64,000 nucleotides of DNA from Micromonospora peucetia (GTDB taxonomy: Bacteria; Actinomycetota; Actinomycetes; Mycobacteriales; Micromonosporaceae), in NCBI RefSeq assembly GCF_900091625.1, contig NZ_FMIC01000002.1:6014001-6078000 (forward strand), in the 5' to 3' direction. Below the pieces are notes generated by a model. It made no database searches, had not been told where the DNA came from, and saw only the letters and a list, made by a program, of their open reading frames with translations. A program made the position numbers and the translations under genes. Shown piece by piece: positions 1 through 64,000 of the stretch. Every line of letters starts with the position of its first letter. Position 1 is the first letter of the stretch.

Positions 1-127
1 CCGCGCCGGGGCCGCCGAGCCGCTCGACCAGGTCGATGACGAAGCCGACCAGTCCGTCCTCGGGCGGCGCGGCCTTTTCGGGGGCGGCGGAGCCGGAGGC
101 GAGCAGGGCGTGCGCGGTACGAATCAT
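1..127 (-). CDS. N-terminus of a DedA-like membrane protein (partial)
   Basis: The gene starts with ATG at 127 on the minus strand and runs off the left edge, so only about 42 residues are visible. They end in a stretch reading IDLVERLGGPGAG. DedA/SNARE-associated membrane proteins often begin with a short cytosolic segment followed by a helix of this kind, just before the conserved Glu/Pro-rich motif, which would lie outside the window. If so, the product would be a polytopic inner-membrane protein, possibly a phospholipid scramblase or flippase. The family call rests on this short stretch only and is tentative; the reading frame itself is likely real. Confidence 0.4.
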   Translation of the reverse strand, partial: MIRTAHALLASGSAAPEKAAPPEDGLVGFVIDLVERLGGPGA

Positions 128-560
128 GGCCTACACGCTACGAACCGATTCTGGGAGCCCGCCAGCGGGCCGGCCCTCCGTCGCGCCGGAAGGCCCGCAC
201 CGGGCGGGGTGAGGAAATCCTCAGGGGACCGCCAGTGGCTTGACCTGTGCCGGTGCGTCGAGCGGTACGTACAGCTCGTGGCCGTTCTCCACTGAGCTGG
301 CCCGGCGCGACGAGGGCACCCTGATGACGGTGCCCGGCTTCGTCCGGCTCATCGACCCGGCGCTGCCGGGCGACAGATACGGGGTCAGGCTGTTTCCGGA
401 GGGTCAGGCCGGGTCGTGTCTCGCGACGAGGACGGCATACGACGCTCATCACCGTGCGAACGCCTGCGCCTCGGCGAACCGTCGCGGTGCCGACTAGAGT
501 GTCCCTGTGAGCCCGCCCCACGGTCTCCAACGCGATGGCCTCCACGCGGGCGGCGGCGCG
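128..560. other. Intergenic region with no convincing gene
   Basis: This divergent region lies between the DedA-like start and the MOSC gene. A minus-strand frame from ATG at 352 to a stop at 221 (43 codons, ending in PLAVP) has GC-rich third positions, but it lacks a clear ribosome binding site and resembles no family I know. I saw no strong hairpin or promoter. Confidence 0.3.
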
Positions 561-1388
561 ATGACCGGCCGGCTGGCCCAGCTGTGGCGTTACCCGGTGA
601 AGTCGATGCTCGGTGAGCGGCTATCCGCCGCCGGCGTCGGTCCGGCGGGCGTGGCGGGCGACCGGCGGCTGGCCCTGCGGCATCGAGACACCGGGCGGGT
701 GGCCAGTGCCAAGCACCCCAGGCTCTGGCGTGACCTGCTCATGTTCCGCGCGGCCGGCGCCGCACCCGATCCGGTACGGATCACGCTGCCCGACGGGCGG
801 GCCCTGTCCAGCGTGGACCCCGACGTCGACGACGTGCTCTCCCGGGTGCTCGACGTCCCGGTGACGCTGATCGACCGGCCGCCCGCCGGGGCGGTCCTGG
901 ACCGGGCCGACCCGGACGCGGTGCTTGCCGCCGGCATCGCCGCCGACGTGCCGGTCGACGCCAACCCGCTCGGGGCGGCGGCGCCGGGCACCTTCTTCGA
1001 CTTCGCCCCGGTGCACCTGGTCACCACGGCCACCCTGGCCCGGGTCGCCGCGGAGCTTCCGGGCGGCACCGTCGACGTGGCCCGCTACCGACCCAACCTC
1101 GTGCTCGACGTCGACGCGGACGGCTTCGCCGAGAACGACTGGGTCGGCCGCGAGCTGCGGGTCGGCGCGGAACTGGTGCTGCGGGTGCTCGCCCCGACCC
1201 CGCGCTGCGCGGTGCCGACCCTGGCACACGGGTCGCTCCCCCGCCAGACCGGGGCGCTGCGCGTTGCGGCCCGACTCAACCGGGTCGCCCCGCTGCCGGA
1301 GCTCGGCCCGCAGCCGTGCGTGGGCGCGTACGCGCAGGTGGTGCGAGGCGGTCGGGTGGCGCAGGGGGCTGTGGTCGAGGTCGGCTGA
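561..1388 (+). CDS. MOSC domain-containing protein
   Basis: This is a 275-residue protein of the MOSC (molybdenum cofactor sulfurase C-terminal) family. It begins LWRYPVKSMLGE, the typical N-terminal beta-barrel motif, and carries the conserved cysteine in a PRCAVPT segment near residue 215. Family members bind molybdenum cofactor and deliver sulfur or handle oxygenated substrates; no specific substrate can be read here. I chose ATG at 561 because the family motif follows directly; an in-frame GTG at 507 would add 18 unconserved residues. It converges with the kinase gene, whose stop is 8 bp away, and no terminator is visible between them. Confidence 0.85.
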   Translation: MTGRLAQLWRYPVKSMLGERLSAAGVGPAGVAGDRRLALRHRDTGRVASAKHPRLWRDLLMFRAAGAAPDPVRITLPDGRALSSVDPDVDDVLSRVLDVPVTLIDRPPAGAVLDRADPDAVLAAGIAADVPVDANPLGAAAPGTFFDFAPVHLVTTATLARVAAELPGGTVDVARYRPNLVLDVDADGFAENDWVGRELRVGAELVLRVLAPTPRCAVPTLAHGSLPRQTGALRVAARLNRVAPLPELGPQPCVGAYAQVVRGGRVAQGAVVEVG

Positions 1389-1395
1389 GCGCCGC

Positions 1396-2973
1396 TCAGT
1401 CGTCGTCGCCCTCGTCGTCGCCCCGCGCCGCAGTCTCGACCCGGTCCAGCAGGGCATCGAGTCGGGCTGCCGTGTCGGGCGGGATCTTCCCCTCCTCGGC
1501 CTCCTCGGCGAGGCGTTCCCGCAGCTGCTCGACCCGCTTGGCCCGGTCCTTCTGCTTGCCCCGGCTCAGGTCGACGAGCTTGTCCCGCAGCCCCTCGACC
1601 GTCTTGGGGTCGATCTCGCCGCGGGCCTGCGCCCAGGCGAGCACGGCGGTGAACTCGGCGGCGAGCTGCCGCAGGTCGACCGGGCCGGGCCGGGCGGTCA
1701 CCGACGGCGGGGCGGAGGTCGGCGGCGGTGGCGTCGGCTTGGCCGAGGTCGGGTCCGCGGCCGGCATGCCGGTGGCCGGGGCCGCCGCCGGCGGCGGACT
1801 TCCGCCGTCGCTGAGGACGAGCGCCCCGACGAGTCCGACGAGCAGCGCGACGCCCACGGCGACGAGCGCGGTGACGGGCCTGTTCCGCGACGCCCACGGG
1901 CCGCCGGCGCCCCGTCCGGACGGCCGCCCCTCACCGTTCGGGGCGGGACGGCCGGTGCGGCCGGCCTCGGGGTGCTGCCCGCCCACCTGCGCCGGGTACG
2001 GCACCCCGGCACGGCCGATACCGGCGGGCCTGGGATCCGGTGACGGCAGCGAGCGGTCGATGAGGGTCGGCGGGTGCGCCGGCGGGGCTGCCGCGCCGGC
2101 GGAAAGGGTCGGCAGGATGGCTGTGGGCGGGTCAGCCTGCGCCCCGGTGGCGAACCGGGCGGAGAGCTGGGCCGCGCTCGGGCGGTGCGCTGGATCGGTG
2201 GCGAGGCAGGCCAGGGTCAGCTCGGCGATGTCGGCCGGCAGCCCGGGGACCCGCGGCGGCGGCACCGGCGGGTGCCCGGCGTGCACCTCCAGTGCGTCCT
2301 GCCAGGTCTGTACGGGCAGCGGGGCCTGGCCGGTAAGAGTGCGGTAGAGCAGCGCCCCGAGGGCGTAGACGTCGCTGGCCGGGTTCGGCGGCCCGGACCG
2401 CATCCGCTCCGGGGCGAAGTAGGCGGGAGTGCCCATCAGCAGCTCACCGGTCTGCCCGGCGCGCGGGTGGTGCGGTCCGGCGAGCGCGGCGATGCCGAAG
2501 TCGAGCACCTTGGCGCCGGTCTCGGTGAGCATGACGTTGCCGGGTTTGACGTCGCGGTGCACCACGCCGATGCGGTGGGCGGCGGCGAGCGCGGCGGCGA
2601 TCTGACCGGCCATCCGCACCGCCTCCGGCCAGGGCATCGGTCCGGCGGCGAGCCGGTCGGCGAGGTTACGCCCCTGCACCAGCTCCATCACCAGGTACGG
2701 CACGACCACGCCGCCGTCCAGGGTCGCCTCGGCGTAGTCGTACACCTGGGTGACGTGCGGGTGGGTGAGCCGCGCGGCGGCGCGGGCCTCGCGTTGGATG
2801 GTGGCCCGCAGTTGCGGGTCGGTGGCGAACTCCCGGGTGAGTGCCTTGACTGCGACGGGGCGGTGCAGCACCTCGTCGTCGGCGCGCCACACCTCGGACA
2901 TTCCGCCGAGGCCGATGCGCTCGCGCAGGACGTAACGGTCGTGCAACCGCAGGGTGGGCGAGAACGGCGACAT
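1396..2973 (-). CDS. Membrane-anchored serine/threonine protein kinase
   Basis: This 525-residue PknB-type kinase has a glycine loop GLGGMSEVW (21-29), catalytic Lys43 in VAVKAL, the catalytic loop HRDVKPGN near residue 138, and DFG. These span residues 14 to about 270. A Pro/Ala-rich juxtamembrane linker leads to one transmembrane helix near 366-387 and a charged external tail of about 135 residues, likely helical, with no PASTA repeats. The architecture suggests a receptor kinase with an extracytoplasmic sensor. The start is ATG at 2973. The gene is monocistronic as far as I can see, and its substrates are unknown. Confidence 0.93.
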   Translation of the reverse strand: MSPFSPTLRLHDRYVLRERIGLGGMSEVWRADDEVLHRPVAVKALTREFATDPQLRATIQREARAAARLTHPHVTQVYDYAEATLDGGVVVPYLVMELVQGRNLADRLAAGPMPWPEAVRMAGQIAAALAAAHRIGVVHRDVKPGNVMLTETGAKVLDFGIAALAGPHHPRAGQTGELLMGTPAYFAPERMRSGPPNPASDVYALGALLYRTLTGQAPLPVQTWQDALEVHAGHPPVPPPRVPGLPADIAELTLACLATDPAHRPSAAQLSARFATGAQADPPTAILPTLSAGAAAPPAHPPTLIDRSLPSPDPRPAGIGRAGVPYPAQVGGQHPEAGRTGRPAPNGEGRPSGRGAGGPWASRNRPVTALVAVGVALLVGLVGALVLSDGGSPPPAAAPATGMPAADPTSAKPTPPPPTSAPPSVTARPGPVDLRQLAAEFTAVLAWAQARGEIDPKTVEGLRDKLVDLSRGKQKDRAKRVEQLRERLAEEAEEGKIPPDTAARLDALLDRVETAARGDDEGDDD

Positions 2974-3028
2974 AGTCGTTCAGTCTGCCCTGCCGGTTGG
3001 GACGGCCACCAGTGCGGTGACCGATCGT

Positions 3029-3066
3029 GTGCCGGTCGTCGGGGGCGGGGCCGCGACGACCGGCAC
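3029..3066 (-). terminator. Intrinsic-type hairpin after the LacI/small-gene unit
   Basis: Perfect 13-bp arms (3029-3041 and 3054-3066, GTGCCGGTCGTCG and its complement) flank a 12-nt loop, 9 bp beyond the stop of the small gene at 3076. No U-tract follows, as is usual in high-GC actinobacteria. It may work bidirectionally. Confidence 0.6.
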
Positions 3067-3075
3067 GCGCGGCGG

Positions 3076-3279
3076 TCAGGAGCAGCGCGGCACGGCGGCG
3101 ACCGGCGGCGGCTGGATCCGGTCGGCGAGCCGGCGCAGGACGCCGGCGGCGGCCAGCCGGGTAGGGGCGAGACGCGCGGTGCGGGGCCGCTCCGGGCGGA
3201 CCGGGGCGTCCGGCCGGGCGGAGTTGACGTGGCGGGTCACCGCGTCGATGGCGAGGACGAAGCCGGTGGGCTGTTCCAT
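3076..3279 (-). CDS. Small protein translationally coupled to the LacI regulator
   Basis: This 67-residue basic protein contains FVLAIDAVTRHVNSARPDA near the start and LRRLADRIQPPP near the end. Its ATG at 3279 lies 2 bp after the LacI stop codon, with GGGAG of the LacI 3' end serving as ribosome binding site, so the two are probably translated together. Codon use is strongly GC-biased like its neighbours. I see no signal peptide, membrane helix or known domain. Function is unknown; the coupling hints that it modulates or shares a job with the regulator. Confidence 0.6.
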   Translation of the reverse strand: MEQPTGFVLAIDAVTRHVNSARPDAPVRPERPRTARLAPTRLAAAGVLRRLADRIQPPPVAAVPRCS

Positions 3280-3281
3280 GG

Positions 3282-4337
3282 TCAGCTCCCTGGGACGGGT
3301 CCGGTGGAGGACCGGACGACGAGTGCGGTGGGCAGCAGGACGTGGCCGGCCGCCGGATCGGCGGGCGGGTCGAGCAGGAGTCGGGCGGCGATGCGCCCCT
3401 TCTCCTCGGCGGGTTGCCGCACGGTGGTGAGGCCCGCGGTGGCGGCCTCGGCGATGTCGTCGAAGCCGGTGACCGAGATCGGCGGCCCGCCGGCCTCGGC
3501 GAGCGCGTCGAGGACGCCGAGTGCGAGCACGTCGGCGCAGGCCAGCACCGCCGTGGGCGGTTCGAGGGCGGCGAGCACGGCGGCGACGGCGGCGGCTCCG
3601 GCCGACCGGCTGTTGCCGGTGGCGGCGAGCACGGTCAGCTCGGGCCACGCGACGCCGACCTCGGCGAAGGCGTCGGCGAACCCAGCGAGCCGCGCCCGGG
3701 TGGTGGGATGGGCGACGTCGGCAACGTCGGCGAGACGCAGTTCGCCCGGGGCCGCGCCGGGCCGGACGGCGTCGCCGAGCAGGGCGACGCGCCGGTGCCC
3801 AAGCCCCGCCACGTGCGCGGCGACGGCTCGGGCAGCGGCCCGCTCGTCAATGCCGACGTAGCGGTCGTCGGGGCCGGCGTCGTCGCGGGGGGCGGTGGTG
3901 ACGACTGGCAGACCGCGCTCGCGGAGCACGTCGACGACCCAGCCTTCGTCGCCCACGCAGTAGACGCAGAAGCCGTCGACGGCGGCGTTCTCCACCGCCC
4001 GCCGCGCGGCCGCCTCGGCGGTCGGCAGCGGCACGAGCAGCAGGCTGGTGCCGTGCCGCTCTGCCGCTTCGGAGACGCCGGCCAGGAAGCGGACCGCGAA
4101 GGGGTCGGTGAAGGCGTACGACAGCTGCGACTCGAAGAGCACCCCGATGGCGCCGACGTAGCCACGCCGCAGCGACCGAGCGGTGGGGTTGGGGCCGGGA
4201 TAGCCGAGCTGCCGCGCGGCGTCCAGGATCCGCTGGCGCAGCGCGGCGGAGAGCTGGTCGGGCCGACTGTAGGCGTTGGAGACGGTGCTGCGGGACACGC
4301 CGACGGCGTCCGCGACGGCTTGCAGGGTCGGCTTCAC
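3282..4337 (-). CDS. LacI family transcriptional regulator
   Basis: This 351-residue regulator has an N-terminal LacI helix-turn-helix (residues 1 to about 58, with VADAVGVSRSTVSNAYSRP), then a hinge and a periplasmic-binding-protein-like sugar sensor domain that includes SVTGFDDIAEAAT near residue 285. The GTG start at 4337 is preceded by GAGGAGG. The promoter region carries a perfect inverted repeat overlapping the ribosome binding site (separate entry), so the protein probably represses itself. No sugar genes are adjacent, so the ligand is unknown; the targets are presumably elsewhere and share the TGTATCGATACA-like operator. Confidence 0.92.
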   Translation of the reverse strand: MKPTLQAVADAVGVSRSTVSNAYSRPDQLSAALRQRILDAARQLGYPGPNPTARSLRRGYVGAIGVLFESQLSYAFTDPFAVRFLAGVSEAAERHGTSLLLVPLPTAEAAARRAVENAAVDGFCVYCVGDEGWVVDVLRERGLPVVTTAPRDDAGPDDRYVGIDERAAARAVAAHVAGLGHRRVALLGDAVRPGAAPGELRLADVADVAHPTTRARLAGFADAFAEVGVAWPELTVLAATGNSRSAGAAAVAAVLAALEPPTAVLACADVLALGVLDALAEAGGPPISVTGFDDIAEAATAGLTTVRQPAEEKGRIAARLLLDPPADPAAGHVLLPTALVVRSSTGPVPGS

Positions 4338-4345
4338 CGCGCCTC

Positions 4346-4378
4346 CTCTGTATCGATTCAGACTGGATCGATACAGAG
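4346..4378 (-). promoter_or_regulatory. Inverted-repeat operator of the LacI regulator
   Basis: Perfect 12-bp arms, CTCTGTATCGAT (4346-4357) and ATCGATACAGAG (4367-4378), are separated by 9 bp. Inside lie two near-palindromes, TGTATCGATTCA (4349-4360) and TGGATCGATACA (4364-4375), each one mismatch from TGTATCGATACA with the central CpG typical of LacI operators. The element touches the ribosome binding site of the regulator gene, which supports autoregulation. Confidence 0.7.
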
Positions 4379-4430
4379 ACTAGGTGGCGGGGGCCGCCGT
4401 CGTCAACGCGGTACGCCGGACGAAACGAAT

Positions 4431-4461
4431 CCACCCCGCCCGGTCAGGCCGGACGGGGTGG
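4431..4461 (-). terminator. Hairpin terminator after the DUF574 methyltransferase
   Basis: Arms 4431-4443 and 4449-4461 pair over 13 bp with one mismatch around a 5-nt loop. The hairpin lies 14 bp downstream of the methyltransferase stop and upstream of the LacI promoter, separating the two units. Confidence 0.6.
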
Positions 4462-4475
4462 TCGGAGGCAGACGG

Positions 4476-5324
4476 TCAGGGCTTGCGGGCCACCGCCCCG
4501 TACATGCTGACCTCGGCTGCCGCCGGGCGGGGCTGCGGGGCATCCCCGGCGCGCCACTCGGCGACCGAGGTGATGCCGGGCTCCACCAGTTCCAGCCCGT
4601 CGAAGAAGCGGGTGAACTCCGCCCGGGTGCGCAGGTTGATCAGGCCGTGCGGGCTGCCGCCCCGGGCCGCGGCCTTCGCCTCCTCGGCGATGTGCGCGGG
4701 CAGATGGTCATGGGTGGCGTGCGAGGCTGCCAGGTAGCTGCCCGGCGGCAGCGCGTCGAGCAGCCGGGTGACCACGGTGTACGGGTCGTCGTCGTCACCG
4801 ACGAAGTGCAGGATCGCGACCAGCATCAGCGCGACCGGTCGGGAGAGGTCGATGGTGCGCAGCAGGTCGGGGTGGTGCAGGATCTTCTCCGGGTCGCGCA
4901 GGTCGGCGTCGATGTAGGCGGTGGCGCCCTCGGGCGAGCTGGTCAGCAGCGCCCGGGCGTGCGAGAGCACGATCGGATCGTTGTCGACGTAGACCACCCG
5001 CGACTCCGGGGCGATCGCCTGGGCGACCTCGTGGGTGTTGTCGGCGGTCGGGATGCCGGTGCCGATGTCGAGAAACTGGCGGATGCCCGCCTCCCCGGCG
5101 AGGTGGCGCACGGCCCGCTGGAGGAAGCGGCGGTTCTCCAGGGCGGCGGTGCGGATGGTCGGGAAGGACGCCGCCACCGCGTCGCCGGAGTCCCGGTCGG
5201 CCTGGAAGTTGTCCTTGCCGCCGAGCCAGTAGTTGTACCGGCGGGCGGGGTGGGCCACCGAGGTGTCGATGCGGTCACTCGGCTTGGTGGGGCCGGGCGT
5301 CGCACCCGGGGCATCGGTGGTCAA
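4476..5324 (-). CDS. SAM-dependent methyltransferase, DUF574 family
   Basis: This 282-residue protein has the actinobacterial DUF574 (Methyltransf_19) signature: SVAHPARRYNYWLGGKDNF near the N-terminus, a SAM-binding FLDIGTGIPT, then VVYVDNDPIV. The family is typical of actinomycetes and its substrates are unknown. I favour the TTG start at 5324, which follows GGAGG and gives the usual family N-terminus. A GTG at 5435 overlaps the upstream HTH stop (GTGA) but would add 37 residues that do not look conserved. It is the third gene of a DUF397-HTH-methyltransferase set read in the same direction. Confidence 0.88.
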   Translation of the reverse strand: MTTDAPGATPGPTKPSDRIDTSVAHPARRYNYWLGGKDNFQADRDSGDAVAASFPTIRTAALENRRFLQRAVRHLAGEAGIRQFLDIGTGIPTADNTHEVAQAIAPESRVVYVDNDPIVLSHARALLTSSPEGATAYIDADLRDPEKILHHPDLLRTIDLSRPVALMLVAILHFVGDDDDPYTVVTRLLDALPPGSYLAASHATHDHLPAHIAEEAKAAARGGSPHGLINLRTRAEFTRFFDGLELVEPGITSVAEWRAGDAPQPRPAAAEVSMYGAVARKP

Positions 5325-5431
5325 GGCAGCCTCCACGACTCTGCGCCACCCGCGACCGGGGGCGTCCGTCCACTGTCGCCGGTCGGCGACCATCGTAGCC
5401 GCATCGTCACCCGGGCGAGGCCCCACGGCGG

Positions 5432-6319
5432 TCACCCCGGGTAGAGGTCGTCCAGGATCCCGCCGAGGATCTCCGGCGTGCGCTCCGGCGGCTCGGCCTC
5501 CACACAGAGCCGCTCCATCGCCACCGCGTAGTAGTCGAGGTCGTCGCGCTTGTCGAGGTAGATCGCGCTGGTGAGCTGTTCGATGTAGACGATGTCCGGC
5601 AGCTCCTGGTCACCGAAGCGCAGGATGGTGAAGGACCCGCCCGCGGCGGCGTGCCCGCCGGCGGCGAACGGGATGACCTGGAGCCGGATGTTCGGCGCCT
5701 TCGTCGCCTCGACCAACGCCGCCACCTGGTCACGCATCACCCGGGGGCCGCCGATCGGCCGACGCAGCGCGGCCTCGTCCACCACCGCCCAGAGCTGCGG
5801 CGGTCTCTCGCGGTGCAGCAACCGCTGACGTTGCATACGCAGCGCGACCCGACGCTCGATCTCGGCCGGCGCGGCCCGCCCGTGCCCGAGCAGCACCACC
5901 GCCCGGGCGTACTCCCGGGTCTGGAGCAGGCCGGGGACGAACTGGACCTCGTAGCTGCGGATGAGCGCGGCGGCTGCCTCCAGGCCGAGGTACGACTGGA
6001 ACCAGTTCGGCAGCACGTCGCCGTAGCGGTGCCACCAGCCCGGGTTGTTGGCGTCGCGGGCGAGCTTGAGCAGCGCCTCCCGCTCGTCGGCAGCGGTGAC
6101 GCCGTAGAGGGTGAGCAGGTCGGCCACGTCGCGCTCCTTGAAGCCGACCCGACCCAACTCCATCCGGCTGATCTTCGACTCGGAGGCGCGGATCTCCCAG
6201 CCGGCACCCTCCCGGGTCACCCCGCCGGACTCACGCAACCGACGTAGCTGGGCACCGAGCAACATGCGCAGCACGGTCGGGCCGGTCGTCGGACCGCCCT
6301 CGGCGGGACCCATCGTCAC
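5432..6319 (-). CDS. Helix-turn-helix regulator with DUF5753 domain
   Basis: This 295-residue protein has an XRE-type helix-turn-helix in the first 75 residues (LRRLRESGGVTREGAGWEI, then ESKISRMELG) and a DUF5753 region from about residue 100 (FQSYLGLEAAAALIRSYEVQ, then VPGLLQT). Such proteins pair with DUF397 proteins in actinomycetes (WhiJ/AbaA-like loci) and affect development and secondary metabolism. The start is GTG at 6319 with GGAGG 6 nt upstream. The DUF397 gene lies 132 bp upstream on the same strand, which fits the usual pairing. Confidence 0.9.
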   Translation of the reverse strand: MTMGPAEGGPTTGPTVLRMLLGAQLRRLRESGGVTREGAGWEIRASESKISRMELGRVGFKERDVADLLTLYGVTAADEREALLKLARDANNPGWWHRYGDVLPNWFQSYLGLEAAAALIRSYEVQFVPGLLQTREYARAVVLLGHGRAAPAEIERRVALRMQRQRLLHRERPPQLWAVVDEAALRRPIGGPRVMRDQVAALVEATKAPNIRLQVIPFAAGGHAAAGGSFTILRFGDQELPDIVYIEQLTSAIYLDKRDDLDYYAVAMERLCVEAEPPERTPEILGGILDDLYPG

Positions 6320-6451
6320 TGCCGACCTCCACACGCCGGTTCGTGCCGACCGGGCGCCCCCCGCGCGGCCGACGTGTAAGCATGCCATGAACCGTGAGTG
6401 AGGTGAACTCCCTCGGAACGGTCGATCGGGCGCGTCGACGGGGCGGGACTG

Positions 6452-6691
6452 TCAGGCGATCAGGTTGTCGAAGTCGCCGTCGCGGGCGCCGAGCACGAAG
6501 GCGGTGATCTCGTCCGCCGTGTAGATCAGCGCCGGCCCTTCGGGGTGCCGGGAGTTGCGCAGGGCGATGCCGGCGCCACCGGGCAGTTCGGCCAGCTCGA
6601 CGCAGTTGCCGCTGGGGTTGCTCCGGCGACTCTTCTGCCAGTCGAGCGGGGGCAGCTGGGTGGTGGGAACGCCGTTCGGAGGCTGTTGCAT
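6452..6691 (-). CDS. DUF397 domain-containing small protein
   Basis: This 79-residue protein carries the DUF397 core WQKSRRSNPSGNCVELAEL, then IALRNSRHPEGPAL and an FVLGARDGDFDNL tail. DUF397 proteins are small partners of DUF5753 HTH regulators and are thought to modulate them, in a relation like antitoxin and regulator in some loci. The start is ATG at 6691. A divergent 261-bp region separates it from the GGDEF gene and is relatively AT-rich around 6775-6850, so promoters for both probably lie there. Confidence 0.9.
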   Translation of the reverse strand: MQQPPNGVPTTQLPPLDWQKSRRSNPSGNCVELAELPGGAGIALRNSRHPEGPALIYTADEITAFVLGARDGDFDNLIA

Positions 6692-6952
6692 GGGCGTCTT
6701 TCTCTCGCGAGCCCCGCCGCTGCCGGCAGTCGTGCCTGATGAGGGGCGCACGGCATCGACGAGAGGGCTTCCTGCACGTGCATCTGCTATTGCATCTGCA
6801 TCGGACAGCGAGCATGATAACGCACGTGAATGGTACCCATCTGTTCACTCTGAGTTACCCGGACCTGGGCTGCCACCAGGGAAGACAGGCCCGGCACGGG
6901 GCGCGGACGATCGCGCGCGAGGGCCGGAGACATCGTGGTGATGGGAGGTCCC

Positions 6953-7603
6953 GTGCCGGATCCGATGACCATCGCTTCCGGCATCTGTGCCGCCGGGGCA
7001 CTCGTCACCTCCTGGCAGCTACGACGCCGCGCGATCCAGGCCGAGGTCGAGATCAGGCACCTGCAGGCTGAGCTCGACGCCGAGCGGCACGCCGCCAGCC
7101 ATGACCCCCTCACCGGCCTGCCCAACCGCCGCGCCTTCTACCGCCTGGCCGCCACGCTGCTCACCGACGCGGCCGGGCAGCCGCTGATCGCCGTGGTGCT
7201 CGACCTCGACGACTTCAAGCAGATCAACGACCGCTACGGGCACGCCGCCGGCGACCAGGTGCTGGTCAGCGTCGCCCAACGGCTCGCCGCCTTCGCCGGG
7301 GACAACCTGGTCGCCCGGCTCGGCGGCGACGAGTTCGCCGGGCTGCTGGCCACCCCGACGATCGATCGGCGGTGGATCGAGCACGCCACCCGGCGGCTCT
7401 GCGACAGCCTCGCCGCGCCGATCCCGCTGGGCGGGCTCAGCGTCCGGGTGACCGCCTCCGTCGGGCTCGCCCCCGTCACCGGGCCGGGGCAGCTCACCGA
7501 GGCACTCGACCGGGCCGACGCCGCCATGTACCGGGCCAAGAGCCTCGGGGTGGCCCGCCCGCCCCGGCAGCTTGTCGACACCGCCCACCTGGCGGAGTGC
7601 TGA
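6953..7603 (+). CDS. GGDEF domain protein, probable diguanylate cyclase
   Basis: This 216-residue protein has a short hydrophobic N-terminal helix (about residues 5-21), a charged helix likely to form a coiled coil (24-50), and a GGDEF domain from DPLTGLPNRRAF. The catalytic site is intact (GGDEF at 124-128), so it should make cyclic di-GMP from GTP. The position of the inhibitory RxxD site just before it does not read RxxD, so product inhibition through that site is unlikely. The GTG start at 6953 follows GGGAGG. The weak N-terminal helix makes membrane anchoring uncertain. Confidence 0.9.
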   Translation: MPDPMTIASGICAAGALVTSWQLRRRAIQAEVEIRHLQAELDAERHAASHDPLTGLPNRRAFYRLAATLLTDAAGQPLIAVVLDLDDFKQINDRYGHAAGDQVLVSVAQRLAAFAGDNLVARLGGDEFAGLLATPTIDRRWIEHATRRLCDSLAAPIPLGGLSVRVTASVGLAPVTGPGQLTEALDRADAAMYRAKSLGVARPPRQLVDTAHLAEC

Positions 7604-7686
7604 GCCGACACCCTTTCGACGTGTCTCGCGCCGGATGCCGGGTATGCCGACAGGGTCAGCGCCGCACCCGCGAGAGGGGAACCACC

Positions 7687-8337
7687 GTGGCGAACATCCG
7701 GGCCCTGGTCCTGAACTGCACCCTCAAGCGCTCCCCCGCCCCGTCGAGCGCCGAGGTGCTCGGGCGCGAGGTGCTCGACGCCCTCGCCGAACAGGGCGTG
7801 GCGGGCGACCTGGTCCGGGTCGTCGACCACGACGTGCGGTTCGGAGTCTCCACCGACGAGGGTGACGGCGACGGCTGGCCGGCCATCCGGTCCAGGCTGA
7901 TGGCCGCGCAGATCCTCGTCCTCGCCACGCCGATCTGGCTCGGCCAGCCGTCCGCCGTGTGCAAGATGGTCCTCGAACGGCTCGACGCCGAGCTCTCCGA
8001 GACCGACGCCGAGGGCCGGCTGCTCACCTACGGCAAGGTGGCCGGTGTCGCGGTCGTCGGCAACGAGGACGGCGCGCACCACACCATCGGCCAGGTGCAG
8101 CAGGCCCTCAACGAGGTCGGGTTCACCTGCCCCGCGGCGGCAGCCACCTACTGGGTCGGGGAGGCGCTGCACACGGTGGATTACATCGACGTCCGACCCA
8201 AGCCCGACACCACGGGTCGCACCACGAAGGCGTTGGCCCTCAACAGCGCGCACCTGGCCCGGCTGCTGGCCGAGCAGCCGTACCCGCCGCCGGACGCCCG
8301 CGCCGCCGCCGTCGGCCCGAGCCGCGAGCCGACCTGA
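7687..8337 (+). CDS. NADPH-dependent FMN reductase / flavodoxin-like protein
   Basis: This 216-residue protein has a flavodoxin-like fold. It starts with a beta strand and phosphate loop (RALVLNCTLKRSP), then has ILVLATPIWLGQPSAVCKMV typical of NAD(P)H-dependent FMN reductases, and a VAVVGNEDGAHH segment. It probably reduces flavin or a quinone-like compound using NAD(P)H. The GTG start at 7687 is preceded by GAGGGGA. The gene stands alone and converges with the PemK-like gene with 3 bp between the stops. Confidence 0.87.
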   Translation: MANIRALVLNCTLKRSPAPSSAEVLGREVLDALAEQGVAGDLVRVVDHDVRFGVSTDEGDGDGWPAIRSRLMAAQILVLATPIWLGQPSAVCKMVLERLDAELSETDAEGRLLTYGKVAGVAVVGNEDGAHHTIGQVQQALNEVGFTCPAAAATYWVGEALHTVDYIDVRPKPDTTGRTTKALALNSAHLARLLAEQPYPPPDARAAAVGPSREPT

Positions 8338-8340
8338 CCG

Positions 8341-8823
8341 TCAGCACCAGCCGTAGCCGGCGCGCAGGGCCTGTCCGACCCGGTCGAAACGGGGCCGGTC
8401 CAGCACCGCGCCCTCCCGGCGGATGCTGTCCTCCCGCATGGTCAGCACCCGGTCCAGCCGCACCCAGCTCGGCCGGTTGTCCCGGTCCCACTCGCCCGGA
8501 CCGAGCGCGAGCCAGTGCCGCTGACCGTCGCGCTCGCCCTGACTGGAGAGCATCAGCCCGAACAGGGTGCGGCTGTGCCGGCCCACCACCAGCACCGGCC
8601 GGTCCTTGCCCTGGCGCGGGTCGTCCTCGTACGGCACCCAGGTCCAGACGATCTCGCCGGGGTCGGCGTGCCCGTCGAGCTCCGGGGCGTACGCCAGTTG
8701 CCGGCGCTGCAACGCGGCGACCTGGCGGCGCCGGGCGACCTGCGCCGGGCCGGGCCCGGGCCGTCGGGGCGACGGGATGACGGCGCCGATGCGGGCCGCC
8801 ACACTCCTGAGAAGACCTGCCAC
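8341..8823 (-). CDS. PemK/MazF-like family protein
   Basis: This 160-residue protein contains VPYEDDPRQGKDRPVLVVGR, the PemK/MazF-type SH3 barrel motif, followed by RTLFGLMLSSQ and a WVRLDRVLTM segment. Family members are usually toxin endoribonucleases. This actinobacterial type, with a long basic N-terminus and no adjacent antitoxin gene, may be a housekeeping relative rather than an active toxin. I chose GTG at 8823, which begins VAGLLRSV. It faces the DUF4291 gene across an 88-bp divergent promoter region. Confidence 0.8.
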   Translation of the reverse strand: MAGLLRSVAARIGAVIPSPRRPGPGPAQVARRRQVAALQRRQLAYAPELDGHADPGEIVWTWVPYEDDPRQGKDRPVLVVGRHSRTLFGLMLSSQGERDGQRHWLALGPGEWDRDNRPSWVRLDRVLTMREDSIRREGAVLDRPRFDRVGQALRAGYGWC

Positions 8824-8911
8824 GACCGGCAGCCTATCCCCCGGCGGGGCCGCAGGCCCGGGCGGGACAATCCGGTGGACCGGGCCCGGGTGATCGGTCA
8901 GGATCGGCGCC

Positions 8912-9538
8912 ATGCAGGTCCCCGTCCACCAGGTCCGCGCCCGCTTCACCGCCGACACCGTGACCGTCTACCAGGCGTACCCGCCGGAGATCGCCCTTCC
9001 GGCGCTGGCCGCCGGCCGCTTCGTGCCGCCGTTCAAGCGGGAACGGATGACCTGGATCAAGCCGTCTTTCCGCTGGATGATGTACCGCTGTGGCTGGGGC
9101 ACGAAGCCCGGGCAGGAGCGGGTGCTGGCTGTCGAGATCACCCGCGCCGGCTTCGAGTGGGCGCTGGCCCACTCGTGCCCGAGCAGCTTCGACCGCGACC
9201 AATACCAGGACCGGGAGACCTGGTCGCGGCAGCTGCGGGCCAGCCCGGTGCGGGTGCAGTGGGACCCGGAACGGTCGCTGCGGCTGGCCCCGCTGCCGCA
9301 CCGGTCCCTGCAGGTCGGGCTCTCCGGCGAGGCGGTGCGCCGGTACGTCGACGAGTGGCTGGTCGGCCTCACAGACGCGACCCCGACCGCCCACGCGGTG
9401 CGCGCGGTGCTCGACGTCGGCGACGACACCGCCGCCGAGGCACTGCTGCCCCCGGAACGCCCGTATCCGCTGCCGCCCGACCTGGCCGCCGTCGTCGCGG
9501 GCGGTGATCTGCGGGGGCTGCGTCACGTCCGTGGGTAG
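8912..9538 (+). CDS. DUF4291 domain-containing protein
   Basis: This 208-residue cytosolic protein fits the DUF4291 family from end to end. It reads TVTVYQAYPPEIALPAL, then RMTWIKPSFRWMMYRCGWG with the conserved W-x-K-P-S-F-x-W core, and VQWDPERSLRL. The family is widespread and its function is unknown. The ATG start at 8912 falls just after a GATCGGC segment with no strong ribosome binding site. No operon partner is evident; the next gene starts 145 bp downstream. Confidence 0.9.
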   Translation: MQVPVHQVRARFTADTVTVYQAYPPEIALPALAAGRFVPPFKRERMTWIKPSFRWMMYRCGWGTKPGQERVLAVEITRAGFEWALAHSCPSSFDRDQYQDRETWSRQLRASPVRVQWDPERSLRLAPLPHRSLQVGLSGEAVRRYVDEWLVGLTDATPTAHAVRAVLDVGDDTAAEALLPPERPYPLPPDLAAVVAGGDLRGLRHVRG

Positions 9539-9683
9539 TAACATCAGAGCGCGGTCGAACAGGCCGGCTACAGCTCGTCAGCTGACACATGGCGGGTCGT
9601 GTCCGTCCGATTCGCGGGCGAACACTACCGGCCGCACTCCCCCTTGCCGCCGCTTCGCCATCACGTCAGTCACAGGAGTAGAC

Positions 9684-9989
9684 ATGACCGGTGTGAATCG
9701 TCCCGACCACCACCCCACCCGTCCCGGGCTCGTGGTCTACGGCACCGGCTGGTGTCCCGATGTGCGGCGCAGCCGGGCACTGCTCGACGCCGCTGGCGTC
9801 GCCTATCACTATGTCGACGTCGAACAGGATGAAGCCGCCACCACGCTCGTCCGGCAGCTCCAGCACGGGCGCCGACGCATCCCCACGCTGTTGTGGCCCG
9901 ACGGCACGTTCCTGGTCGAGCCGACGGATGAGGACCTGCGGAACCACCTCACCCAGCGAGAGGCAGAATCCGACACCCTCGACCGGTGA
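9684..9989 (+). CDS. Glutaredoxin-like protein (monothiol mycoredoxin type)
   Basis: This 101-residue thioredoxin-fold protein begins with a beta strand GLVVYGTGWCPDVRRSRALL and later has RRIPTLLWPDGTFLVEPTDE, which contains the cis-proline (IPT). It looks like an actinobacterial mycoredoxin/NrdH relative, but the active site is WCPDV, so only one redox cysteine remains. It may act by a monothiol mechanism on mycothiol mixed disulfides. The start ATG at 9684 follows AGGAG. It converges with the DUF2752 gene. Confidence 0.85.
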   Translation: MTGVNRPDHHPTRPGLVVYGTGWCPDVRRSRALLDAAGVAYHYVDVEQDEAATTLVRQLQHGRRRIPTLLWPDGTFLVEPTDEDLRNHLTQREAESDTLDR

Positions 9990-10016
9990 CGACCCGCCGG
10001 GCGGGGACAGCCCGGG

Positions 10017-10469
10017 TTACGGCGTCAGGTTGGGGATGTCGAACCAGGAGAACGGCATCCACGGCAGGTTGCGCAGCACCGTGCTGTAGAGCATGAAGAA
10101 GGCAATGTACGGCCCGTAGATCCATGGGGGCAGGCGCAGCGCGGGCAGCTCGCGTCCAAGCCAGGCCGAGGCGAGAAAGCGTACGCCGAGGTATGCCACG
10201 AACGGCACCGCGACCAGCGCGGCCAGATGGTGGCGAGCGGCCTCGGCGAGTTCACCGTGCAACAGGTAGTAGAACATGCGGGTGCCGCCACAGCCCGGGC
10301 CGTTGATGCCGGTGAGGGAGTGCCACAGGCAGGGGCCGGTCGGGTCGGCGACCTGATCGGTGGGATCGAAGCGCAGCACGAATCCGACCGCCGCAGCCAG
10401 TGCCACAGCCGCGACCACCGACGCCCCGCGCCGCATCATCCGATCGGGCGCTGCCGTGACCTGACGCAC
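10017..10469 (-). CDS. DUF2752 membrane protein
   Basis: This 150-residue membrane protein has the DUF2752 signature: LTGINGPGCGGTRMFYYLLHGE, shortened here to its core GPGCGGTRMFYYLLHG around residues 57-72. An N-terminal helix (about 15-32), a second helix near 83-102 and a third near 116-131 are hydrophobic. Function is unknown. The GTG start at 10469 has GGAGG 8 nt upstream. It stands alone and is transcribed away from the RtcB gene. Confidence 0.87.
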   Translation of the reverse strand: MRQVTAAPDRMMRRGASVVAAVALAAAVGFVLRFDPTDQVADPTGPCLWHSLTGINGPGCGGTRMFYYLLHGELAEAARHHLAALVAVPFVAYLGVRFLASAWLGRELPALRLPPWIYGPYIAFFMLYSTVLRNLPWMPFSWFDIPNLTP

Positions 10470-10818
10470 CGGTAACCTCCTCGCTGCGCCACCGGAGGGC
10501 GCCCACCCGACCCGTCGCGGTCATGACTGGACCGTGACGCCTCACGACGCTACTACTAGGGAGCCATAGTAGATGGCTTTCCATCGGGGTGCGGCCTCGG
10601 GATGTCCCCGCGTTGCCATCCCCCGAGGCAGCACCTCGCAGGGCCCTGAATGGGTCTCGGGCGCGGCGGATAATCGCTTGCCGCGCACGGTCGACTCCGG
10701 GAGGGTGTCGTCCATGACGTTCTGACGGACAGCATCCCAGTTACTCAGAGGCCGCGGCACCGACCTGTGCCGTGATGCCGCCGTCCGTCCATTCCGTTTC
10801 GGTGAGAAGCGAGCGTCC
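10470..10818. other. Intergenic promoter region with a CTACTA/TAGTAG inverted repeat
   Basis: This 349-bp divergent region lies between DUF2752 and RtcB. CTACTA (10553-10558) and TAGTAG (10567-10572) form an inverted repeat with an 8-bp spacer in a locally AT-richer patch, a plausible regulator site for either gene. I found no coding frame with a convincing start or codon bias. Confidence 0.4.
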
Positions 10819-11994
10819 TTGTCTCAGCACGAGTCCCTACCGCAGTCCGCCCCGGCCACGGTCACCGTGTTCGCCTCCCCCACGAGCTGGATAGAATCCG
10901 GCGCCCTCACGCAGTGCCAACAGGTTGCCGCCCTCGACGGCATGATCCACGTCGCCGCCATGCCGGACCTGCACCCGGGCAAGGGTGCACCCATCGGCGC
11001 CGCCATGGCGTCGAGGGTGTTGTACCCGTTCCTGGTGGGCTCCGACATCGGCTGCGGCATCGCCGTGTTTCCGATCAGGCTCAGGCGGGCCGTGCCGGAG
11101 CGGCTCGCCGCCCGGTTCCCCGACCTCGACCGCCCGCTCGACCCTGGGCAGGACGCCGACGATCCCGCCTGGGCCGTCGTACGGGATGACATCCCCGCCG
11201 GTCACGTCGAAGGGCTCGGGACGGTCGGTCGGGGCAACCACTTCGTCGAGCTGGCGCGCGTCGGGACCGTCTTCGATCCGGGTCACGCGAGCCGTCTCGG
11301 GCTCGACGCCGGCGACCTCGTGCTCATCGTCCACACCGGTTCCCGGGGGCTGGGCGAGCGAATCCTGCGGGCGCACACCGAGGTCCACGGCGCGGGCCCC
11401 GCCCCTGATCCCGCCGCCTACCTGGCGGCGCACGACGAGGCCGTACGGTGGGGATCGCTCAACCGGCGGCTGCTCGCCGCCCGGGTCGCGCACGCCCTGG
11501 GGGCCGAGCCCACCGAGCCCGTCGTCGACCAGTGCCACAACCTGGTCGAGGTCCGCGACGGGGTCTACCTGCACCGCAAGGGCGCGGCGCCGGGCGACGG
11601 CCGTGACGTGCTCGTCGCCGGCACCCGGGGCACCCTCTCCTACCTCGTGGCCGCCCACGCCGGCCCGGACGCCAACCACTCGGTGGCGCACGGCGCCGGC
11701 CGCAAGATGTCACGCGCGGACGCCCTGCGCCGCAGCCGGGCCAAGCACACCGTCGAGGAACTGCGGCGCACCCCGGTGGGGTCGCTGGTGGTGTGCGGCG
11801 ACCGTCAACTGCTCTTCGAGGAGGCGCCCTCGGCCTACAAACGCATCGAACACGTGATCACCGATCTCGTCGACCACGGCCTGGCCACACCCGTGGCCAC
11901 CACGGTTCCCCTGATCACATACAAGACGCCCGACGTCGGGTCCACCGCCCGGCCGGACCGCCGCGACGACCGCCGCAGGCGGGGTCGGCCATGA
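10819..11994 (+). CDS. rtcB: RtcB family RNA ligase
   Basis: This 391-residue RtcB-type ligase joins 2',3'-cyclic phosphate (or 3'-phosphate) and 5'-OH RNA ends using GTP and Mn2+. Key motifs are present: GSDIGCG (74-80, with metal-binding Asp76 and Cys79), GRGNHF (137-142), HTGSRGLG and the C-terminal HGAGRKMSR. It is shorter than housekeeping RtcB and belongs with the PrfH-associated type (RtcB2). The TTG start at 10819 has a weak GAG-rich site upstream; the reading frame before it is not conserved. Its stop overlaps the PrfH start by 4 bp (ATGA), so they form an operon. Confidence 0.92.
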   Translation: MSQHESLPQSAPATVTVFASPTSWIESGALTQCQQVAALDGMIHVAAMPDLHPGKGAPIGAAMASRVLYPFLVGSDIGCGIAVFPIRLRRAVPERLAARFPDLDRPLDPGQDADDPAWAVVRDDIPAGHVEGLGTVGRGNHFVELARVGTVFDPGHASRLGLDAGDLVLIVHTGSRGLGERILRAHTEVHGAGPAPDPAAYLAAHDEAVRWGSLNRRLLAARVAHALGAEPTEPVVDQCHNLVEVRDGVYLHRKGAAPGDGRDVLVAGTRGTLSYLVAAHAGPDANHSVAHGAGRKMSRADALRRSRAKHTVEELRRTPVGSLVVCGDRQLLFEEAPSAYKRIEHVITDLVDHGLATPVATTVPLITYKTPDVGSTARPDRRDDRRRRGRP

Positions 11995-12722
11995 GCCTGC
12001 ACCTGCTCATGTCCGCCGGGCGCGGCCCGCAGGAGTGTGCCTGGGCGCTGGCCCGGCTGCTGCACCGCCTGGAAGCCGACGCCGCCCGACAGGGCCTGAC
12101 GACCCACCGGGTCCAGACCGTGCCCGGTGATCGGCCCGACTCCTACCGATCGGCCCTGATCCGGATCTCCGGCGGTGACGCCGAGGCGTTCGCCGCCTCT
12201 TGGACCGGCACCCTGTGCTGGCAGGCCCCCAGCCCCTACCGGGCGAGCACCGGCCGGAAGAACTGGTACGTCGTCGCCCGACCGTGCCAGCTCGACAGCC
12301 CGGCCACGACGTTCGCGGAAGCCGACGTCGACATCGTGGCCTGCCGTACCGGCGGCCCCGGCGGCCAGCACCGGAACAAGGCCAGCACGGCGGTACGGGC
12401 GGCCCACCGTCCCTCGGGCATCGTCGTCGTGGTCGACACGGAACGGCAGTTCAGCCTCAACCGCCGTCTCGCCCTCCAGCTGCTGCGACAGCGCATCACG
12501 CGTGGCGACGAGAACGCGGAGCGTGCCGTGGTCACGGCCCGATGGCGCATCCACGACGAACTCGTACGCGGCGACCCCACCCGGGTCGAACGCCCGGAAC
12601 CGCCGGGGAGGGAACCGGCCCCACCGCAACGGACGCGGCAACGCCGAGGGGGCCCCGACCACCGAGAGGGCTCCGACCGCCAAGGGAAATTTGACCGCCG
12701 CTCGGGTGTGTCAGCCTCGTGA
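11991..12722 (+). CDS. prfH: Peptide chain release factor-like protein PrfH
   Basis: This 243-residue protein has a release-factor catalytic loop GGPGGQHRNKAS followed by TAVRAAHRPSGI, the GGQ domain that triggers peptidyl-tRNA hydrolysis. It lacks the codon-recognition domains of RF1/RF2, as expected for PrfH. In known RtcB2-PrfH pairs, PrfH frees ribosomes whose 16S decoding centre was cut by a nuclease such as colicin E3, and RtcB reseals the rRNA. The overlap with rtcB supports that role here. The last 45 or so residues are basic and Pro/Arg/Gly-rich, longer than I would expect. Its 3' end overlaps the convergent macrodomain gene by 12 bp. Confidence 0.92.
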   Translation: MSLHLLMSAGRGPQECAWALARLLHRLEADAARQGLTTHRVQTVPGDRPDSYRSALIRISGGDAEAFAASWTGTLCWQAPSPYRASTGRKNWYVVARPCQLDSPATTFAEADVDIVACRTGGPGGQHRNKASTAVRAAHRPSGIVVVVDTERQFSLNRRLALQLLRQRITRGDENAERAVVTARWRIHDELVRGDPTRVERPEPPGREPAPPQRTRQRRGGPDHREGSDRQGKFDRRSGVSAS

Positions 12723-13397
12723 ACGACGGGGTTCTGGCGTCGTCGGAGCCATCACCCGCACCCGCTCATCCTCCGGGCGGCTGCCGATGTCGTCGAGCTG
12801 CTCGCAGATGGTCTTCCGCAGGTCGTCGTAGTCGCGGAAGTGGTAGTCGTTGAACAGCGTGTAGCCGGTCCACATCAGGTTGGCGCAGACCCGCGCCGGC
12901 ACCCGGCCGGTCGCCGCGCCCATGCCGACCAGCACCACCGATGCGATGCTGCCCGGCTCCTTTTCGTTCTGCATGTGGATGGCCTGGAACGCGGCGGCGC
13001 ACGCCAGAGCCACGTTCAGTGTCTCGCTCACGTTCTGCGCCGACTGCTCCATGGTCGGGGTCGAGATCAGGAACCTCGGCTCGGTCGCGCCCGACGGCAC
13101 GCAGACGGCGCTGCCCACCGGCAGCGACCCGCCGAACTGGTCGCGGATCGCCCGCTGGACGCGCAGCTGGATCCCCGCTCCGAGGTGCCGTTTGATGGCC
13201 GCGTCGACGCCGCCGTCCATCCGCCCCCGGGAGTTGGTCGGGCTGACCCAGGCGTCGGCGGACCGGGTGAGAATCGAGCCCTTGTGGATCTCGACCTCGG
13301 GGGTGTCGGCGAACGCCGCCCGCCACGCCTGCACCACCTTCGCGTTGACGTCCGTCAGGACCACCTTGAGCAGCGACTTTTCGCGATCGACGGGCAC
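12711..13397 (-). CDS. Macro domain protein, probable ADP-ribose hydrolase or binder
   Basis: This 228-residue protein has a macrodomain core: VEIHKGSILTRSADAWVSPT, the glycine-rich loop RMDGGVDAAIKRHLG near residue 64, and VLVGMGAATGRVP as the second phosphate loop. Macrodomains bind ADP-ribose and many remove it from protein or nucleic acid. It is divergent from a gene with an ADP-ribosyltransferase domain, 200 bp away, the arrangement expected for an antidote/toxin pair such as DarG/DarT, although sequence class and gene orientation differ. The start is taken as ATG at 13397. Confidence 0.85.
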   Translation of the reverse strand: MPVDREKSLLKVVLTDVNAKVVQAWRAAFADTPEVEIHKGSILTRSADAWVSPTNSRGRMDGGVDAAIKRHLGAGIQLRVQRAIRDQFGGSLPVGSAVCVPSGATEPRFLISTPTMEQSAQNVSETLNVALACAAAFQAIHMQNEKEPGSIASVVLVGMGAATGRVPARVCANLMWTGYTLFNDYHFRDYDDLRKTICEQLDDIGSRPEDERVRVMAPTTPEPRRSRG

Positions 13398-13597
13398 GGT
13401 TCACTCCGGTGGGGGAAGGGGTTGTCTCCGACGTGGATCAAGGTATCGCGGCCCACCGACATCCTTCCGCGTCGCGCCGCACACGGCACCCACGCCGGGC
13501 GCCGACATCGAATCTGTCGCCCGCAGGCGGCAGAATGCCTCCACCTTGATCACCCGTGCCGCCGTACCGGCGCGGCCCGCCACTCCGGGAGCCCTCG
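13398..13597. promoter_or_regulatory. Divergent promoter region of the macro and glycosylase/ART genes
   Basis: The 200-bp region contains two copies of a 9-mer in inverted orientation: GATCAAGGT at 13436-13444 and ACCTTGATC at 13543-13551. Each copy lies near one of the two divergent start codons, so a shared regulator could bind both. I cannot place the promoters with confidence. Confidence 0.4.
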
Positions 13598-15217
13598 ATG
13601 AGCGACACCGCCGCCCCCACCCCGTCCGATCCGGACGACCCGCTGGCCCTCGCCGACCTCTTCACCGGCGGCGACGAGCCGTGGCTGCCGTTGGTGAAGC
13701 CGGTCATCGAGGCGCAGCCGGACGCCGCAACGTTCATCGGTCCGGGCCGCAGTCCGATGGTGGTACCCGTGCGGGAACTGACCTTCCAGGCGCTCAAGCC
13801 CAACCCGCCGCACAAGTGGAAGGTCGTCGTCTTCGGGCAGAACCCGTACCCACGGACCGAGAGCGCCACCGGCATCGCCATGTTCGACAACACCTTCCAC
13901 AACTGGGACGACAGCCAGTTCGGCAGGGTCGTCAGCATCCGCTGCATCATCAAGGCGGCGGCGATGTGGAAGCACGGCATTGCCAAGAAGACGCCGATCG
14001 CCGACATCCGCGCCCTGCTGCGGGAACACGACACCGTGCAGCCGCCGGAGTGGTTCCAGGCGATGCTCACCCAGGGTGTGCTGCTGTTGAACGCGGCGCT
14101 CACCGCCAGCGGCGACGGGGCGATGGCCACCGACCGGCACACCGCGTTCTGGCGGCCGGTCGTCGAAACCCTGGTCGAGGAGATCCTGAAGGCCAAGCAG
14201 CACGCCACCGACGAGAAGGACCGGGGCGTGGTGTTCGCGTGGTGGGGCGCGCACGCCCGCAGCCTCAAGCGAGTGGTGCTCCGGCTCGAGAAGAAGTACC
14301 CGGACGTCGAGGTCCGCCACATCGACCACCCCAACCCGGCGGCGCAGGGCGACATCTTCTGCGACGGAAACCACTTCGAGGACGTGAACACGGCGCTCAG
14401 GACGCTGGGCGCCGACGAGGTCGACTGGCTGCCCCGCAAGGGGTGGAGCCGATCGACGGCCAACGCCGGCGGCACGGACGCGGCCATGGCCGACCGGATG
14501 GGTGCCTTCATCGCCTCCACGATGGAACTGCACAAGCTCTACCTCGAACGGCTCGCCAGTGTGAAGGACGAAGGGCTCGCCCTTCCCGCGATCACCGGCG
14601 TGTTCGACACCCCGCTGATGGACTTCCGTACGGCCGTCGCCCCGGTGTCCAGGCTGCTGTCCGGGCTCGACTGGCACGTCGAGCAGTCGCACCAGTTCGG
14701 CGAGAAGCAGGCGGACGGCGCGGCCGACGACCTCTCCGTCGACGAGGTCGCGGCCCTCTACCTCTACACCTGCGAGTCGGCGTTCTACCGGCAGATCAAC
14801 GCCACCCTGCGTAACCCGGACCGCAGTCGGATCGTCCCGTACCTGCCGTACCTGCGACTGCTGTTCTCGGCCGTGTCACGGCTGCCGGCCCGCACGGAGC
14901 CGCTGTGGCGCGGGGTTTCGCTGGACCTACGGGCGCAGTATCCCCTCGGCGGGACCGTGACGTGGTGGGGCGTCTCGTCGTGCACGTCGAAGCTCAGCGT
15001 GGCCCAGGGGTTCCTCGGTGGTCGCGGCAGGCGGACGCTCTTCGAGGTGCGACCCGTGCGGGCGGTGGGCATCCGGCGGTTCTCCGCGTTCACCGGCGAG
15101 GAGGAGGTCATCCTCGCCCCCGGCACGCAACTCGAGGTGACCGATGTGAAGGCGGAACGCAACGGCCTGTGCACCGTCAGGCTGACCGAACTGGCCGACC
15201 AACGCCAGGTGGCGTGA
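13598..15217 (+). CDS. Uracil-DNA glycosylase-like / ADP-ribosyltransferase fusion
   Basis: This 539-residue protein has two domains. Residues about 60-290 resemble family 1 uracil-DNA glycosylase: FGQNPYP (80-86), where Asn82 replaces the catalytic Asp of GQDPYH; DHPNPAA with His244 matching HPSPLS; then an FCDGNHFEDVNTAL tail. Residues about 330-539 look like an R-S-E class ADP-ribosyltransferase: LWRGVS (Arg438), VSSCTS (460-464) and EEEVILAPG (Glu501-503, an ExE catalytic pair). It should use NAD+ to modify a target, perhaps DNA given the fused domain; this is inference. The start ATG at 13598 follows GGGAG. The macro gene is divergent. Confidence 0.85.
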   Translation: MSDTAAPTPSDPDDPLALADLFTGGDEPWLPLVKPVIEAQPDAATFIGPGRSPMVVPVRELTFQALKPNPPHKWKVVVFGQNPYPRTESATGIAMFDNTFHNWDDSQFGRVVSIRCIIKAAAMWKHGIAKKTPIADIRALLREHDTVQPPEWFQAMLTQGVLLLNAALTASGDGAMATDRHTAFWRPVVETLVEEILKAKQHATDEKDRGVVFAWWGAHARSLKRVVLRLEKKYPDVEVRHIDHPNPAAQGDIFCDGNHFEDVNTALRTLGADEVDWLPRKGWSRSTANAGGTDAAMADRMGAFIASTMELHKLYLERLASVKDEGLALPAITGVFDTPLMDFRTAVAPVSRLLSGLDWHVEQSHQFGEKQADGAADDLSVDEVAALYLYTCESAFYRQINATLRNPDRSRIVPYLPYLRLLFSAVSRLPARTEPLWRGVSLDLRAQYPLGGTVTWWGVSSCTSKLSVAQGFLGGRGRRTLFEVRPVRAVGIRRFSAFTGEEEVILAPGTQLEVTDVKAERNGLCTVRLTELADQRQVA

Positions 15218-15256
15218 TCCGTCGGCGGTACCCGTGCCGGTCGACGGAGCCGTGCC

Positions 15257-15626
15257 CTACGTGAGGCAGGCGAGGAGTCTCCGGTATGCCTCGTCCGCCC
15301 TGCCGTGCTCGGTACGCACCACCCTGGTCCCGGGCCGGGTGGCGACGACGGCGAGCAGCCGGTCGTACATCGCCGCCAGCTCGGCGGCCCCGCCCTGCCG
15401 GTCGAGCTGGCGCTGGGCGTCGAGATGCGCGGGATCCGTGGAGGTACGGCTGCCCGGCGGGACCGGCATGATCGCGCCACCGGCCGATGAGGTCACGGAT
15501 CCGGTCGATGTCGAGATCGAGCGCGAGTGGGTTGTCCTCGACGTACCGGCGGGCCAACGTCGACTTGCCGCACCCGGGCGGCCCGTTGAGCACGATCAGC
15601 CGCGGCACCGACAAGGCCTGCGTCAC
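15257..15626 (-). pseudogene. Broken P-loop nucleotide kinase (AAA family) gene
   Basis: From ATG at 15626 the frame encodes LIVLNGPPGCGKSTLARRYV, a Walker A, and LDLDIDRIRDLIGRW. It then loses sense. The expected C-terminus (TDPAHLDAQRQLD, then LAAMYDRLLAVVATRP and ADEAYRRLLACLT) appears in another frame, ending at 15257. Intact relatives are roughly 170-180 residues, so some 60-70 internal residues are missing along with the frame. This is a deletion plus frameshift, not a single-base error. Its 3' end lies 40 bp from the convergent fusion gene. Confidence 0.75.
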
Positions 15627-15701
15627 GACACACCTCCCCGGCCAGCCCGGCGTCGCTGGCGAGCCGCCGCCCGTACGGACAACCGCGATGGTACGTGTCG
15701 G

Positions 15702-15756
15702 CCAACTGTGGCGTGGGTCGTCCCGCCGAGGCCGGGACGACCCACGCCACAGTTGG
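15702..15756 (-). terminator. Long perfect hairpin after the BCCT transporter
   Basis: Two 24-bp perfect arms (15702-15725 and 15733-15756) flank a 7-nt loop, immediately after the transporter stop at 15761. It is the strongest hairpin in the window and should stop transcription from the transporter toward the broken kinase gene. Confidence 0.8.
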
Positions 15757-15760
15757 TGGG

Positions 15761-17398
15761 TCAGGAGGCGTCAGGCGTCGTAGCGGTCGGTGGTGCGGTG
15801 GCGATCACGAGGGCGCGCAGCTCCGGAGCCATCGTGGCTTCGGGGGGTTCGCGACGCAACTCGCGCAGCAGCCCGACGACCATGCCGACCATCACGAACA
15901 GGAACGGCAACGCGGCGAGGATGGTCAGCGACTGCAGGGCGGACAGCCCGCCGGCGAGCAGCAGCACCGCGGCCACCAGGCCGGTCAGCACACCCCACAT
16001 CGAGACCAGCCAGGTCTTCGGCTCCAGGTTGCCGCGTGAGGAGAGCGTGCCCATCACCACCGAGGCGGCGTCGGCGCCGCTGACGAAGAAGAGCCCCACC
16101 AGCACCATCACCAGGATCGCGGTGACGGTGAAGAACGGGAACTCCCGCAGGACCGCGAAGAGCGCCGCCTCCGGGCTCTCCTTCACCGCGGCCGACAGGT
16201 CGGTGCCGTTGAGTTGCAGGTCGATGGCGGTTCCGCCGAACACCGAGAACCAGACGATGCTGACGAGGCTCGGGATGGCCACCACACCGAGGACGAACTG
16301 CCGGATGGTGCGGCCCTTGGAGATGCGGGCGATGAAGGCGCCGACGAACGGGGTCCAGGAGATCCACCAGGCCCAGTAGAAGATGGTCCAGCCGGCCATC
16401 CACTGCTCGCCGCCGAAGGCGCCGGTACGGAAGCTCATCGGGACGAGGTCGAAGAGGTACCCGCCGGTCGACGCGGTGAGCGTGTTGAGGATGAAGACCG
16501 TCGGGCCCACCACGAGCAGGAAGAACATCAGCGCCACCGCGAGCACCATGTTGGTGTTCGAGAGGAACTGGATGCCCCGCTTGACGCCCGTGACGGCGGA
16601 AACCACGAACGCCACGGTGAGCACCGCGATGATGCCGATCGCCAGTGGGGTGGACGTCGGTACGTCCCAGAGGTTCGTCAGGCCGCTGTTGATCTGGAGT
16701 GCGCCCAGACCGAGGGAGACGGCCGATCCGAACAGCGTCGCGAAGATCGCGAAGATGTCGATGGCCCTGCCTGGTCCCCGGTCGGCGCGCTCCCCGATGA
16801 GCGGGAAGAAGGCGCTGCTGATCAGGCTGCGCCGGCCCTTGCGGAAGGTGAAGTAGGCCAGCGTCAGCCCCACCACGGCATAGATCGCCCACGGGTGCAG
16901 CGCCCAGTGGAAGAAGGAGTACTCCATGGCCTCCCGCGCGGCCTGCTGGGAGTTCGCCTCGTTGAGGCCGCGCGGCGGGGTTCCCAGGTGGGACAGCGGC
17001 TCGGCGGCGCCCCAGAACATCAGGCCGATGCCCATGCCGGCGCTGAACATCATCGCCACCCAGGAGACGGTGGAGAACTCGGGCTTGTCGTCGTCGCGGC
17101 CGAGCTTGATCCGGCCGTACCGGCTGAGCGCCAGCCAGATCGACAGCACCACGAAGCCGGCGCTGGCCAGCACGAAGACCCAGCCGAACGACCGGGCCAC
17201 CCAGTCGAGCGCGGTGCCGGTGACCGAGGCCAGGTTGTCGGTGGCCACGATGCCCCACCCGACGAAGAGCACGGACACCGCGGCGGCGACGCCCAGCACC
17301 GTCCGGTCGATGCCCTGCGGACGGCGCTCCGGCTGGGGTGACACCTCGCCCGGCGGGGAGTTGTCGTCGGTTGCCGGACCTGCGGCAGACACGGTCAT
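15761..17398 (-). CDS. BCCT family glycine betaine/choline transporter
   Basis: This 545-residue membrane protein has 12 predicted helices and the BCCT signatures: GMGIGLMFWGAAEPLSH for the glycine-rich stretch in TM3, and FYWAWWISWTPFVGAFIARI for the Trp-rich substrate and Na+ coupling region of TM8. It should import compatible solutes such as glycine betaine, driven by Na+, for osmotic protection. N- and C-terminal cytosolic tails are present, the latter short. The start ATG at 17398 follows GGAGG-like GTCCAC poorly; the first helix begins near residue 33. It is monocistronic. Confidence 0.95.
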   Translation of the reverse strand: MTVSAAGPATDDNSPPGEVSPQPERRPQGIDRTVLGVAAAVSVLFVGWGIVATDNLASVTGTALDWVARSFGWVFVLASAGFVVLSIWLALSRYGRIKLGRDDDKPEFSTVSWVAMMFSAGMGIGLMFWGAAEPLSHLGTPPRGLNEANSQQAAREAMEYSFFHWALHPWAIYAVVGLTLAYFTFRKGRRSLISSAFFPLIGERADRGPGRAIDIFAIFATLFGSAVSLGLGALQINSGLTNLWDVPTSTPLAIGIIAVLTVAFVVSAVTGVKRGIQFLSNTNMVLAVALMFFLLVVGPTVFILNTLTASTGGYLFDLVPMSFRTGAFGGEQWMAGWTIFYWAWWISWTPFVGAFIARISKGRTIRQFVLGVVAIPSLVSIVWFSVFGGTAIDLQLNGTDLSAAVKESPEAALFAVLREFPFFTVTAILVMVLVGLFFVSGADAASVVMGTLSSRGNLEPKTWLVSMWGVLTGLVAAVLLLAGGLSALQSLTILAALPFLFVMVGMVVGLLRELRREPPEATMAPELRALVIATAPPTATTPDAS

Positions 17399-17683
17399 GG
17401 TCTGTGGACCTCCGTGGGCTTACCGGCGCGCAGCCCGCGTTCGCGGCGGTGCACGCGCCGGTCGGCCCGCATCTCGGGTTGTCCCGCGACCCCTCTGGGC
17501 GTCCGGGAACTCGGAAAGTTGTCGCCGGCAGGGCTGACGTCGTCGGGCGAACGTGCGGAGTCCGCCGGAGCCGACTGTCACGGATGCCGGTGACGGTCGG
17601 CGACCACTTTCGGGGTCAATGGTGGAGGTGGCCCTGCGATCTCATGACAGTCCTGTGACAAAGCCGGATGTGTGACCGGCGGA

Positions 17684-18316
17684 TCACCAGCTCCCGTTCT
17701 CGTCGTGCCCCGACAGGTACGGCTTGCGTCCGTGCTCGGACCACCACCCGGCCGCGGCGCGGGCCCCGTCCGCCACCATCGCCGGAAGCTCCGCAGGCAC
17801 CCGCCAGCCGAACGGGAACGGGTGCTCCCGCACCTGGTCGGCGATGAAATCGATCATCGCCCGGTCGTCGGCCGGTTCAGCCCGCACCCGGGACGAGCCG
17901 CGCTCGGTCGAGGTGACGACCCAGCCGCCGTCGGACCGCCGCTCGGCGGTGAACCTCGGCTCGTGCTCCCAGGCGAACCGTTCCTCGCCCACCTCGACGT
18001 CGTCGAAGCGGGCGCCCCAGATGCGAGCGTCGCGCAGCAGCCGGACCAGCCCGGGTGGGCTCCAGTCGACGCCGAACCGGCTGACGAGCGCCACGCGCAG
18101 GACCGTTCGGCACGGGTAGGGACGCTCGCACTCGGCGCACGCCGCATCGGGGTCCCGGCGCGGTCCGTGCGGCGCGAGTGCCTGGCCGAGCAGGAACTGG
18201 TGCACCCCCACGGCCTCGCCCGGCCGCTTGAGCTGTGACAGGTGCAGCATGAGCAACTGGTGGAAACGGCGCGCGTCGTCGTGACCGGCGAAGGGTGGCA
18301 CGGGGATTCCTGACAT
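17684..18316 (-). CDS. Conserved hypothetical protein with a cysteine pair motif
   Basis: I do not recognise this 210-residue protein. It has an N-terminal segment with FHQLLMLHLSQLKRPGEAVG, a cysteine motif CAECERPYPC near residue 65 that recurs in actinobacterial proteins dealing with plant or site data and may bind metal, and a C-terminal half predicted as mixed alpha/beta. There is no signal peptide or membrane helix. The ATG at 18316 begins MSGIPVPPF; a longer upstream frame shows no conserved features. It is divergent from the serpin gene across 131 bp. Confidence 0.7.
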   Translation of the reverse strand: MSGIPVPPFAGHDDARRFHQLLMLHLSQLKRPGEAVGVHQFLLGQALAPHGPRRDPDAACAECERPYPCRTVLRVALVSRFGVDWSPPGLVRLLRDARIWGARFDDVEVGEERFAWEHEPRFTAERRSDGGWVVTSTERGSSRVRAEPADDRAMIDFIADQVREHPFPFGWRVPAELPAMVADGARAAAGWWSEHGRKPYLSGHDENGSW

Positions 18317-18447
18317 GACGACGACGATGGCACGCCCCTGTGCACGGGCCACCAGCCGGCTGCGGTGCCGCGCACCGGGCCGAACCGCCAAGCGGCGGAG
18401 CGACGGGTGGTGGTGACGGCGGCCCGCCGAGCGGGCACAGTGAGGCG

Positions 18448-19710
18448 GTGACGACCGACATCAGCGCCCCCGTGGCCCACTACGCCGACCGCCTGCACGC
18501 CATGATCGGCGACGGGCACCACGTCGCCTCCCCGCTGGGCGCGTGGCTGCTGCTGGCGCTTGCCGCGCCGGCCGCCACCGGCCGGACCCGCACGGCCCTT
18601 GAGGAGGTGCTCGGCACCGACGTATCGACCGCCGCGGAGAACGCTCGTGCCCTGCTGGCGGAGCCGCATCCGCTGGTGCGCTCGGCGACCGCGTTCTGGC
18701 ACCGGCCCGGAAGTGGGACCGCCGGGCTCGCCGGGTGGCAGGCGACCCTGCCTGGGCCGACCGCCACCGGGCCGCTGCCGGACCAGGCCCGGCTCGACGC
18801 GTGGGCCCGCGAGCACACGCTCGGTCTCATCGAGGCGTTCCCGCTGACGGTCACGCCGGAGGTGCTGCTGATCCTGGCGAGCGCCCTGGCCACCCGGATC
18901 TCGTGGGCGGAGCCGTTCGAGGTGGCGCCGGCCGACGCGCTCGGGTCCCACAGCGCCTGGGCCGGCGGGCTGAGCCGGGTGTTGCGCACCCCCGGGTACG
19001 GCCACCGGTGCTGGATCGCGGACACCGTGTGGGCCGACACCGTCGCCGTGCACGCCGCCCCGGCGCGTACCGCCGACGGTGCGGCCGGACTGCTGGTGGT
19101 CTCCGTCGCCGCGGCACCCGACGTGCCGGCCGGGTACGTCCTCGCGGCGGCCCACGAGATCGCGACGGCCGCCGCCAGAACGCCGGAGCGTGAGCTGCCG
19201 GCACAGCGACGGTCCCTCTTCCGCATCCCGCTGGGCGAAAGTCCGCTGTGGACGCTGCGTGAGGAGCCGACCTACACGTACGCGCCGGACGGCCGGGAGG
19301 AACGGGTCACCGCCGTACTGCCCTGCTGGTCGGCCCACAGCCGGCACGACCTGACCGCGCCCGGATTGGGCTTCTCCGCCGTCGCAGGGGTGTTCGGCGA
19401 GCTGCTGGACTCGCCGGGGCTCGGGTTCGAGGCGGCCCAGGCGGCGATGGCCCGCTACGGCCGGTACGGCTTCGAGGCAGCCGCCGTCACCGCCTTCGCC
19501 TCGGCGGCCAGCCTGCCGCCGGAGGGGGTGGCCCGGATCGCCGAGCTGCGCTTCGGCCACCCGTACGCCGTGGTGGCGGTCGCCACCGACGGCCGGGCCG
19601 GCGGCGGCGCGCCCGGCCCGTGGCACGGGGTGCCGGTCTTCTCCGCCTGGGTCGCCGCCCCGGAGGAACTGCCGGAGGCCGACGTCGCGGGCCGCTACGA
19701 CGACGAGTAG
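18448..19710 (+). CDS. Serpin family protein (serine protease inhibitor)
   Basis: This 420-residue protein aligns in outline with serpins: VASPLGAWLLLALAAPAATG near the start matches the SP-x-S-x-x-x-L-x-L-x-x-GA core, and LILASALATRISWAEPFE corresponds to the VNAIYFKGxWxxxF breach region. The C-terminal third has an FSAWVAAPEEL strand after a long variable region. Serpins are metastable protease inhibitors; no signal peptide is visible, so this one is probably cytosolic. The reactive loop sequence cannot be read confidently, so inhibition is not certain. The GTG start at 18448 has GAGG close upstream. Confidence 0.75.
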   Translation: MTTDISAPVAHYADRLHAMIGDGHHVASPLGAWLLLALAAPAATGRTRTALEEVLGTDVSTAAENARALLAEPHPLVRSATAFWHRPGSGTAGLAGWQATLPGPTATGPLPDQARLDAWAREHTLGLIEAFPLTVTPEVLLILASALATRISWAEPFEVAPADALGSHSAWAGGLSRVLRTPGYGHRCWIADTVWADTVAVHAAPARTADGAAGLLVVSVAAAPDVPAGYVLAAAHEIATAAARTPERELPAQRRSLFRIPLGESPLWTLREEPTYTYAPDGREERVTAVLPCWSAHSRHDLTAPGLGFSAVAGVFGELLDSPGLGFEAAQAAMARYGRYGFEAAAVTAFASAASLPPEGVARIAELRFGHPYAVVAVATDGRAGGGAPGPWHGVPVFSAWVAAPEELPEADVAGRYDDE

Positions 19711-19812
19711 CCCGGTGGAAGCTCGGCGGCGTCCACGTGCCGCCGGACCCCGAGCACGGGCCGGCCCGGCCAGCGTAGGGCCGCCGGGGTCGCGCCCGGG
19801 ACACGACCCGGA

Positions 19813-20748
19813 TCAGGGGGTGTGCGGTTCGGCCATCGCGACGGCGATCTTACGGGGGCCGGTGAACGGTTCCCGTCCGTGCGCGGCGGTCATGTTGTCC
19901 ACGACCAGCACGTCGTCGCGCTGGTAGTCGAAGCGGACGCTGGCCGCCCGGTAGGCGGACCGCAGGTGGTCCATGACGTCGGCGGGGATCTCGCCGCCGT
20001 CGCCGTAGTAGGTGTTGGCCGGCAGCCCCTCGGTGCCGAACATGGCCAGCAGCCCTTCCTGGAGGTCCTTGGCCAGGGTGCTCACGTGGAAGAACGTGGC
20101 GTGGTTGAACCAGCGCGGGGTGTCCGATCCGGGCCGGTGGTGCACGACGTCGCGTACCGCGCGGGTACGCAGCCCGTCGGCGCCCCGCCACTCCAGCTCG
20201 ATCCGGTTCGCCGTCGCGTACGCCTCGACCTCGGCACGGTCGTCGGTGCCGAACACGTGCTGCCATGGGGTGCCGAAGTCACCGTGGAAGTTGCGTACCA
20301 CCATCCACCGACGGTGGACGAACTCCTCGCGTACCGCCGGGTCGATCTCGGCGTACACGCGGCGGACGTCGGCGAGCGGGGTGGCGCCCTGCGTCTGCGG
20401 CGGGGTGATGCAGTAGAAGAACAGCGTCAGCGGCCAGCGGGCCTGGTACGAGTTCTCGTTGTGCAGGAAGATCTCCTCGTTCGACGGGTAGTCGGTGGAG
20501 GTGTAGACCCGACCGGCGATGGCGTGCCGGGGCGACGACCGCTCGGTGTAGACCAACGGCTCGCCGGACAGCGCCCGCACCGCCCGGTCGAAGCCCTCGA
20601 CGCCACCCACGTCGAACCCGCGGAAAAGCAGGCCGCCGTGCTCCACCAGGCTCGCGCGCAGTTCCACGCGGCGGGCGGCGATCAGCTCGGTCAGCTCGCG
20701 GCCGTCGTTCTCGACGACCATCGGCAACGTGGCGATCCGGTCACTCAT
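19813..20748 (-). CDS. TauD/TfdA-like Fe(II)/2-oxoglutarate dioxygenase (SyrP type)
   Basis: This 311-residue oxygenase has a metal-binding HNE triad part (His96-x-Glu98 in IFLHNENSYQ), the distal His290 in NMTAAHGREPF and Arg299 for 2-oxoglutarate. HxE, rather than HxD, and the conserved LLFRGFD and TDYPSNEEIF match SyrP-like enzymes that hydroxylate aspartyl or other residues in nonribosomal peptide pathways. The adjacent type II thioesterase, transcribed just before it, supports a link to carrier-protein chemistry. The start is ATG at 20748. No NRPS genes are in the window. Confidence 0.88.
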   Translation of the reverse strand: MSDRIATLPMVVENDGRELTELIAARRVELRASLVEHGGLLFRGFDVGGVEGFDRAVRALSGEPLVYTERSSPRHAIAGRVYTSTDYPSNEEIFLHNENSYQARWPLTLFFYCITPPQTQGATPLADVRRVYAEIDPAVREEFVHRRWMVVRNFHGDFGTPWQHVFGTDDRAEVEAYATANRIELEWRGADGLRTRAVRDVVHHRPGSDTPRWFNHATFFHVSTLAKDLQEGLLAMFGTEGLPANTYYGDGGEIPADVMDHLRSAYRAASVRFDYQRDDVLVVDNMTAAHGREPFTGPRKIAVAMAEPHTP

Positions 20749-20823
20749 GTTCTCACTCCTGCGTCGCTCGCCGTCGCCGGCGGGGGTGGCCGTGGGACGG
20801 CGGGGATGGCAGTGGCGGGCAGC

Positions 20824-21582
20824 TCACCCGTGGTGGCGGGGGGCCGCGTCGGTACGGGCCGAGATGAGGTCCGCCCGGATCGCGACGAGCAGGTCGGGCA
20901 GCCGTTCGTTGAGGAAGAAGTGCCCGCCGTCGATCTCGCGCAGGGTGAAGCCGGCGGCGCTGTGCTCCCGCCAGCCGGCGCTGGACTCCTGGCTGACGGT
21001 GGTGTCGCTGCGGCCACTGAACGCCACGATCGGCATCGGCAGCGGCTCCTCGGGGGTGTAGCGGTAGTCGTCCACCCGACCGAAGTCGGCGCGCAGCAGG
21101 GGTAGCAGCAGTTCGACCAGCTCGGGGTACTCCAGCAGCGTGGCCGGCAGCCCGCCGCCAGCCTCGAGGCGACGCAGCAGCTCGTCGTCGTCCACCCGGG
21201 ACAGCCCGTCGAAGTGGCTGGCCCCGACGATGTGCGGTGCGCGGGCGCCACCGACGTAGAGCCGCAACGGCAGTGGACGTCCCGCGCGGCGCAGCTCGCG
21301 GACGACCTCGAAGCCGAGCCGGCCGCCCATCGAGTGGCCGTAGATCGCGTACGGGCCGCGGATCCGGTCGGCGATGGCGTACGCGACGTCGGCGACCTGG
21401 AACACCGGGTTCTCGCTGATCCGGTTCTCGCGGCCGGGCAGCTGCACCGGCAGCACCTCGACGTCGGGGCCGAGCCCGTCCTGCCAGCGCCGGAAGACGC
21501 TCGCGCCTCCGCCCGCGTACGGCAGGCAGAACAGTTGGACCGGCGCCAGGTGCCGGTCGCCGGCGGAAAGGAACCAGGTCAC
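20824..21582 (-). CDS. Type II thioesterase
   Basis: This 252-residue alpha/beta hydrolase matches proofreading thioesterases of NRPS/PKS pathways: FCLPYAGGGASVFRRW at the N-terminus, the nucleophile elbow YGHSMGGRLGFE with Ser84, an Asp in FSGRSDTTVS and a His in DGGHFFL. It removes stalled or wrong acyl groups from carrier proteins. The GTG start at 21582 has AAAGG upstream. The dioxygenase gene begins 75 bp after its stop on the same strand, forming a two-gene unit without a visible synthetase. Confidence 0.92.
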   Translation of the reverse strand: MTWFLSAGDRHLAPVQLFCLPYAGGGASVFRRWQDGLGPDVEVLPVQLPGRENRISENPVFQVADVAYAIADRIRGPYAIYGHSMGGRLGFEVVRELRRAGRPLPLRLYVGGARAPHIVGASHFDGLSRVDDDELLRRLEAGGGLPATLLEYPELVELLLPLLRADFGRVDDYRYTPEEPLPMPIVAFSGRSDTTVSQESSAGWREHSAAGFTLREIDGGHFFLNERLPDLLVAIRADLISARTDAAPRHHG

Positions 21583-21835
21583 CGCGCGCCTTTCAGAGAG
21601 TCGGTCCAGTACCGCTGGCGCTGGAACGCTTGGATGGTCGGCCCGGTGTGCCGGACCGCGCCGTGGGGTGCGACGCCCTCCGGTCCCCGGTGGGTCGGCC
21701 GCGATCGGGCCGCTCGCGATGCTCCACGAGCGGCCTCATGAACTCCCTATAGATTCACAATGTGAGCATAGAACTCGATGCCCGATCGCGGAGATCCGCG
21801 TGACGCGCGGGCTTGGACGGTGACGGCGTGGCCGC

Positions 21836-22222
21836 TCAGACGTCGTCCGGCCGGGGGATCGGCTGGGTCATGCCGTCGAAGTCCCGGGGCAGCCGGGCGA
21901 CCATGTCGTGGAACTCGTCGACGGTGACCGCCTCCCGCAGGGTGGCGAAGACGGCGCCGGTTCCCGTTCGGGCGGTGGCCTCGTCCACCCCGGCCCGCTC
22001 CCCCACCCGACGCACGAAGTCCGCCGGGCCGAACGCGGTCGCCGGACCGTCGGCGCCGGGCCCCGCCAGGTAGCCGTCCAGTTCGTCGGGGAGATGACCG
22101 GCCGTACCGCCGCTCATCCGTTCCACCATGGTCTGCAACACGGCGCGGGCGATCGTGGCGGCCTGCGCGGCGGGCAGGCCGGCGTGGCGGGACACCGCGT
22201 CGACGAATAGGGGAAACCGCAC
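21836..22222 (-). CDS. DUF2267 domain-containing protein
   Basis: This 128-residue soluble protein fits DUF2267: FVDAVSRHAGLPAAQAATIA at the N-terminus, a repeated LPDELDGYL element, then FVRRVGERAGVDEATA and VARLPRDFDGM. The family has tandem HEAT-like or four-helix units and unknown function; members often sit near stress or membrane genes. The start is ATG at 22222, preceded by GGAGGCGCCC. It lies 41 bp from the remnant region and is separated from the thioesterase gene by a 253-bp AT-richer stretch. Confidence 0.88.
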   Translation of the reverse strand: MRFPLFVDAVSRHAGLPAAQAATIARAVLQTMVERMSGGTAGHLPDELDGYLAGPGADGPATAFGPADFVRRVGERAGVDEATARTGTGAVFATLREAVTVDEFHDMVARLPRDFDGMTQPIPRPDDV

Positions 22223-22289
22223 GGGCGCCTCCTGTCGTCACCGGCCCCGCGCATACCCGCCCCCGATGCCGGCAAACGAACTCCCCCCG

Positions 22290-22363
22290 GGGAGGTCGTC
22301 TGCCAACCGATCAGCCTGTCGAGCAGCAGCCGGGCGATCCCGCGTCCCCGGGCCGCCGGATCG
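22290..22363 (-). pseudogene. Fragment of a GNAT acetyltransferase gene
   Basis: On the minus strand this short stretch encodes VDPAARGRGIARLLLDRLIG, the acetyl-CoA binding motif (R-G-x-G-I/A) of GNAT acetyltransferases. No start, N-terminal half or C-terminus can be found around it. It abuts the arsenite-permease fragment on the other strand, so it is probably debris of an excised locus. Confidence 0.55.
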
Positions 22364-22365
22364 AC

Positions 22366-22593
22366 GTGCTGGCCAAGGTCCGCTACGACCGTCTCGACGC
22401 CGTCACCGGCGACCGGCGGCTGCTGGTCTCCTCGCTGGTGCTGAACTGGATCGTCGGGCCCACGCTGATGTTCGCCCTGGCCTGGATAGGGCTGGCCCGC
22501 CGCATGGCCGACCGCCTCCGTCCCGCGCTGAAGTCGCCGCCGAGCGGGAGCAGGAGGGAACTGCTGTTGCGGGAGCTGATCCCGGCCGGCTGA
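22366..22593 (+). pseudogene. Remnant of an ACR3-type arsenite efflux permease gene
   Basis: The frame reads LAKVRYDRLDAVTGDRRLLV, then SLVLNWIVGPTLMFALAWIG, matching the second and third helix region of ACR3 arsenite permeases. It then jumps to GLARRMADRL, which resembles the GLARCIAMV segment found farther along in the intact protein, and ends in unrelated sequence. The first helix and most of the protein (about 350 residues normally) are missing, so it is not functional. Confidence 0.6.
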
Positions 22594-22614
22594 CCGGGGG
22601 CGGCTCGGCGGAGC

Positions 22615-23982
22615 TCAGCCGGCCGGGTCGTCGGCGAGGACGTCGAGCAGCAGCGCGGCGGTCCAGCCGAACGCCGGCGAGCCGAGCCCGGCGCCGGTGT
22701 CGGGGTGGAAGTACTCGTGGCAGCCGGAGCGGGCCACCAGCTCGATCATCGAGTCGCGCAGGCCGGCGGCCAGGTCGGGGCGGCCGTGGCGCAGCAGCCC
22801 TCGGCGCACCAGCCAGTTGATGTTCATCCAGCTCGGCCCGCGCCAGTAGCGCAGCGGCTCGAAGTCCGGCGCGGTGCGGTCGTGGCTGGGCAGCGGCCGG
22901 TCCATCCGGGCGGCCAGCCCGAAACGCGCCGAGCAGGCCTCGGTGACCAGCGCCGACACCTGCCGGACGGGCAGGTCGGGCAGGATCAGCGGGGCAAGGC
23001 CGAGCACCGTCCGGGCCGGCACGAGGCGGTCGGTGCGCAGGTCCCGGGGGTGGAAGGTGCCGGTCGTCGGGTCGTACAGCCGGCGCACCAGGGCCTCGGT
23101 GACCCGCGCGGCGCGCTCCCGGTGCGGGCCGGGGTCGGCGCCGGCCAGCGGCGCGATCCGGGCGAGGGCGTGCTCCGCGGCGCCCATCGCCGCGTTGAAC
23201 AGCGGGCACTCCACCAGGAACGGGTGGCGGGTGGCGAGGTCCTCGTCGCGGTAGCGGCGCTCGCGGTAGGACGCCACGATCGCCACGTAGCGCGCGTAGT
23301 CGAGGTCCGTGGGGCGGTGCGCGGCGGCGGCGTGCGCGGTGTCGTGTCGGCGGTACGCGCGCATGACGGCCACGTCGGCGGGCACCGCCGCCATTGGCGC
23401 GTCCCAGGCGGGGCTGTTGTCCAGCCCGGACTCCCACGGGTGCACGACGCAGGCCAGCCCGCCCCCGCCGACGTCCCGGCAGGTGGCGAGGTAGCGCTGC
23501 TGGGCCACCAGCCGGGGATAGAGCCGGCACAGCGCCGCCCGCCCGGCCGCCGAGGGAAACCGCCGGTACGCCAGCCAGGCGGCGGGCGCGTGCACCGGCG
23601 GTTGGATCAGCCCGGAGGTGGCGGCGGCCGGTGCGCCCTCGGCGAGCGCCGAGTCCCAGAACTCGGGCCCCGGGAAGTACGAGCCGACGCGCAGCGCCGG
23701 GTTGAACACGATGTGCGGCACCCGCCCGTCGACCCACTGGGCCCGGAACAGGCTTGCCAGCTCACGCCAGGCGCGGTCGGGGCGGACGTGGGACCAGCCG
23801 ACCGCGATGAACGCCGAGTCCCAGCTCCACTGGTGCGGGTAGAGGGTGCGCGAGGGCACGGTGTGGTCGTGCTCCCAGTTGGCCTCGAGGGTGGCGACGG
23901 CGAGCCGGCGCAGGGCGGCGGCGTCCCGGGCTCCGCCCTGGGTGGTGCCGGCGGGCGGCCCGTCGGTGGTCCCGGTGCTCAT
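22615..23982 (-). CDS. GH63-like glycoside hydrolase
   Basis: This 455-residue (alpha/alpha)6 enzyme shows clan GH-G features: PHQWSWDSAFIAVGWSHV near residue 47, then RVPHIVFNPAL, WRGPSWMNINWLVRRGL near 370 and GCHEYFHPDTGAGLGS. These match bacterial GH63/MGH1-type mannosyl- or glucosyl-glycerate hydrolases and related trehalase-like enzymes. There is no signal peptide, so the substrate is cleaved inside the cell after uptake. The ATG at 23982 overlaps the stop of the isomerase gene by 4 bp. It ends the three-gene minus-strand operon that faces an ABC importer operon. Confidence 0.85.
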   Translation of the reverse strand: MSTGTTDGPPAGTTQGGARDAAALRRLAVATLEANWEHDHTVPSRTLYPHQWSWDSAFIAVGWSHVRPDRAWRELASLFRAQWVDGRVPHIVFNPALRVGSYFPGPEFWDSALAEGAPAAATSGLIQPPVHAPAAWLAYRRFPSAAGRAALCRLYPRLVAQQRYLATCRDVGGGGLACVVHPWESGLDNSPAWDAPMAAVPADVAVMRAYRRHDTAHAAAAHRPTDLDYARYVAIVASYRERRYRDEDLATRHPFLVECPLFNAAMGAAEHALARIAPLAGADPGPHRERAARVTEALVRRLYDPTTGTFHPRDLRTDRLVPARTVLGLAPLILPDLPVRQVSALVTEACSARFGLAARMDRPLPSHDRTAPDFEPLRYWRGPSWMNINWLVRRGLLRHGRPDLAAGLRDSMIELVARSGCHEYFHPDTGAGLGSPAFGWTAALLLDVLADDPAG

Positions 23983-24797
23983 GCCGCCGCCTGCCTTGGC
24001 AGCGCGTGCCGCAGCACGGTGGCGGCCTGGTGCAGGGCGCGTACGGGGTCGCCGCGCAGCCGGCACTCCAGCGCCAGCCAGCCCCGGTAGTCGATCTCCA
24101 GAAGGGTGCGCACCAGCGCCGGCCAGTCGAGGTGACCGGCGCCGGGCTGGAGCCGGTTGGAGTCGCTGACCTGCACATGACCGAGGTACGGCGCGGCGGC
24201 GCGCAGCGCCCGGTGCACGTCGTCCTCCTCGATGTTCATGTGGAACGTGTCCGCCACCACCCGCACGGAGGGCAGCCCGACGCTCGCGCAGAGGGCGACG
24301 GCGTCGTCGAGCCGGTTGACCATGTGGTCCTCGTACCGGTTGAGCGGTTCCAGGAAAAGGGTGACCCCCTCGGCGCGGGCGTGTTCCCCCAGCTCGCCCA
24401 GGGCGTCGACGAGCACCCGCCGGTCGCCGGCCGGGGAGCGGGGCGGCTCGAACGGAGGCAGCCGCCGGGAGAACATCCCCCACGCCGCCGGGGTCATCGC
24501 GCCGACGCCGCCGAGTTCGGCGATCACCGAGAGCTGGGAACGCAGGTTGCGCACCGCGTCGCGGGAGCGCTCGGGGTCGAAGTCGCCGATGAAGTGGTCC
24601 ATCTCCACGCAGACGGTGGGCATGACCACCCCGGCGGCGCGGGCCCGGCGCAGCTCGGGCAGCCGGCGGGCGAGGTCGAGGTCGCCCCGGCCGCGCAGCT
24701 CGACGGCGTCGTAGCCGAGCGCGGTGGCGAGCGCGTACTTCCGGATCAGGTCGGTGCCCGGCAGGAGTTGCTCCTGACAGGCCAGTGGAATCGTCAT
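23979..24797 (-). CDS. Sugar phosphate isomerase/epimerase (xylose isomerase-like TIM barrel)
   Basis: This 272-residue TIM barrel protein has AP-endonuclease family 2 features: ALGYDAVELRGRGDL, LFLEPLNRYEDHMVNR with the metal-binding Glu, VADTFHMNIEEDD with an Asp-His pair and HVQVSDSNRLQPGAGHLDW. Relatives isomerise or epimerise sugars or polyols with a divalent metal. Its start overlaps the dehydrogenase stop and its stop overlaps the glycosidase start, so all three are one operon. The substrate is presumably the sugar released by the glycosidase, which is an inference from context. Confidence 0.9.
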   Translation of the reverse strand: MTIPLACQEQLLPGTDLIRKYALATALGYDAVELRGRGDLDLARRLPELRRARAAGVVMPTVCVEMDHFIGDFDPERSRDAVRNLRSQLSVIAELGGVGAMTPAAWGMFSRRLPPFEPPRSPAGDRRVLVDALGELGEHARAEGVTLFLEPLNRYEDHMVNRLDDAVALCASVGLPSVRVVADTFHMNIEEDDVHRALRAAAPYLGHVQVSDSNRLQPGAGHLDWPALVRTLLEIDYRGWLALECRLRGDPVRALHQAATVLRHALPRQAAA

Positions 24798-25834
24798 CAG
24801 AACCTCAGCACCACTTGAAGGACGTCATCCGCACCGCGGTCGAGCAGCGCCAGCGCGTCGGCCACCGCGCTCGCGTCGACGACGTGGCTCACCAGCGGCA
24901 GCGGGTCGACGCTGCCCTCGGCCACCAGGTCCATGAAGGTGTGTGCGACGCGGGCCCCGGTCCACCGGCCGGCCATGCCGGGTGCCGGGGTCGGCCCGGA
25001 CACCTGGGCCGCCACCAGCTGGATCCGGTTGTGGTGGAACTCCTCACCGAGGCCGAGCCCGTCGGCCTGCCCCTGGTAGAAGCCGGCGGCCACGACGCGG
25101 CCGGCGTGGGCGGTGGAGCGGATCGCCTCGTGCAGCGCCGGGTACGCCCCGGACAGTTCCAGGCAGACGTCCGCGCCCCGGCCGCCGGTGGCCCGGCGCA
25201 GCACGGCCGCAGCCGACTCGGTGCCCGCGTCGACGCCGAGGCGGGCGCCGAGTCGGCCGGCGTGCGCCAGCCGGGCGGGCACCCGGTCGACGGCGACCAC
25301 CCGCGCGCCGGAGAGGGCGGCGAGCCGGGTGGCGAGCAGCCCGATGACGCCCTGCCCGAAGACCGCGACCCAGTCGCCCAGATGCAGGTCGCCGGCGAGC
25401 ACCGCGGTGAGGGCGACCGCCCCGGGACGGGCGAAGACCGCCGCGAGCGGGTCCAGCCCGACGGGTAGCGGATGCACCGTGTCGGCGGGCACGACCGCCT
25501 CGGCGCGGTGCCCCCAGATGCCCCAGACGACCTGCCCGGCCCGCCGGTCGGCCACATCGGGCGCGACCTCGGCGATCTCGCCGACCTCCTCGTAGCCGAA
25601 GCCCACCAGCGGGTACGGCACGGAGGTCTGTCGGGGCACGAACATCCGGCTGATGTCGTCCCAGTCCTTGCTCAGCCGGGGATTGCTGCCCCGGTAGAGG
25701 GTGAGTTCCGTGCCGGCCGAGATGCCGGAGTAGCAGGTGCGGATCCGGACCTGGCCGGGGCCGAGCGGATCCCGGGGGCAGGGCTCGAGGCTGATCCGTC
25801 GGGGCCCGGCGAGTGAGACAACCCAGTTGACCAT
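24797..25834 (-). CDS. Medium-chain dehydrogenase/reductase family oxidoreductase
   Basis: This 345-residue MDR protein has an N-terminal GroES-like half (YSGISAGTELTLYRG, VGFGYEEVGEI) and a Rossmann half (DWVAVFGQGVIGLLATRLAA). The usual zinc-binding Cys/His residues are absent in the positions I can identify, as in bacteriochlorophyllide dehydrogenase-like members, so zinc catalysis is unlikely. It probably oxidises or reduces a sugar or polyol using NAD(P). The start is ATG at 25834. It is first in the operon with the isomerase and glycosidase and divergent from the ABC importer. Confidence 0.88.
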   Translation of the reverse strand: MVNWVVSLAGPRRISLEPCPRDPLGPGQVRIRTCYSGISAGTELTLYRGSNPRLSKDWDDISRMFVPRQTSVPYPLVGFGYEEVGEIAEVAPDVADRRAGQVVWGIWGHRAEAVVPADTVHPLPVGLDPLAAVFARPGAVALTAVLAGDLHLGDWVAVFGQGVIGLLATRLAALSGARVVAVDRVPARLAHAGRLGARLGVDAGTESAAAVLRRATGGRGADVCLELSGAYPALHEAIRSTAHAGRVVAAGFYQGQADGLGLGEEFHHNRIQLVAAQVSGPTPAPGMAGRWTGARVAHTFMDLVAEGSVDPLPLVSHVVDASAVADALALLDRGADDVLQVVLRF

Positions 25835-25950
25835 GAGTCACATCCCGGTAGCACTGGGCTCCATCGTAGGCAAAAAATCGGCATATGTCTTGTAATTGAT
25901 CTATCGAAGGCGTTGAATCCCTTCTATACCCTTCGAGAGGAGTGCCACCG

Positions 25951-27345
25951 ATGTCAGCACCTCCGATGCGGATACTCGCCGCCACCCTGATCCTCGCAGT
26001 CACCGGGGCCGGCCTGCTGGCCTGCGGCGACGACGGATCCAACAGCAACAGCAGGAAAATCACCGTGTGGAGCCTGGAGGACGTGGCCGACCGGGTCACC
26101 GCCACCAAGGCGATCATCGCGGACTTCACCGCCAGCACCGGCATCGCCGTCGACCTGGTCACCGTCAACGAGGACCAGTTTCCCGCCCTGATCGCCTCCA
26201 GCGCCGCCGCCGGCGAGTTGCCCGACGTGGTCGGCTCGGTGCCGCTCGCCGGCGTCCGCACCCTCGCCGGCAACGAACTGCTGCACCCCTCGGCGAACGC
26301 GGAGGTCGTCGAGAAACTCGGCCGGCAGACCTTCTCGCCGCGGGCCCTGGAACTGACCGCCGACGACGGGAAGCAGCTCGCCGTGCCCAGCGACGGCTGG
26401 GGCCAACTGCTCGTCTACCGCAAGGACCTGTTCGCCGCCGCCGGGCTGCCCGCCCCCGACACGTACGAGAGGATCGCCGCCGCCGCGACGAGACTCAACA
26501 CCGGCGGCGTCGCCGGCATCACCGCCGCCACCGCCCCCGGCGACGTGTTCACCCAGCAGTCCTTCGAACACCTGGCGCTGGCCAACAACTGCCAGCTCAC
26601 CGACGACTCCGGGGCCGTACGGCTGGACTCCCCGGAGTGCGTCGAGGCGTTCCGGTTCTACGGCGACCTGATGCGCACCAGCTCGGTCCGGGGCGCGCAG
26701 GACGTCGACACCACCCGGGCCACCTACTTCGCCGGCAGGGCGGCCATGCTGGTCTGGTCGCCGTTCATCCTCGACGAGCTGGCCGGCCTGCGGAACGACG
26801 CCAAGCCGACCTGCCCGCAGTGCCAGGCCGACCCGGCGTTCCTGGCGAAGAACAGCGGCTTCGTCACCGCGCTCAAGGGCCCGAACGGCACCGCGCCGGC
26901 CCAGTACGGCGAGATCAACTCCTGGGCGGTGCTCGACGGCGCCGCCACCGAACCGGCGACGTCCTTCGTGGAGCACCTGCTCGGCGACGCGTACCCGCAC
27001 TGGTTCGGCATGTCCCCCGAGGGCCGCTTCCCCGTCCGCAGGGGCACCGCGGTCGAGCCGGAGAAGTTCCTCACCGCATGGAACGCCAGCCAGGCCGGGG
27101 TCGACACCCGCAAGCCACTCGCCGAGGTCTACGGCGACGAGGTGCTCGCCGGCCTGCGCGGCAGCCCCGACACCTTCCGGCGCTGGGGCCTCACCCAGGG
27201 CCAGGGCAAGCTCGTCGGCGCGATCCTCGGCGAGCTGCCGGTGCCCAAGGCGCTGACCGACGTGGTCGCCGGCAAGACCGACGCCGCCTCGGCCGCCCGG
27301 CGGGCGAAGAAGGACGTCGAGGCGATCAAGGCGGGCGTCAATTGA
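25951..27345 (+). CDS. ABC transporter carbohydrate-binding lipoprotein
   Basis: This 464-residue extracellular solute-binding protein (family 1) has a lipoprotein signal: a hydrophobic stretch then GAGLLACG with Cys25 as the lipidated residue. The mature protein starts ITVWSLEDVADRV and has AVPSDGWGQLLVYRKDLFAA and AAMLVWSPFILDEL, typical of oligosaccharide binders. It should deliver sugar to the two permeases encoded next. ATG at 25951 has GAGAGGAG 8 nt upstream; a GTG at 25942 is less likely. Its stop overlaps the permease TTG start. No ATPase gene is in the operon; a shared MsiK-type ATPase elsewhere would be usual. Confidence 0.92.
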   Translation: MSAPPMRILAATLILAVTGAGLLACGDDGSNSNSRKITVWSLEDVADRVTATKAIIADFTASTGIAVDLVTVNEDQFPALIASSAAAGELPDVVGSVPLAGVRTLAGNELLHPSANAEVVEKLGRQTFSPRALELTADDGKQLAVPSDGWGQLLVYRKDLFAAAGLPAPDTYERIAAAATRLNTGGVAGITAATAPGDVFTQQSFEHLALANNCQLTDDSGAVRLDSPECVEAFRFYGDLMRTSSVRGAQDVDTTRATYFAGRAAMLVWSPFILDELAGLRNDAKPTCPQCQADPAFLAKNSGFVTALKGPNGTAPAQYGEINSWAVLDGAATEPATSFVEHLLGDAYPHWFGMSPEGRFPVRRGTAVEPEKFLTAWNASQAGVDTRKPLAEVYGDEVLAGLRGSPDTFRRWGLTQGQGKLVGAILGELPVPKALTDVVAGKTDAASAARRAKKDVEAIKAGVN

Positions 27346-28304
27346 CCACCGCCCCACCGGGCACCGACCGCTCCCCCGCCCGGGAGCGACCGGCCCCGGC
27401 CCGCCGCCGCAGACCGCCGACCCTGCGCCGGCGCGAGTCCCGCGCCGGGCTCGCGCTGGTCGCCCCGACCCTGCTCGTCGTGATCGCCGTGATCGGCATA
27501 CCCATCGTCTGGACCGTCGTGCTGGCCTTCCAGCGGGTCCGCCTGGCCACACTGCGCCGCACCGGGCTGTTCGGCGAACTCACCATGGACAACGTCGAGC
27601 GGGTGCTGAACACCCCCGGCTTCGCCGACACGCTCTGGACCACCCTGGTCTACAGCGTGTCCAGCACCGCCGGCTCGATCCTGCTCGGCCTGGTGGCGGC
27701 GCTGGTCGTCCGCCGGCCGTTCCGGGGTCGCACCCTGGTGCGCGCGTCGATGCTGCTGCCGTACGTGGCGCCGGTGGTCGCGGTCACCTTCGTCTGGCAG
27801 GTGATGCTCGACCCGCAGCTCGGCATCGTCAACGACTGGGGCCGCCGGTTCCTCGGCTGGGACACCCCGGTGCCGTTCCTGTCCCAGGAGTCGACCGCCC
27901 TGGCCACGGTCATCGCCTTCGAGGCGTGGCGCTACTTCCCGTTCGCCTTCCTGTTCCTGCTCGCCCGGCTCCAGGCGGTCCCCGGTGAGCTGGAGGAGGC
28001 GGCCCGGGTCGACGGGGCCACCCCCACCCAGCGGTTCCGGCACATCCTGCTGCCGCAACTGTTGCCGGTGATCGGTCTGCTGGGCGTGCTGCGGTTCATC
28101 ATGACGTTCAACAAGTTCGACGACGTCTACCTGCTCACCGGCGGGGCCGCCGGCACCGAGGTGGTCAGCGTCCGGGTCTACGAGTTCCTGACCGCGCGTA
28201 CCGACGTCGGCGCGGCGGCGGCGCAGGCGGTCGTACTCGCCGTGGTGCTCATCGTGTTCGTGCTGGTGTACCTGCGCTTCTTCGGCGGACGGAGGGACGG
28301 CTGA
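27342..28304 (+). CDS. ABC transporter sugar permease, MalF/UgpA type
   Basis: This 320-residue inner-membrane permease has six helices and the EAA loop EEAARVDGATPTQRFRHILL near residue 220, which docks the ATPase. A cytosolic Arg/Pro-rich N-terminus of about 37 residues precedes TM1 (ALVAPTLLVVIAVIGIPIVW). It begins at TTG 27342, overlapping the binding-protein stop by 4 bp, and its own stop overlaps the next permease start. Together they form the importer channel. Confidence 0.92.
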   Translation: MTTAPPGTDRSPARERPAPARRRRPPTLRRRESRAGLALVAPTLLVVIAVIGIPIVWTVVLAFQRVRLATLRRTGLFGELTMDNVERVLNTPGFADTLWTTLVYSVSSTAGSILLGLVAALVVRRPFRGRTLVRASMLLPYVAPVVAVTFVWQVMLDPQLGIVNDWGRRFLGWDTPVPFLSQESTALATVIAFEAWRYFPFAFLFLLARLQAVPGELEEAARVDGATPTQRFRHILLPQLLPVIGLLGVLRFIMTFNKFDDVYLLTGGAAGTEVVSVRVYEFLTARTDVGAAAAQAVVLAVVLIVFVLVYLRFFGGRRDG

Positions 28305-29170
28305 TGGACCGGGACCGGATCGAGACGGTGGGCCTGCGCTGGCTGCGCCGGCTGGTGATCGCCGCGTTCCTGCTGGTCACCGTCTTCCCCTTCTACTACA
28401 TGCTGGTGCTCTCGGTGCGCCCGATCGAGCGGCTGCTGCTCGACCCCGGCTCGCTGGTCGTGGGCCTCAGCGAGCTGACCTTCGACACGTACGCCGAGGT
28501 GGTCCGGGCCGTCGACGACGGCGGCCAGGGCTTCCTCACCCTCATGCGCAACAGCGGCCTGGTCGCCGTCACGGCGACCCTGCTCACCCTGGCCGTGGCG
28601 ATCCCCGGCGCGTACGCGGTCGCCCGGCTGCGGTTCTTCGGCCGGCGGCAGGTCGACTTCCTCTTCCTGGCGGTCTACCTGTTCCCGTCGATCGTCATCG
28701 CGATCCCGCTCTTCGTGGTCTTCACCCGCGCCGGGCTGCGCGGCTCGCTGCTCGGCCTGGTGCTGGTCTACATCTCGCAGACCCTGCCGGTCTCGGTCTA
28801 CATGCTGCGCAACTACTTCGAGACGATCCCGGTCAGCCTGGAGGAGTCGGCCGCGATCGACGGCGCCGGGCGGCTCGGCATCATCCGCCGGGTCAGCCTC
28901 CCCCTCGCCGCGCCGTCGATCATGGCCGTCGCCCTGTACGCCTTCATGATCGCCTGGAACGAGTTCCTCTTCGCCCTGCTCTTCCTGGTCGACAAGCCGC
29001 ACCGGTGGACGGTGTCGCTGGGGTTGGCGCAACTGTCGGACGGGGTGGAGGTGCCGAAGACGGTGCTGATGGCTGGTTCGGTGCTCCTCACCCTGCCCAT
29101 CGTGATCCTCTTCTTCGCCAGCGAACGCCTGCTCACCGAGGGGCTCACCAGCGGTGCGGAAAAGGGCTGA
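28304..29170 (+). CDS. ABC transporter sugar permease, MalG/UgpE type
   Basis: This 288-residue permease has six helices and the EAA motif EESAAIDGAGRLGIIRRVSL near residue 185. It reads MLVLSVRPIERLL after TM1 and ends with a MAGSVLLTLPIVILFFASERL helix, trimmed here to its hydrophobic core. It overlaps the previous permease by one base pair of the ATGA junction and is the last gene of the importer operon. The combined locus should import a sugar then processed by the divergent glycosidase, isomerase and dehydrogenase. Confidence 0.92.
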   Translation: MDRDRIETVGLRWLRRLVIAAFLLVTVFPFYYMLVLSVRPIERLLLDPGSLVVGLSELTFDTYAEVVRAVDDGGQGFLTLMRNSGLVAVTATLLTLAVAIPGAYAVARLRFFGRRQVDFLFLAVYLFPSIVIAIPLFVVFTRAGLRGSLLGLVLVYISQTLPVSVYMLRNYFETIPVSLEESAAIDGAGRLGIIRRVSLPLAAPSIMAVALYAFMIAWNEFLFALLFLVDKPHRWTVSLGLAQLSDGVEVPKTVLMAGSVLLTLPIVILFFASERLLTEGLTSGAEKG

Positions 29171-29208
29171 GCCGGGCGGGGTTGCCGCACGGTGGGCGCT
29201 GACCGAGG

Positions 29209-29811
29209 ATGTGCCGGGTGGATGTCTCCCCTGACGCGGTCGTCGGCGACCCGCCCACCGCGGCCCCGCCCGCTGTCGACGTGCTACGCGACGTGGAGCC
29301 GGGCGACCTCGACGCGTACGTGCGGATGCGCTGCGATCCGGCCGTGATGGCAGAGCTGGGCGGCCCGCAGCCGCGTGAGCGCGTAGCCGCCCAGCTTCGG
29401 CGGGACCTCGAAACCGTCCGGGACGGCAGCGCCTGGATCAAAATGATCATCCCCGGCGGCGCCGCGCAGGTGGCCGGGACGGTGACGTTGTACTCCCACG
29501 CGGGAATCTCCGAGATCGGCTGGATGGTCGCCCCGGAGTTCCAGGGCAGAGGCCTGGCGGGAAGAGCCGTCCGTGCGGTGCTCGACCTGGCCCGGGCGGA
29601 CGGCCGATGGGGTCCCATCCACGCCTTCCCGGCCACGACCAATGCCGCGTCGAACGCCATCTGCCGATCGGGCGGATTCGCCTTCGTCGGTGCGGAGCAG
29701 ACGGCCTTCGGCGGACGCCTCTTCCGCACCAACCACTGGGTCATCGACCCGTCGGCCCAGCCTGACGGCTCGTCGGCAGGACGTCCACGCGGCGACGTCG
29801 TGCCGGCCTGA
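29209..29811 (+). CDS. GNAT family N-acetyltransferase
   Basis: This 200-residue protein contains the acetyl-CoA site VAPEFQGRGLAGRAVRAVLD near residue 107 and FPATTNAASNAICRSGGFAF, a common GNAT end. It probably acetylates an amine group of a small molecule or protein; nothing shows which. The ATG at 29209 follows CCGAGG at short spacing. It is 38 bp downstream of the ABC operon but the spacing and lack of overlap argue for weak or no coupling. Confidence 0.85.
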   Translation: MCRVDVSPDAVVGDPPTAAPPAVDVLRDVEPGDLDAYVRMRCDPAVMAELGGPQPRERVAAQLRRDLETVRDGSAWIKMIIPGGAAQVAGTVTLYSHAGISEIGWMVAPEFQGRGLAGRAVRAVLDLARADGRWGPIHAFPATTNAASNAICRSGGFAFVGAEQTAFGGRLFRTNHWVIDPSAQPDGSSAGRPRGDVVPA

Positions 29812-29908
29812 CCAGGCACGGCTTCGCCGGCCCGAGTCGCCGACAGGGGCGTTCCCGCCGTCCGCCCCACCGCCGCGGGACCGTTGGGAACCCGGCTACG
29901 GTGACGGC

Positions 29909-30514
29909 ATGGGAAACCCGACCCGATGGCAGACCGAGACCGGTCCGGAGCACTCGCAGTGGTACATCGACCGGTTCCGCCGGCTGGCCGCCGAGGGGGC
30001 CGACCTGGCCGGCGAGGCCCGGCTGCTGGACGCGATCGTCCCGCCCGGGTCCCGGATCCTCGACGCCGGCTGCGGCACCGGCCGGGTGGGCGCGGCGCTG
30101 GCCGCCCGGGGCCACACCGTGGTCGGGGTGGACGCCGACCCGGCGCTGGTGGAGGCCGCCCGCGCCGACCACCCGGGCCCCCGCTGGCTGGTCGCCGACC
30201 TGGCCGAGCTGGACCTGGCGGCGGACGGCGAGCCGGAACCCTTCGACGCGGCGGTCGTCGCCGGCAACGTGCTGGCCTTCGTCGCCCCCGGCACCGAGCC
30301 GGAGGTGCTCCGCCGGATCGCCGCCCACCTGCGCCCCGACGGCGTGCTGGCGGTCGGCTTCGGCACCGACCGGGGCTACCCGCTGACCGGGTTCGACGCC
30401 GACACCCTCGCCGCCGGCCTGCGGCTGGAGCACCGCTTCGCCACCTGGGATCTGCGCCCGTGGCGCGACGACGCCGACTTCGCCGTCACCGTGCTGCGTC
30501 GCCCCGCCGACTGA
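29909..30514 (+). CDS. Class I SAM-dependent methyltransferase
   Basis: This 201-residue methyltransferase has motif I (ILDAGCGTGRVGAALAARGH), motif II (VVGVDADPALVEAA) and motif post-I regions, followed by FDAAVVAGNVLAF. It lacks a recognisable substrate domain. The ATG at 29909 is preceded by GGTGACGGC and no strong ribosome binding site; the upstream sequence ends the acetyltransferase 97 bp before. It converges with eccB across a repeat-bearing 162-bp gap. Confidence 0.87.
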   Translation: MGNPTRWQTETGPEHSQWYIDRFRRLAAEGADLAGEARLLDAIVPPGSRILDAGCGTGRVGAALAARGHTVVGVDADPALVEAARADHPGPRWLVADLAELDLAADGEPEPFDAAVVAGNVLAFVAPGTEPEVLRRIAAHLRPDGVLAVGFGTDRGYPLTGFDADTLAAGLRLEHRFATWDLRPWRDDADFAVTVLRRPAD

Positions 30515-30580
30515 GCCTCCCCCGCCGGCTGAGCCCAGCCGTCGGCTGAGCCCGAGCCGCCAGCGCCGCCGGTGCCGGCT

Positions 30581-30641
30581 GCCGGTGCTGGCCGCCGGTG
30601 CTGGCCGCCGGTGCTGGCCGCCGGTGCTGGCCGCCGGTGCC
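30581..30641. repeat. Tandem 13-bp repeat
   Basis: The unit GCCGGTGCTGGCC occurs four times in succession (30581-30632) followed by a partial fifth, in the convergent gap between the methyltransferase and eccB. The unit is itself near-palindromic. Such repeats vary in copy number between strains and could form structures at the transcript ends. Confidence 0.85.
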
Positions 30642-30676
30642 GCCCCATCGGGGTCGCGGGGCCCGGACCGGGCCGC

Positions 30677-32068
30677 TCAGGCGGGGGCGGCGACGACCCG
30701 CGCAGCCGCCGGGTCGAGCGTGGCGCCGGCGGGCACCAGGGCGACCAGGCTGGCCGGCAGCCGCACCGGCCGGACGTCGCGGTAGCCGAGCATCCCGAGC
30801 ACCTCACCGCCGGCCAGCACGTACCGCCGGCCCAGGTCGGTGACCACGGAGACCGAGCCGCCGGACGCGCCGGGCGCCGCGGCAGCCTCGACCACCGCTC
30901 CCCGGCCTGGCTGCACCACGACGTGGTCGGCGCGCACGCCGCCCCCGGCCGTCGGGGCGGTACGCGGCGCGGCGGCCAGGTCGGGCAGCCGGACGTCGAG
31001 CCGGACCTCCGCGACGCCGCCGTCGTCGCCGACCCGCGCGCACAGTCCCGCCCCGTCGGCGACGGCCAGCCGGGGCGGTGCGGTCGGTGGGGCGGTCGGC
31101 CCGGTCGGGGCCAGGTCGGGCAGCTTCGGCAGCGCCGCGAACCGCCCGAGCGTGATCGGTTCCGGTTCGCCCTGGCCGGTGCGGGCCAGCAGCAGGCCAG
31201 CCTGCAACTCGGTGATGCCGGCCAGGCCGTCGCGCAGCGCGACCGCGTACTGCCGGCCACCGCCGGAGTTGCGCACCAGGTAGACGTCGCCGACCCGCGC
31301 CCCGGACACCCGCGCGGAGCGTTCCCCCTGCGCGGGCAGGGCCAGCGGGGCGAGGTCGGCGCCCGCGGGCAGGCTGTTGAGCAGGGCCGGGGCCACCGGC
31401 ACCGCGCGGGCCCGGGTGGCCGCCAGGGCGGCCAGCACCCGGTTGGGATCACGCACCAGGTAGCGACGCTGGTGCCAGACGAGGTGCAGCCCGCCGTCGG
31501 GGTCACGCAGCAGCAGCGCGTCCTCGCCCAGTGCCCGGCCCCCACCGGCGGTCACGCCGATCAGCAGCGCCGAGCGGGGCACCGACCGGTCGGCCTCGGC
31601 GGCGGCCACGGAGCAGACCGTCCACGGCGTGGTGGACAGCCGACCGCTGGCCGGCAGCGAGTCGGGGGCGTCGGCGATGCCCAGCGGCAGCCCGCGCGGC
31701 ACCCCGTCGATGGCCCGACGGGAGACCAGCACCGTCTTCGGCCGCTCCGCGCCGATGATCAGCAGGGCCGACGCGTAGTTGAGCACCGGGTGCAGCTTCT
31801 GCTCCCGGAAGACGAACCGGGCGCCGGACTCCTTCTCCACGATCACCGCGCCCGGGTCGCGCCATGTCTTGCCGCCGCCCCCGGTGAAGAGGCCGTAGAG
31901 GGCGAAGCCGCCCAGGCCGATGGCGGCGACCAGCACGCTGGCCAGGCCAGCGCCGGCCAGCCGCCGGAACGGCGACTGCACCGGGTCGGTCTCCCGCATG
32001 ACCAGGGCGGCGACCGCCCGCTGGACGGTGAACTGGTACGAGTGCAGCTGGTCCTGCCGCGACGGCAT
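30677..32068 (-). CDS. eccB: Type VII secretion protein EccB (orphan)
   Basis: This 463-residue EccB homologue begins MPSRQDQLHSYQFTVQRAV, a conserved start, has one transmembrane helix near 42-62 (GLASVLVAAIGLGGFALYG), then a large extracytoplasmic region with WRDPGAVIVEKESGARFVF, LHPVLNYASALLI and two cysteines (WTVCSVA and GLCARVG). EccB forms part of the ESX inner-membrane complex. No other ESX gene (eccC, eccD, eccE, mycP, esx) is nearby, so it is either a stand-alone paralogue or separated from its partners. Confidence 0.92.
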   Translation of the reverse strand: MPSRQDQLHSYQFTVQRAVAALVMRETDPVQSPFRRLAGAGLASVLVAAIGLGGFALYGLFTGGGGKTWRDPGAVIVEKESGARFVFREQKLHPVLNYASALLIIGAERPKTVLVSRRAIDGVPRGLPLGIADAPDSLPASGRLSTTPWTVCSVAAAEADRSVPRSALLIGVTAGGGRALGEDALLLRDPDGGLHLVWHQRRYLVRDPNRVLAALAATRARAVPVAPALLNSLPAGADLAPLALPAQGERSARVSGARVGDVYLVRNSGGGRQYAVALRDGLAGITELQAGLLLARTGQGEPEPITLGRFAALPKLPDLAPTGPTAPPTAPPRLAVADGAGLCARVGDDGGVAEVRLDVRLPDLAAAPRTAPTAGGGVRADHVVVQPGRGAVVEAAAAPGASGGSVSVVTDLGRRYVLAGGEVLGMLGYRDVRPVRLPASLVALVPAGATLDPAAARVVAAPA

Positions 32069-32149
32069 GGGGTCCCTTCCGGTGGGGCGGTCGGGGCACA
32101 GGATAAGCGTTCCGTCGATGCCCCGAGGACCCTGCGTCGCGGCGGCAGG

Positions 32150-33163
32150 TCACGGGCGCAGGATCAGTCGGATCGGGTTGCCCTGCTTGGCGTGCACCCG
32201 CCGTACCGCCTCCTCCGCGTCGGCCAGCGGCAACACGTCGCTGATCGACGCCGACAGGTCGAGCCGCCCCTGCCGGACCAGGGACACCAACTGCTCGACG
32301 TGCTCGGACTCGGAGCCGTAGTGGCCGAGCACCGCCTGCTGGAAGTAGTTGAACGGGCTGTCCGACGCGATGGTGACCGGTTTGTTGGCGATGCCCGCCA
32401 GCACCAACCGGCCCCGACGCCCGAGCACGGCCAACGCCTGTTCCCGTACGGCGGTCACCCCGGCGAAGTCGAACGCCACGTCCAGCCCCCGCCCGCCCGT
32501 CAATTCCAGCACGGCGTCGCGGAACGCGGGGTCGGCCGGGTCGAGCACCGCGTCGGCCCCCAGGGCCACCGCCCGGTCCCGTGCCGCCGCCAGCGGCTCC
32601 ACCGCGATCACCGGGGCCGCGCCGACCAGGCGCAGCAGCTGCACGGCGTGTGCGCCCAGGCCGCCCACGCCCCACACCCCGACCGCCTCGCCGGGGCGGG
32701 TCCGCGCGGTGTCCGTCACCGCCGCCCAGGGGGTGGAGACCGCGTCGGGGATGATGCAGGCCTGCTCGAAGGGCAGGTCGTCCGGGATCGGCACCAACGT
32801 GTCCTGGCTGGCCACGGCGTACTCGGCCCAACCGCCGTCGTAGTCGACGCCCCGGGTCAGCACCGTGCCGCGCCGGTCCCGCTCCCCCGCCTGGAGCAGC
32901 ACCCGCTGGCCGGGTTCCCAGCCCTCGACGTCGTCGCCGAACGCGTCAACGACCCCGGCGACCTCGTGCCCCAGCGTCACCACGTCGCCGGGCAGGTAGA
33001 GCGGGGTGAGGATGCCGTCGATCAGGTGCACGTCGGAGAGGCAGACCCCGGCCGCCTCGACCCTGATGCGCACCTGCCCGCTCGCCGGCTCGGGCACCGG
33101 CACCGACTCCATCCGCAGCGCCCGCTCCGCCAGGTGCAGCCGTCCGGCCAGCATGTCCGCCAC
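32150..33163 (-). CDS. Zinc-type alcohol dehydrogenase family protein
   Basis: This 337-residue MDR oxidoreductase has a catalytic site Cys in GVCLSDVHLIDG, the GHE motif in VTLGHEVAGVVDAFG, and a Rossmann motif VGVWGVGGLGAHAVQLLRL. The structural-zinc lobe with four cysteines is missing: the equivalent segment is ERDRRGTVLTRG, so it binds at most one zinc. It likely oxidises an alcohol with NAD(P)+. I favour the GTG start at 33163, which has GGGAGGA 7 nt upstream. It is divergent from the spermidine synthase-like gene. Confidence 0.88.
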   Translation of the reverse strand: MADMLAGRLHLAERALRMESVPVPEPASGQVRIRVEAAGVCLSDVHLIDGILTPLYLPGDVVTLGHEVAGVVDAFGDDVEGWEPGQRVLLQAGERDRRGTVLTRGVDYDGGWAEYAVASQDTLVPIPDDLPFEQACIIPDAVSTPWAAVTDTARTRPGEAVGVWGVGGLGAHAVQLLRLVGAAPVIAVEPLAAARDRAVALGADAVLDPADPAFRDAVLELTGGRGLDVAFDFAGVTAVREQALAVLGRRGRLVLAGIANKPVTIASDSPFNYFQQAVLGHYGSESEHVEQLVSLVRQGRLDLSASISDVLPLADAEEAVRRVHAKQGNPIRLILRP

Positions 33164-33285
33164 TGTGCGTCCTCCCTGCCCGGCCCCGGCCGGGGCCCTC
33201 GACAGGCACGCATACCCGGCAGCGCGGCAGGAATGCGCGTGCCGGCGGCCGGGGCCCGCAACGCCTGCGGGTAGCATCCGGGCCC

Positions 33286-33999
33286 GTGGGCGTGCGATTC
33301 GAGGAACTGGCCTGGCGGGAGACCCCGATCGGCCTCATCAGCCTGCGCCGGCGCCGCGACCCGTCGCTCGGCGTCGAGGTGTACGAGGTCAAGCTCGACG
33401 ACGAGTTCCTGATGTCCAGCCTCTTCCCCGTCGCGGAGATCGAGCTGGCCCGACTGGGCCTGGCCCCGCTGGCCGGGCAGGGGCTCGACGTGGTCGTCGG
33501 CGGCCTCGGCCTCGGCTACACCGCCCGCACCGCCCTCGAGGACGACCGGGTCGCCTCGCTGCTGGTGGTGGAGGCGATCGAGGACGTCATCGACTGGCAT
33601 CGCCGGGAGTTGCTGCCCTTCGCCGCCGGGCTGGCCGCGGACCCGCGTACCCGGTTCGTGCGCGCCGACTTCTTCGCCGCCGTCGCCGACGGCACCGGCT
33701 TCGACCCGCAGGACCCGGCGCGGCGGTTCCACGCCGTGCTGCTCGACGTGGACCACTCGCCGCGCAACGTGCTGCACCCCGGCCACGCCGCCTTCTACAC
33801 CCCCGACGGACTGCGCCGCCTCGCCGCCCACCTGCACCCGGACGGGGTGTTCGCCCTCTGGTCGGACGACCCGCCCGATCCCGACTTCGAGGCGACCCTC
33901 GCCGCGGTGTTCCGGACCGCGCGGACGCACGTCGTCCCGTTCGCCAACCCGCTGACCGGCGGGGAGTCGGCCAACACCGTCTACGTCGCCCAGCGCTGA
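33286..33999 (+). CDS. Spermidine synthase-like protein
   Basis: This 237-residue protein belongs to the spermidine/spermine synthase fold (SAM-type Rossmann). It has LDVVVGGLGLGYTARTALED as the nucleotide loop, LLVVEAIEDVIDWH as the acidic loop and FHAVLLDVDHSPRNVLH. It lacks the N-terminal tetramerisation strand domain of true spermidine synthases, so the reaction is uncertain; it may be a methyltransferase-like enzyme. The GTG start at 33286 has no obvious ribosome binding site. Its downstream 800 bp are gene debris. Confidence 0.82.
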   Translation: MGVRFEELAWRETPIGLISLRRRRDPSLGVEVYEVKLDDEFLMSSLFPVAEIELARLGLAPLAGQGLDVVVGGLGLGYTARTALEDDRVASLLVVEAIEDVIDWHRRELLPFAAGLAADPRTRFVRADFFAAVADGTGFDPQDPARRFHAVLLDVDHSPRNVLHPGHAAFYTPDGLRRLAAHLHPDGVFALWSDDPPDPDFEATLAAVFRTARTHVVPFANPLTGGESANTVYVAQR

Positions 34000-34309
34000 C
34001 GCCGGAAGCTGCGCCTCCTGGTCGAGAGCGCGGGAACCGGACAGCCCTGCTGGTCCACCTGGCGACCCTGGACGCCGAGGCCGCCGAACTGAACGGCGGC
34101 CCGCCGCCGGCTGATCTGGAGCGGCGCTTCCCGCACTGGCCGACGCCCATGCTCTGCCCCCTGACCGCCCGCCCCGGGCCCCTTACGATTCCACCGCAAC
34201 GGACGCGGGGCGGGTGGCCCGCAGGCCGTGCGCTGGGCGTGTTCGTGCGCCGGCCAGACGCCCGGCGGCAGTACGACCAGTTGGGGAAGTTGCCGCCGAC
34301 ATCGACCCG

Positions 34310-34358
34310 AGATCTTGGACAGTTGTCGTTCCCGGAGGACGGTAACTGTCCAAGATCT
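34310..34358. repeat. Palindromic element with 15-bp arms
   Basis: Perfect arms AGATCTTGGACAGTT (34310-34324) and AACTGTCCAAGATCT (34344-34358) flank a 19-bp loop. It is AT-rich compared with surroundings, lies in gene debris and is not followed by a U-tract. It could be a small mobile palindrome of the kind scattered through genomes, or a terminator of a lost gene. A genome-wide copy count would decide. Confidence 0.6.
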
Positions 34359-34503
34359 ATCCTGCCGGCCGCCAACCGGCGGCGATTCGGCCGCCCAGCA
34401 CCGGACGTCTGGGCTGTGGTGACGACGCCGGCCTGTTCGAACGCCAGCCAGTCGAGCGCATCGGCCTCGTCGGGCCGGAAGGTCGGGGCGCACTTTCCGC
34501 TTC

Positions 34504-34720
34504 ATGCGCCTCGGCGGCCGGCGGCCCAGCCCGGCCAGCGCCGACGAGCCGGCCAGCCGGTGGGCCGTCGCCGCCTTCCGGGCGTACGCGGCGTACACCC
34601 GTACCGCCGACTTCCGGGCGGCGCTGGACGCGGTGCTGGCCGACGCGGCGGCCCCGACCTCGACGGTGGTGTGCAAGGAGAGTGTCCGGTGGCACTGCCA
34701 CCGGCGCGACGCGCCGAGGA
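34504..34720 (+). pseudogene. DUF488 gene fragment (C-terminal part)
   Basis: The frame encodes FRAYAAYTRTADFRAALDAV and STVVCKESVRWHCHRR, the conserved C-terminal half of DUF488 proteins, including the Cys and W-x-C-H-R motif (family function unknown). The N-terminal half is missing and the frame runs on without the normal ending. It is therefore a remnant. Confidence 0.6.
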
Positions 34721-34810
34721 CTTCGCCGGTCGTGGCGGCATGGCCGGGTGCGGGCCGGGAAGGCGGACGGGTAGGCCGCGCGTCGCGGCCGGAACCACGG
34801 GAGGGTGGAC

Positions 34811-34987
34811 ATGCGAGCCGTACTCTGGGTCGTCGGTGTCGTCGCCGGCGCGCTCGTCCTGCTCGGGCTGCTCCTGGAGGCGGTCCGCTGGCTGGTGATC
34901 ATCGGTGTGGTGGCGCTGGTCGTGGTCGTCGTCATGGGGGTGGTCAAGGGCCGGCAGACGGTGCGCCGTTCGGCCGGGCACCGCTGA
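34811..34987 (+). CDS. Small two-helix membrane protein
   Basis: This 58-residue protein is nearly all hydrophobic: helix one about 2-22 (AVLWVVGVVAGALVLLGLLL) and helix two about 26-45, with a basic tail KGRQTVRRSAGHR. ATG at 34811 follows GGGAGG with good spacing. Small actinobacterial membrane proteins of this type are common and uncharacterised. It is isolated, lying between debris and the FadD promoter. Confidence 0.7.
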   Translation: MRAVLWVVGVVAGALVLLGLLLEAVRWLVIIGVVALVVVVVMGVVKGRQTVRRSAGHR

Positions 34988-35116
34988 CGTCGAGCGCGGC
35001 GGCAAACTCTCCTCGTAGGTCGCGAACGGGCGCCCGTCGGCCGGGTAGGCGACCAGCCGGCCGTGGGCCATCGCCGCGACCCGTCTTCCGCCGGTCGGGC
35101 GGGGGACCCCGCCGCT

Positions 35117-35147
35117 ACCTACGCGACCGTAGGTTACCGTTAGGTAG
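35117..35147 (+). promoter_or_regulatory. Inverted repeats upstream of the acyl-CoA ligase gene
   Basis: ACCTACG (35117-35123) and CGTAGGT (35128-35134) form a perfect inverted repeat with a 4-bp spacer. A wider pair, CTACCTA (35115) with TAGGTAG (35141-35147), overlaps it. The cluster ends 31 bp before the ATG and resembles TetR-type operators seen before fatty-acid degradation genes. The regulator is not in the window. Confidence 0.5.
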
Positions 35148-35178
35148 GACGACGGTGCGCCACGGGCGGAGGAGAGAC

Positions 35179-36870
35179 ATGGACCTGAGTGCGGAGCGGC
35201 CCTGGCTGCGCAGCTACGCCCCGGGCGTGCCGGCGACCGTCACGCCGTCTGACGAATCGCTGGTCGACCTGCTGCGCGACGCCGCCCGCCGGTTCGGCCC
35301 CCGGGTCGCCCTGGACTTCTTCGGCGCCACCACCACGTACGCCGACCTGGACGACCAGGTGGGCCGGGCCGCCGAGGCACTGCGCCGGCTCGGCGTCGGC
35401 CGGGGCGACCGGGTGGCGCTGGTGCTGCCCAACTGCCCGCAGCACGTCGTCGCCTTCTACGCCGCGCTGCGACTCGGCGCGGTGGTGGTGGAGCACAACC
35501 CGCTCTACACCGCCGGGGAGCTCACCCACCAACTCGCCGACCACGGCGCCCGCGTCGCGATCGTCTGGGACAAGATCGCCCCCCTCGTACGCGACACCAC
35601 CGACGCGACCGCCGTCGAGACGGTGGTCGCCGTGGACCTCACCCGGGCGCTGCCCCGGCGCAAGCGCCTGGCGCTGCGGCTGCCGCTGGCCCGGGCGCGG
35701 GCCACCCGCGCGGCGATGACCGGGCCCGCGCCGGGGGCGCTGTCCTGGGAGCGGCTGGTCGCCGCCGCCGGGCCCCTCGCTGCCGACCATCCCGCCCCCG
35801 GACCGGACGACACGGCGCTGTTGCAGTACACGGGCGGCACCACCGGCACGCCGAAGGGCGCGATCCTGACCCACCGCAACCTGCGGACCAACGCGGCGCA
35901 GGGCCGCGCCTGGGTGCCCGGCCTGCGCGACGGCGAGGAGACGGTGTACGCGGTGCTGCCGCTGTTCCACGCGTACGGGCTGACGCTCTGCCTGACCTTC
36001 TCGGTGAGCATCGGCGCCACGCTGGTGCTCTTCCCCCGCTTCGACCTGGAGCAGACCCTGGAGGCGGTACGCCGCCGCCCGCCGACCTTCCTGCCCGCCG
36101 TACCGCCGATCTACGAGAAGCTGGCCCTGGCCGCCCGGGAACGCGGGGTGGACCTCTCCTCGGCCCGGTACGCCATCTCCGGCGCCATGGCGCTGCCCCC
36201 GGCGACGGTCGAGCTGTGGGAGTCGGTCACCGGCGGGCTGCTCGTCGAGGGCTACGGCATGACCGAGACCTCGCCCGTCGCGCTCGGCAACCCGGTCTCC
36301 CCCGCCCGCCGGCCGGGCACCGTCGGCGTGCCCTTCCCGTCCACCGACATCCGCATCGTCGACCCCGAGGACCCGTCGCGCGACCGGGAGCCGGGCGAGG
36401 CGGGCGAGCTGCTGATCCGGGGACCGCAGGTGTTCACCGGCTACTGGAACCGCCCGGCGGAGACGGCGGCGGTGCTGCTGCCCGACGGCTGGCTACGTAC
36501 CGGGGACATCGTGGTGACCGACGCCGACGGCTTCGTCAGCGTGGTAGACCGGATCAAGGAGCTGATCATCACCGGCGGGTTCAACGTCTACCCGTCGGAG
36601 GTGGAGGACGCGCTGCGCCAGGTTCCCGGTGTCCACGACGCCGCGGCGGTCGGCCTGCCCGGCGAGCACGGCGGCGAAGAGGTGGTGGCGGCGGTCGTCC
36701 TGGACGACGGCTCCGACCTCGACGAGGCGAGCATCCGGGCGGCGTGCCGGCGGCATCTGACCGGATACAAGGTGCCCCGCCGGGTGGTCGTCGTCGAGGA
36801 TCTGCCCCGCTCCCAGATCGGCAAGGTCCTGCGCCGCGAGGTCCGCGACCGGCTGCTCGCCGACCGCTGA
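35179..36870 (+). CDS. Long-chain fatty-acid-CoA ligase (FadD type)
   Basis: This 563-residue AMP-forming ligase has the P-loop LLQYTGGTTGTPKGAI near residue 218, the VEGYGMTETSPVA motif, WLRTGDIVVTDADGF, the hinge DRIKELIITGGFNVYP and catalytic Lys in RSQIGKVLRREVRD near the C-terminus. All motifs are intact, so it should activate fatty acids with ATP and CoA for beta-oxidation. The ATG at 35179 has GGAGGAGAG upstream. It converges with an acyl-CoA dehydrogenase gene 24 bp away, which may act in the same pathway. Confidence 0.93.
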   Translation: MDLSAERPWLRSYAPGVPATVTPSDESLVDLLRDAARRFGPRVALDFFGATTTYADLDDQVGRAAEALRRLGVGRGDRVALVLPNCPQHVVAFYAALRLGAVVVEHNPLYTAGELTHQLADHGARVAIVWDKIAPLVRDTTDATAVETVVAVDLTRALPRRKRLALRLPLARARATRAAMTGPAPGALSWERLVAAAGPLAADHPAPGPDDTALLQYTGGTTGTPKGAILTHRNLRTNAAQGRAWVPGLRDGEETVYAVLPLFHAYGLTLCLTFSVSIGATLVLFPRFDLEQTLEAVRRRPPTFLPAVPPIYEKLALAARERGVDLSSARYAISGAMALPPATVELWESVTGGLLVEGYGMTETSPVALGNPVSPARRPGTVGVPFPSTDIRIVDPEDPSRDREPGEAGELLIRGPQVFTGYWNRPAETAAVLLPDGWLRTGDIVVTDADGFVSVVDRIKELIITGGFNVYPSEVEDALRQVPGVHDAAAVGLPGEHGGEEVVAAVVLDDGSDLDEASIRAACRRHLTGYKVPRRVVVVEDLPRSQIGKVLRREVRDRLLADR

Positions 36871-36894
36871 CAGCGCCCGGCTGCGGGCGGTCGG

Positions 36895-38712
36895 TCAGAA
36901 CCAGTCGTCGCGCATCTCCAGGATGGTCCGGTCGAGGCTGTCCAACAGGTCGAACTGCGGGCCGGTACGGGGCAGTTCGTGGCGGAAGAAGTACCGGGCG
37001 GCCTGCCGCTTGCCGGCGTGCAGGTCGGCGTCCGGGCCGTCGCCGGGGCCGCCGGTCGCCTCGACGACGAGCACCTGCTCCAGCCATATCCAGGCGATCA
37101 CGACATGGCCGACCGCCTCCAGGTAGACGCTCGCGTTGGCCAGCGCCACGTCCGGGTCGCCGGTGCTCCACAGCCGCCGGGTGACCAGGGAGACCCGGTC
37201 CAGGGCGGCGCCGAGCGACGCGGCCAGCTCGGCGACCTCACCCCCGGCCTTCCACGCGCGGGTGACCGTGGCCCGGGCCGTCTCCACCAGCAGCGCGAGC
37301 CCCGCCCCGCCCCGCATGGTGACCTTGCGTCCCAGCAGGTCCAACGCCTGGATGCCGTGGGTGCCCTCGTGGATCGGGTTGAGCCGGTTGTCCCGCCAGT
37401 GCTGCTCGACGTCGTGGTCCCGGGTGTAGCCGGAGCCGCCGTGCACCTGGATGGCCAGGTCGTTGGCGGCCAGGCACCACTGCGACGGCCAGCTCTTCGC
37501 GATCGGGGTGAGCACGTCCAGCAGCAGGCGGGCCCGCTCCCGGTCCGCCGCCTCCGGTGCCGTCTTCTCCTCGTCGAGCAGCCGGCCGCAGTAGAGGACC
37601 AGCGCCAGGGCACCTTCCACGTAGCTCTTCTGCGCCAGCAGCATCCGTCGCACGTCGGGGTGGGCGACGATGGGCACCTGCGGCGTGGCCGGATCCTTGC
37701 CGGCCAATGGGCGACCCTGCGTTCGCTGTCGGGCGTACGTGAGGGACTTCAGGTAGCCGGTGTAGCCGAGGGCGGTCGCGCCGGCGCCCACCCCGATCCG
37801 CGCCTCGTTCATCATGTGGAACATCTGTGAAAGGCCCTGGTGCGCCTCGCCGACCAGGTAGCCGACCGCGCCGGGGCGCCCGCCGGGCCGGTGCACGCCC
37901 TCCCCGAAGTTGAGCAGCGTGTTGGTGGTGCCCCGGTAGCCCATCTTGTGGTTGAGGCCGACCAGGACGACGTCGTTGCGGGCGCCGAGCGCGCCGTCGT
38001 CACCCAGCAGCACCTTCGGGACGATGAACAGCGAGATCCCCTTCACCCCGGGCGGGCCGCCGGGGATCCGGGCGAGCACCAGGTGGACGATGTTCTCCGA
38101 CAGCTCGTGGTCGCCGCCGGAGATCCACATCTTGGTGCCGTGCAGCCGGTACGTCCCGTCGTCCTGCGGCTGCGCGCGGGTGGTGATGTCGGCCAGCGAG
38201 CTGCCGGCCTGCGGCTCGGACAGGCACATGGTGCCGAAGAAGCGTCCCTGCACCATCGGCCGGACCCAGGTGTCGATCTGCTCGGGGCTGCCGTGCGCCA
38301 GCAGCAGGTTGGCGTTGCCGAGGGTCAGCAACGGGTACGCCGAGGTGCCGGCGTTGGCGGCCTGGAACCAGGCGAAGCAGGCGGCCCGTACGACGTGTGG
38401 CAGCTGCATCCCGCCGACCGAGGCGTCCATGCCGGCGCCCAGCAGCCCGGTCTCGGCGAAGACGTCGAGGGCCTGCTTGACCTGCGCGATGGTGTGTACC
38501 CGACGGCCGTCGAAGGTGGGCTCGGCGAGATCGGCGGCGCGGTTGTGCGGGGCGAACCGCTCGGTGGCCACCCGCTCCGCGAGTTCCAGCACGGCGTCGA
38601 AGGTCTCCCGGGAGTGCTCGGCGTAGCGGTGCCGCCCGGTCAGCCGGGTCACCTCCAGCCAGTCGTGCAGCAGGAAGCGCAGGTCGCGACGGGAGAGCAG
38701 GTTGGACGACAC
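36895..38712 (-). CDS. Acyl-CoA dehydrogenase with C-terminal extension (FadE type)
   Basis: This 605-residue flavoenzyme is the long acyl-CoA dehydrogenase form. It has FGTMCLSEPQAGSSLADITT and LHGTKMWISGGDHELSENIV for FAD and substrate binding, QVHGGSGYTRDHDVEQHWRD, and the catalytic Glu in PIHEGTHGIQALDLLGRKV. A helical C-terminal domain of about 130 residues follows, as in FadE5. It oxidises acyl-CoA to enoyl-CoA, passing electrons to ETF. I favour GTG at 38712, which has GGAG 6 nt upstream; a longer reading extends into non-conserved sequence. Confidence 0.93.
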   Translation of the reverse strand: MSSNLLSRRDLRFLLHDWLEVTRLTGRHRYAEHSRETFDAVLELAERVATERFAPHNRAADLAEPTFDGRRVHTIAQVKQALDVFAETGLLGAGMDASVGGMQLPHVVRAACFAWFQAANAGTSAYPLLTLGNANLLLAHGSPEQIDTWVRPMVQGRFFGTMCLSEPQAGSSLADITTRAQPQDDGTYRLHGTKMWISGGDHELSENIVHLVLARIPGGPPGVKGISLFIVPKVLLGDDGALGARNDVVLVGLNHKMGYRGTTNTLLNFGEGVHRPGGRPGAVGYLVGEAHQGLSQMFHMMNEARIGVGAGATALGYTGYLKSLTYARQRTQGRPLAGKDPATPQVPIVAHPDVRRMLLAQKSYVEGALALVLYCGRLLDEEKTAPEAADRERARLLLDVLTPIAKSWPSQWCLAANDLAIQVHGGSGYTRDHDVEQHWRDNRLNPIHEGTHGIQALDLLGRKVTMRGGAGLALLVETARATVTRAWKAGGEVAELAASLGAALDRVSLVTRRLWSTGDPDVALANASVYLEAVGHVVIAWIWLEQVLVVEATGGPGDGPDADLHAGKRQAARYFFRHELPRTGPQFDLLDSLDRTILEMRDDWF

Positions 38713-38998
38713 GGGTCTCCTTCCGCCGACGGGCGTGCCGTCGGCCGCGGCGCGGCCCGGCGGTGCCCTCGCGCAGGTCATCCTGACTGATCCGGGCGGC
38801 CGGCGCACCACCCGCAGCCGCGTGCGCCGGCCGGGTCTGCAAACCCCGGCGCGTCGCCTGCCGCCGGCCGGCCGGCCCACCAGCTACGGCACCCGCGCTG
38901 ACCGCCTCGCATCCCGCCCCTGGGGACCGGCGGCATCTAGAACTTCGGGCTGCCGCATTGGATACGAAACGGCATTGCGCCGCAATTCGGACAGGTTC
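38713..38998. other. Intergenic region upstream of the pectate lyase promoter
   Basis: This GC-rich spacer between the acyl-CoA dehydrogenase and the pectate lyase promoter has a weak inverted repeat GGCGCAC/GTGCGCC near 38802-38828 and becomes AT-richer after 38930. No coding frame is credible here. Confidence 0.5.
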
Positions 38999-39047
38999 TT
39001 GCCATGTCCATCGATGTCTCCCTATTCTCTGCGGGAAAGCGCTTTCC
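38999..39047 (+). promoter_or_regulatory. Pectate lyase promoter with palindromic LacI-type operator
   Basis: A -35 TTGCCA (38999-39004), an 18-bp spacer and a -10 TATTCT (39023-39028) fit a vegetative sigma promoter. The perfect 14-bp palindrome GGAAAGCGCTTTCC (39034-39047) lies just downstream, over the likely transcription start. Its central CG and even symmetry are typical of LacI-family operators for polysaccharide utilisation genes in actinobacteria. Repression by a LacI protein released by pectin fragments is the natural reading. Confidence 0.65.
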
Positions 39048-39173
39048 ACGCCCGGGTCGACCAGACGATCCGCTCGCCGGCAGGCGAAAGGTCGGCAGCC
39101 TCGACGGCCCGCCGACCTGACCAACGGTGTGCGGCAACAACACTCAGCGATCGAAGACGAAGGTGAGGCGAGG

Positions 39174-40745
39174 ATGAGACGACCAGTCGCACTGCGGCTC
39201 AAGGTGGCCCTGGCCACGACGGCCGTCGGGGCCGCGATCGGGGTGGCGGCCCTGCCGACATCCGAGGCGTCGGCAGCGGCCGGCAGCGCCACCGGCTACG
39301 CGACCCAGAACGGCGGGACCACCGGCGGCGCGGGCGGGCAGACCGTGCGGGCCAGCACGGGGACCGCGATCCACGCGGCCCTGTGCGGTCGGGCCAGTAG
39401 CAGCACCCCGATCATCATCGAGGTCACGGGAACCATCAACCACGGCAACACCAGCAAGGTGTCGGGAGGAAGCTGCAGCACCGCCGACGGCGTGATCGAA
39501 CTCAAGCAGATCAGCAACGTCACGATCATCGGGGTCGGCAGCGGAGCCGTCTTCGACCAGTTGGGCATCCACATCCGCGATTCCAGCAACATCATCATCC
39601 GGAACGTGACCGTCCGGAACGTCAAGAAGTCGGGCTCGCCCACGTCCAACGGTGGCGACGCCATCGGCATGGAGAGCAACGTCCGCAACGTCTGGGTCGA
39701 TCACGCCACCCTGGAGGCCTCGGGCGGGGAGTCGGAGGGGTTCGACGGACTCTTCGACATGAAGGACAACACCCAGTACGTGACGCTGTCCTACAGCATC
39801 CTGCGCAACTCCGGCCGTGGCGGCCTCATCGGGTCCAGTGAGAGCGACCGCTCGAACGGCTTCGTCACGTTCCACCACAACCTGTACGAGAACATCGACT
39901 CCCGCACGCCCCTGCTGCGGGGCGGCGTCGCTCACATCTACAACAACTCCTACGTGAGCCTGCGCGAGTCCGGCATCAACTCCCGGGCCGGGGCCAGAGC
40001 CAAGGTGGAGAACAACTACTTCCGGAACTCCAAGGACGTCCTGGGCACCTTCTACACCAGCGAGGCCGGCTACTGGCAGGTCGCCGGCAACACCTTCGAC
40101 AACGTGACCTGGTCCAGCCGCAGCGGCGACAACAACCCCGCCGGTCCCAACCCGCAGTCCAACACCACCGTCAGCATCCCGTACTCCTACCGCCTCGACG
40201 GTGCCAACTGCGTGCCGGACATCGTCCGCCAGACGGCCGGCGCCAACACGGGTCTGCGGGAGTCGGACGGCAACTGCTCGCCGCAGACGCCCGCACCGAC
40301 GCCGACCACCCCCACGCCCGGGCCGACCAGCCCCACACCGGGCCCCACCAGCCCCACACCGGGACCGACCCAGCCCGGCGGGACCAACCTCAGCATCGGG
40401 GCCGGCTCCGACGGCTCCAGCAAGGCCAGCGGCACGAGCTACGGCAACGTGCGGGACGGCAACCTGAGCACCCACTGGTCACCGGCCGGCGCGACCGGCG
40501 ACATCTCGATCAAGTGGGGTTCCGCCACCACGGTGTCCAGGGTCGTCATCCGCGAGCCGTCGGGCACCCAGGGCAGCATCGGGTCCTGGCAGGTGGTCAA
40601 CCACGGCAACGGCGCCGTCCTGGCCGCCGGCAGCGGGGCGGGCGTCATCACCTTCGCCGCGACCTCGCTAACCAAGATCACCTTCAGGATCACCAGCTCG
40701 ACCGGTGCGCCGAAGGTCGCCGAGTTCGAAACCTACGCCGGGTAG
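39174..40745 (+). CDS. Secreted pectate lyase (PL1) with C-terminal discoidin-like domain
   Basis: This 523-residue enzyme has a signal peptide (cleavage near Ala34, ASA/AAG), a parallel beta-helix PL1 domain (about 35-360) with VWVDHATLEASG, FDMKDNTQYVTLSYSIL and VTFHHNLYENIDSRTPLLRG including the catalytic Arg region, then a PTPTTPTPGPTSPTPG linker of three repeats near residue 380. The last 125 residues (NVRDGNLSTHWSPAGATGD) look like a galactose-binding/F5-8C-like carbohydrate module. It cleaves polygalacturonate by beta-elimination with Ca2+ outside the cell. The ATG at 39174 follows GGCGAGG closely. It has its own regulated promoter. Confidence 0.93.
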   Translation: MRRPVALRLKVALATTAVGAAIGVAALPTSEASAAAGSATGYATQNGGTTGGAGGQTVRASTGTAIHAALCGRASSSTPIIIEVTGTINHGNTSKVSGGSCSTADGVIELKQISNVTIIGVGSGAVFDQLGIHIRDSSNIIIRNVTVRNVKKSGSPTSNGGDAIGMESNVRNVWVDHATLEASGGESEGFDGLFDMKDNTQYVTLSYSILRNSGRGGLIGSSESDRSNGFVTFHHNLYENIDSRTPLLRGGVAHIYNNSYVSLRESGINSRAGARAKVENNYFRNSKDVLGTFYTSEAGYWQVAGNTFDNVTWSSRSGDNNPAGPNPQSNTTVSIPYSYRLDGANCVPDIVRQTAGANTGLRESDGNCSPQTPAPTPTTPTPGPTSPTPGPTSPTPGPTQPGGTNLSIGAGSDGSSKASGTSYGNVRDGNLSTHWSPAGATGDISIKWGSATTVSRVVIREPSGTQGSIGSWQVVNHGNGAVLAAGSGAGVITFAATSLTKITFRITSSTGAPKVAEFETYAG

Positions 40746-40855
40746 CAGCGCGGTCCCGTTGTCCGCCCGGGACCCGCGGCTCCCGGACCGCCGGGCAGCA
40801 GCAACCACCCGGCATCGACGCCGTGACCACCGCCGCCACTGATCACCCGGGCGGG

Positions 40856-40887
40856 GGCGAGGGCCGTCAGACACGACGGCCCTCGCC
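40856..40887. terminator. Hairpin terminator of the pectate lyase gene
   Basis: Perfect 13-bp arms (GGCGAGGGCCGTC at 40856-40868, complement at 40875-40887) around a 6-nt loop. It is 111 bp past the pectate lyase stop and could serve both this gene and the convergent AlaRS paralogue. Confidence 0.7.
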
Positions 40888-40985
40888 CTCGGCCCCGGCC
40901 TCCGCCCCTGCCCCCGGCCCTCGCCCCCGGCCCTCGGCCCCTGCCCCCTGCCCCCAGCCCTCGCCCTCGGCCCTCGGCTCCGGCC
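40885..40985. repeat. C-rich low-complexity tract
   Basis: The plus strand is an irregular run of CCCTCG, GGCCCC and CCTGCCCC units, so the minus strand has many G-runs of 3-5 and could form G-quadruplexes. It lies in the convergent gap between two genes. No coding function is apparent. Confidence 0.6.
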
Positions 40986-41016
40986 GCTCACGGGCGGGCG
41001 CTCGCCAGAATCCGGG

Positions 41017-42189
41017 TCAGCTCACCTCGGCGAGCAGTCCGTCGACGAGGTCGCGCGGCAGCCCGTGGGTGTCGTGCAGGTCCCGGTAGTCCTCGTCGGT
41101 CAGCGGCCCCCGGGACCGGCGTCGGGAGACCACCGGCCGCCCGCGCCGCAGCAACTCCCGGAACCGCCGCTCCTCGCCGGAGAACACGTCGCGCACCTCG
41201 TCAACGGTGCCGGGCTGCCCAAACCCGTCGAGGGTGTGCCGCACCGCGCCGGTCGGCAGGTCGGACAGGGTCCGGGAGGCGTCGTCGCGCCACAGCGTGG
41301 TGAGCGCCCGGCGCAACAGCCGGCGCAGCACGTAGCCGCGGCCGGTGTTCGACGGTCGTACGCCGTCACCGATGACCACCACGCTCGCCCGCAGGTGATC
41401 GGCGACCAGGCGCAGCGACCCGTCCCGCAGACCCCACCCGCCGGAGACGCCGCGTACCCACGGCACGAGACCCGCACCCTCGAAGACCGAGCGGTGCCCG
41501 CCCAGCACCATCTCCAGCCGTTCGAGACCCATCCCGGTGTCCACGTTGGGCTGCCGCAGCGGCGACAGCCGGCCGTCGGGGTGCCGGTGGTGGCGCATCC
41601 CGACGTGGTTCCAGACCTCCATCCACCGGCTGTCGGTGCCGGGGGTGCCCAGGGGCGGGCCGTCGCCGGTCCAGACGAAGATCTCCGTGTCGGGTCCGCA
41701 CGGCCCGGTCGGGCCGTTGGACCACCAGTTCTCCGCCCCGGTCAGCTCCACGGGCAGGCCCAGCTCGTTCCAGGTACGCAGCGACGGCTCGTCCGGGCCG
41801 ACCTGCTCGTCGCCGCCGAAGACCGTCACGTGCATCCGGTCGTGGTCGATGCCGAAGCCGTCGCGCAGCAGTTCGTAGCCCCAGCGCAGGCTGCGCGGCA
41901 GGTCGTAGTCGCCCAACGACCAGGAACCCAGCATCCGGAACAGGGTCAGGTGGGTGCAGTCGCCGACCTCGTCCAGGTCGGTGGTGCGCAGGCAGCGCTG
42001 CACGTTCACCAGCCGTCGGCCCAGCGGGTGGGGCCGCCCCTCCAGATAGGGGGTCAGCGGGTGCATCCCGGAGGTGGTGAAGAGCACCGGGTCGCCCGGC
42101 GGCGGGATCAGGGAGCCGTCGGACACGAGTTCGTGGCCGCGTTCACGGAAGAAGTCGAGGAAGGTTCGGCTGATCGGGTCGTACGTCAT
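41017..42189 (-). CDS. Stand-alone alanyl-tRNA synthetase-like protein (catalytic half)
   Basis: This 390-residue protein matches the class II catalytic core and part of the tRNA-recognition region of AlaRS: LFTTSGMHPLTPYLEG, VQRCLRTTDLDEVGDCTHLT, FRMLGSWSLGDYDLPRSL, motif 3 MGLERLEMVLGG and RPSNTGRGYVLRRLLRRAL. The editing domain and C-Ala domain of the normal 870-900 residue enzyme are absent, so it cannot clear mischarged Ser or Gly. It may charge tRNA, form an alanyl-adenylate for another acceptor, or serve as an inhibitor-resistant paralogue. The ATG at 42189 follows GGAAAGG, which is buried in a hairpin downstream of an Ala-rich leader. Confidence 0.88.
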   Translation of the reverse strand: MTYDPISRTFLDFFRERGHELVSDGSLIPPPGDPVLFTTSGMHPLTPYLEGRPHPLGRRLVNVQRCLRTTDLDEVGDCTHLTLFRMLGSWSLGDYDLPRSLRWGYELLRDGFGIDHDRMHVTVFGGDEQVGPDEPSLRTWNELGLPVELTGAENWWSNGPTGPCGPDTEIFVWTGDGPPLGTPGTDSRWMEVWNHVGMRHHRHPDGRLSPLRQPNVDTGMGLERLEMVLGGHRSVFEGAGLVPWVRGVSGGWGLRDGSLRLVADHLRASVVVIGDGVRPSNTGRGYVLRRLLRRALTTLWRDDASRTLSDLPTGAVRHTLDGFGQPGTVDEVRDVFSGEERRFRELLRRGRPVVSRRRSRGPLTDEDYRDLHDTHGLPRDLVDGLLAEVS

Positions 42190-42303
42190 GGTGGTGGCCT
42201 TTCCGGGTGGAGCGACCGGAAGGTCCGCCGCCGGGGACCGGCGGGGCTGACGCGACGAGAGAGCCGGCGGACCGTTTCCGGTCGCCGGCGGGAGATGGTG
42301 AGG
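42190..42303 (-). promoter_or_regulatory. Attenuator-like leader region of the AlaRS paralogue
   Basis: On the transcript (minus strand) a hairpin masks the ribosome binding site: CCUUCCGG (42216-42223) pairs with CCGGAAAGG (42198-42206), one bulge, 9-nt loop. An upstream hairpin (arms 42263-42274 and 42279-42289) contains CGACCGGAA (42276-42284), which is fully complementary to the UUCCGGUCG at 42213-42221 that builds the masking hairpin. The two pairings exclude each other. A third hairpin lies at 42228-42244. This is the layout of a translational attenuator responding to ribosome position on the leader peptide. Confidence 0.6.
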
Positions 42304-42372
42304 TCAGGCGGCGACGACCGACGAGCGCGAAGCTCGTGCGGCCGCGGCGGCAAAGAAACGCCTGATCTCCAT
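42304..42372 (-). CDS. Alanine-rich leader peptide upstream of the AlaRS paralogue
   Basis: A 22-residue frame starts at ATG 42372 and reads MEIRRFFAAAAARAS followed by a short Ser/Val segment and Ala-Ala stop. Eight of 22 residues are Ala, five in a row (GCC GCC GCG GCC GCA). GGGGG lies 1-2 nt before the ATG, with a possible -10 TACAGT on the minus strand at 42385-42380. It lies 114 bp before the AlaRS-like start, with competing hairpins between. Ribosome stalling on the Ala codons when charged tRNA-Ala is scarce would be the simplest signal. It is a prediction from composition and position. Confidence 0.6.
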   Translation of the reverse strand: MEIRRFFAAAAARASRSSVVAA

Positions 42373-42395
42373 GCCCCCGACTGTACGCACACGTC

Positions 42396-42434
42396 GGCGC
42401 CGCCGCCCAGCGCGTTTTCGCGGGCGGCGGCGCC
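42396..42434 (-). terminator. Hairpin terminator of the desaturase gene
   Basis: Perfect 13-bp arms at 42396-42408 and 42422-42434, with an inner CGCG-TTTT-CGCG stem, lie 9 bp after the desaturase stop. It separates the desaturase transcript from the leader/AlaRS transcript. Confidence 0.75.
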
Positions 42435-42443
42435 GGGACGGGC

Positions 42444-43586
42444 TCAGGCGCCCGCGGACACGAGGGCCGGGGTGGGACGGTCGTCGGCGCGCTGGGGCGT
42501 CTTGCGGTTCGGCAGTGAGAGCCGGAACACCTTCCGCCACGCGGAGAGGACCTGCCGGGGCAGTGAGCCGGTGGTGTACTTCAGCCCGTAGCGGTCGAAC
42601 AGCGCCCGCACCTCGGGGGCGACCTCCTGGTAGCGGTTGCTGGGCAGGTCCGGGAAGAGGTGGTGCTCGATCTGGTACGACAGGTTGCCGGTCATGATGT
42701 GCATCAGCCGGCTGCCGCTGATGTTGGCCGAGCCGAGCATCTGCCGCAGGTACCAGTCGCCGCGGGTCTCGCCCTCGATCGAACGCCTGGAGAAGGTCTC
42801 CACGCCCTCCGGGAAGTGCCCGCACATGATCACCGAGTGGCTCCACAGGTTGCGCAGGAGGTTGGCGGTGAAGGTGGCGGCGAGCGTGTGCAGGAACGAC
42901 GGTCCGGACAGCAGCGGGTGCAGCACGTAGTCCTTGAGCACCTGCCGGCGGATCTTGCGGCCGACCGCCTTGGCGCGGGCCCGGAACTCCGGCTTCTTGT
43001 GCCGGCCCTTGCGCAGGTTGCGCCCCAGCTCCAGGTCGTACGCGGCGATGCCGTACTCGAAGAAGCAGGCGTTGATGAAGTTCCACAGCGGCTGGCCCAG
43101 GTGGAACGGGTGCCACCGCTGGTCCTCGTCGACCCGCATGATGCCGTAGCCGAGGTCGTTGTCCTTGCCGATGACGTTGGTGTACGTGTGGTGCAGCTCG
43201 TTGTGCGAGTGCTTCCACTGGTCGGCCGGCGAGACGTGGTCCCACTCCCAGGTGGTGGAGTGGATCTTCGGGTCGCGCATCCAGTCCCACTGGCCGTGCA
43301 GGACGTTGTGGCCGACCTCCATGTTCTCCAGGATCTTGGCCACGGTCAGGCCGGCCGTGCCGACGATCCAGGCGGGCGGGAACAGGGAGAACAGCAGCAC
43401 CACCCGGCTGCCCACCTCCAGCTTGCGCTGCGTCGAGATGACCCTGCGGATGTACGCGGCGTCCCGCTCGCCCCGGTCGGCGACCACCCGGGCGCGGATC
43501 GCGTCCAGTTCCTTGCCGATGGTCTCGATGTCCTCGGCACTGAGGTGGGCGATCGGGTTGACGGGCTTGTTCTGGATCGTGGTCAC
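42444..43586 (-). CDS. Acyl-lipid/acyl-CoA fatty acid desaturase (DesA3-like)
   Basis: This 380-residue membrane di-iron desaturase has all three His boxes: HNVLHG, HNELHHTYTN and QIEHHLFPD. Four hydrophobic helices surround them. It introduces a double bond into long acyl chains with O2 and electrons from a reductase, acting at the membrane. The neighbouring ferredoxin reductase, read 15 bp upstream on the same strand, is its likely electron donor, as in the mycobacterial DesA3 pair. The GTG start at 43586 has GGGAGCACCTGAC upstream. A terminator follows the stop. Confidence 0.93.
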   Translation of the reverse strand: MTTIQNKPVNPIAHLSAEDIETIGKELDAIRARVVADRGERDAAYIRRVISTQRKLEVGSRVVLLFSLFPPAWIVGTAGLTVAKILENMEVGHNVLHGQWDWMRDPKIHSTTWEWDHVSPADQWKHSHNELHHTYTNVIGKDNDLGYGIMRVDEDQRWHPFHLGQPLWNFINACFFEYGIAAYDLELGRNLRKGRHKKPEFRARAKAVGRKIRRQVLKDYVLHPLLSGPSFLHTLAATFTANLLRNLWSHSVIMCGHFPEGVETFSRRSIEGETRGDWYLRQMLGSANISGSRLMHIMTGNLSYQIEHHLFPDLPSNRYQEVAPEVRALFDRYGLKYTTGSLPRQVLSAWRKVFRLSLPNRKTPQRADDRPTPALVSAGA

Positions 43587-43601
43587 GTCAGGTGCTCCCG
43601 G

Positions 43602-44693
43602 TCAGTGGTCGATGTCGCAGGGGCCGGCCGCGGCCGACACACAGGTCTGGATGCGGACGCCGTCCCCGGGCACCGCCGTGGTCAGGTCCCCGTTGCGCAG
43701 GTCCCGGACCGCGCCCTGGCGCAGCGGCAGGACGCAGCCGAAGCAGATGCCCATCCGGCAGCCCGAGGGCATCAGCACCCCGGCGTTCTCGCCGGCGTCG
43801 AGCAGCGGGGTGGCGCCGTCGGCCTGGACGGTGACGCCCGAGCGGGCGAAGGTGACGGTGCCGCCCTCGCCGGGCGAGATGACGGTGGGCCGGAACCGCT
43901 CGGTGTGCAGCCGTTCGCCGCACCCCCCGGCGGTCCAGTGCGCCGCCAGGGCGTCGAGCAGGCCGGTCGGGCCGCAGGCCCAGGTCTCCCGGTCCAGGTG
44001 ATCGGGCACGAGACGGTCCAGGTCACCCACGGTGAGCAGCCCGTCGGTGTCGGTGTGCCGCTCCACCAGCCGGATCGCGCCCCGCTCGGCCAGGTCCCGC
44101 AGCTCGACGCCGAAGATCACGTCGGCCGGGGTGGGCGCCGAGTGCACCACGACGACGTCGGCGCCACCCAGCACGTCGGCGCGCAGCATCCCCATCACGG
44201 GGGTGACGCCGCTGCCCGCCGTCACGAAGAGCACCCGGGTCGGCGGCCGGCCCGGCAGCACGAAGTCGCCCTGGGCCTGGTCGAGCTGGACCACCGTCCC
44301 GGGCCGCGTCCGGCGCACGAGGTGGTTGCTGACCACCCCGTCCGGGATCGCCTTCACGGTGACCGAGATCGGCCCGCCCCGGCGCGCCGGGGCCGAGGTG
44401 ACCGAGTAGGCGCGCCACTGGCGTACGCCGTCGACGTCGACGCCGAGGCGGACATACTGCCCGGGGGTGTGCCCGCGCCAGTCGCGGCCGGGCTGGATCA
44501 CCAGCGTCACCGCGTCGGCGGTCTCGGGGCGTACGGCGAGGATCCGGCCGCGCAGGTCGGCGCCGGAGCGCAGCGGCGCGACCAGGTCGAGGTAGTCGTC
44601 GGGCAGCAGCGGGGTGGTGACCGACGCGGCCAGCCGAAGGATCCGGCCCCGCAGGGCCGCCTTCCCGGTGGGGTGCGGGACGGTGGTGGTCAT
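43602..44693 (-). CDS. Ferredoxin-NAD(P)H reductase with 2Fe-2S domain
   Basis: This 363-residue electron-transfer protein has an FAD-binding RAYSVTSAPARR region, an NAD(P) binding LFVTAGSGVTPVMGML and a C-terminal plant-type 2Fe-2S ferredoxin (CRMGICFGCVLPLRQG plus a final Cys in IQTCVSA). It passes electrons from NAD(P)H to the desaturase encoded next. The start ATG at 44693 begins MTTTVPHP, preceded by no good ribosome binding site. The pair is divergent from a PucR-type regulator. Confidence 0.93.
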   Translation of the reverse strand: MTTTVPHPTGKAALRGRILRLAASVTTPLLPDDYLDLVAPLRSGADLRGRILAVRPETADAVTLVIQPGRDWRGHTPGQYVRLGVDVDGVRQWRAYSVTSAPARRGGPISVTVKAIPDGVVSNHLVRRTRPGTVVQLDQAQGDFVLPGRPPTRVLFVTAGSGVTPVMGMLRADVLGGADVVVVHSAPTPADVIFGVELRDLAERGAIRLVERHTDTDGLLTVGDLDRLVPDHLDRETWACGPTGLLDALAAHWTAGGCGERLHTERFRPTVISPGEGGTVTFARSGVTVQADGATPLLDAGENAGVLMPSGCRMGICFGCVLPLRQGAVRDLRNGDLTTAVPGDGVRIQTCVSAAAGPCDIDH

Positions 44694-44777
44694 GATTCGA
44701 TGGTCGCGGCAGAATGGCATAAAATCTTGACCTCGGAAGGTGAACCGGACGAGGCATTTTGTGCGGAGGGAACAAAC

Positions 44778-46016
44778 GTGTCGGAACGCTCGAAGGCCAC
44801 CCGACGCGCGGCCCGCCTCGAGCTGGACGCCGGGGTGGCCGGCGCGCTGCACGACCGGCTGCCCCTGCTCGCCGAGCGCACGGTGACCGCCATCACCGCC
44901 GAGGTGCCGAGCTACTCCGGCACCCTGACCGGCCAGATGCGCGAGAAGATCGAAACGGCGGTGCAGATCGCGCTCGGCACGTTCCTCCAGCTCATCGGTC
45001 GCTCCCAGGGCAACGACCCGAGCACCCCACTCGTCGGCGCACTGGAGGCCGCGTACGCCCTCGGCAGCGGCGAGGCGCGCTCCGGCCGGAGCATGGACGC
45101 CCTGCTCGCCGCGTACCGCGTCGGTGCCCGGGTCTCCTGGCGGGAGATGTCCACCACCACCGTGCAGGGGGGGCTCTCCGCCGCCACCGTCGCCCAGTTC
45201 GCCGAGCTGTTGTTCGCGTACATCGACGAGCTCTCCGCCGCCAGTGTGGCCGGGCACGCCGACGAACTGGCCAGCGCCGGGCGGGCCCGGCGGCGCAACC
45301 TGGAACGGCTCACCCAGCGGCTGCTCGCCGGGGAGCCCGAGGAGGTGCTGCTGCGTAGTGCCGAGTCGGCCGACTGGCCGCCTCCGCAGACCCTCACCGT
45401 CGTCCTGCTCCCCCGGGCCAACCTCCGGGCCACGCTCGCGCGACTGCACCCGCACACCCTGGAGAGCGGCGACGACCCGCCGGCAGGCGGGGCGGGCGAG
45501 GACCTGGCGGTGCTGCTGGTGCCCGACACGCACGGCGACCGGCGGCGACAGCTCGCCCGGGTGCTGCACGGACGCCGCGCGGTGCTCGGCCCCGCCCGAC
45601 CCTGGGCGCAGGTGGCCTCCTCCTACCAGCGCGCGGTCCGGGCGCTGTCGCTCGGCCTCCGCCCGGCCGACAACGGGCCGGCGCTGGACACCGAGGAACA
45701 CCTCGCCGAACTGGTGCTGAGCACCGACCCGGAGGGACTCGCCGACCTGCGCGCCCGGGTCCTGGCGCCACTGGCGTCGCTGCCGCCCGGCACCGCCGAC
45801 CGGCTCGCCGAGACGCTGCGCTCCTGGCTGCTGCACCAGGGCCGGCGCGACGACGTCGCCGCCGGCCTCTTCGTGCACCCGCAGACCGTCCGCTACCGGA
45901 TGGGCAAGCTCCGCGAGCTGTACGGCGAGCGCCTCACCGATCCGGCGACCGTCCTCGACCTCACTCTCGCCCTGGCCTTCCCACCCCGGGCCGAGGCCGA
46001 CGAGACACCGCCCTGA
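44778..46016 (+). CDS. PucR family transcriptional regulator
   Basis: This 412-residue regulator has a C-terminal PucR/CdaR helix-turn-helix (LFVHPQTVRYRMGKLRELYG, near 370-392), with LAETLRSWLLHQGRRDDVAA just before it, and an N-terminal sensor region with a conserved LLAAYRVGARVSWREM segment and helical content. It is divergent from the reductase-desaturase operon across 84 bp that include an AT-rich AAAATCTTGAC stretch, so it probably controls that operon. The GTG at 44778 follows GGAGGG. A possible ligand is fatty acid or acyl-CoA, which is inference. Confidence 0.9.
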   Translation: MSERSKATRRAARLELDAGVAGALHDRLPLLAERTVTAITAEVPSYSGTLTGQMREKIETAVQIALGTFLQLIGRSQGNDPSTPLVGALEAAYALGSGEARSGRSMDALLAAYRVGARVSWREMSTTTVQGGLSAATVAQFAELLFAYIDELSAASVAGHADELASAGRARRRNLERLTQRLLAGEPEEVLLRSAESADWPPPQTLTVVLLPRANLRATLARLHPHTLESGDDPPAGGAGEDLAVLLVPDTHGDRRRQLARVLHGRRAVLGPARPWAQVASSYQRAVRALSLGLRPADNGPALDTEEHLAELVLSTDPEGLADLRARVLAPLASLPPGTADRLAETLRSWLLHQGRRDDVAAGLFVHPQTVRYRMGKLRELYGERLTDPATVLDLTLALAFPPRAEADETPP

Positions 46017-46150
46017 CCGGACACGACCGCTCCGCGTGATCGCTCGATGACGCTGAGGTCAGATACCGGACATAGGCGTACCGCCCGTGCACGGAGAGTG
46101 TCACCCTGGTGCCTCCCCCGCCCGCGATCACCCACCCGGCTACCGGCTTC

Positions 46151-46178
46151 CCGAGCGGGCCGTCGGCGGCCCGCTCGG
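46151..46178. terminator. Hairpin between the PucR gene and the GlnX operon
   Basis: Perfect 12-bp arms (CCGAGCGGGCCG at 46151-46162 and complement 46167-46178) close a 4-nt loop. It is 134 bp past the regulator stop and 85 bp before the GlnX start, so it ends the regulator transcript or lies in the 5' leader of the next operon. Confidence 0.6.
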
Positions 46179-46263
46179 CGGGGCGAACGGGGCCGGCTCC
46201 GGTATCACGACGCCTTCCGCCAGAAGGCCGCCGGACGGGCCCCGGCGAACGGGAGGACGGGGC

Positions 46264-47664
46264 ATGGCGTCGCACACGGGGGACGGGCCCGGAACCGACC
46301 GGACAGCCCCGGCCACCGGGACCCGGCCGGCGCGCCCGGGCGGCACCGGCCGGCTCCGCGACACGCTCCGGACGACCCCGACGCTGATCGTGCTCAGCGG
46401 CGCCGTGCTGCTCGTCGCGCTGGCCGCCACCGCCACCGTCGCCGTGCGGTCCCACCCGTCGGCCACCACGCTGGGCGAGCGGTCCGCGGCGACCGCCGTG
46501 GACACCAGCACGACCGCCCGGCAGATCTACCAGGGCCTCGCCGACGCGGACGTCGCCGCCAGCGCTGTCTTCCTGCTCCCGCCGACCGAGGACCGACGGG
46601 CCTCGCTGGTGACCGCCTACGACGCGTCCGTGCACGAGGTGGAACGCACGCTGACCGACTCGATGGGCAACGCCGTCGGTGACCCGGACCGGCTCACCCG
46701 GCTGGCGACGATCGCCGCCCGGCTGAAGGTCTACCGCGACGTGGTGTGCGCCGCCCTGCGGGTGGCCGGTCCGCTCCCCGCGGCGGCCACCGGGAACCGG
46801 CAGCCCTGCCCGCTGGCGGGGGCGACGGAGCAGGCCGGAACGGGCAGTCCGGCCGCCCGCGCGGTGCTCGCCTCGGCCTACGCGCGGGAGGCGTCGCACT
46901 ACATGTCCACCGAGCTGCTCACCGCGGCGCAGGGCCTGTGGAACTACGACACCAGGCTGCTGCTCGACGCCCGCGCCGACGCCCGCGGATGGCTGGCCGC
47001 GTCCGTCCTGGTGCCGCTGGCGACCCTCGCCGCCCTGGTGGTGGCGCAGGTGTGGCTGCACCGGCGCACGCGGCGCCGGTTGAACGCCGGCCTGCTGCTG
47101 GCCTCGGTGAGTACCGCCGCCGTGCTGGCCATGCTGGTCTCGTCGTGGTGGCACTGGCCGGCCGCCGACCGGGGATTCCCGGAACTGGAACGGGCGATCG
47201 ACGCGCAGAGCGCCACCCAGCAGCGGCTCGGCAGCCTGCTGGCCGGCCGCGCCGACGTCTACCTGGGGCTCGGCGCGAGCGTCGACCCGGCCGGGCACAA
47301 GGCGGACTTCGACCGTCGGGACCTCTGTCTCGACCCGGCCGGAGGGCCGGCACCGCCCAGGGACCGGATCGACTGCACCGACCTGGAGGAGACGGTCTGG
47401 CCCGCCCGGCAGAGCCGGACACCCGACGCGTTCCGCGGCGCGGTGGACACCGTGCTCGGCGGGGGATCGGCGGGCCGGGCCTTCGTCGCCGCCGAGGGGC
47501 ACCTGCTCACCGACCTGACCACCCGCAACGAGGAGGTCTCCCGGATGGTCGCCGACCTGCCCGAGGCCCGCCGCCACCTGGGCGCCGCAGCCGCCTGGGT
47601 CACCCTGCTCGCCGCCGCCGGTGTGGTCGCCGGGCTGCGCCAGCGTTACCTGGAGTACCAGTGA
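46264..47664 (+). CDS. glnX: GlnX-like membrane signalling protein
   Basis: This 466-residue protein has four hydrophobic helices: about 38-58, 238-258, 270-292 and 441-456. Two extracytoplasmic regions lie between 1-2 and 3-4; the second has cysteine motifs DLCLDPAGGP and RIDCTDLEE. In mycobacteria and corynebacteria GlnX is the membrane link between the binding protein GlnH and kinase PknG. Position first in the operon, and the GTGA overlap with the GlnH gene, support that name. ATG at 46264 has GGGAGGA 8 nt upstream. Confidence 0.85.
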   Translation: MASHTGDGPGTDRTAPATGTRPARPGGTGRLRDTLRTTPTLIVLSGAVLLVALAATATVAVRSHPSATTLGERSAATAVDTSTTARQIYQGLADADVAASAVFLLPPTEDRRASLVTAYDASVHEVERTLTDSMGNAVGDPDRLTRLATIAARLKVYRDVVCAALRVAGPLPAAATGNRQPCPLAGATEQAGTGSPAARAVLASAYAREASHYMSTELLTAAQGLWNYDTRLLLDARADARGWLAASVLVPLATLAALVVAQVWLHRRTRRRLNAGLLLASVSTAAVLAMLVSSWWHWPAADRGFPELERAIDAQSATQQRLGSLLAGRADVYLGLGASVDPAGHKADFDRRDLCLDPAGGPAPPRDRIDCTDLEETVWPARQSRTPDAFRGAVDTVLGGGSAGRAFVAAEGHLLTDLTTRNEEVSRMVADLPEARRHLGAAAAWVTLLAAAGVVAGLRQRYLEYQ

Positions 47665-48746
47665 CCGCACCACGGCGGACTCCGACGCGGACCCGACGCC
47701 GAGCCGCGTCGCTCGCCGCGCTCCTGGCGGCGCTGGCCGGATGCACCGCGCCCATGCCGCCCACTCCCGCGCCCCCGCCCCGGCCACCGGGGGTGGCGAC
47801 GGTGCCGACCACCGACGCGACCGGCGGGGTCTGCCCGGTGCGCCGCAGTCTTCCGCCGGACCCGACGCCCCCGCGCCGGATCGTCGACAAGGGCGAACTG
47901 GTCGCGGGCGTGGACCCGTCGGACGCCACGATGAGTCACTGGGACGCCCGCAGCCAGCGGTTCGAGGGCTTCAACATCGAGCTCATGCTGGCGGTGGCCC
48001 GCGCCCTCTGGCCTGCCGACGACCCACGCGGCCGGCTCACCTTCAAGGCGGTACCGCCCGGCCAGGGCGCCTTCACCATGTTGGAGAACGGCGAGATCGA
48101 CGTCGTCGCCACCTCGCTGACGGCGTCCTGCGAGCGGGCGAGGCGGGTGCTGTTCTCCAACGACTACCTCGACTCGGGCCAGACGGTGCTGGTCCGCAGG
48201 CGCACCGACGGCACGCCCGAGTTCGCGGGCATCGAGCAGCTCGGCGGCCGGCGGGTCTGCGCCGCCGCGAACACCACCTCGCTGGCGATGATCGCCGGCT
48301 ACCGCACCACGGCCGGCGGGCAGCCGGTCCCGGTGCGAGCCGTCCACCCGATCGACTGCCTGGTCATGCTGCGTCAGGGCCAGGTCGACGGGGTCAGCAC
48401 CGACGACAACATCCTGCTGGGCTTCGCCCGGATGGCCCCGGACACGATGCTGGTTACCGAAGCGCCCCGGCCGGACCGGCGGTCCTGCTCCTACCACCGC
48501 GACGAGAACTGCACCTGGTTCACCGACGAGCCGCACGCCTTCGCGTTCCATCTGACCGAAGGCCGGGAGCTGGTCGCGTTCGTCAACCACGTGCTGGCGC
48601 AGCCAGGTACCGCGAAGGTGTGGCAGCAGGCCCACGACCGGTGGCTCGCCGGCCACCGGGACCGGGGCATGCCGTCGCCGGAGCCGCCGACCAGGGTCTG
48701 GCCGCCCCCCGACCCCGCGCCGGGCCCCGCACGGCCGGCCGACTGA
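47661..48746 (+). CDS. glnH: GlnH-like amino acid binding lipoprotein
   Basis: This 361-residue lipoprotein has a basic N-terminus, a hydrophobic stretch and a LAALAGCTA lipobox (Cys28). It continues with a Pro-rich linker and a family 3 solute-binding fold: RIVDKGELVAGVDPSDATMS, FEGFNIELMLAVARALWP and ENGEIDVVATSLTASCERAR. Homologues bind Glu/Asp and signal through GlnX to PknG, rather than feed an importer; no permease genes are here. The GTG at 47661 overlaps the GlnX stop by 4 bp. Confidence 0.9.
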   Translation: MTAPRRTPTRTRRRAASLAALLAALAGCTAPMPPTPAPPPRPPGVATVPTTDATGGVCPVRRSLPPDPTPPRRIVDKGELVAGVDPSDATMSHWDARSQRFEGFNIELMLAVARALWPADDPRGRLTFKAVPPGQGAFTMLENGEIDVVATSLTASCERARRVLFSNDYLDSGQTVLVRRRTDGTPEFAGIEQLGGRRVCAAANTTSLAMIAGYRTTAGGQPVPVRAVHPIDCLVMLRQGQVDGVSTDDNILLGFARMAPDTMLVTEAPRPDRRSCSYHRDENCTWFTDEPHAFAFHLTEGRELVAFVNHVLAQPGTAKVWQQAHDRWLAGHRDRGMPSPEPPTRVWPPPDPAPGPARPAD

Positions 48747-48760
48747 TGGGCGGTGGATGA

Positions 48761-49630
48761 ATGGCCGTTCGAGACCGCCTCGACGCCACCCTGGCCGCGC
48801 ACACCTGGGTCTGCGAGCACCTGCTCGACGTGCAGCAACTGGTCACGGACGCCTTCCGGCAGCCCGACGGCCCGGCCGCGGCGCCCGCGCAGGAGGCCCG
48901 GGACCTGCTGCACCGACTCGGCTGCCTGTCGCTGGCCCTCGACCGGCTGGTGGACGACCTCGACGGCGTCGCCCGGTCGACGGGGGCCGGCGAGCAGGCC
49001 CTGGCCCGGCTGCTGGCCGACCCGTGCCAGGTCCGGTTCACCGCGGCCACTGGCGAGCCGGTGCAGGTGGAGGCCATGGCCGTCCAGGAGATCCTGGTCG
49101 CGGCCCGCGAGCACGTCGCCCGGATCCGCCGGATCGTCGAGGCGTACGGTCGGGACCGGCTGGCGGTCCGGGCGCAGCGGCTGCGTTCCTCGGTGGACCG
49201 ACTCCGGCAGCTCGCGGCGGAGGCCACCGCCGAAGGGCTGGGTGACGGGACCGACCCGCTGGCGGCGCTCGCGGTCGACGGGCTGCTGGACCGGCTCGCC
49301 GCCGCCGAGACGGCGGGCCGCGGCCAGTGGTGGCGGGGGGACGTCCAGCCGGAACGGGACGACGGGTCGCTGGGGGCCGCCGTCGACCGCGCGGTCGAGC
49401 GGACCGACACCGCGCGGCGCCGGCTGCGCCGGGGTTGCCACGTGGAGCTGACCGGGCGGCTGGAGGCGTACCGGCAGAAGGCCGCCGACGAGGGCCGGGC
49501 CGAGCACCCGGAGGTCGAACGGGCCTACCGGGAGGCGCTGGCCGCGCTGCGCCCCGATGCCTTCGCCGTGCCCACCGCCAGCCGGGCGGTGCGCACCTAC
49601 CAGCAGGCCGTGAACGGGGGTACGCGATGA
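48761..49630 (+). CDS. Hypothetical helical protein of the PknG operon
   Basis: I do not recognise this 289-residue soluble protein. It is largely helical, with an N-terminal LLDVQQLVTDAFRQP region and a C-terminal segment reading DTARRRLRRGCHVELTGRLE, then RQKAADEGRAEHPEVERAY, suggesting a coiled coil. Its place between GlnH and PknG, with a 4-bp ATGA overlap into PknG, suggests a role in the same signalling pathway. No transmembrane or signal sequence is seen. The start is ATG at 48761. Confidence 0.75.
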   Translation: MAVRDRLDATLAAHTWVCEHLLDVQQLVTDAFRQPDGPAAAPAQEARDLLHRLGCLSLALDRLVDDLDGVARSTGAGEQALARLLADPCQVRFTAATGEPVQVEAMAVQEILVAAREHVARIRRIVEAYGRDRLAVRAQRLRSSVDRLRQLAAEATAEGLGDGTDPLAALAVDGLLDRLAAAETAGRGQWWRGDVQPERDDGSLGAAVDRAVERTDTARRRLRRGCHVELTGRLEAYRQKAADEGRAEHPEVERAYREALAALRPDAFAVPTASRAVRTYQQAVNGGTR

Positions 49631-51855
49631 CGGCGAGCCGCGGCTGCGCGGAACGCAACTGCCCCGGCACGGTGGACCAGGACGGGTTCTGCCGGCTGTG
49701 GGGACACGAGTGTGTCGGAGCCGGCGCGGGCGGCGTCGTCGGGGCTGGCGGCGGCATCGGGGCGGGCGGCGGGGCGGGCGACGTGGGCGCGGAGCCCGGT
49801 GCCGGGGCCGGAGCGGGCCGGACGCCGGAGTTCGACCCGCGGCCGCTGCGGACGACGTCGCGGCCGTGGGAGCGACCGGCCGTGCTGCCGACCGCACGGC
49901 CCCACGACCCGCTGACGGCGGTGGTGTCGCAGGCGGTCGTCCCCGAACACTCCCGCTACTGCGCCAGGACGAGCTGCCGTCGCCGGCTGCCCCGGATCGC
50001 CGGGTTCTGCCCGGACTGCGGCACCCGGTACTCCTTCACTCCGCCGCTGGCCGACGGCGACCTGCGCGCCGGGCGATACCGGATCGAGGGTTGCCTGGGC
50101 AACGGTGGGGTCGGCTGGGTGTTCCTCGCCCGGGACGAGGACATGGACGGCGCCTGGCGGGTGTTGAAGGGGCAGCGCAACCCGGAGGACCGGGAGGCCA
50201 TCGCGGCGTTCGTCGCCGAACGGCAGGCGCTGATCGCGCTGAACCACCCGAGGATCGTCACCATCACCCACGCGCTGCGGCCCGAGTCCGACCGGGACGC
50301 CGGCTACCTGGTGATGGAGTACGTGAACGGCGGCACCCTGGAGGAGGCCCGCAGCGCGGCCGGCCCCGGCGGCGGGTCCTGCGCCGTGGACGTGGCGCAG
50401 GCGCTGGGCTACGCCGTGCAGATCCTCGACGCCTTCGAGTACCTGCACGACCAGGGCTGGCTGTACTGCGACCTGAAGCCCGAGAACGTGATGCGGGTCG
50501 GCGGCCAGGGCGCCAACGACCCGATCAAGCTGGTCGACTTCGGCGCGGCCCGCCGGATCGACAACACGGTGAGCCCGGCGTGGGGCACCGTCGGTTACAC
50601 CGCCCCGGAGGTGGAGCGGCTCGGGCCCGCGGGTCCGAGCGTGCGCTCGGATCTCTACACCGTCGGCCGGACCCTCGCCGCGCTGGCCCTGGTGCCCCGG
50701 TCCACCGAGGTGACCCGGATCCCGCCCGGGCAGGACCTGCTGCGGCTGCCCGTGCCCGCGCGCCTCGACCCGTTCCTGCGGCTGGTCGCCCGCGCCACCG
50801 CCACCGAACCGGACGACCGGTTCGCCGCCGCGGCCGAGATGCGCGAACAGGTCCGGGGCGTACGACGGCAGGTCAGCTCGGCGACGGACGGCGTGCCCCG
50901 GCCGACCCGGTCCACCCTGTTCAGTCCTTCCTCGTGCGCCTTCGCCCTGCACACCGACCGCGACACCCTCGACGTCGTGGAGATCATGCTCGGCCTTCCC
51001 ATGCCCCTGGTCGACGGCTCCGACCCGGCCGCCGGGTTCCTCGCCTCGCTCGGCCCCGCCGACCCGGCCGAGCTCATCGAGCTGTTGCGCACCGCACCGG
51101 CGCAGACCGCACAGGTGACCTACCGCGCCGTGCGGGCCCACCTCGCCGCCGGCCGGGTGGACGAGGCGGGGCCGCTGCTCGCCGGCTTCCCCGAGGAACT
51201 GCGGGACTGGTCGCTGTGGTGGCACCGCGGCCTGGTGGCCCTGGTGGGGCGGGACGGCGCCACCGCCCGACGCCGCTTCGGACAGGTCTACGGCTGGCTG
51301 CCCGGCGAGGTGTCCACCCGGCTCGCGTACGCGGTGGCCTGCGAACTCGACGGTGACCCGCGGACGGCCGCCGACCACTACCGGGGGGTGTGGGACGCCG
51401 ACCCGGGCGTGGTGGCCGCGGCGTTCGGGCTGGCCCGCTGTTTGCTGGCGACGACGGACGCGCGCAGCGCGGCGGACGCCCTGCTGAGGGTGCCGGAGTC
51501 GTCCCGTGCCTCGACGGTGGCGGTGACCTGCGCGGTGCGGATCCTGCTCGACGCGCCGGACGACGGGCACCGGCTCGACGCCGCGCTCGACGCCGCCGCG
51601 ATGGTCGACAAGCTGCCCCCGTTCGGGGAACGCGAGGAGGTGGAGGCGCACATCCTGCGGATCGCGCTCGACTGCGACCTGGCCGAGGGGCGCCGCAGCG
51701 GCCGGCGGCTGTTCGGTCACCGGCTCGACGAGGACGCCCTGCGTCGCGCGTTCGAGCACCGGTGCCGGTCGCGCGCCCGGCGCACCGCCGACCGGGGCGA
51801 GCGGATCGCGCTCGTCGAGCTGGCCAACGCGTACCGGCCGGTGACGTGGTGGTGA
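49627..51855 (+). CDS. pknG: Serine/threonine protein kinase PknG
   Basis: This 742-residue soluble kinase has the PknG layout: an N-terminal Cys motif (Cys7, 12, 22) with Gly/Ala-rich linker, a rubredoxin-like metal site (Cys112, 117, 128, 131), the kinase domain from about 150 (GNGGVGWVFL, Lys181, YCDLKPEN with Asp282, VDFGAARR with Asp304) and a C-terminal TPR-like region. PknG controls 2-oxoglutarate dehydrogenase via GarA phosphorylation in mycobacteria and responds to amino acid levels through GlnH/GlnX. The catalytic loop reads YCD rather than HRD, as in other PknG. No GarA gene is in the window. Confidence 0.93.
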   Translation: MTASRGCAERNCPGTVDQDGFCRLWGHECVGAGAGGVVGAGGGIGAGGGAGDVGAEPGAGAGAGRTPEFDPRPLRTTSRPWERPAVLPTARPHDPLTAVVSQAVVPEHSRYCARTSCRRRLPRIAGFCPDCGTRYSFTPPLADGDLRAGRYRIEGCLGNGGVGWVFLARDEDMDGAWRVLKGQRNPEDREAIAAFVAERQALIALNHPRIVTITHALRPESDRDAGYLVMEYVNGGTLEEARSAAGPGGGSCAVDVAQALGYAVQILDAFEYLHDQGWLYCDLKPENVMRVGGQGANDPIKLVDFGAARRIDNTVSPAWGTVGYTAPEVERLGPAGPSVRSDLYTVGRTLAALALVPRSTEVTRIPPGQDLLRLPVPARLDPFLRLVARATATEPDDRFAAAAEMREQVRGVRRQVSSATDGVPRPTRSTLFSPSSCAFALHTDRDTLDVVEIMLGLPMPLVDGSDPAAGFLASLGPADPAELIELLRTAPAQTAQVTYRAVRAHLAAGRVDEAGPLLAGFPEELRDWSLWWHRGLVALVGRDGATARRRFGQVYGWLPGEVSTRLAYAVACELDGDPRTAADHYRGVWDADPGVVAAAFGLARCLLATTDARSAADALLRVPESSRASTVAVTCAVRILLDAPDDGHRLDAALDAAAMVDKLPPFGEREEVEAHILRIALDCDLAEGRRSGRRLFGHRLDEDALRRAFEHRCRSRARRTADRGERIALVELANAYRPVTWW

Positions 51856-51890
51856 ACCCGGCCGCCGACCCCGACGGAAAGAGGTCATCC

Positions 51891-53342
51891 GTGTCCCCCG
51901 CCAACGATCTGCCGCTGCGGCTCAGCGTGCACCACACCGAGTGCCTCCCCGCCGACGGGGCGGTCCTCGACGTGGTCGCCACCGTCCGGGGCGAGGAACC
52001 GGCCCACGCGGACGTCCGGCACGACGGCCTCGCGGAGGTGATCCTGCTCGACTCCTCCGGTTCGATGGGGGCGCCTCAGGCCAAGATGCGCGCCGCCCGG
52101 CAGGCCACCGCCGCAGCCGTCGACGCCCTGCCCGACGGGGTCGCGTTCGCGGTGGTGTCCGGCACCGCCCTCGCCACGATGGTCTACCCGGGCGACCGGC
52201 GGCTGGCGGTCGCCGACGAGACCACCCGCGCCGCCGCCCGCAACGCGCTGCGGCACGTGGCACCGCACGGTGGCACGGCCATCGGCACGTGGCTGCTGCT
52301 GGCCCGCCGGCTGCTGGCCACCCGACCCGACGCGATCGGGCACGTCATCCTGCTCACCGACGGGCGCAACGAGTCGCAACGCCCCGCCGACCTGCGGGCG
52401 GCGGTCGACGACTGCGTGGGCCGGTTCACCGTCGACTGCCGCGCCATCGGTTCGGCGGACGGCGTGCACGACTGGGACGCGGCGGAGCTGCTGGGCATCG
52501 CGGAGGCGTTGGGCGCCAACCCCGTCGTACCGGTCGAGGATCTCACCGGGCTCACCGGCGAGTTCCGGGCGGTGCTGACCCGCGCGATGTCCCGGCGGGT
52601 CCCCGACGTCCGGCTCCGGGTGCGCACCACCGGGCTGGCCCGGGTCCGCTTCGTCAAGCAGGTGCACCCGGCGCTCGCCGACCTGAGCGGGCGCGGCGAG
52701 CCGGCCGGCGAGCTGGCCACCGACTACCCGGTCGGCGCGTGGAGCCCGCACGACCAGCGGGACTACCACGTCGCCCTGGAGGTCGACGCGATGGCGCCCG
52801 GGGCACGCCGGCGGATCGGCTGGTTGAGCGTCCACGCCGGCGCGGACACCACGCCGGTCGAGGTGCCGCTCACCGTGGAGTGGACCGAGGACGCCCTGCG
52901 CTACTCGGAGATCAACGAGAGCGTCGCGTACTACACCCGCCAGCAGGACTACGCGGCGGCGGTCCAGCGCGGGCTGGCGGCAGCCCGGGCGGGCCGGGTC
53001 GCCGAGGCGGAGGAGCACCTCGGGCGCGCGGTCGCGCTCGCCCACGCCACCGGCCGGGACGACGACGTCGCCCTGCTCACCCGCGTCGTGGACGTCCTGG
53101 ACGCCGCCGGTGGCCGGGTCCGCCTCAAGCCCGACGTCGACGCCCGGCTCACGCAGTCGTCCCTGGTGCTGGCCCACCAGACGTCCCGGTGGGGGCCGCA
53201 GGAACCGCCCGCGCAGCGGGCCGCGCCGGCCGGACCGCCCGCGCCGTGGCGGCACTGCGGCGACGAGCAGACCGGCGCGTACTGCGAGGGGTGCGGCGCC
53301 CACCACCTGTCGGCGGACCGGCCCGGCGCCGGCCGGTCCTGA
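51891..53342 (+). CDS. von Willebrand factor A domain protein
   Basis: This 483-residue protein has a vWA domain with an intact MIDAS: LLDSSGSMG (Asp54, Ser56, Ser58), TAIGTWLLLARRLL and LLTDGRNES. A beta-sandwich-like middle section and helical repeats follow (QRGLAAARAGRVAEAEEHL). The end has a zinc-ribbon-like CGDEQTGAYCEGCGAHH. vWA proteins act in multi-protein complexes, often with kinases or ATPases. The GTG at 51891 has AAAGAGGT upstream and is 35 bp after PknG. It is the fifth gene of the operon. Confidence 0.9.
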   Translation: MSPANDLPLRLSVHHTECLPADGAVLDVVATVRGEEPAHADVRHDGLAEVILLDSSGSMGAPQAKMRAARQATAAAVDALPDGVAFAVVSGTALATMVYPGDRRLAVADETTRAAARNALRHVAPHGGTAIGTWLLLARRLLATRPDAIGHVILLTDGRNESQRPADLRAAVDDCVGRFTVDCRAIGSADGVHDWDAAELLGIAEALGANPVVPVEDLTGLTGEFRAVLTRAMSRRVPDVRLRVRTTGLARVRFVKQVHPALADLSGRGEPAGELATDYPVGAWSPHDQRDYHVALEVDAMAPGARRRIGWLSVHAGADTTPVEVPLTVEWTEDALRYSEINESVAYYTRQQDYAAAVQRGLAAARAGRVAEAEEHLGRAVALAHATGRDDDVALLTRVVDVLDAAGGRVRLKPDVDARLTQSSLVLAHQTSRWGPQEPPAQRAAPAGPPAPWRHCGDEQTGAYCEGCGAHHLSADRPGAGRS

Positions 53343-53348
53343 CCGCCG

Positions 53349-55079
53349 ATGGACCTGGACCTCTCGGACAAGGTCGCCAGCGTCGTCAGCGGCACGTTGG
53401 CGCTCGCCACCGCGGTCGTCGCCGTCCGCCGCCACACCCGGGACCGGGGCCGGCGCGGCTGGTGGACCTCGCTGCGCCCGCTCTGGCGGCGGGAGGCGGA
53501 TGCCGGCATCGTCCACCCGCACCGATTCGGGGGCTACGTCAAGCCGCTGTCCGAGGTGTACGTTCCGCGCCGCGCGGTGCCGCGGCTCGCCCCGGCCGGC
53601 GACGGCGTCGACGTGGCGGACCTGCTCACCGGCGCCGGCAACATACTGCTGATCGGTGAGCCGGGCAGCGGAAAGACGGCACTCGTCCGGTACGAGAGCG
53701 CCCGGTCGGCGCGGCGGTGGCTCGCCGGGCGCGGCCGGCGCCGGCGCTCCCCGCCCGGGCCGGTGCTGGTGAGCCTGCCCGCCGCCGCCCTGGTGCGCCA
53801 GCCGCTGCCCGCCGCGCTCGCCGAGGCGTACCCGGGCGACGGCGCCCCGCTCGACGTGGAGCAGCCTCCCGCCCCCGGCCGGCGGTGGCTGGTCTGCGTC
53901 GACGCACTCGACGCCGTGGCCGACCCGGACGAGCGGGCCGTCGTCCTCAACCGCCTCGCGGAGTTGGCCCGTTCCCCCGGCCCGTCCGGCACGCCGAGGC
54001 CGTGGCGGGTCCTGGTGACCACCCGGCACCTGGCCGAGGACGAGTTGGCCGTGCTGAGCGACGGCTACCCGGCGTACCACCTGGCGCACTTCACCGACGC
54101 CGACGTGGCGCTGCTGGCGGCCCGCTGGTTCCCGGACGGTGCCACCGCCCGCGGGTTCCTGGACTGGACCCACGCCCAGCGCATCACCGACCCGGTGCAC
54201 AACCCGCTCACCGCCACCATCGCCGTGCTGGTCTGGGAGAGCGGGCAGGCGGGCGCGGCCCCGCAGCCCGGCCCGGCCGCCCTGCTCGACGAGTTCGTCC
54301 GCGCCCTGCTGCGCGGCGGCCGGGACAGCCTCGACGCCGCCTGCGAGGCGCTGCGTCGCCGCCCGCCGGACGGCGGGGCGGTCGCCGACTGGCTCTCCAC
54401 CCGGCACACCGACCTCGTCGAGGTGGCGGCGACGGCCGCCGTCGCCGGCGGCGACCCGGTGGCGGCGGTCGTCGACTGGTCGGCGGCCCACGCCCCCGCT
54501 CCCCCGGCGGCCGTGCTGCCCGACTGGTCCGCGCGCGTACGGCAGGTGCTGCTCGCCACCGACCTCTTCCGGGCCGACCGGCACGCCCTGGCATCGGTCT
54601 GGCCCAGCCTGGTGGAATACCTGGCAGCCGGGCCGCTCGCCCGCGACTGGCGGCCCGACGAGTGGGTGACGCTGATGAACACCAGCTCGGCGCGGTTCGT
54701 CGCGTTGCAGGCGATCAGCCGGGCCGCCGTCGCACCGGCCTTCCTGCGGGCCCGGCTGGCCGAGCCGGACGGGGCGATCGCCGCCGGCCACCTGCTCGCC
54801 GGACGGAGCACGGCCGGGGCCGGCACGCCGTCGTTCCGGGCGGACGTCCTGGCGGCGCTGCTCACCCACTGGTCCGCGGGGCAGGACGCTCCGGCCGGCC
54901 GGGACGCCGCGCGGGAGTGCTTCTCGCTGTTGACGACCCTGGCGGCGGACCGGGCCGACCGGGACCTGCTGCACGAGATCGCCACGGATCCGCGGCGGCC
55001 GGGAGACGTCCGCCGGGCCGCCGCGCTCTTCTTCGCCGTACGCACCCGCACCGCCCACCGCACCCGGGCGCGGCGATGA
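53349..55079 (+). CDS. Membrane-anchored NACHT-like NTPase
   Basis: This 576-residue protein has an N-terminal hydrophobic helix (about 8-26), then a P-loop LIGEPGSGKTALVRY (GEPGSGKT 103-110) and Walker B WLVCVDALDAV (Asp185). A third motif VLVTTRHLAEDEL near 226 fits a STAND/NACHT-like sensor. A helical C-terminal half of about 300 residues follows with no clear repeats. Such NTPases act as switches that recruit partners on ligand binding. It starts 6 bp after the vWA stop and ends the operon. A link to signalling or defence is inference from the gene set. Confidence 0.85.
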   Translation: MDLDLSDKVASVVSGTLALATAVVAVRRHTRDRGRRGWWTSLRPLWRREADAGIVHPHRFGGYVKPLSEVYVPRRAVPRLAPAGDGVDVADLLTGAGNILLIGEPGSGKTALVRYESARSARRWLAGRGRRRRSPPGPVLVSLPAAALVRQPLPAALAEAYPGDGAPLDVEQPPAPGRRWLVCVDALDAVADPDERAVVLNRLAELARSPGPSGTPRPWRVLVTTRHLAEDELAVLSDGYPAYHLAHFTDADVALLAARWFPDGATARGFLDWTHAQRITDPVHNPLTATIAVLVWESGQAGAAPQPGPAALLDEFVRALLRGGRDSLDAACEALRRRPPDGGAVADWLSTRHTDLVEVAATAAVAGGDPVAAVVDWSAAHAPAPPAAVLPDWSARVRQVLLATDLFRADRHALASVWPSLVEYLAAGPLARDWRPDEWVTLMNTSSARFVALQAISRAAVAPAFLRARLAEPDGAIAAGHLLAGRSTAGAGTPSFRADVLAALLTHWSAGQDAPAGRDAARECFSLLTTLAADRADRDLLHEIATDPRRPGDVRRAAALFFAVRTRTAHRTRARR

Positions 55080-55530
55080 CCGCCATGGATGCCGGCAGTC
55101 ACACCGGATGGCCCCGACCTGATCACGGGAGGGTGTTGGATCGGTCGTGGTGGCCGGTTCCGACGGTTACCTCAGGCGGTACGCGCCGCCAATTCCGCCA
55201 CCGGCAACGGACATAGGTAGGTGGCCGACATTGCGGCCAACCTCCAATGTTCTTCGTTCGACCGCTTCGTCTCACAGGCCCACTTCGCGATCGTCACCGG
55301 GACATCCGGGAATTGGCCCGGGAGCGCTGTTCCGAGCAGGATTTTCCGAACCACGCCGACCGGCTGACGCTCGCCCGACGGTGGAGCGACTCATGGCGTG
55401 GCGGACGGATCCGGAAGGAGGCTGCGGACCGCCGGTTTCGCGGCACCACATGGCAGCGCCCGTGCCATCCGAGCGCGGGCGCCGCCACGTGACTCGGCCC
55501 GACGAAGCGGCGGGCTCGGCAGAGATTCGC
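55080..55530. other. Intergenic region after the NACHT-like gene
   Basis: This 451-bp gap has lower G+C between 55180 and 55350. A minus-strand frame 55354-55172 (60 codons), and inside it an ATG at 55231 with GGAGG 9 nt upstream giving 19 residues, are the only candidates; neither has supporting codon bias or homology. No terminator or promoter stands out. Confidence 0.3.
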
Positions 55531-55914
55531 CTACGCCGCCAGCCGCGGGCCGACGATGGTCCAGCGCAGGCCGGCGGGATCGCGCAGCGCCACCTGGTGC
55601 GACGGGTCCGCCGGCGGCTCGACGCGGGCACCGGCGGCCACCGCCCGCCGCAGCACCGACTCCGGGTCGGCCCGCTCGATGGTCAACACATCGTCCCGGC
55701 CTTCGGCCGCGGCCGGCGCCCCCGCCTCGTGCCACTCGCTCACGGTCAGGCGGTGGCTGCCGACGGCCAGTTCCGCGTGCAGCACGCGGCCGTCGAGCAG
55801 GCACTCCCGTTCGATCGCGACGGCGTCGAAGACGTCGATGTAGAAGGCGATCGCCTCGGCCGTGTCGATGACCGTGAGGTGGGGCCGCCCAGGGAGGTGA
55901 TCCTGTGCCCTCAT
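55531..55914 (-). CDS. VOC family protein (glyoxalase-like)
   Basis: This 127-residue protein has a vicinal oxygen chelate beta-alpha-beta-beta-beta fold of PhnB type: HLTVIDTAEAIAFYIDVFDA at the N-terminus, LHAELAVGSHRLTVSEW in the middle and HQVALRDPAGLRWTIV at the end. Family members bind small electrophiles or antibiotics; no metal-ligand set is complete enough to assign a reaction. The ATG at 55914 is near the DUF5988 stop at 55936 on the same strand, so the two are probably co-transcribed. Confidence 0.85.
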   Translation of the reverse strand: MRAQDHLPGRPHLTVIDTAEAIAFYIDVFDAVAIERECLLDGRVLHAELAVGSHRLTVSEWHEAGAPAAAEGRDDVLTIERADPESVLRRAVAAGARVEPPADPSHQVALRDPAGLRWTIVGPRLAA

Positions 55915-55935
55915 GAGACCGGTGCCGCCCTTCCG

Positions 55936-56181
55936 CTACTCGGCGATCCGGGTTCGACCGGTCCAGCGGAAGACCACCGGAAGGTCGATCGGCTCCGGGG
56001 AGGAACCCCGTTCGAAGTGCTCGTACCCGCCGTAGTGCAGGATCTTGATCTTTTCCTCCGCGCGCGCCACCCGGTGACTGCGCAGGTCGGTCGGCAGATC
56101 GACCGGGCCGCCCTCCAGGACGACGTCGATGATGCCGACGGCGTCCCGGGTGACCGGGTCAGCTTGCGAAACGTCATTCAT
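55936..56181 (-). CDS. DUF5988 family small protein
   Basis: This 81-residue acidic protein contains VLEGGPVDLPTDLR and the conserved core KIKILHYGGYEHFERG of DUF5988, a family often found inside actinomycete polyketide or nonribosomal gene clusters; function unknown. The start ATG at 56181 has AGGTCC upstream. It leads a two-gene unit with the VOC protein. The 226-bp region upstream holds an AT-richer stretch around 56320-56345 that may carry the promoter. Confidence 0.82.
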   Translation of the reverse strand: MNDVSQADPVTRDAVGIIDVVLEGGPVDLPTDLRSHRVARAEEKIKILHYGGYEHFERGSSPEPIDLPVVFRWTGRTRIAE

Positions 56182-56407
56182 GGCAGGACCTCCGTCGCAT
56201 TCCGCACACCTCGGACGAGCCCGCCGCGTGGCGGCGGAAGCGTCCGCACAGGCCTGACGACACCCGTTGCCGGGGGGAACGGACGCTTCGGTCGAACGTC
56301 CTTGTCCGGTGACCGGCCGCCCGTTCTGCTTTCGAACGTAATCCAGGTCACACTGGACCAACACCCTTAGCACACCCCTAGGTACCGGCTCTGGGCAGCG
56401 ACGATGT

Positions 56408-56435
56408 CCCCGCGCCGACGGGCGTCGGCGCGGGG
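56408..56435 (-). terminator. Hairpin terminator of the ABC exporter operon
   Basis: Perfect 12-bp arms (CCCCGCGCCGAC at 56408-56419, complement 56424-56435) with a GGGC loop lie 7 bp beyond the permease stop. Confidence 0.75.
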
Positions 56436-56442
56436 GGCAGGC

Positions 56443-57180
56443 TCACTCCCAGCGGAAGAACCGGGTGGCCGCCACGGAGCCGACCACGGCCGTCACGGCC
56501 AGGGCGATCAGTTGCGGCAGCTCCGGGTTGGCACCCGCCCATGCCGCACCGAGCGTGTCCACCGTGGCACCCAGCGGCGAGTAGTCGGCGATGAAGGCCA
56601 CAGCGGTCGGCATCCGGTCGCGGGGCAACCAGGCGCCAGCCAGGAAGAGCAGCGGGAAGAACAGCGCGGGGCCGATCGACTGTGCCGCCCGGGCGGACGG
56701 CGCCAGCGCCGCGATCAGCAGCCCGACGGCGAAGAGGCAGGCCACCCCGAGCAGGAAGGCCAGCACGAACCCGGGAACGTTGGCCGGTGCCGGCTGATCC
56801 AGCAGGAACCGTACGGCGACCGCGGTGACCACCGCGCCGAGGACGCCCATCACGAGGTTCACCACGACCTGGGCCACCAGCAGGAGGGCGGGCTGCACCG
56901 GGGTGGTCGCCAGGCGGCGCAGTACCTGCCGTTCCCGGTAGATGCCCAGTGCCATCGGCAGGGTGAAGAGCGCGAGCATCCCGATCGTCAGGGCCAGCGC
57001 GAGGGACGGCAGGAAGGTCTGCTCGGCGTGCTGCCCGGTGTCGGCGGCCGTACCGGCGCGCTGCGGCAACCCGAAGACGAGCATCAGGCCGATCGGCAGG
57101 GCGAAGACGAAGAACAGCGACACCGGCTCCCGCAGGAACAGCTTCATCTCGATGGTGATCAGCTTGGACAGTGCGCTCAC
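56443..57180 (-). CDS. ABC-2 type exporter permease (DrrB-like)
   Basis: This 245-residue membrane protein has six helices and the ABC-2 layout: EMKLFLREPVSLFFVFALPI at TM1, a GIYRERQVLRRLATTP loop before TM3, and SIGPALFFPLLFLAGAWLP with FIADYSPLGATVDTL near the end. It forms the pore of a drug or lipid exporter with the ATPase encoded upstream. The GTG start at 57180 overlaps the ATPase stop (GTGA). Confidence 0.9.
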   Translation of the reverse strand: MSALSKLITIEMKLFLREPVSLFFVFALPIGLMLVFGLPQRAGTAADTGQHAEQTFLPSLALALTIGMLALFTLPMALGIYRERQVLRRLATTPVQPALLLVAQVVVNLVMGVLGAVVTAVAVRFLLDQPAPANVPGFVLAFLLGVACLFAVGLLIAALAPSARAAQSIGPALFFPLLFLAGAWLPRDRMPTAVAFIADYSPLGATVDTLGAAWAGANPELPQLIALAVTAVVGSVAATRFFRWE

Positions 57181-58118
57181 GACGACCTCCCGGCGGCCGG
57201 GGACTGCGGGGCGGTCCGGCCCGAACGGCCGGTGAGTGCGACGAACGCGTCGTCGAGGCTGGGCTGCTCGACCCGGAGCGCGGTGTAGCTGATCCCGCTT
57301 CCGTTGAGCGCGGACAGGACCGACTGGAGCACGTCCTTCGTGCCGGTCACCGTCACCTCCTCGCCGGCGCGGGACACCCCTGTCACGTCGGGCAGCCCGA
57401 GCAGCAGCGCGTCCTCGACGGGTTCGGCGGGACGGAAGTGCACCCGGTGCTCGGTGCCGACCCGGGTGAGCAGGCCGGCCGGGCTGTCGATGGCCACCAC
57501 CCGCCCCTGGTCGATGATCGCGAGCCGGTCGCAGAGGCGTTGCGCCTCCTCCATGAAGTGGGTGACCAGCACGACGGTGACGCCCCGGTCGCGGATCCGC
57601 TCGACCAGGTCCCAGGTGTCCCGGCGACCCTGCGGGTCGAGACCGGTGGTCAACTCGTCGAGGATGGCGACCTCCGGCATCCCGACCAGCGCCAGGGCCA
57701 CCGACAACCGCTGCTTCTGCCCGCCGGAGAGCTTCTGGAAGTAGGTGTTGCGCTGCTCGGCCAGCCCGAGGTCGGCCAGCAACTCGTCGATGTCGGCACG
57801 GTTGCGGTAGAAGGACCGGTAGAGGTCCAACGCCTCCCACACCCGTACCTTGTCCGGCAGTTGGCTCTCCTGGAGCTGGGCGCCGACGCGCTGTCGCACC
57901 TCGGTGCGGTCGCGGATCGGGTCCAGGCCGAGCACCCGGATGGTGCCGCCGTCGGCACGACGCAGCCCCTGCACACACTCGACGGTGGTCGTCTTGCCGG
58001 CCCCGTTCGGGCCGAGCACGCCGAAGATCTCGCCCTGTTCGACGGTGAAGGAGACGTCCTCGACCGCGACCTTCTCGCCGTATCGTTTCTGCAGATGATC
58101 GACTTCGATGACCGGCAT
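57177..58118 (-). CDS. ABC transporter ATP-binding protein (DrrA-like)
   Basis: This 313-residue ATPase has Walker A LGPNGAGKTTT near residue 40, the Q-loop, signature LSGGQKQRLSVALAL near 132, Walker B VAILDELTTGLDP and the H-loop in VVLVTHFMEEAQ. The last 80 residues form the extension seen in antibiotic exporters of the DrrA type. It powers the permease encoded next. The ATG at 58118 has AAGGAGG upstream. A palindromic operator candidate lies 148 bp before it. Confidence 0.92.
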   Translation of the reverse strand: MPVIEVDHLQKRYGEKVAVEDVSFTVEQGEIFGVLGPNGAGKTTTVECVQGLRRADGGTIRVLGLDPIRDRTEVRQRVGAQLQESQLPDKVRVWEALDLYRSFYRNRADIDELLADLGLAEQRNTYFQKLSGGQKQRLSVALALVGMPEVAILDELTTGLDPQGRRDTWDLVERIRDRGVTVVLVTHFMEEAQRLCDRLAIIDQGRVVAIDSPAGLLTRVGTEHRVHFRPAEPVEDALLLGLPDVTGVSRAGEEVTVTGTKDVLQSVLSALNGSGISYTALRVEQPSLDDAFVALTGRSGRTAPQSPAAGRSS

Positions 58119-58265
58119 TGGGCGTGGTCCTCCTTCACGTGCGGGTTGCCGTCGGGAAGGGCGGGACCCCTCGGCTGATCGCGGCGTCGGCTTGCGGGAA
58201 CGGGCCGGTACCGGCCGGCACCGGCCGACCGACGCCCGACATCATCCGGCCAACCGATGCGCGAA

Positions 58266-58281
58266 TCAACTGATCAGCTGA
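58266..58281 (-). promoter_or_regulatory. Palindromic operator candidate upstream of the ABC exporter
   Basis: TCAACTGATCAGCTGA is a 16-bp palindrome with one mismatched pair, in a 276-bp gap that is otherwise GC-rich, with a possible -10 GATACC on the minus strand near 58290. TetR-type regulators of exporters use sites like this. No regulator gene is present in the window. Confidence 0.45.
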
Positions 58282-58394
58282 CGAATCGGGGGTATCGAAC
58301 CGGAAAACGACACGGGACAGGGGTGTCGACCGGCAGCACACCGCACAGACAGGGGTGTTGGCCGGTTACCGCAGGTGTCCGTCGATGCGAGCGG

Positions 58395-59078
58395 TCAGCG
58401 GCGGGCCGGACAGAACGGCAGCAGCTCGTCCAGCCGGGTCAGGACGACGTCCGGGCCGGCGGCGCGCAGGGTCTCCTCGTCGGACTCGCCCCACAACGCG
58501 GCAACCGCGACCACGCCGGCCGCCCGCGCGCTGGCCAGGTCGCTGGGCGCGTCGCCGATCATCAGCGCCTCTGCCGGCCGGGCCCCGAGCAGCCGCACCG
58601 CCCGTCGCACGATGTCCGGGGCGGGCTTCGGCCGGGGCACCTCGTCCGAGCCCACCACGTGGTCGACGAGCGGCAGCAGGTCGAGCCGGCCGAGCAGGTC
58701 CCGGGCGCGCACCCCGCTGCGGCCGGTGGCCACCGCCAGCCCGATCCCCCGTCGGCGCAGGGTGCCGAGCAGCTCCGGCACCCCGTCGACCGGGGTCACC
58801 CGGTGTGCGAGGCGGTTGCTCTCCCGGACGAACGGCTCGGCCAACGCCGCCGGCAGGCCCATCAGCTCCAACACCTCCGGCAGGTACCGGCCCGGATGGC
58901 GACAGTACTCATCGACCGGGGCGACGCCGTCGCCCACCACCTCGGCGTACGCGAGAGCGAACGCCTCCCTGGCCACGGCGAGGCTGTCGACCAGCACCCC
59001 GTCGAGGTCGAGCACCACGGCCCGGACACCGCCGGACAACCGCACCCGGCCCGTCGCCTCCCCGACCACCGACGCCAC
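58395..59078 (-). CDS. HAD family hydrolase (phosphoglycolate phosphatase-like)
   Basis: This 227-residue phosphatase has the HAD motifs: VVLDLDGVLVDS near residue 21, LAVATGRSGVRARDLL for motif II, KPAPDIV for motif III (Lys) and IGDAPSDLASARAAG for motif IV. It resembles phosphatases found in antibiotic pathways such as RifM of rifamycin. The start is ATG at 59078. It diverges from the MatB gene across 235 bp and runs toward the ABC operon. Confidence 0.9.
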   Translation of the reverse strand: MASVVGEATGRVRLSGGVRAVVLDLDGVLVDSLAVAREAFALAYAEVVGDGVAPVDEYCRHPGRYLPEVLELMGLPAALAEPFVRESNRLAHRVTPVDGVPELLGTLRRRGIGLAVATGRSGVRARDLLGRLDLLPLVDHVVGSDEVPRPKPAPDIVRRAVRLLGARPAEALMIGDAPSDLASARAAGVVAVAALWGESDEETLRAAGPDVVLTRLDELLPFCPARR

Positions 59079-59114
59079 CTCCCGCCTGTCCGGCCCGACC
59101 CGCGCCGGCCGGTA

Positions 59115-59140
59115 GGGGTGGCAGGTCGGGGTGGCAGGTC
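59115..59140. repeat. 13-bp direct repeat in the HAD/MatB intergenic region
   Basis: GGGGTGGCAGGTC occurs twice in tandem (59115-59127 and 59128-59140), followed by GGG. It lies in the divergent promoter region between the phosphatase and MatB genes and could be a regulator site or simple slippage. Confidence 0.6.
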
Positions 59141-59313
59141 GGGAGCCGCCCGACTAGGTTCAGAACCGTCGTCCCGGGCCCGCCGTCGTGACGCACCCCG
59201 CCCACCTGGATCCACCGCCGCCCCACCGACCCTACCGTCGCCCCGGGGCGCCCGGTGCCGTGGTACGCCCGGGTCGGCTCGGCCCGGGTCCGAGCCTGGA
59301 GAAGGGTCGCACC

Positions 59314-60723
59314 ATGCCGCTGCTGAGCTGGCTCTCGAATGGCACCGACGAGCGTCCGGAAGCGATCCGGGTCGACGACCGGGCGGTGTCCTGGGTGGAG
59401 CTGCGTCGCCTGGCCGCGGCGGTGGCGGACGAACTGCACGGCGTGGACCGGGTGGCGATCGAGGCCACCGCGACCCTGGAGACGGTGGTCGGGGTGGTCG
59501 GCGCGCTGACCGCCGGAGCGGCCGTCGTGCCGGTGCCGCCGGACGCCGGGCCGATGGAGCGCGACCACATCCTGCGTGACTCGGGGTCGACGGCGCTGCT
59601 GGTCCCGACCGGCGCGGAGCGCACCGCCGAGATCCCGGGGCGGGCCGTCGTGCCGATCGACCTGACCCGGCGGTCGGACACCACCCACCCCGAGCCGGAC
59701 CCGGCCCGCACCGCGTTGATCCTCTATACCAGCGGCACCACCGGCGCCCCGAAGGGCGCGGTGATCTCCCGCCGAGCGGTCGCCGCCTGCCTGGACGGGC
59801 TCGCCGACGCCTGGGCCTGGACGCCGGACGACCTGCTGGTGCACGGCCTGCCGCTGTTCCACGTGCACGGGCTGGTGCTCGGTGTGCTCGGGCCGCTGCG
59901 GCTGGGCAGCCGGCTGCACCACGTGGGCCGACCGCGTCCCGAGCGGTACGCGGCCGCCAACGGATCGGTGTACTTCGGCGTGCCGACGGTGTGGTCCCGG
60001 ATCGCCGCCGACCCGGACGCCGCGCGGGCGCTGCGCCCGGCCAGGCTCCTCGTCTCGGGCAGCGCGGCGCTTCCGGCGACGGTCTTCGCGGACCTCGCCA
60101 CGCTCACCGGCCACCGGCCCGTCGAGCGGTACGGGATGACCGAGACCCTGATCACGGTGAGCGCCCGGGTGGACGGTCCCCGCCGGCCGGGCACCGTCGG
60201 GCTGCCACTGCCGGAGGTGCGGACGCGGCTGGTCGACGAGAACGGCGCCACGCTCCCGGCCGACGGGGCGGCGATGGGCGAGCTCCAGGTCAGCGGTCCC
60301 ACGATGTTCGACGGGTATCTCAACCGTCCGGACGCCGACGCGGCGAGCCGCACCCCGGACGGCTGGTTCCGCACCGGGGACGTCGCCACCGTCGACCCGG
60401 ACGGCTGGCACCGGATCGTCGGCCGGGCGTCCACCGACCTGATCAAGAGCGGCGGCTACCGGATCGGCGCGGGCGAGGTGGAGGACGCACTGCTGGCGCA
60501 CCCCGGCGTCCGGGAGGCCGCCGTGGTGGGGACCCCGCACCCCGACCTCGGCCAGCAGGTCACCGCGTACGTGGTGGGCGACGGGGTGGACGGGTCGGAG
60601 CTGATCGACTACGTGGCCCGGCACCTGTCGGCGCACAAGCGGCCACGAGAGGTCCGCCTGGTCGACGCGCTGCCCCGCAACGCCCTCGGCAAGGTGCAGA
60701 AGACCAGGCTGACGGCGGACTGA
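59314..60723 (+). CDS. matB: Malonyl-CoA synthetase (MatB-like)
   Basis: This 469-residue acyl-CoA synthetase follows the MatB pattern of actinomycetes: LYTSGTTGAPKGAVISRRAV (P-loop), DLLVHGLPLFHVHGLVLGVL, VERYGMTETLITVSARVDG, DLIKSGGYRIGAGEVEDALL and the catalytic Lys in PRNALGKVQKTRL near the end. MatB forms malonyl- or methylmalonyl-CoA from the free diacid, ATP and CoA, supplying extender units for polyketides. The ATG at 59314 has GGAGAAGGG upstream. It faces the phosphopantetheinyl transferase gene; no PKS is in view. Confidence 0.9.
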   Translation: MPLLSWLSNGTDERPEAIRVDDRAVSWVELRRLAAAVADELHGVDRVAIEATATLETVVGVVGALTAGAAVVPVPPDAGPMERDHILRDSGSTALLVPTGAERTAEIPGRAVVPIDLTRRSDTTHPEPDPARTALILYTSGTTGAPKGAVISRRAVAACLDGLADAWAWTPDDLLVHGLPLFHVHGLVLGVLGPLRLGSRLHHVGRPRPERYAAANGSVYFGVPTVWSRIAADPDAARALRPARLLVSGSAALPATVFADLATLTGHRPVERYGMTETLITVSARVDGPRRPGTVGLPLPEVRTRLVDENGATLPADGAAMGELQVSGPTMFDGYLNRPDADAASRTPDGWFRTGDVATVDPDGWHRIVGRASTDLIKSGGYRIGAGEVEDALLAHPGVREAAVVGTPHPDLGQQVTAYVVGDGVDGSELIDYVARHLSAHKRPREVRLVDALPRNALGKVQKTRLTAD

Positions 60724-60816
60724 GGCTGGATACGGCGGGGTCCCCCGGCATCAGCGCCCACCACACCGGCGCCCGCCGGCCGGCCCGTGGCCGGGTCGAC
60801 TCGCCGGTGCGGTCGT

Positions 60817-61479
60817 TCAGCCGGTGGCCGCCGGGATGCTGATCGCGGTGGCCACCAGTCCCCGCTCGACCAGGAACCTGCCGGCGAAGGCCGTCACCGC
60901 GGCCCCGCCGAGCACCGGGCCGGGCACCAGCAGTTGAGCCTCGAACGTCCCGGCCGGATCGATCACGATGTCCGCCTCGGAGAAGTCCAGCCACCGGCCG
61001 GTGAGCGGGAACCACGCCTTGTACACCGACTCCTTGGCACTGAACAGCAGGCGGTCCCAGCAGATCGAGGGGTGGGCGGCGCTCAGCGTGGCGGTGCGCG
61101 TCCGCTCGGCCGGCAGGGCGATCGCGTCCAGCACCCCGTCGGGCAGCGGCGCGTGCGGCTCAGCGTCCACGCCGAGGGTGGCGAACGCCGTCGTACGGCC
61201 GAGGACCGCGGCCCGGTAACCCTCGCAGTGCGTCATGCTGCCGACCACACCGCCCGGCCAGACCGGGGCACCACGTGCGCCGGAGACGATCGGCACCGGG
61301 GCGAGACCCAGCTCGCCGAGGGCCAGGCGGGCACAGTGCCGCACGGTGGTGAACTCCCGGCGACGCTTCTCCACCGACCGAGCCACGAGCGCCTCTTCCT
61401 CGGGGAACAGGGTCAGGCCGGCGGGGTCGGTGAAGGACTCGGCTATCGCCACGGCGGGGGGCAGGATCTGCTCGATCAC
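60817..61479 (-). CDS. 4'-phosphopantetheinyl transferase (EntD/PptII type)
   Basis: This 220-residue enzyme has the three motifs of Sfp/EntD-type transferases: GGVVGSMTHCEGYRAAVLG, GVDAEPHAPLPDGV with the metal-binding Asp-Ala-Glu, and WDRLLFSAKESVYKAWFPL. It attaches the phosphopantetheine arm from CoA to carrier proteins of PKS, NRPS or fatty acid synthases. The GTG start at 61479 gives the conserved MIEQILPP start. It converges with MatB and is divergent from the CspA-like gene. Confidence 0.93.
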   Translation of the reverse strand: MIEQILPPAVAIAESFTDPAGLTLFPEEEALVARSVEKRRREFTTVRHCARLALGELGLAPVPIVSGARGAPVWPGGVVGSMTHCEGYRAAVLGRTTAFATLGVDAEPHAPLPDGVLDAIALPAERTRTATLSAAHPSICWDRLLFSAKESVYKAWFPLTGRWLDFSEADIVIDPAGTFEAQLLVPGPVLGGAAVTAFAGRFLVERGLVATAISIPAATG

Positions 61480-61648
61480 GTTCGCCGATGCTAGGCGCTG
61501 TGGCGACCTTCGCCGCCCCGACCCTGGCGGTACTGTGCACCATAGGGGTCGGGTACGGGTGCCGGGCCGCGCGGGCGGCTGCCAGTCTGGGGGCGCCCCG
61601 ATCCCATGGGCGGGGCACGCGGATTGGTCGGATGGATGCGGGAAAGCG

Positions 61649-62125
61649 ATGCTGACTGGCAAGGTGGTGCGGTTCGACGAGGTGCGGGGCTACGGGTTCA
61701 TCGCCCCGGACGACGGCAGCGACGACGTGTTCGTGCACGCGAACATGTTGGACGGTGACAAGTGGGTGCTGGCACCCGGTGTCCCGGTGGAGTACGACGC
61801 GGTGGAGACCGACCGCGGCCCCAAAGCCGTGCTGGTCCGGGTGATCGGCGTTGCCGCGGGAGCGGAGCGGCACGGGACGGCTGGGGCCGCACCAACCCGG
61901 GGTGGCGTGGCGGTCGCCGGTGGGCGGAGTCGGGACAGCGCACAGACCACGGGCGGGGCGGAGGACGAGGAGGGCCTGTGCGACGTGCTCTCCGAGCGGT
62001 CCTTCTGCACGGAGACCACCGAGGCGCTGGTGACCTCCGTGCCGGACCTGACCGGGGCACAGATCGTGGCGGTTCGCGCCCGGATGCTGGACCTGGCCCG
62101 ACGGCACGGCTGGGTGGAAGGCTGA
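61649..62125 (+). CDS. Cold shock domain protein with C-terminal extension
   Basis: This 158-residue protein has an N-terminal cold-shock domain (1-65): VRFDEVRGYGFIAPDDGSDD with RNP1 and DVFVHANML with RNP2. A Gly/Arg-rich linker leads to a helical tail (TALVTSVPDLTGAQIVAVRA, written here as its core TSVPDLTGAQIVAVRA). CspA proteins bind single-stranded nucleic acid; long forms like this occur in actinomycete secondary metabolism regions. The ATG at 61649 has GGGAAAG upstream. It is isolated. Confidence 0.88.
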   Translation: MLTGKVVRFDEVRGYGFIAPDDGSDDVFVHANMLDGDKWVLAPGVPVEYDAVETDRGPKAVLVRVIGVAAGAERHGTAGAAPTRGGVAVAGGRSRDSAQTTGGAEDEEGLCDVLSERSFCTETTEALVTSVPDLTGAQIVAVRARMLDLARRHGWVEG

Positions 62126-62169
62126 CCGCGCCGACCCTCGGTGGGGCAGCCGCGCACTCCCCGGCCGGT

Positions 62170-63549
62170 TCAACCGGCGGCGACCAGCAGTGACTTCCTG
62201 ATCCGGCCCAGCGCGCTGCGGGGCAACTCGTCGACGAAGTGCACCCGCCGGGGACGGTGACTCGCCGAGAGGTACCGCCCGACGTGGTCGATGAGCGTCT
62301 GCGCGGTCGCCCCCGTCTCGGCGACGACGTATGCGGTGACCTGCTCGCCGAGCGTGTGGTGCGGCGTCCCGACGACTGCGGCGTCCCGGACCCCGGGGTG
62401 ACTCAGCAGCGCCTCCTCGACCTGCCCGGTGTGCACCCACCGGCCCTGGCTGCGCACCACGTCGAGCCCTCGCCGCCCGATGATCCGGTGGGAGCCGTCC
62501 GCGGCGACGGTGGCCAGGTCACCGGTGGCGTACCAGGACCCGGCGGCGCTCTGCCCGCCCTCGACGTAGCCGCTGAACAGCGTCGGTCCACAGACGCTCA
62601 ACTCGCCGACCGACTCGCCGTCGGCCGGGACCGGCCGGGCCTCGCGGTCCAGCACCCGGGTCCTGATGCCGGGCAGGGGGGTGCCGACGGCGCCGGCGAC
62701 CGTGGGGTCGTCGGCCCGCCGGGTCAGCGCGATGAGGGTCTCGGTCGTGCCGTAGGCCTGGATCGGTGAGTGCGAGGTGAGCAGCCGGAGACGTTCGGCC
62801 ACGGCGGGGGCCAGTGGGGCGTCCGCGGAGATCAGGATCCGCGCCGCGGACAGCGACCGGGCCCAGGGGCGGTTCAACGCGATCTGCGCCCACTGCGCGG
62901 GCAGCGCCAGGTACATGGTGCCGATCGGCCCGCCGACGGCCTTCCGGTCGAGGTGGACGAAGCGGCTGCCGACCCGCAGCGCGCCGAGCAGACCGACAAC
63001 CAGGCCGTACGCCCGGAACAGCGGAGTGCCCTGGACCACGACGTCATCCCGGCTCCACCGCCACGCGTCGGCCAGCAGGTCGAGGTCGGCGGCAATGGCG
63101 CGACGCGAGATGCGCACGCCGCGCGGTGGTCCGCCGGCGCCGCCGGTGTAGAGGATGACCGCGTCGGTGCCCGGCGCCGGCTCGGGATGATGCGCCGAGG
63201 AGCGCTGGCGCAGGTCGACCGGGACCATGGGCAGCCGGTGGGCGCCGGCCAGGTTCCGGCCGAGAAAGACCGTCGCCCCGGACTGCCGCAGGATGCGGAT
63301 CCGCTCGCACTCGCGGGCGTCGGGGGGCAGTGGTACGAGCGGGACGCCCGCGTGGACGGCGCCAAGCATTCCGACCACCGTCTCCAGGGTCGGTGTGCCG
63401 TCGACCGCGACCGCGACCGCACCCCTGATCCGGTCGGCGACCGCGGTGACGCAGCCGACCAGGGCCTCGCTGGAGAGCGCGCCGCCGGCCACCGTGACCG
63501 CATCGGCGCGGTCTGCAGCCGCTCCCCGCAGCGCCGGCAGCAGTGTCAT
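62170..63549 (-). CDS. Degenerate MatB-like acyl-CoA synthetase paralogue
   Basis: This 459-residue protein aligns along its length with the MatB gene at 59314 but has lost key residues. The P-loop reads LYTGGAGGPPRGVRISRR instead of the TSGTTGAPKG type, the RTGD motif reads YATGDLATV, DLIKSGGYR reads DVVRSQGRW, and the last catalytic Lys is Arg (SALGRIRKSL). The YGTTETLIALT region is kept. It probably does not adenylate substrates and could act as an acyl-binding or regulatory protein, or be decaying. The start ATG at 63549 has GCGGAGATG. Confidence 0.85.
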   Translation of the reverse strand: MTLLPALRGAAADRADAVTVAGGALSSEALVGCVTAVADRIRGAVAVAVDGTPTLETVVGMLGAVHAGVPLVPLPPDARECERIRILRQSGATVFLGRNLAGAHRLPMVPVDLRQRSSAHHPEPAPGTDAVILYTGGAGGPPRGVRISRRAIAADLDLLADAWRWSRDDVVVQGTPLFRAYGLVVGLLGALRVGSRFVHLDRKAVGGPIGTMYLALPAQWAQIALNRPWARSLSAARILISADAPLAPAVAERLRLLTSHSPIQAYGTTETLIALTRRADDPTVAGAVGTPLPGIRTRVLDREARPVPADGESVGELSVCGPTLFSGYVEGGQSAAGSWYATGDLATVAADGSHRIIGRRGLDVVRSQGRWVHTGQVEEALLSHPGVRDAAVVGTPHHTLGEQVTAYVVAETGATAQTLIDHVGRYLSASHRPRRVHFVDELPRSALGRIRKSLLVAAG

Positions 63550-64000
63550 CTCCGCTATCCCCGGCGGAGGGCGTCGACGAGTCGCGGCAGCTGGAACATC
63601 ACGACGCCACAGAACCCTTCAGTTCATGGGGTCCGCACGGACCCTTATCCGGCTGTCCCGACGTGGAATCGGGTGCCCCGAAATTAGGCTGCGCTATCGT
63701 CCGGCACAACCCCTAGCCACCCGGCCCGGGTCCCCTGCCGATAGCCGACAGTCCAGGGAGGACACGATTTCGCTCCGCTTTCGGTGAAGACCTTCTCGGC
63801 CGCCCTTTTCCTGGGCAGCCACCATCGAGAGAACGCAGTTCCACCCGAACGGCGAACAATGGATCCGAACTCCGCGATCGAGTTATCGGTCAATATGGAA
63901 GGATCGACGGGATATCTGTATCGACCGCGCTTTTCTTACGCGCCTTCGGTCGATCGGTCAGCGGTGTCGGCGGCCACCAACAGACGCCTGGGGCGCATAG
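63550..64000. other. Right-edge intergenic region
   Basis: This 451-bp stretch upstream of the MatB paralogue has falling G+C toward the window end, consistent with a promoter region for a gene beyond the edge. A minus-strand frame 63893-63684 (69 codons, TTG start) has mixed third-position bias and no recognisable features, so I do not call it. No hairpin of note. Confidence 0.4.

Follow-up and report, generated by a model that had tools for sequence, protein, structure and literature searches.

A small alanine-rich reading frame in Micromonospora peucetia is probably the leader of a ribosome-mediated attenuator of the trp type, which would sense charged tRNA-Ala and control an auxiliary, alanine-poor alanyl-tRNA synthetase (AlaRS), AlaS2. 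The locus lies within the 64,000-nucleotide stretch of DNA that was analysed (the window). On the minus strand, read 5' to 3', it consists of a fatty-acid desaturase gene (end at 42444), a 22-codon ORF (42304..42372), a 114-nt spacer and an AlaRS-like gene of the alaS2 type (41017..42189), whose 390-residue frame starts with an ATG at 42189. The leader encodes MEIRRFFAAAAARASRSSVVAA followed by a stop codon, and 8 of its codons specify Ala, five of them consecutively (42337..42351). The initial annotation of this DNA had described the same layout, and all of its coordinates are correct.

The 390-aa protein matches Pfam PF01411 over positions 2-407 of 552 (E 1.9e-79) and AlaRS structures in the PDB with E values down to 1.6e-63. 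The matched portion is the catalytic half of AlaRS, that is, its catalytic and first tRNA-recognition part. The C-terminus falls right after the motif DTHGLPRDL, leaving no editing or C-terminal domain, and the three AlaRS models of NCBIfam that the protein touches all score below the curated cut-off. Since the same genome also encodes a normal, full-length alaS (892 aa from its likely start), the shorter gene is a paralogue. It has no fixed operon partner: neighbours common to several loci were confined either to Micromonospora (9 of 27 loci at most) or to a single group of Streptomyces (5 of 27), and the desaturase is found again upstream of alaS2 in 8 of the 27 loci, all from Micromonospora. 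Other AlaRS genes were also seen. Two full-length copies (L192 and G017:C14:106928-109531) are present in a single genus-sample genome, G017, and Actinomadura long AlaRS proteins (847-880 aa stop to stop; L051-L053, L059, L066, L067, L070-L072, L077) share 36-38% identity with AlaS2 and are possibly another auxiliary AlaRS.

AlaS2 contains very little of the amino acid that it would handle. Alanine makes up on average 2.3% of 87 distinct AlaS2 proteins, is present at 8 of 390 positions in the window copy, and is missing altogether from 12 of the 87 (L003, L019, L024, L111, L113, L117, L126, L127, L130, L132, L133 and L135); as the starts were set by a script, these counts may shift by 1-2 residues. 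The canonical AlaRS of the genus (n=19) has 9.9% Ala in the matching part and 12.4% in the whole protein. Of the 50 more distant AlaRS relatives, 20 were examined; all are longer than AlaS2 (590-948 aa from stop to stop), and Ala makes up 4.2-9.9% of the corresponding region. The loss is not accounted for by base composition, because Gly, Arg and Pro, which have GC-rich codons, are raised in AlaS2. Lysine is almost missing as well (0.2% versus 2.9% in canonical AlaRS).

The residues expected of an active enzyme are largely retained. Motif 2 and the Asn of the alanine pocket are kept in 99 of 99 sequences, and the DTGxGxER motif, which includes the pocket Asp, is kept by pattern in 94 of 99, the other five being unread. 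Two further positions, located through the PDB alignment ranges, are the Asn and the Asp taken to read the G3:U70 pair of tRNA-Ala. Of the 99 sequences, 75 keep the Asn and 87 the Asp, 14 and 9 have a replacement, and 10 and 3 are unread. Judged by these residues, AlaS2 likely charges tRNA-Ala. Within motif 2 the window copy has Arg (FRMLG) where the other AlaS2 sequences shown have Glu (FEMLG) and its own canonical AlaRS has Gln.

To follow the leader beyond the window, relatives were defined as AlaS2 loci of at least 55% identity. These comprised 28 of the 78 loci of a first similarity search, 36 of 121 genus-sample genomes, 12 of 394 class-sample genomes and 34 of 150 family-sample genomes; the samples overlap, and the sequence at nine further places, for which no locus was yet available, was retrieved as well. 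The remaining 50 of the 78 loci, more distant AlaRS matches, were kept out of the leader analysis. Pooling gave 101 loci including duplicates (the window copy is present twice), or 89 distinct leader regions. Records from the first search came from Micromonospora, Streptomyces, Nocardia, Nonomuraea, Umezawaea, Occultella and Jidongwangia. A leader of the form ...AA[A/T]A-R-A-xx-S-x-V-A-A-A-stop, with variations, precedes the gene in all 101 loci. An Arg codon, CGA (42334-42336, minus strand, in the window), follows the Ala run in 89 of 89 leaders, and relative to this codon Ala is found at codons -3, -1 and +1 in 88, 87 and 89 of the 89, the sole miss at -3 falling outside the start chosen by the script. 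CGA accounts for only about 4% of Arg codons in alaS2 genes, and the leader CGA belongs to hairpin P1 (see below); besides that role, the invariant codon may slow ribosomes.

The nucleotide variation within the leader distinguishes selection on the peptide from selection on the RNA. At six mostly-Ala sites of 70 leaders, the entropy of codon positions 1, 2 and 3 averages 0.11, 0.29 and 0.77 bits, so that the third base is the most variable. Across all leader codons the values are 0.67, 0.49 and 0.54 bits, and the third position is not the most variable. This confinement of third-base variability to the Ala codons points to selection on alanine there, with the RNA shaping the remaining codons. 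The five consecutive Ala codons are the presumed sensor.

The leader is closely tied to alaS2. A covariance model (R1) of the leader and its first hairpin was built from 61 of these leaders, which it recovers by construction. In the genus sample it matched 36 of 122 genomes, the same 36 that have the paralogue, once each, and no others. Matches in the class sample numbered 13 of 394 genomes. Twelve of these are the genomes that have the paralogue. The thirteenth, G156 (42.1 bits), lacks an AlaS2 beside the match, tblastn over its 3.1-kb locus reaching E 1.2 at best, and we take this match as chance. With a Streptomyces alaS2 copy as the query, 73 of 343 genomes of that genus were found, and all 30 loci read have the leader. 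With the published leader peptide AlaL these leaders share a conserved C-terminus, A-x-A-R-A-x-x-S-x-x-A-A, and a position in front of an AlaRS gene. In two loci (L218 and L229) the exact published AlaL peptide of S. lividans precedes the short paralogue, so AlaL belongs to that gene.

The RNA between promoter and gene is strongly structured. The 231-nt leader folds with z = -2.94, which 0 of 200 shuffles equalled, and an Rfam scan of the window gave no family at the gathering score, whether T-box or other curated leader. Four pairings compete on the minus strand. Hairpin P1 (42311..42348), inside the leader ORF, joins the Ala run, which makes up most of its 5' strand, to the SxVAA codons. Nine nucleotides of these codons (S0, 42312..42320) can instead pair with S1 (42279..42287), the 5' arm of P2, and so act as an anti-P2 segment. 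P2 itself (42263..42289) is a GC-rich hairpin, mostly with a GAAA loop, that resembles a terminator in some relatives. In the fourth, S3 (42216..42223, CCTTCCGG), an anti-Shine-Dalgarno strand, pairs with S4 (42198..42206, CCGGAAAGG), which contains the Shine-Dalgarno (SD) sequence GAAAGG (42203-42198). The set has the hallmark of an attenuator, with mutually exclusive hairpins 1:2, 2:3 and 3:4 and the control codons on strand 1. The initial annotation had mentioned neither the complementarity of the SxVAA codons to the 5' arm of P2 nor the role of the Ala codons as one strand of a hairpin.

Conservation of the pairings was measured in 70 representative leaders (alignment A1), to which the 89 regions were reduced by way of 88 on omission of L152 (no gene start), L151 (too long) and near-duplicates; nine of the 70 are omitted from the R1 alignment (A2). 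For S0:S1, 95.4% of cells pair, with two-sided changes at 4 pairs (11 cells); 0 of 500 shuffles matched the pairing level and 1 of 500 had as many two-sided pairs. For P2 the pairing is 94.8%, with two-sided changes at 3 pairs (7 cells), and 0 and 16 of 500 shuffles did as well. When the partner was slid by one column, S0:S1 gave 3 and P2 gave 5 two-sided pairs, at 43% and 33% pairing. The count for P2 thus exceeds the real one, so two-sided counts alone are weak and the weight is on the pairing percentages. The five pairs of the P1 core, CGAGC/GCUCG, form in 66-70 of the 70 leaders and a sixth pair in only 17; P1 showed no covariation in this set, its core hardly varying. Alignment of homologous leaders, the check suggested in the initial annotation, thus shows both the Ala run and the complementary segments to be conserved.

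The energies place these structures in a definite order. In the window copy S0:S1 has -16.7 and P2 -21.6 kcal/mol, and the means are -24.8 (P1 region), -16.2 (S0:S1) and -21.9 kcal/mol (P2). In equilibrium folds of 88 leaders the SD was not released with the leader codons free (opening 7.48 versus 7.77 kcal/mol), and it stayed closed in all modelled equilibrium states. In 53 of 88 leaders the SD opened at a lower cost in the stalled state than in the termination state; the difference was at least 1 kcal/mol in this direction in 21 and in the opposite direction in 16. By summed helix energies the ON set is less stable than the OFF set by a median of 3.7 kcal/mol, and it equals or beats the OFF set in 12 of 88. 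The equilibrium SD test and the summed helix energies both count against a purely thermodynamic switch. With P2 stronger than S0:S1 at equilibrium and the SD always closed, any switch must be kinetic. In the trp attenuator of E. coli the terminator is likewise stronger than the antiterminator; as the energies have the same order there, failure to switch at equilibrium is not fatal to the attenuator reading.

A kinetic switch was modelled with a transcription intermediate in which the RNA ends at the P2 loop and either the Ala run and the ribosome footprint are masked or the leader is free. The expected number of S0:S1 pairs in this model rises from 0.42 with the leader free to 8.6 with the Ala run masked, and at least six pairs are formed in 69 of 70 masked leaders versus 2 of 70 free ones. 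The few pairs in the free leader result from P1, which holds S0. A shuffled S0 gives 4.6 pairs, and 0 of 20 shuffles reached the real value in 46 of 70 leaders. Fewer than two pairs when free together with at least seven when masked were obtained in 61 of 70 leaders (which are related by descent and do not count as 70 independent tests) versus 333 of 1050 controls (32%) in which the same peptide was encoded by randomised codons. The 4.6 pairs of shuffled S0 and the third of controls that switch reflect the ease with which GC-rich RNA pairs. On the pairing percentages and these models, the better-supported switch would be that between the leader hairpin, the duplex of SxVAA with the 5' arm of P2, and the GAAA hairpin, rather than the 9-nt pairing described next.

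The initial annotation had drawn attention to the hairpin around the ribosome-binding site and to a 9-nt match of its 5' arm with the upstream hairpin (42213-42221 with 42276-42284). The SD hairpin is real: GAAAGG lies inside the CCTTCCGG/CCGGAAAGG pairing and is closed more than expected by chance, with a mean opening cost of 9.1 kcal/mol versus 6.1 with shuffled spacers in 67 leaders (three of the 70 have too short a spacer for this and the duplex test). For 25 of these leaders, no more than 1 of 30 shuffles was as closed. Pairing of the P2 loop and segment S2 with S3, needed for SD release, reaches 79.5%, with pair counts not above those of shuffles. The 9-nt match is perfect in the window and conserved among the relatives: for this pairing, S1:S3, 89.7% of cells pair in the 70 leaders, with two-sided changes at 4 pairs (6 cells). 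On these measures 32, 19 and 28 of 500 shuffles did as well. The S1:S3 duplex is only modestly more stable than shuffles (mean Z -0.93), at most 3 of 60 shuffles being better in 15 of 67 leaders.

These observations bear on the reading first given to the locus, a purely translational attenuation in which stalling would make the 5' arm of P2 available to the anti-SD strand, so that the two would pair and the SD would be freed, P2 being no terminator. The perfect and conserved match and the sequestered SD fit this reading, as does the window copy, in which no terminator-like T tract was found after P2. Against it, when the Ala run is occupied S0 takes S1 first, the duplex itself is little above chance, and the SD is not released at equilibrium. 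We regard it as unlikely as an account of the main switch. What stands of the initial interpretation is a leader of Ala codons with competing structures before an AlaRS paralogue, and what does not is the 9-nt pairing as the central element; the SD hairpin and that pairing probably form a second layer of the attenuator.

Directly after P2, the T content at the first four positions is 0.53, 0.30, 0.40 and 0.41, versus 0.17 from the leader stop to the gene start, and tracts of 6-7 T follow P2 in three of the 70 leaders (L127, L138 and L139), in which P2 would by its shape be an intrinsic terminator. The output could thus be termination at P2, a translation block by S3:S4, or both.

Upstream of the leader, the window has a predicted promoter of the WblC/WhiB7 type. 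On the minus strand it reads GAAAAC (42414..42419), gcg, CTGGGC (42405-42410, a -35-like hexamer), 19 nt, and TACAGT (42380..42385, the -10 element). This corresponds to the arrangement given in the available text of PMC7157823, GAAAWY 3 nt before the -35 and 16-19 nt from there to TANNNT; the -35 motif of that source, TKGMNN, described there as less conserved, is not matched by CTGGGC. In 95 of 101 loci a hexamer of the form TAnnnT or CAnnnT has its end 6-7 nt before the leader start; the count is partly circular, since hexamers of this kind guided the script in its choice among in-frame starts. GAAAWY with at most one mismatch is found about 30-35 nt upstream of the -10 in 53 of 88 leaders (L145, with too little upstream sequence, being omitted) versus 1.7% in shuffles, and a sharp A-rich island 31-34 nt 5' of the -10 coincides with the place of the WblC box in PMC7157823, as far as its available text describes it. 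The genome of the window also encodes a WhiB7-like protein (L189, with a WhiB domain and an RGRP AT-hook, one of six WhiB matches). For most WblC-activated genes the start sites are located 7-8 bp past the -10 (PMC7157823, in the portion available), and this spacing predicts a transcript starting at 42373/42372, the leader mRNA being leaderless. As far as the sequence tells, the transcript would include the whole leader, and a start downstream of it, named in the initial annotation as evidence against its reading, is not what the -10 predicts.

The same source, in the portion available, describes alaS2 of S. coelicolor (SCO7600) as WblC- and tetracycline-dependent and alaS (SCO1501) as not. 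The window gene is probably orthologous to SCO7600 and of the alaS2 type, a conclusion drawn from the name and the link to AlaL. Such induction by tetracycline through WblC, along with the conserved C-terminal residues of the leader, would also suit an arrest peptide on which ribosomes are halted, regardless of Ala-tRNA, by the inhibitors associated with the WblC regulon, the Ala codons serving only the nascent chain or the RNA. We consider this improbable, since strict Ala codons with free third bases here precede a synthetase for alanine, the protein itself avoids alanine, and the WblC promoter can account for the reported induction. Direct regulation through binding of AlaS2 or canonical AlaRS to the leader hairpins, the ORF being incidental, would fit the very strong conservation of P1 and P2 nucleotides, including the invariant CGA, but is most improbable given the third-base freedom at the Ala codons, the fixed distance from the start to the -10 and the retained stop codon.

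We therefore return to attenuation by charged tRNA-Ala, for which the following sequence of events can be envisaged. The WblC/WhiB7-type promoter would give rise to a leaderless transcript starting at the start codon of the leader. As long as no ribosome is bound, the Ala codons would pair with SxVAA in P1, and P2 would form. When Ala-tRNA is ample, a ribosome would reach the stop codon and cover SxVAA, so that P2 would again form and the gene would be off, through termination at P2 and/or retention of the SD in its hairpin. Under a shortage of Ala-tRNA, the ribosome would wait on the Ala run and open P1, and SxVAA would pair with the 5' arm of P2. With P2 blocked, its freed loop and 3' arm could pair with the anti-SD strand, turning the gene on, and AlaS2 would then charge tRNA-Ala. 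Having little or no alanine of its own, AlaS2 could be made during the shortage.

On balance we lean towards the view that this circuit as a whole resolves a catch-22 in a self-consistent way. A backup AlaRS purged of alanine would be turned on when ribosomes stall for want of Ala-tRNA, and it would belong to the antibiotic-response regulon of WblC. In several lineages the enzyme has zero Ala among about 390 residues versus about 12% in the canonical AlaRS of the host. If the proposal is true, AlaS2 would be an emergency synthetase free of its cognate residue and paired with a fitting sensor, a principle that may extend to other auxiliary synthetases. A synthetase with almost none of its cognate amino acid provides a clean test, set up by nature, of whether genes used in starvation avoid scarce residues. 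The arrangement is found across many soil actinomycetes, in which the spare AlaRS looks like an emergency enzyme. Through its strict link to this gene the leader can serve to mark auxiliary AlaRS genes, and the link also suggests that a shortage of Ala-tRNA, or inhibitors of AlaRS such as ascamycin-like compounds, are a recurrent hazard in soil.

A close parallel is trpS (SCO3334) of S. coelicolor, whose product TrpRS1, according to work by Vecchione and Sello, is reportedly an auxiliary TrpRS under ribosome-mediated transcriptional attenuation, and which we take to be the indolmycin-resistant copy. As in the arrangement proposed for alaS2, a leader-peptide attenuator would precede an auxiliary synthetase that is activated by WblC; unlike alaS2, it concerns Trp and a known drug. 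It is listed among the WblC-activated genes in the accessible part of PMC7157823, and indolmycin resistance in connection with an auxiliary TrpRS is cited in PMC9437257, likewise as far as its accessible text goes.

For alanine, AlaL (SLIV_01313) was listed from RNA-seq upstream of alaS (SLIV_01315) in S. lividans TK24, as a type that was then new (PMC8079986, available text). It is of the same peptide family as the window leader (ATARATSSPVAAA, then stop). In its available text that paper deals with one peptide and contains no competing structures, no other species and no designation of the gene as a short, alanine-poor paralogue. The alaS2 gene of S. coelicolor (SCO7600) is also that of an auxiliary AlaRS and has a GAAAWY box before a TANNNT -10, and the main text of PMC7157823, in the form available, contains neither the word 'leader' nor anything on alanine content. 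Taken together, the annotation of AlaL and the regulon entry of alaS2 become a testable circuit of sensor, RNA switch and an enzyme that fits the stress.

In ascamycin biosynthesis, AcmF is truncated and AlaRS-like, and AcmD is an extra AlaRS that is more resistant to ascamycin (PMC12945691, available portion). The description of AcmF given there sets it apart, its active site being changed (N219Q, D232E), whereas AlaS2 keeps the Asn and Asp. The leaders described for Actinobacteria in the available text of PMC1262725 are those for Trp, Cys, Leu and ilvB, with T-boxes for ileS, and the word alanine is absent from that text. Low cognate bias, the avoidance by enzymes of a biosynthetic pathway of their own amino acid, was described by Fasani and Savageau (PMC4209129, available text). 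It is known there for biosynthetic pathways; here it affects a tRNA synthetase and goes down to zero alanine. The literature searched, which included few subscription papers, held no report on the RNA switch, on AlaL outside S. lividans or on an alanine-free enzyme. Compared with these systems, what is new here is the combination of a cognate-poor enzyme and a WblC-type promoter in a probable alanine version of the attenuators of auxiliary synthetases.
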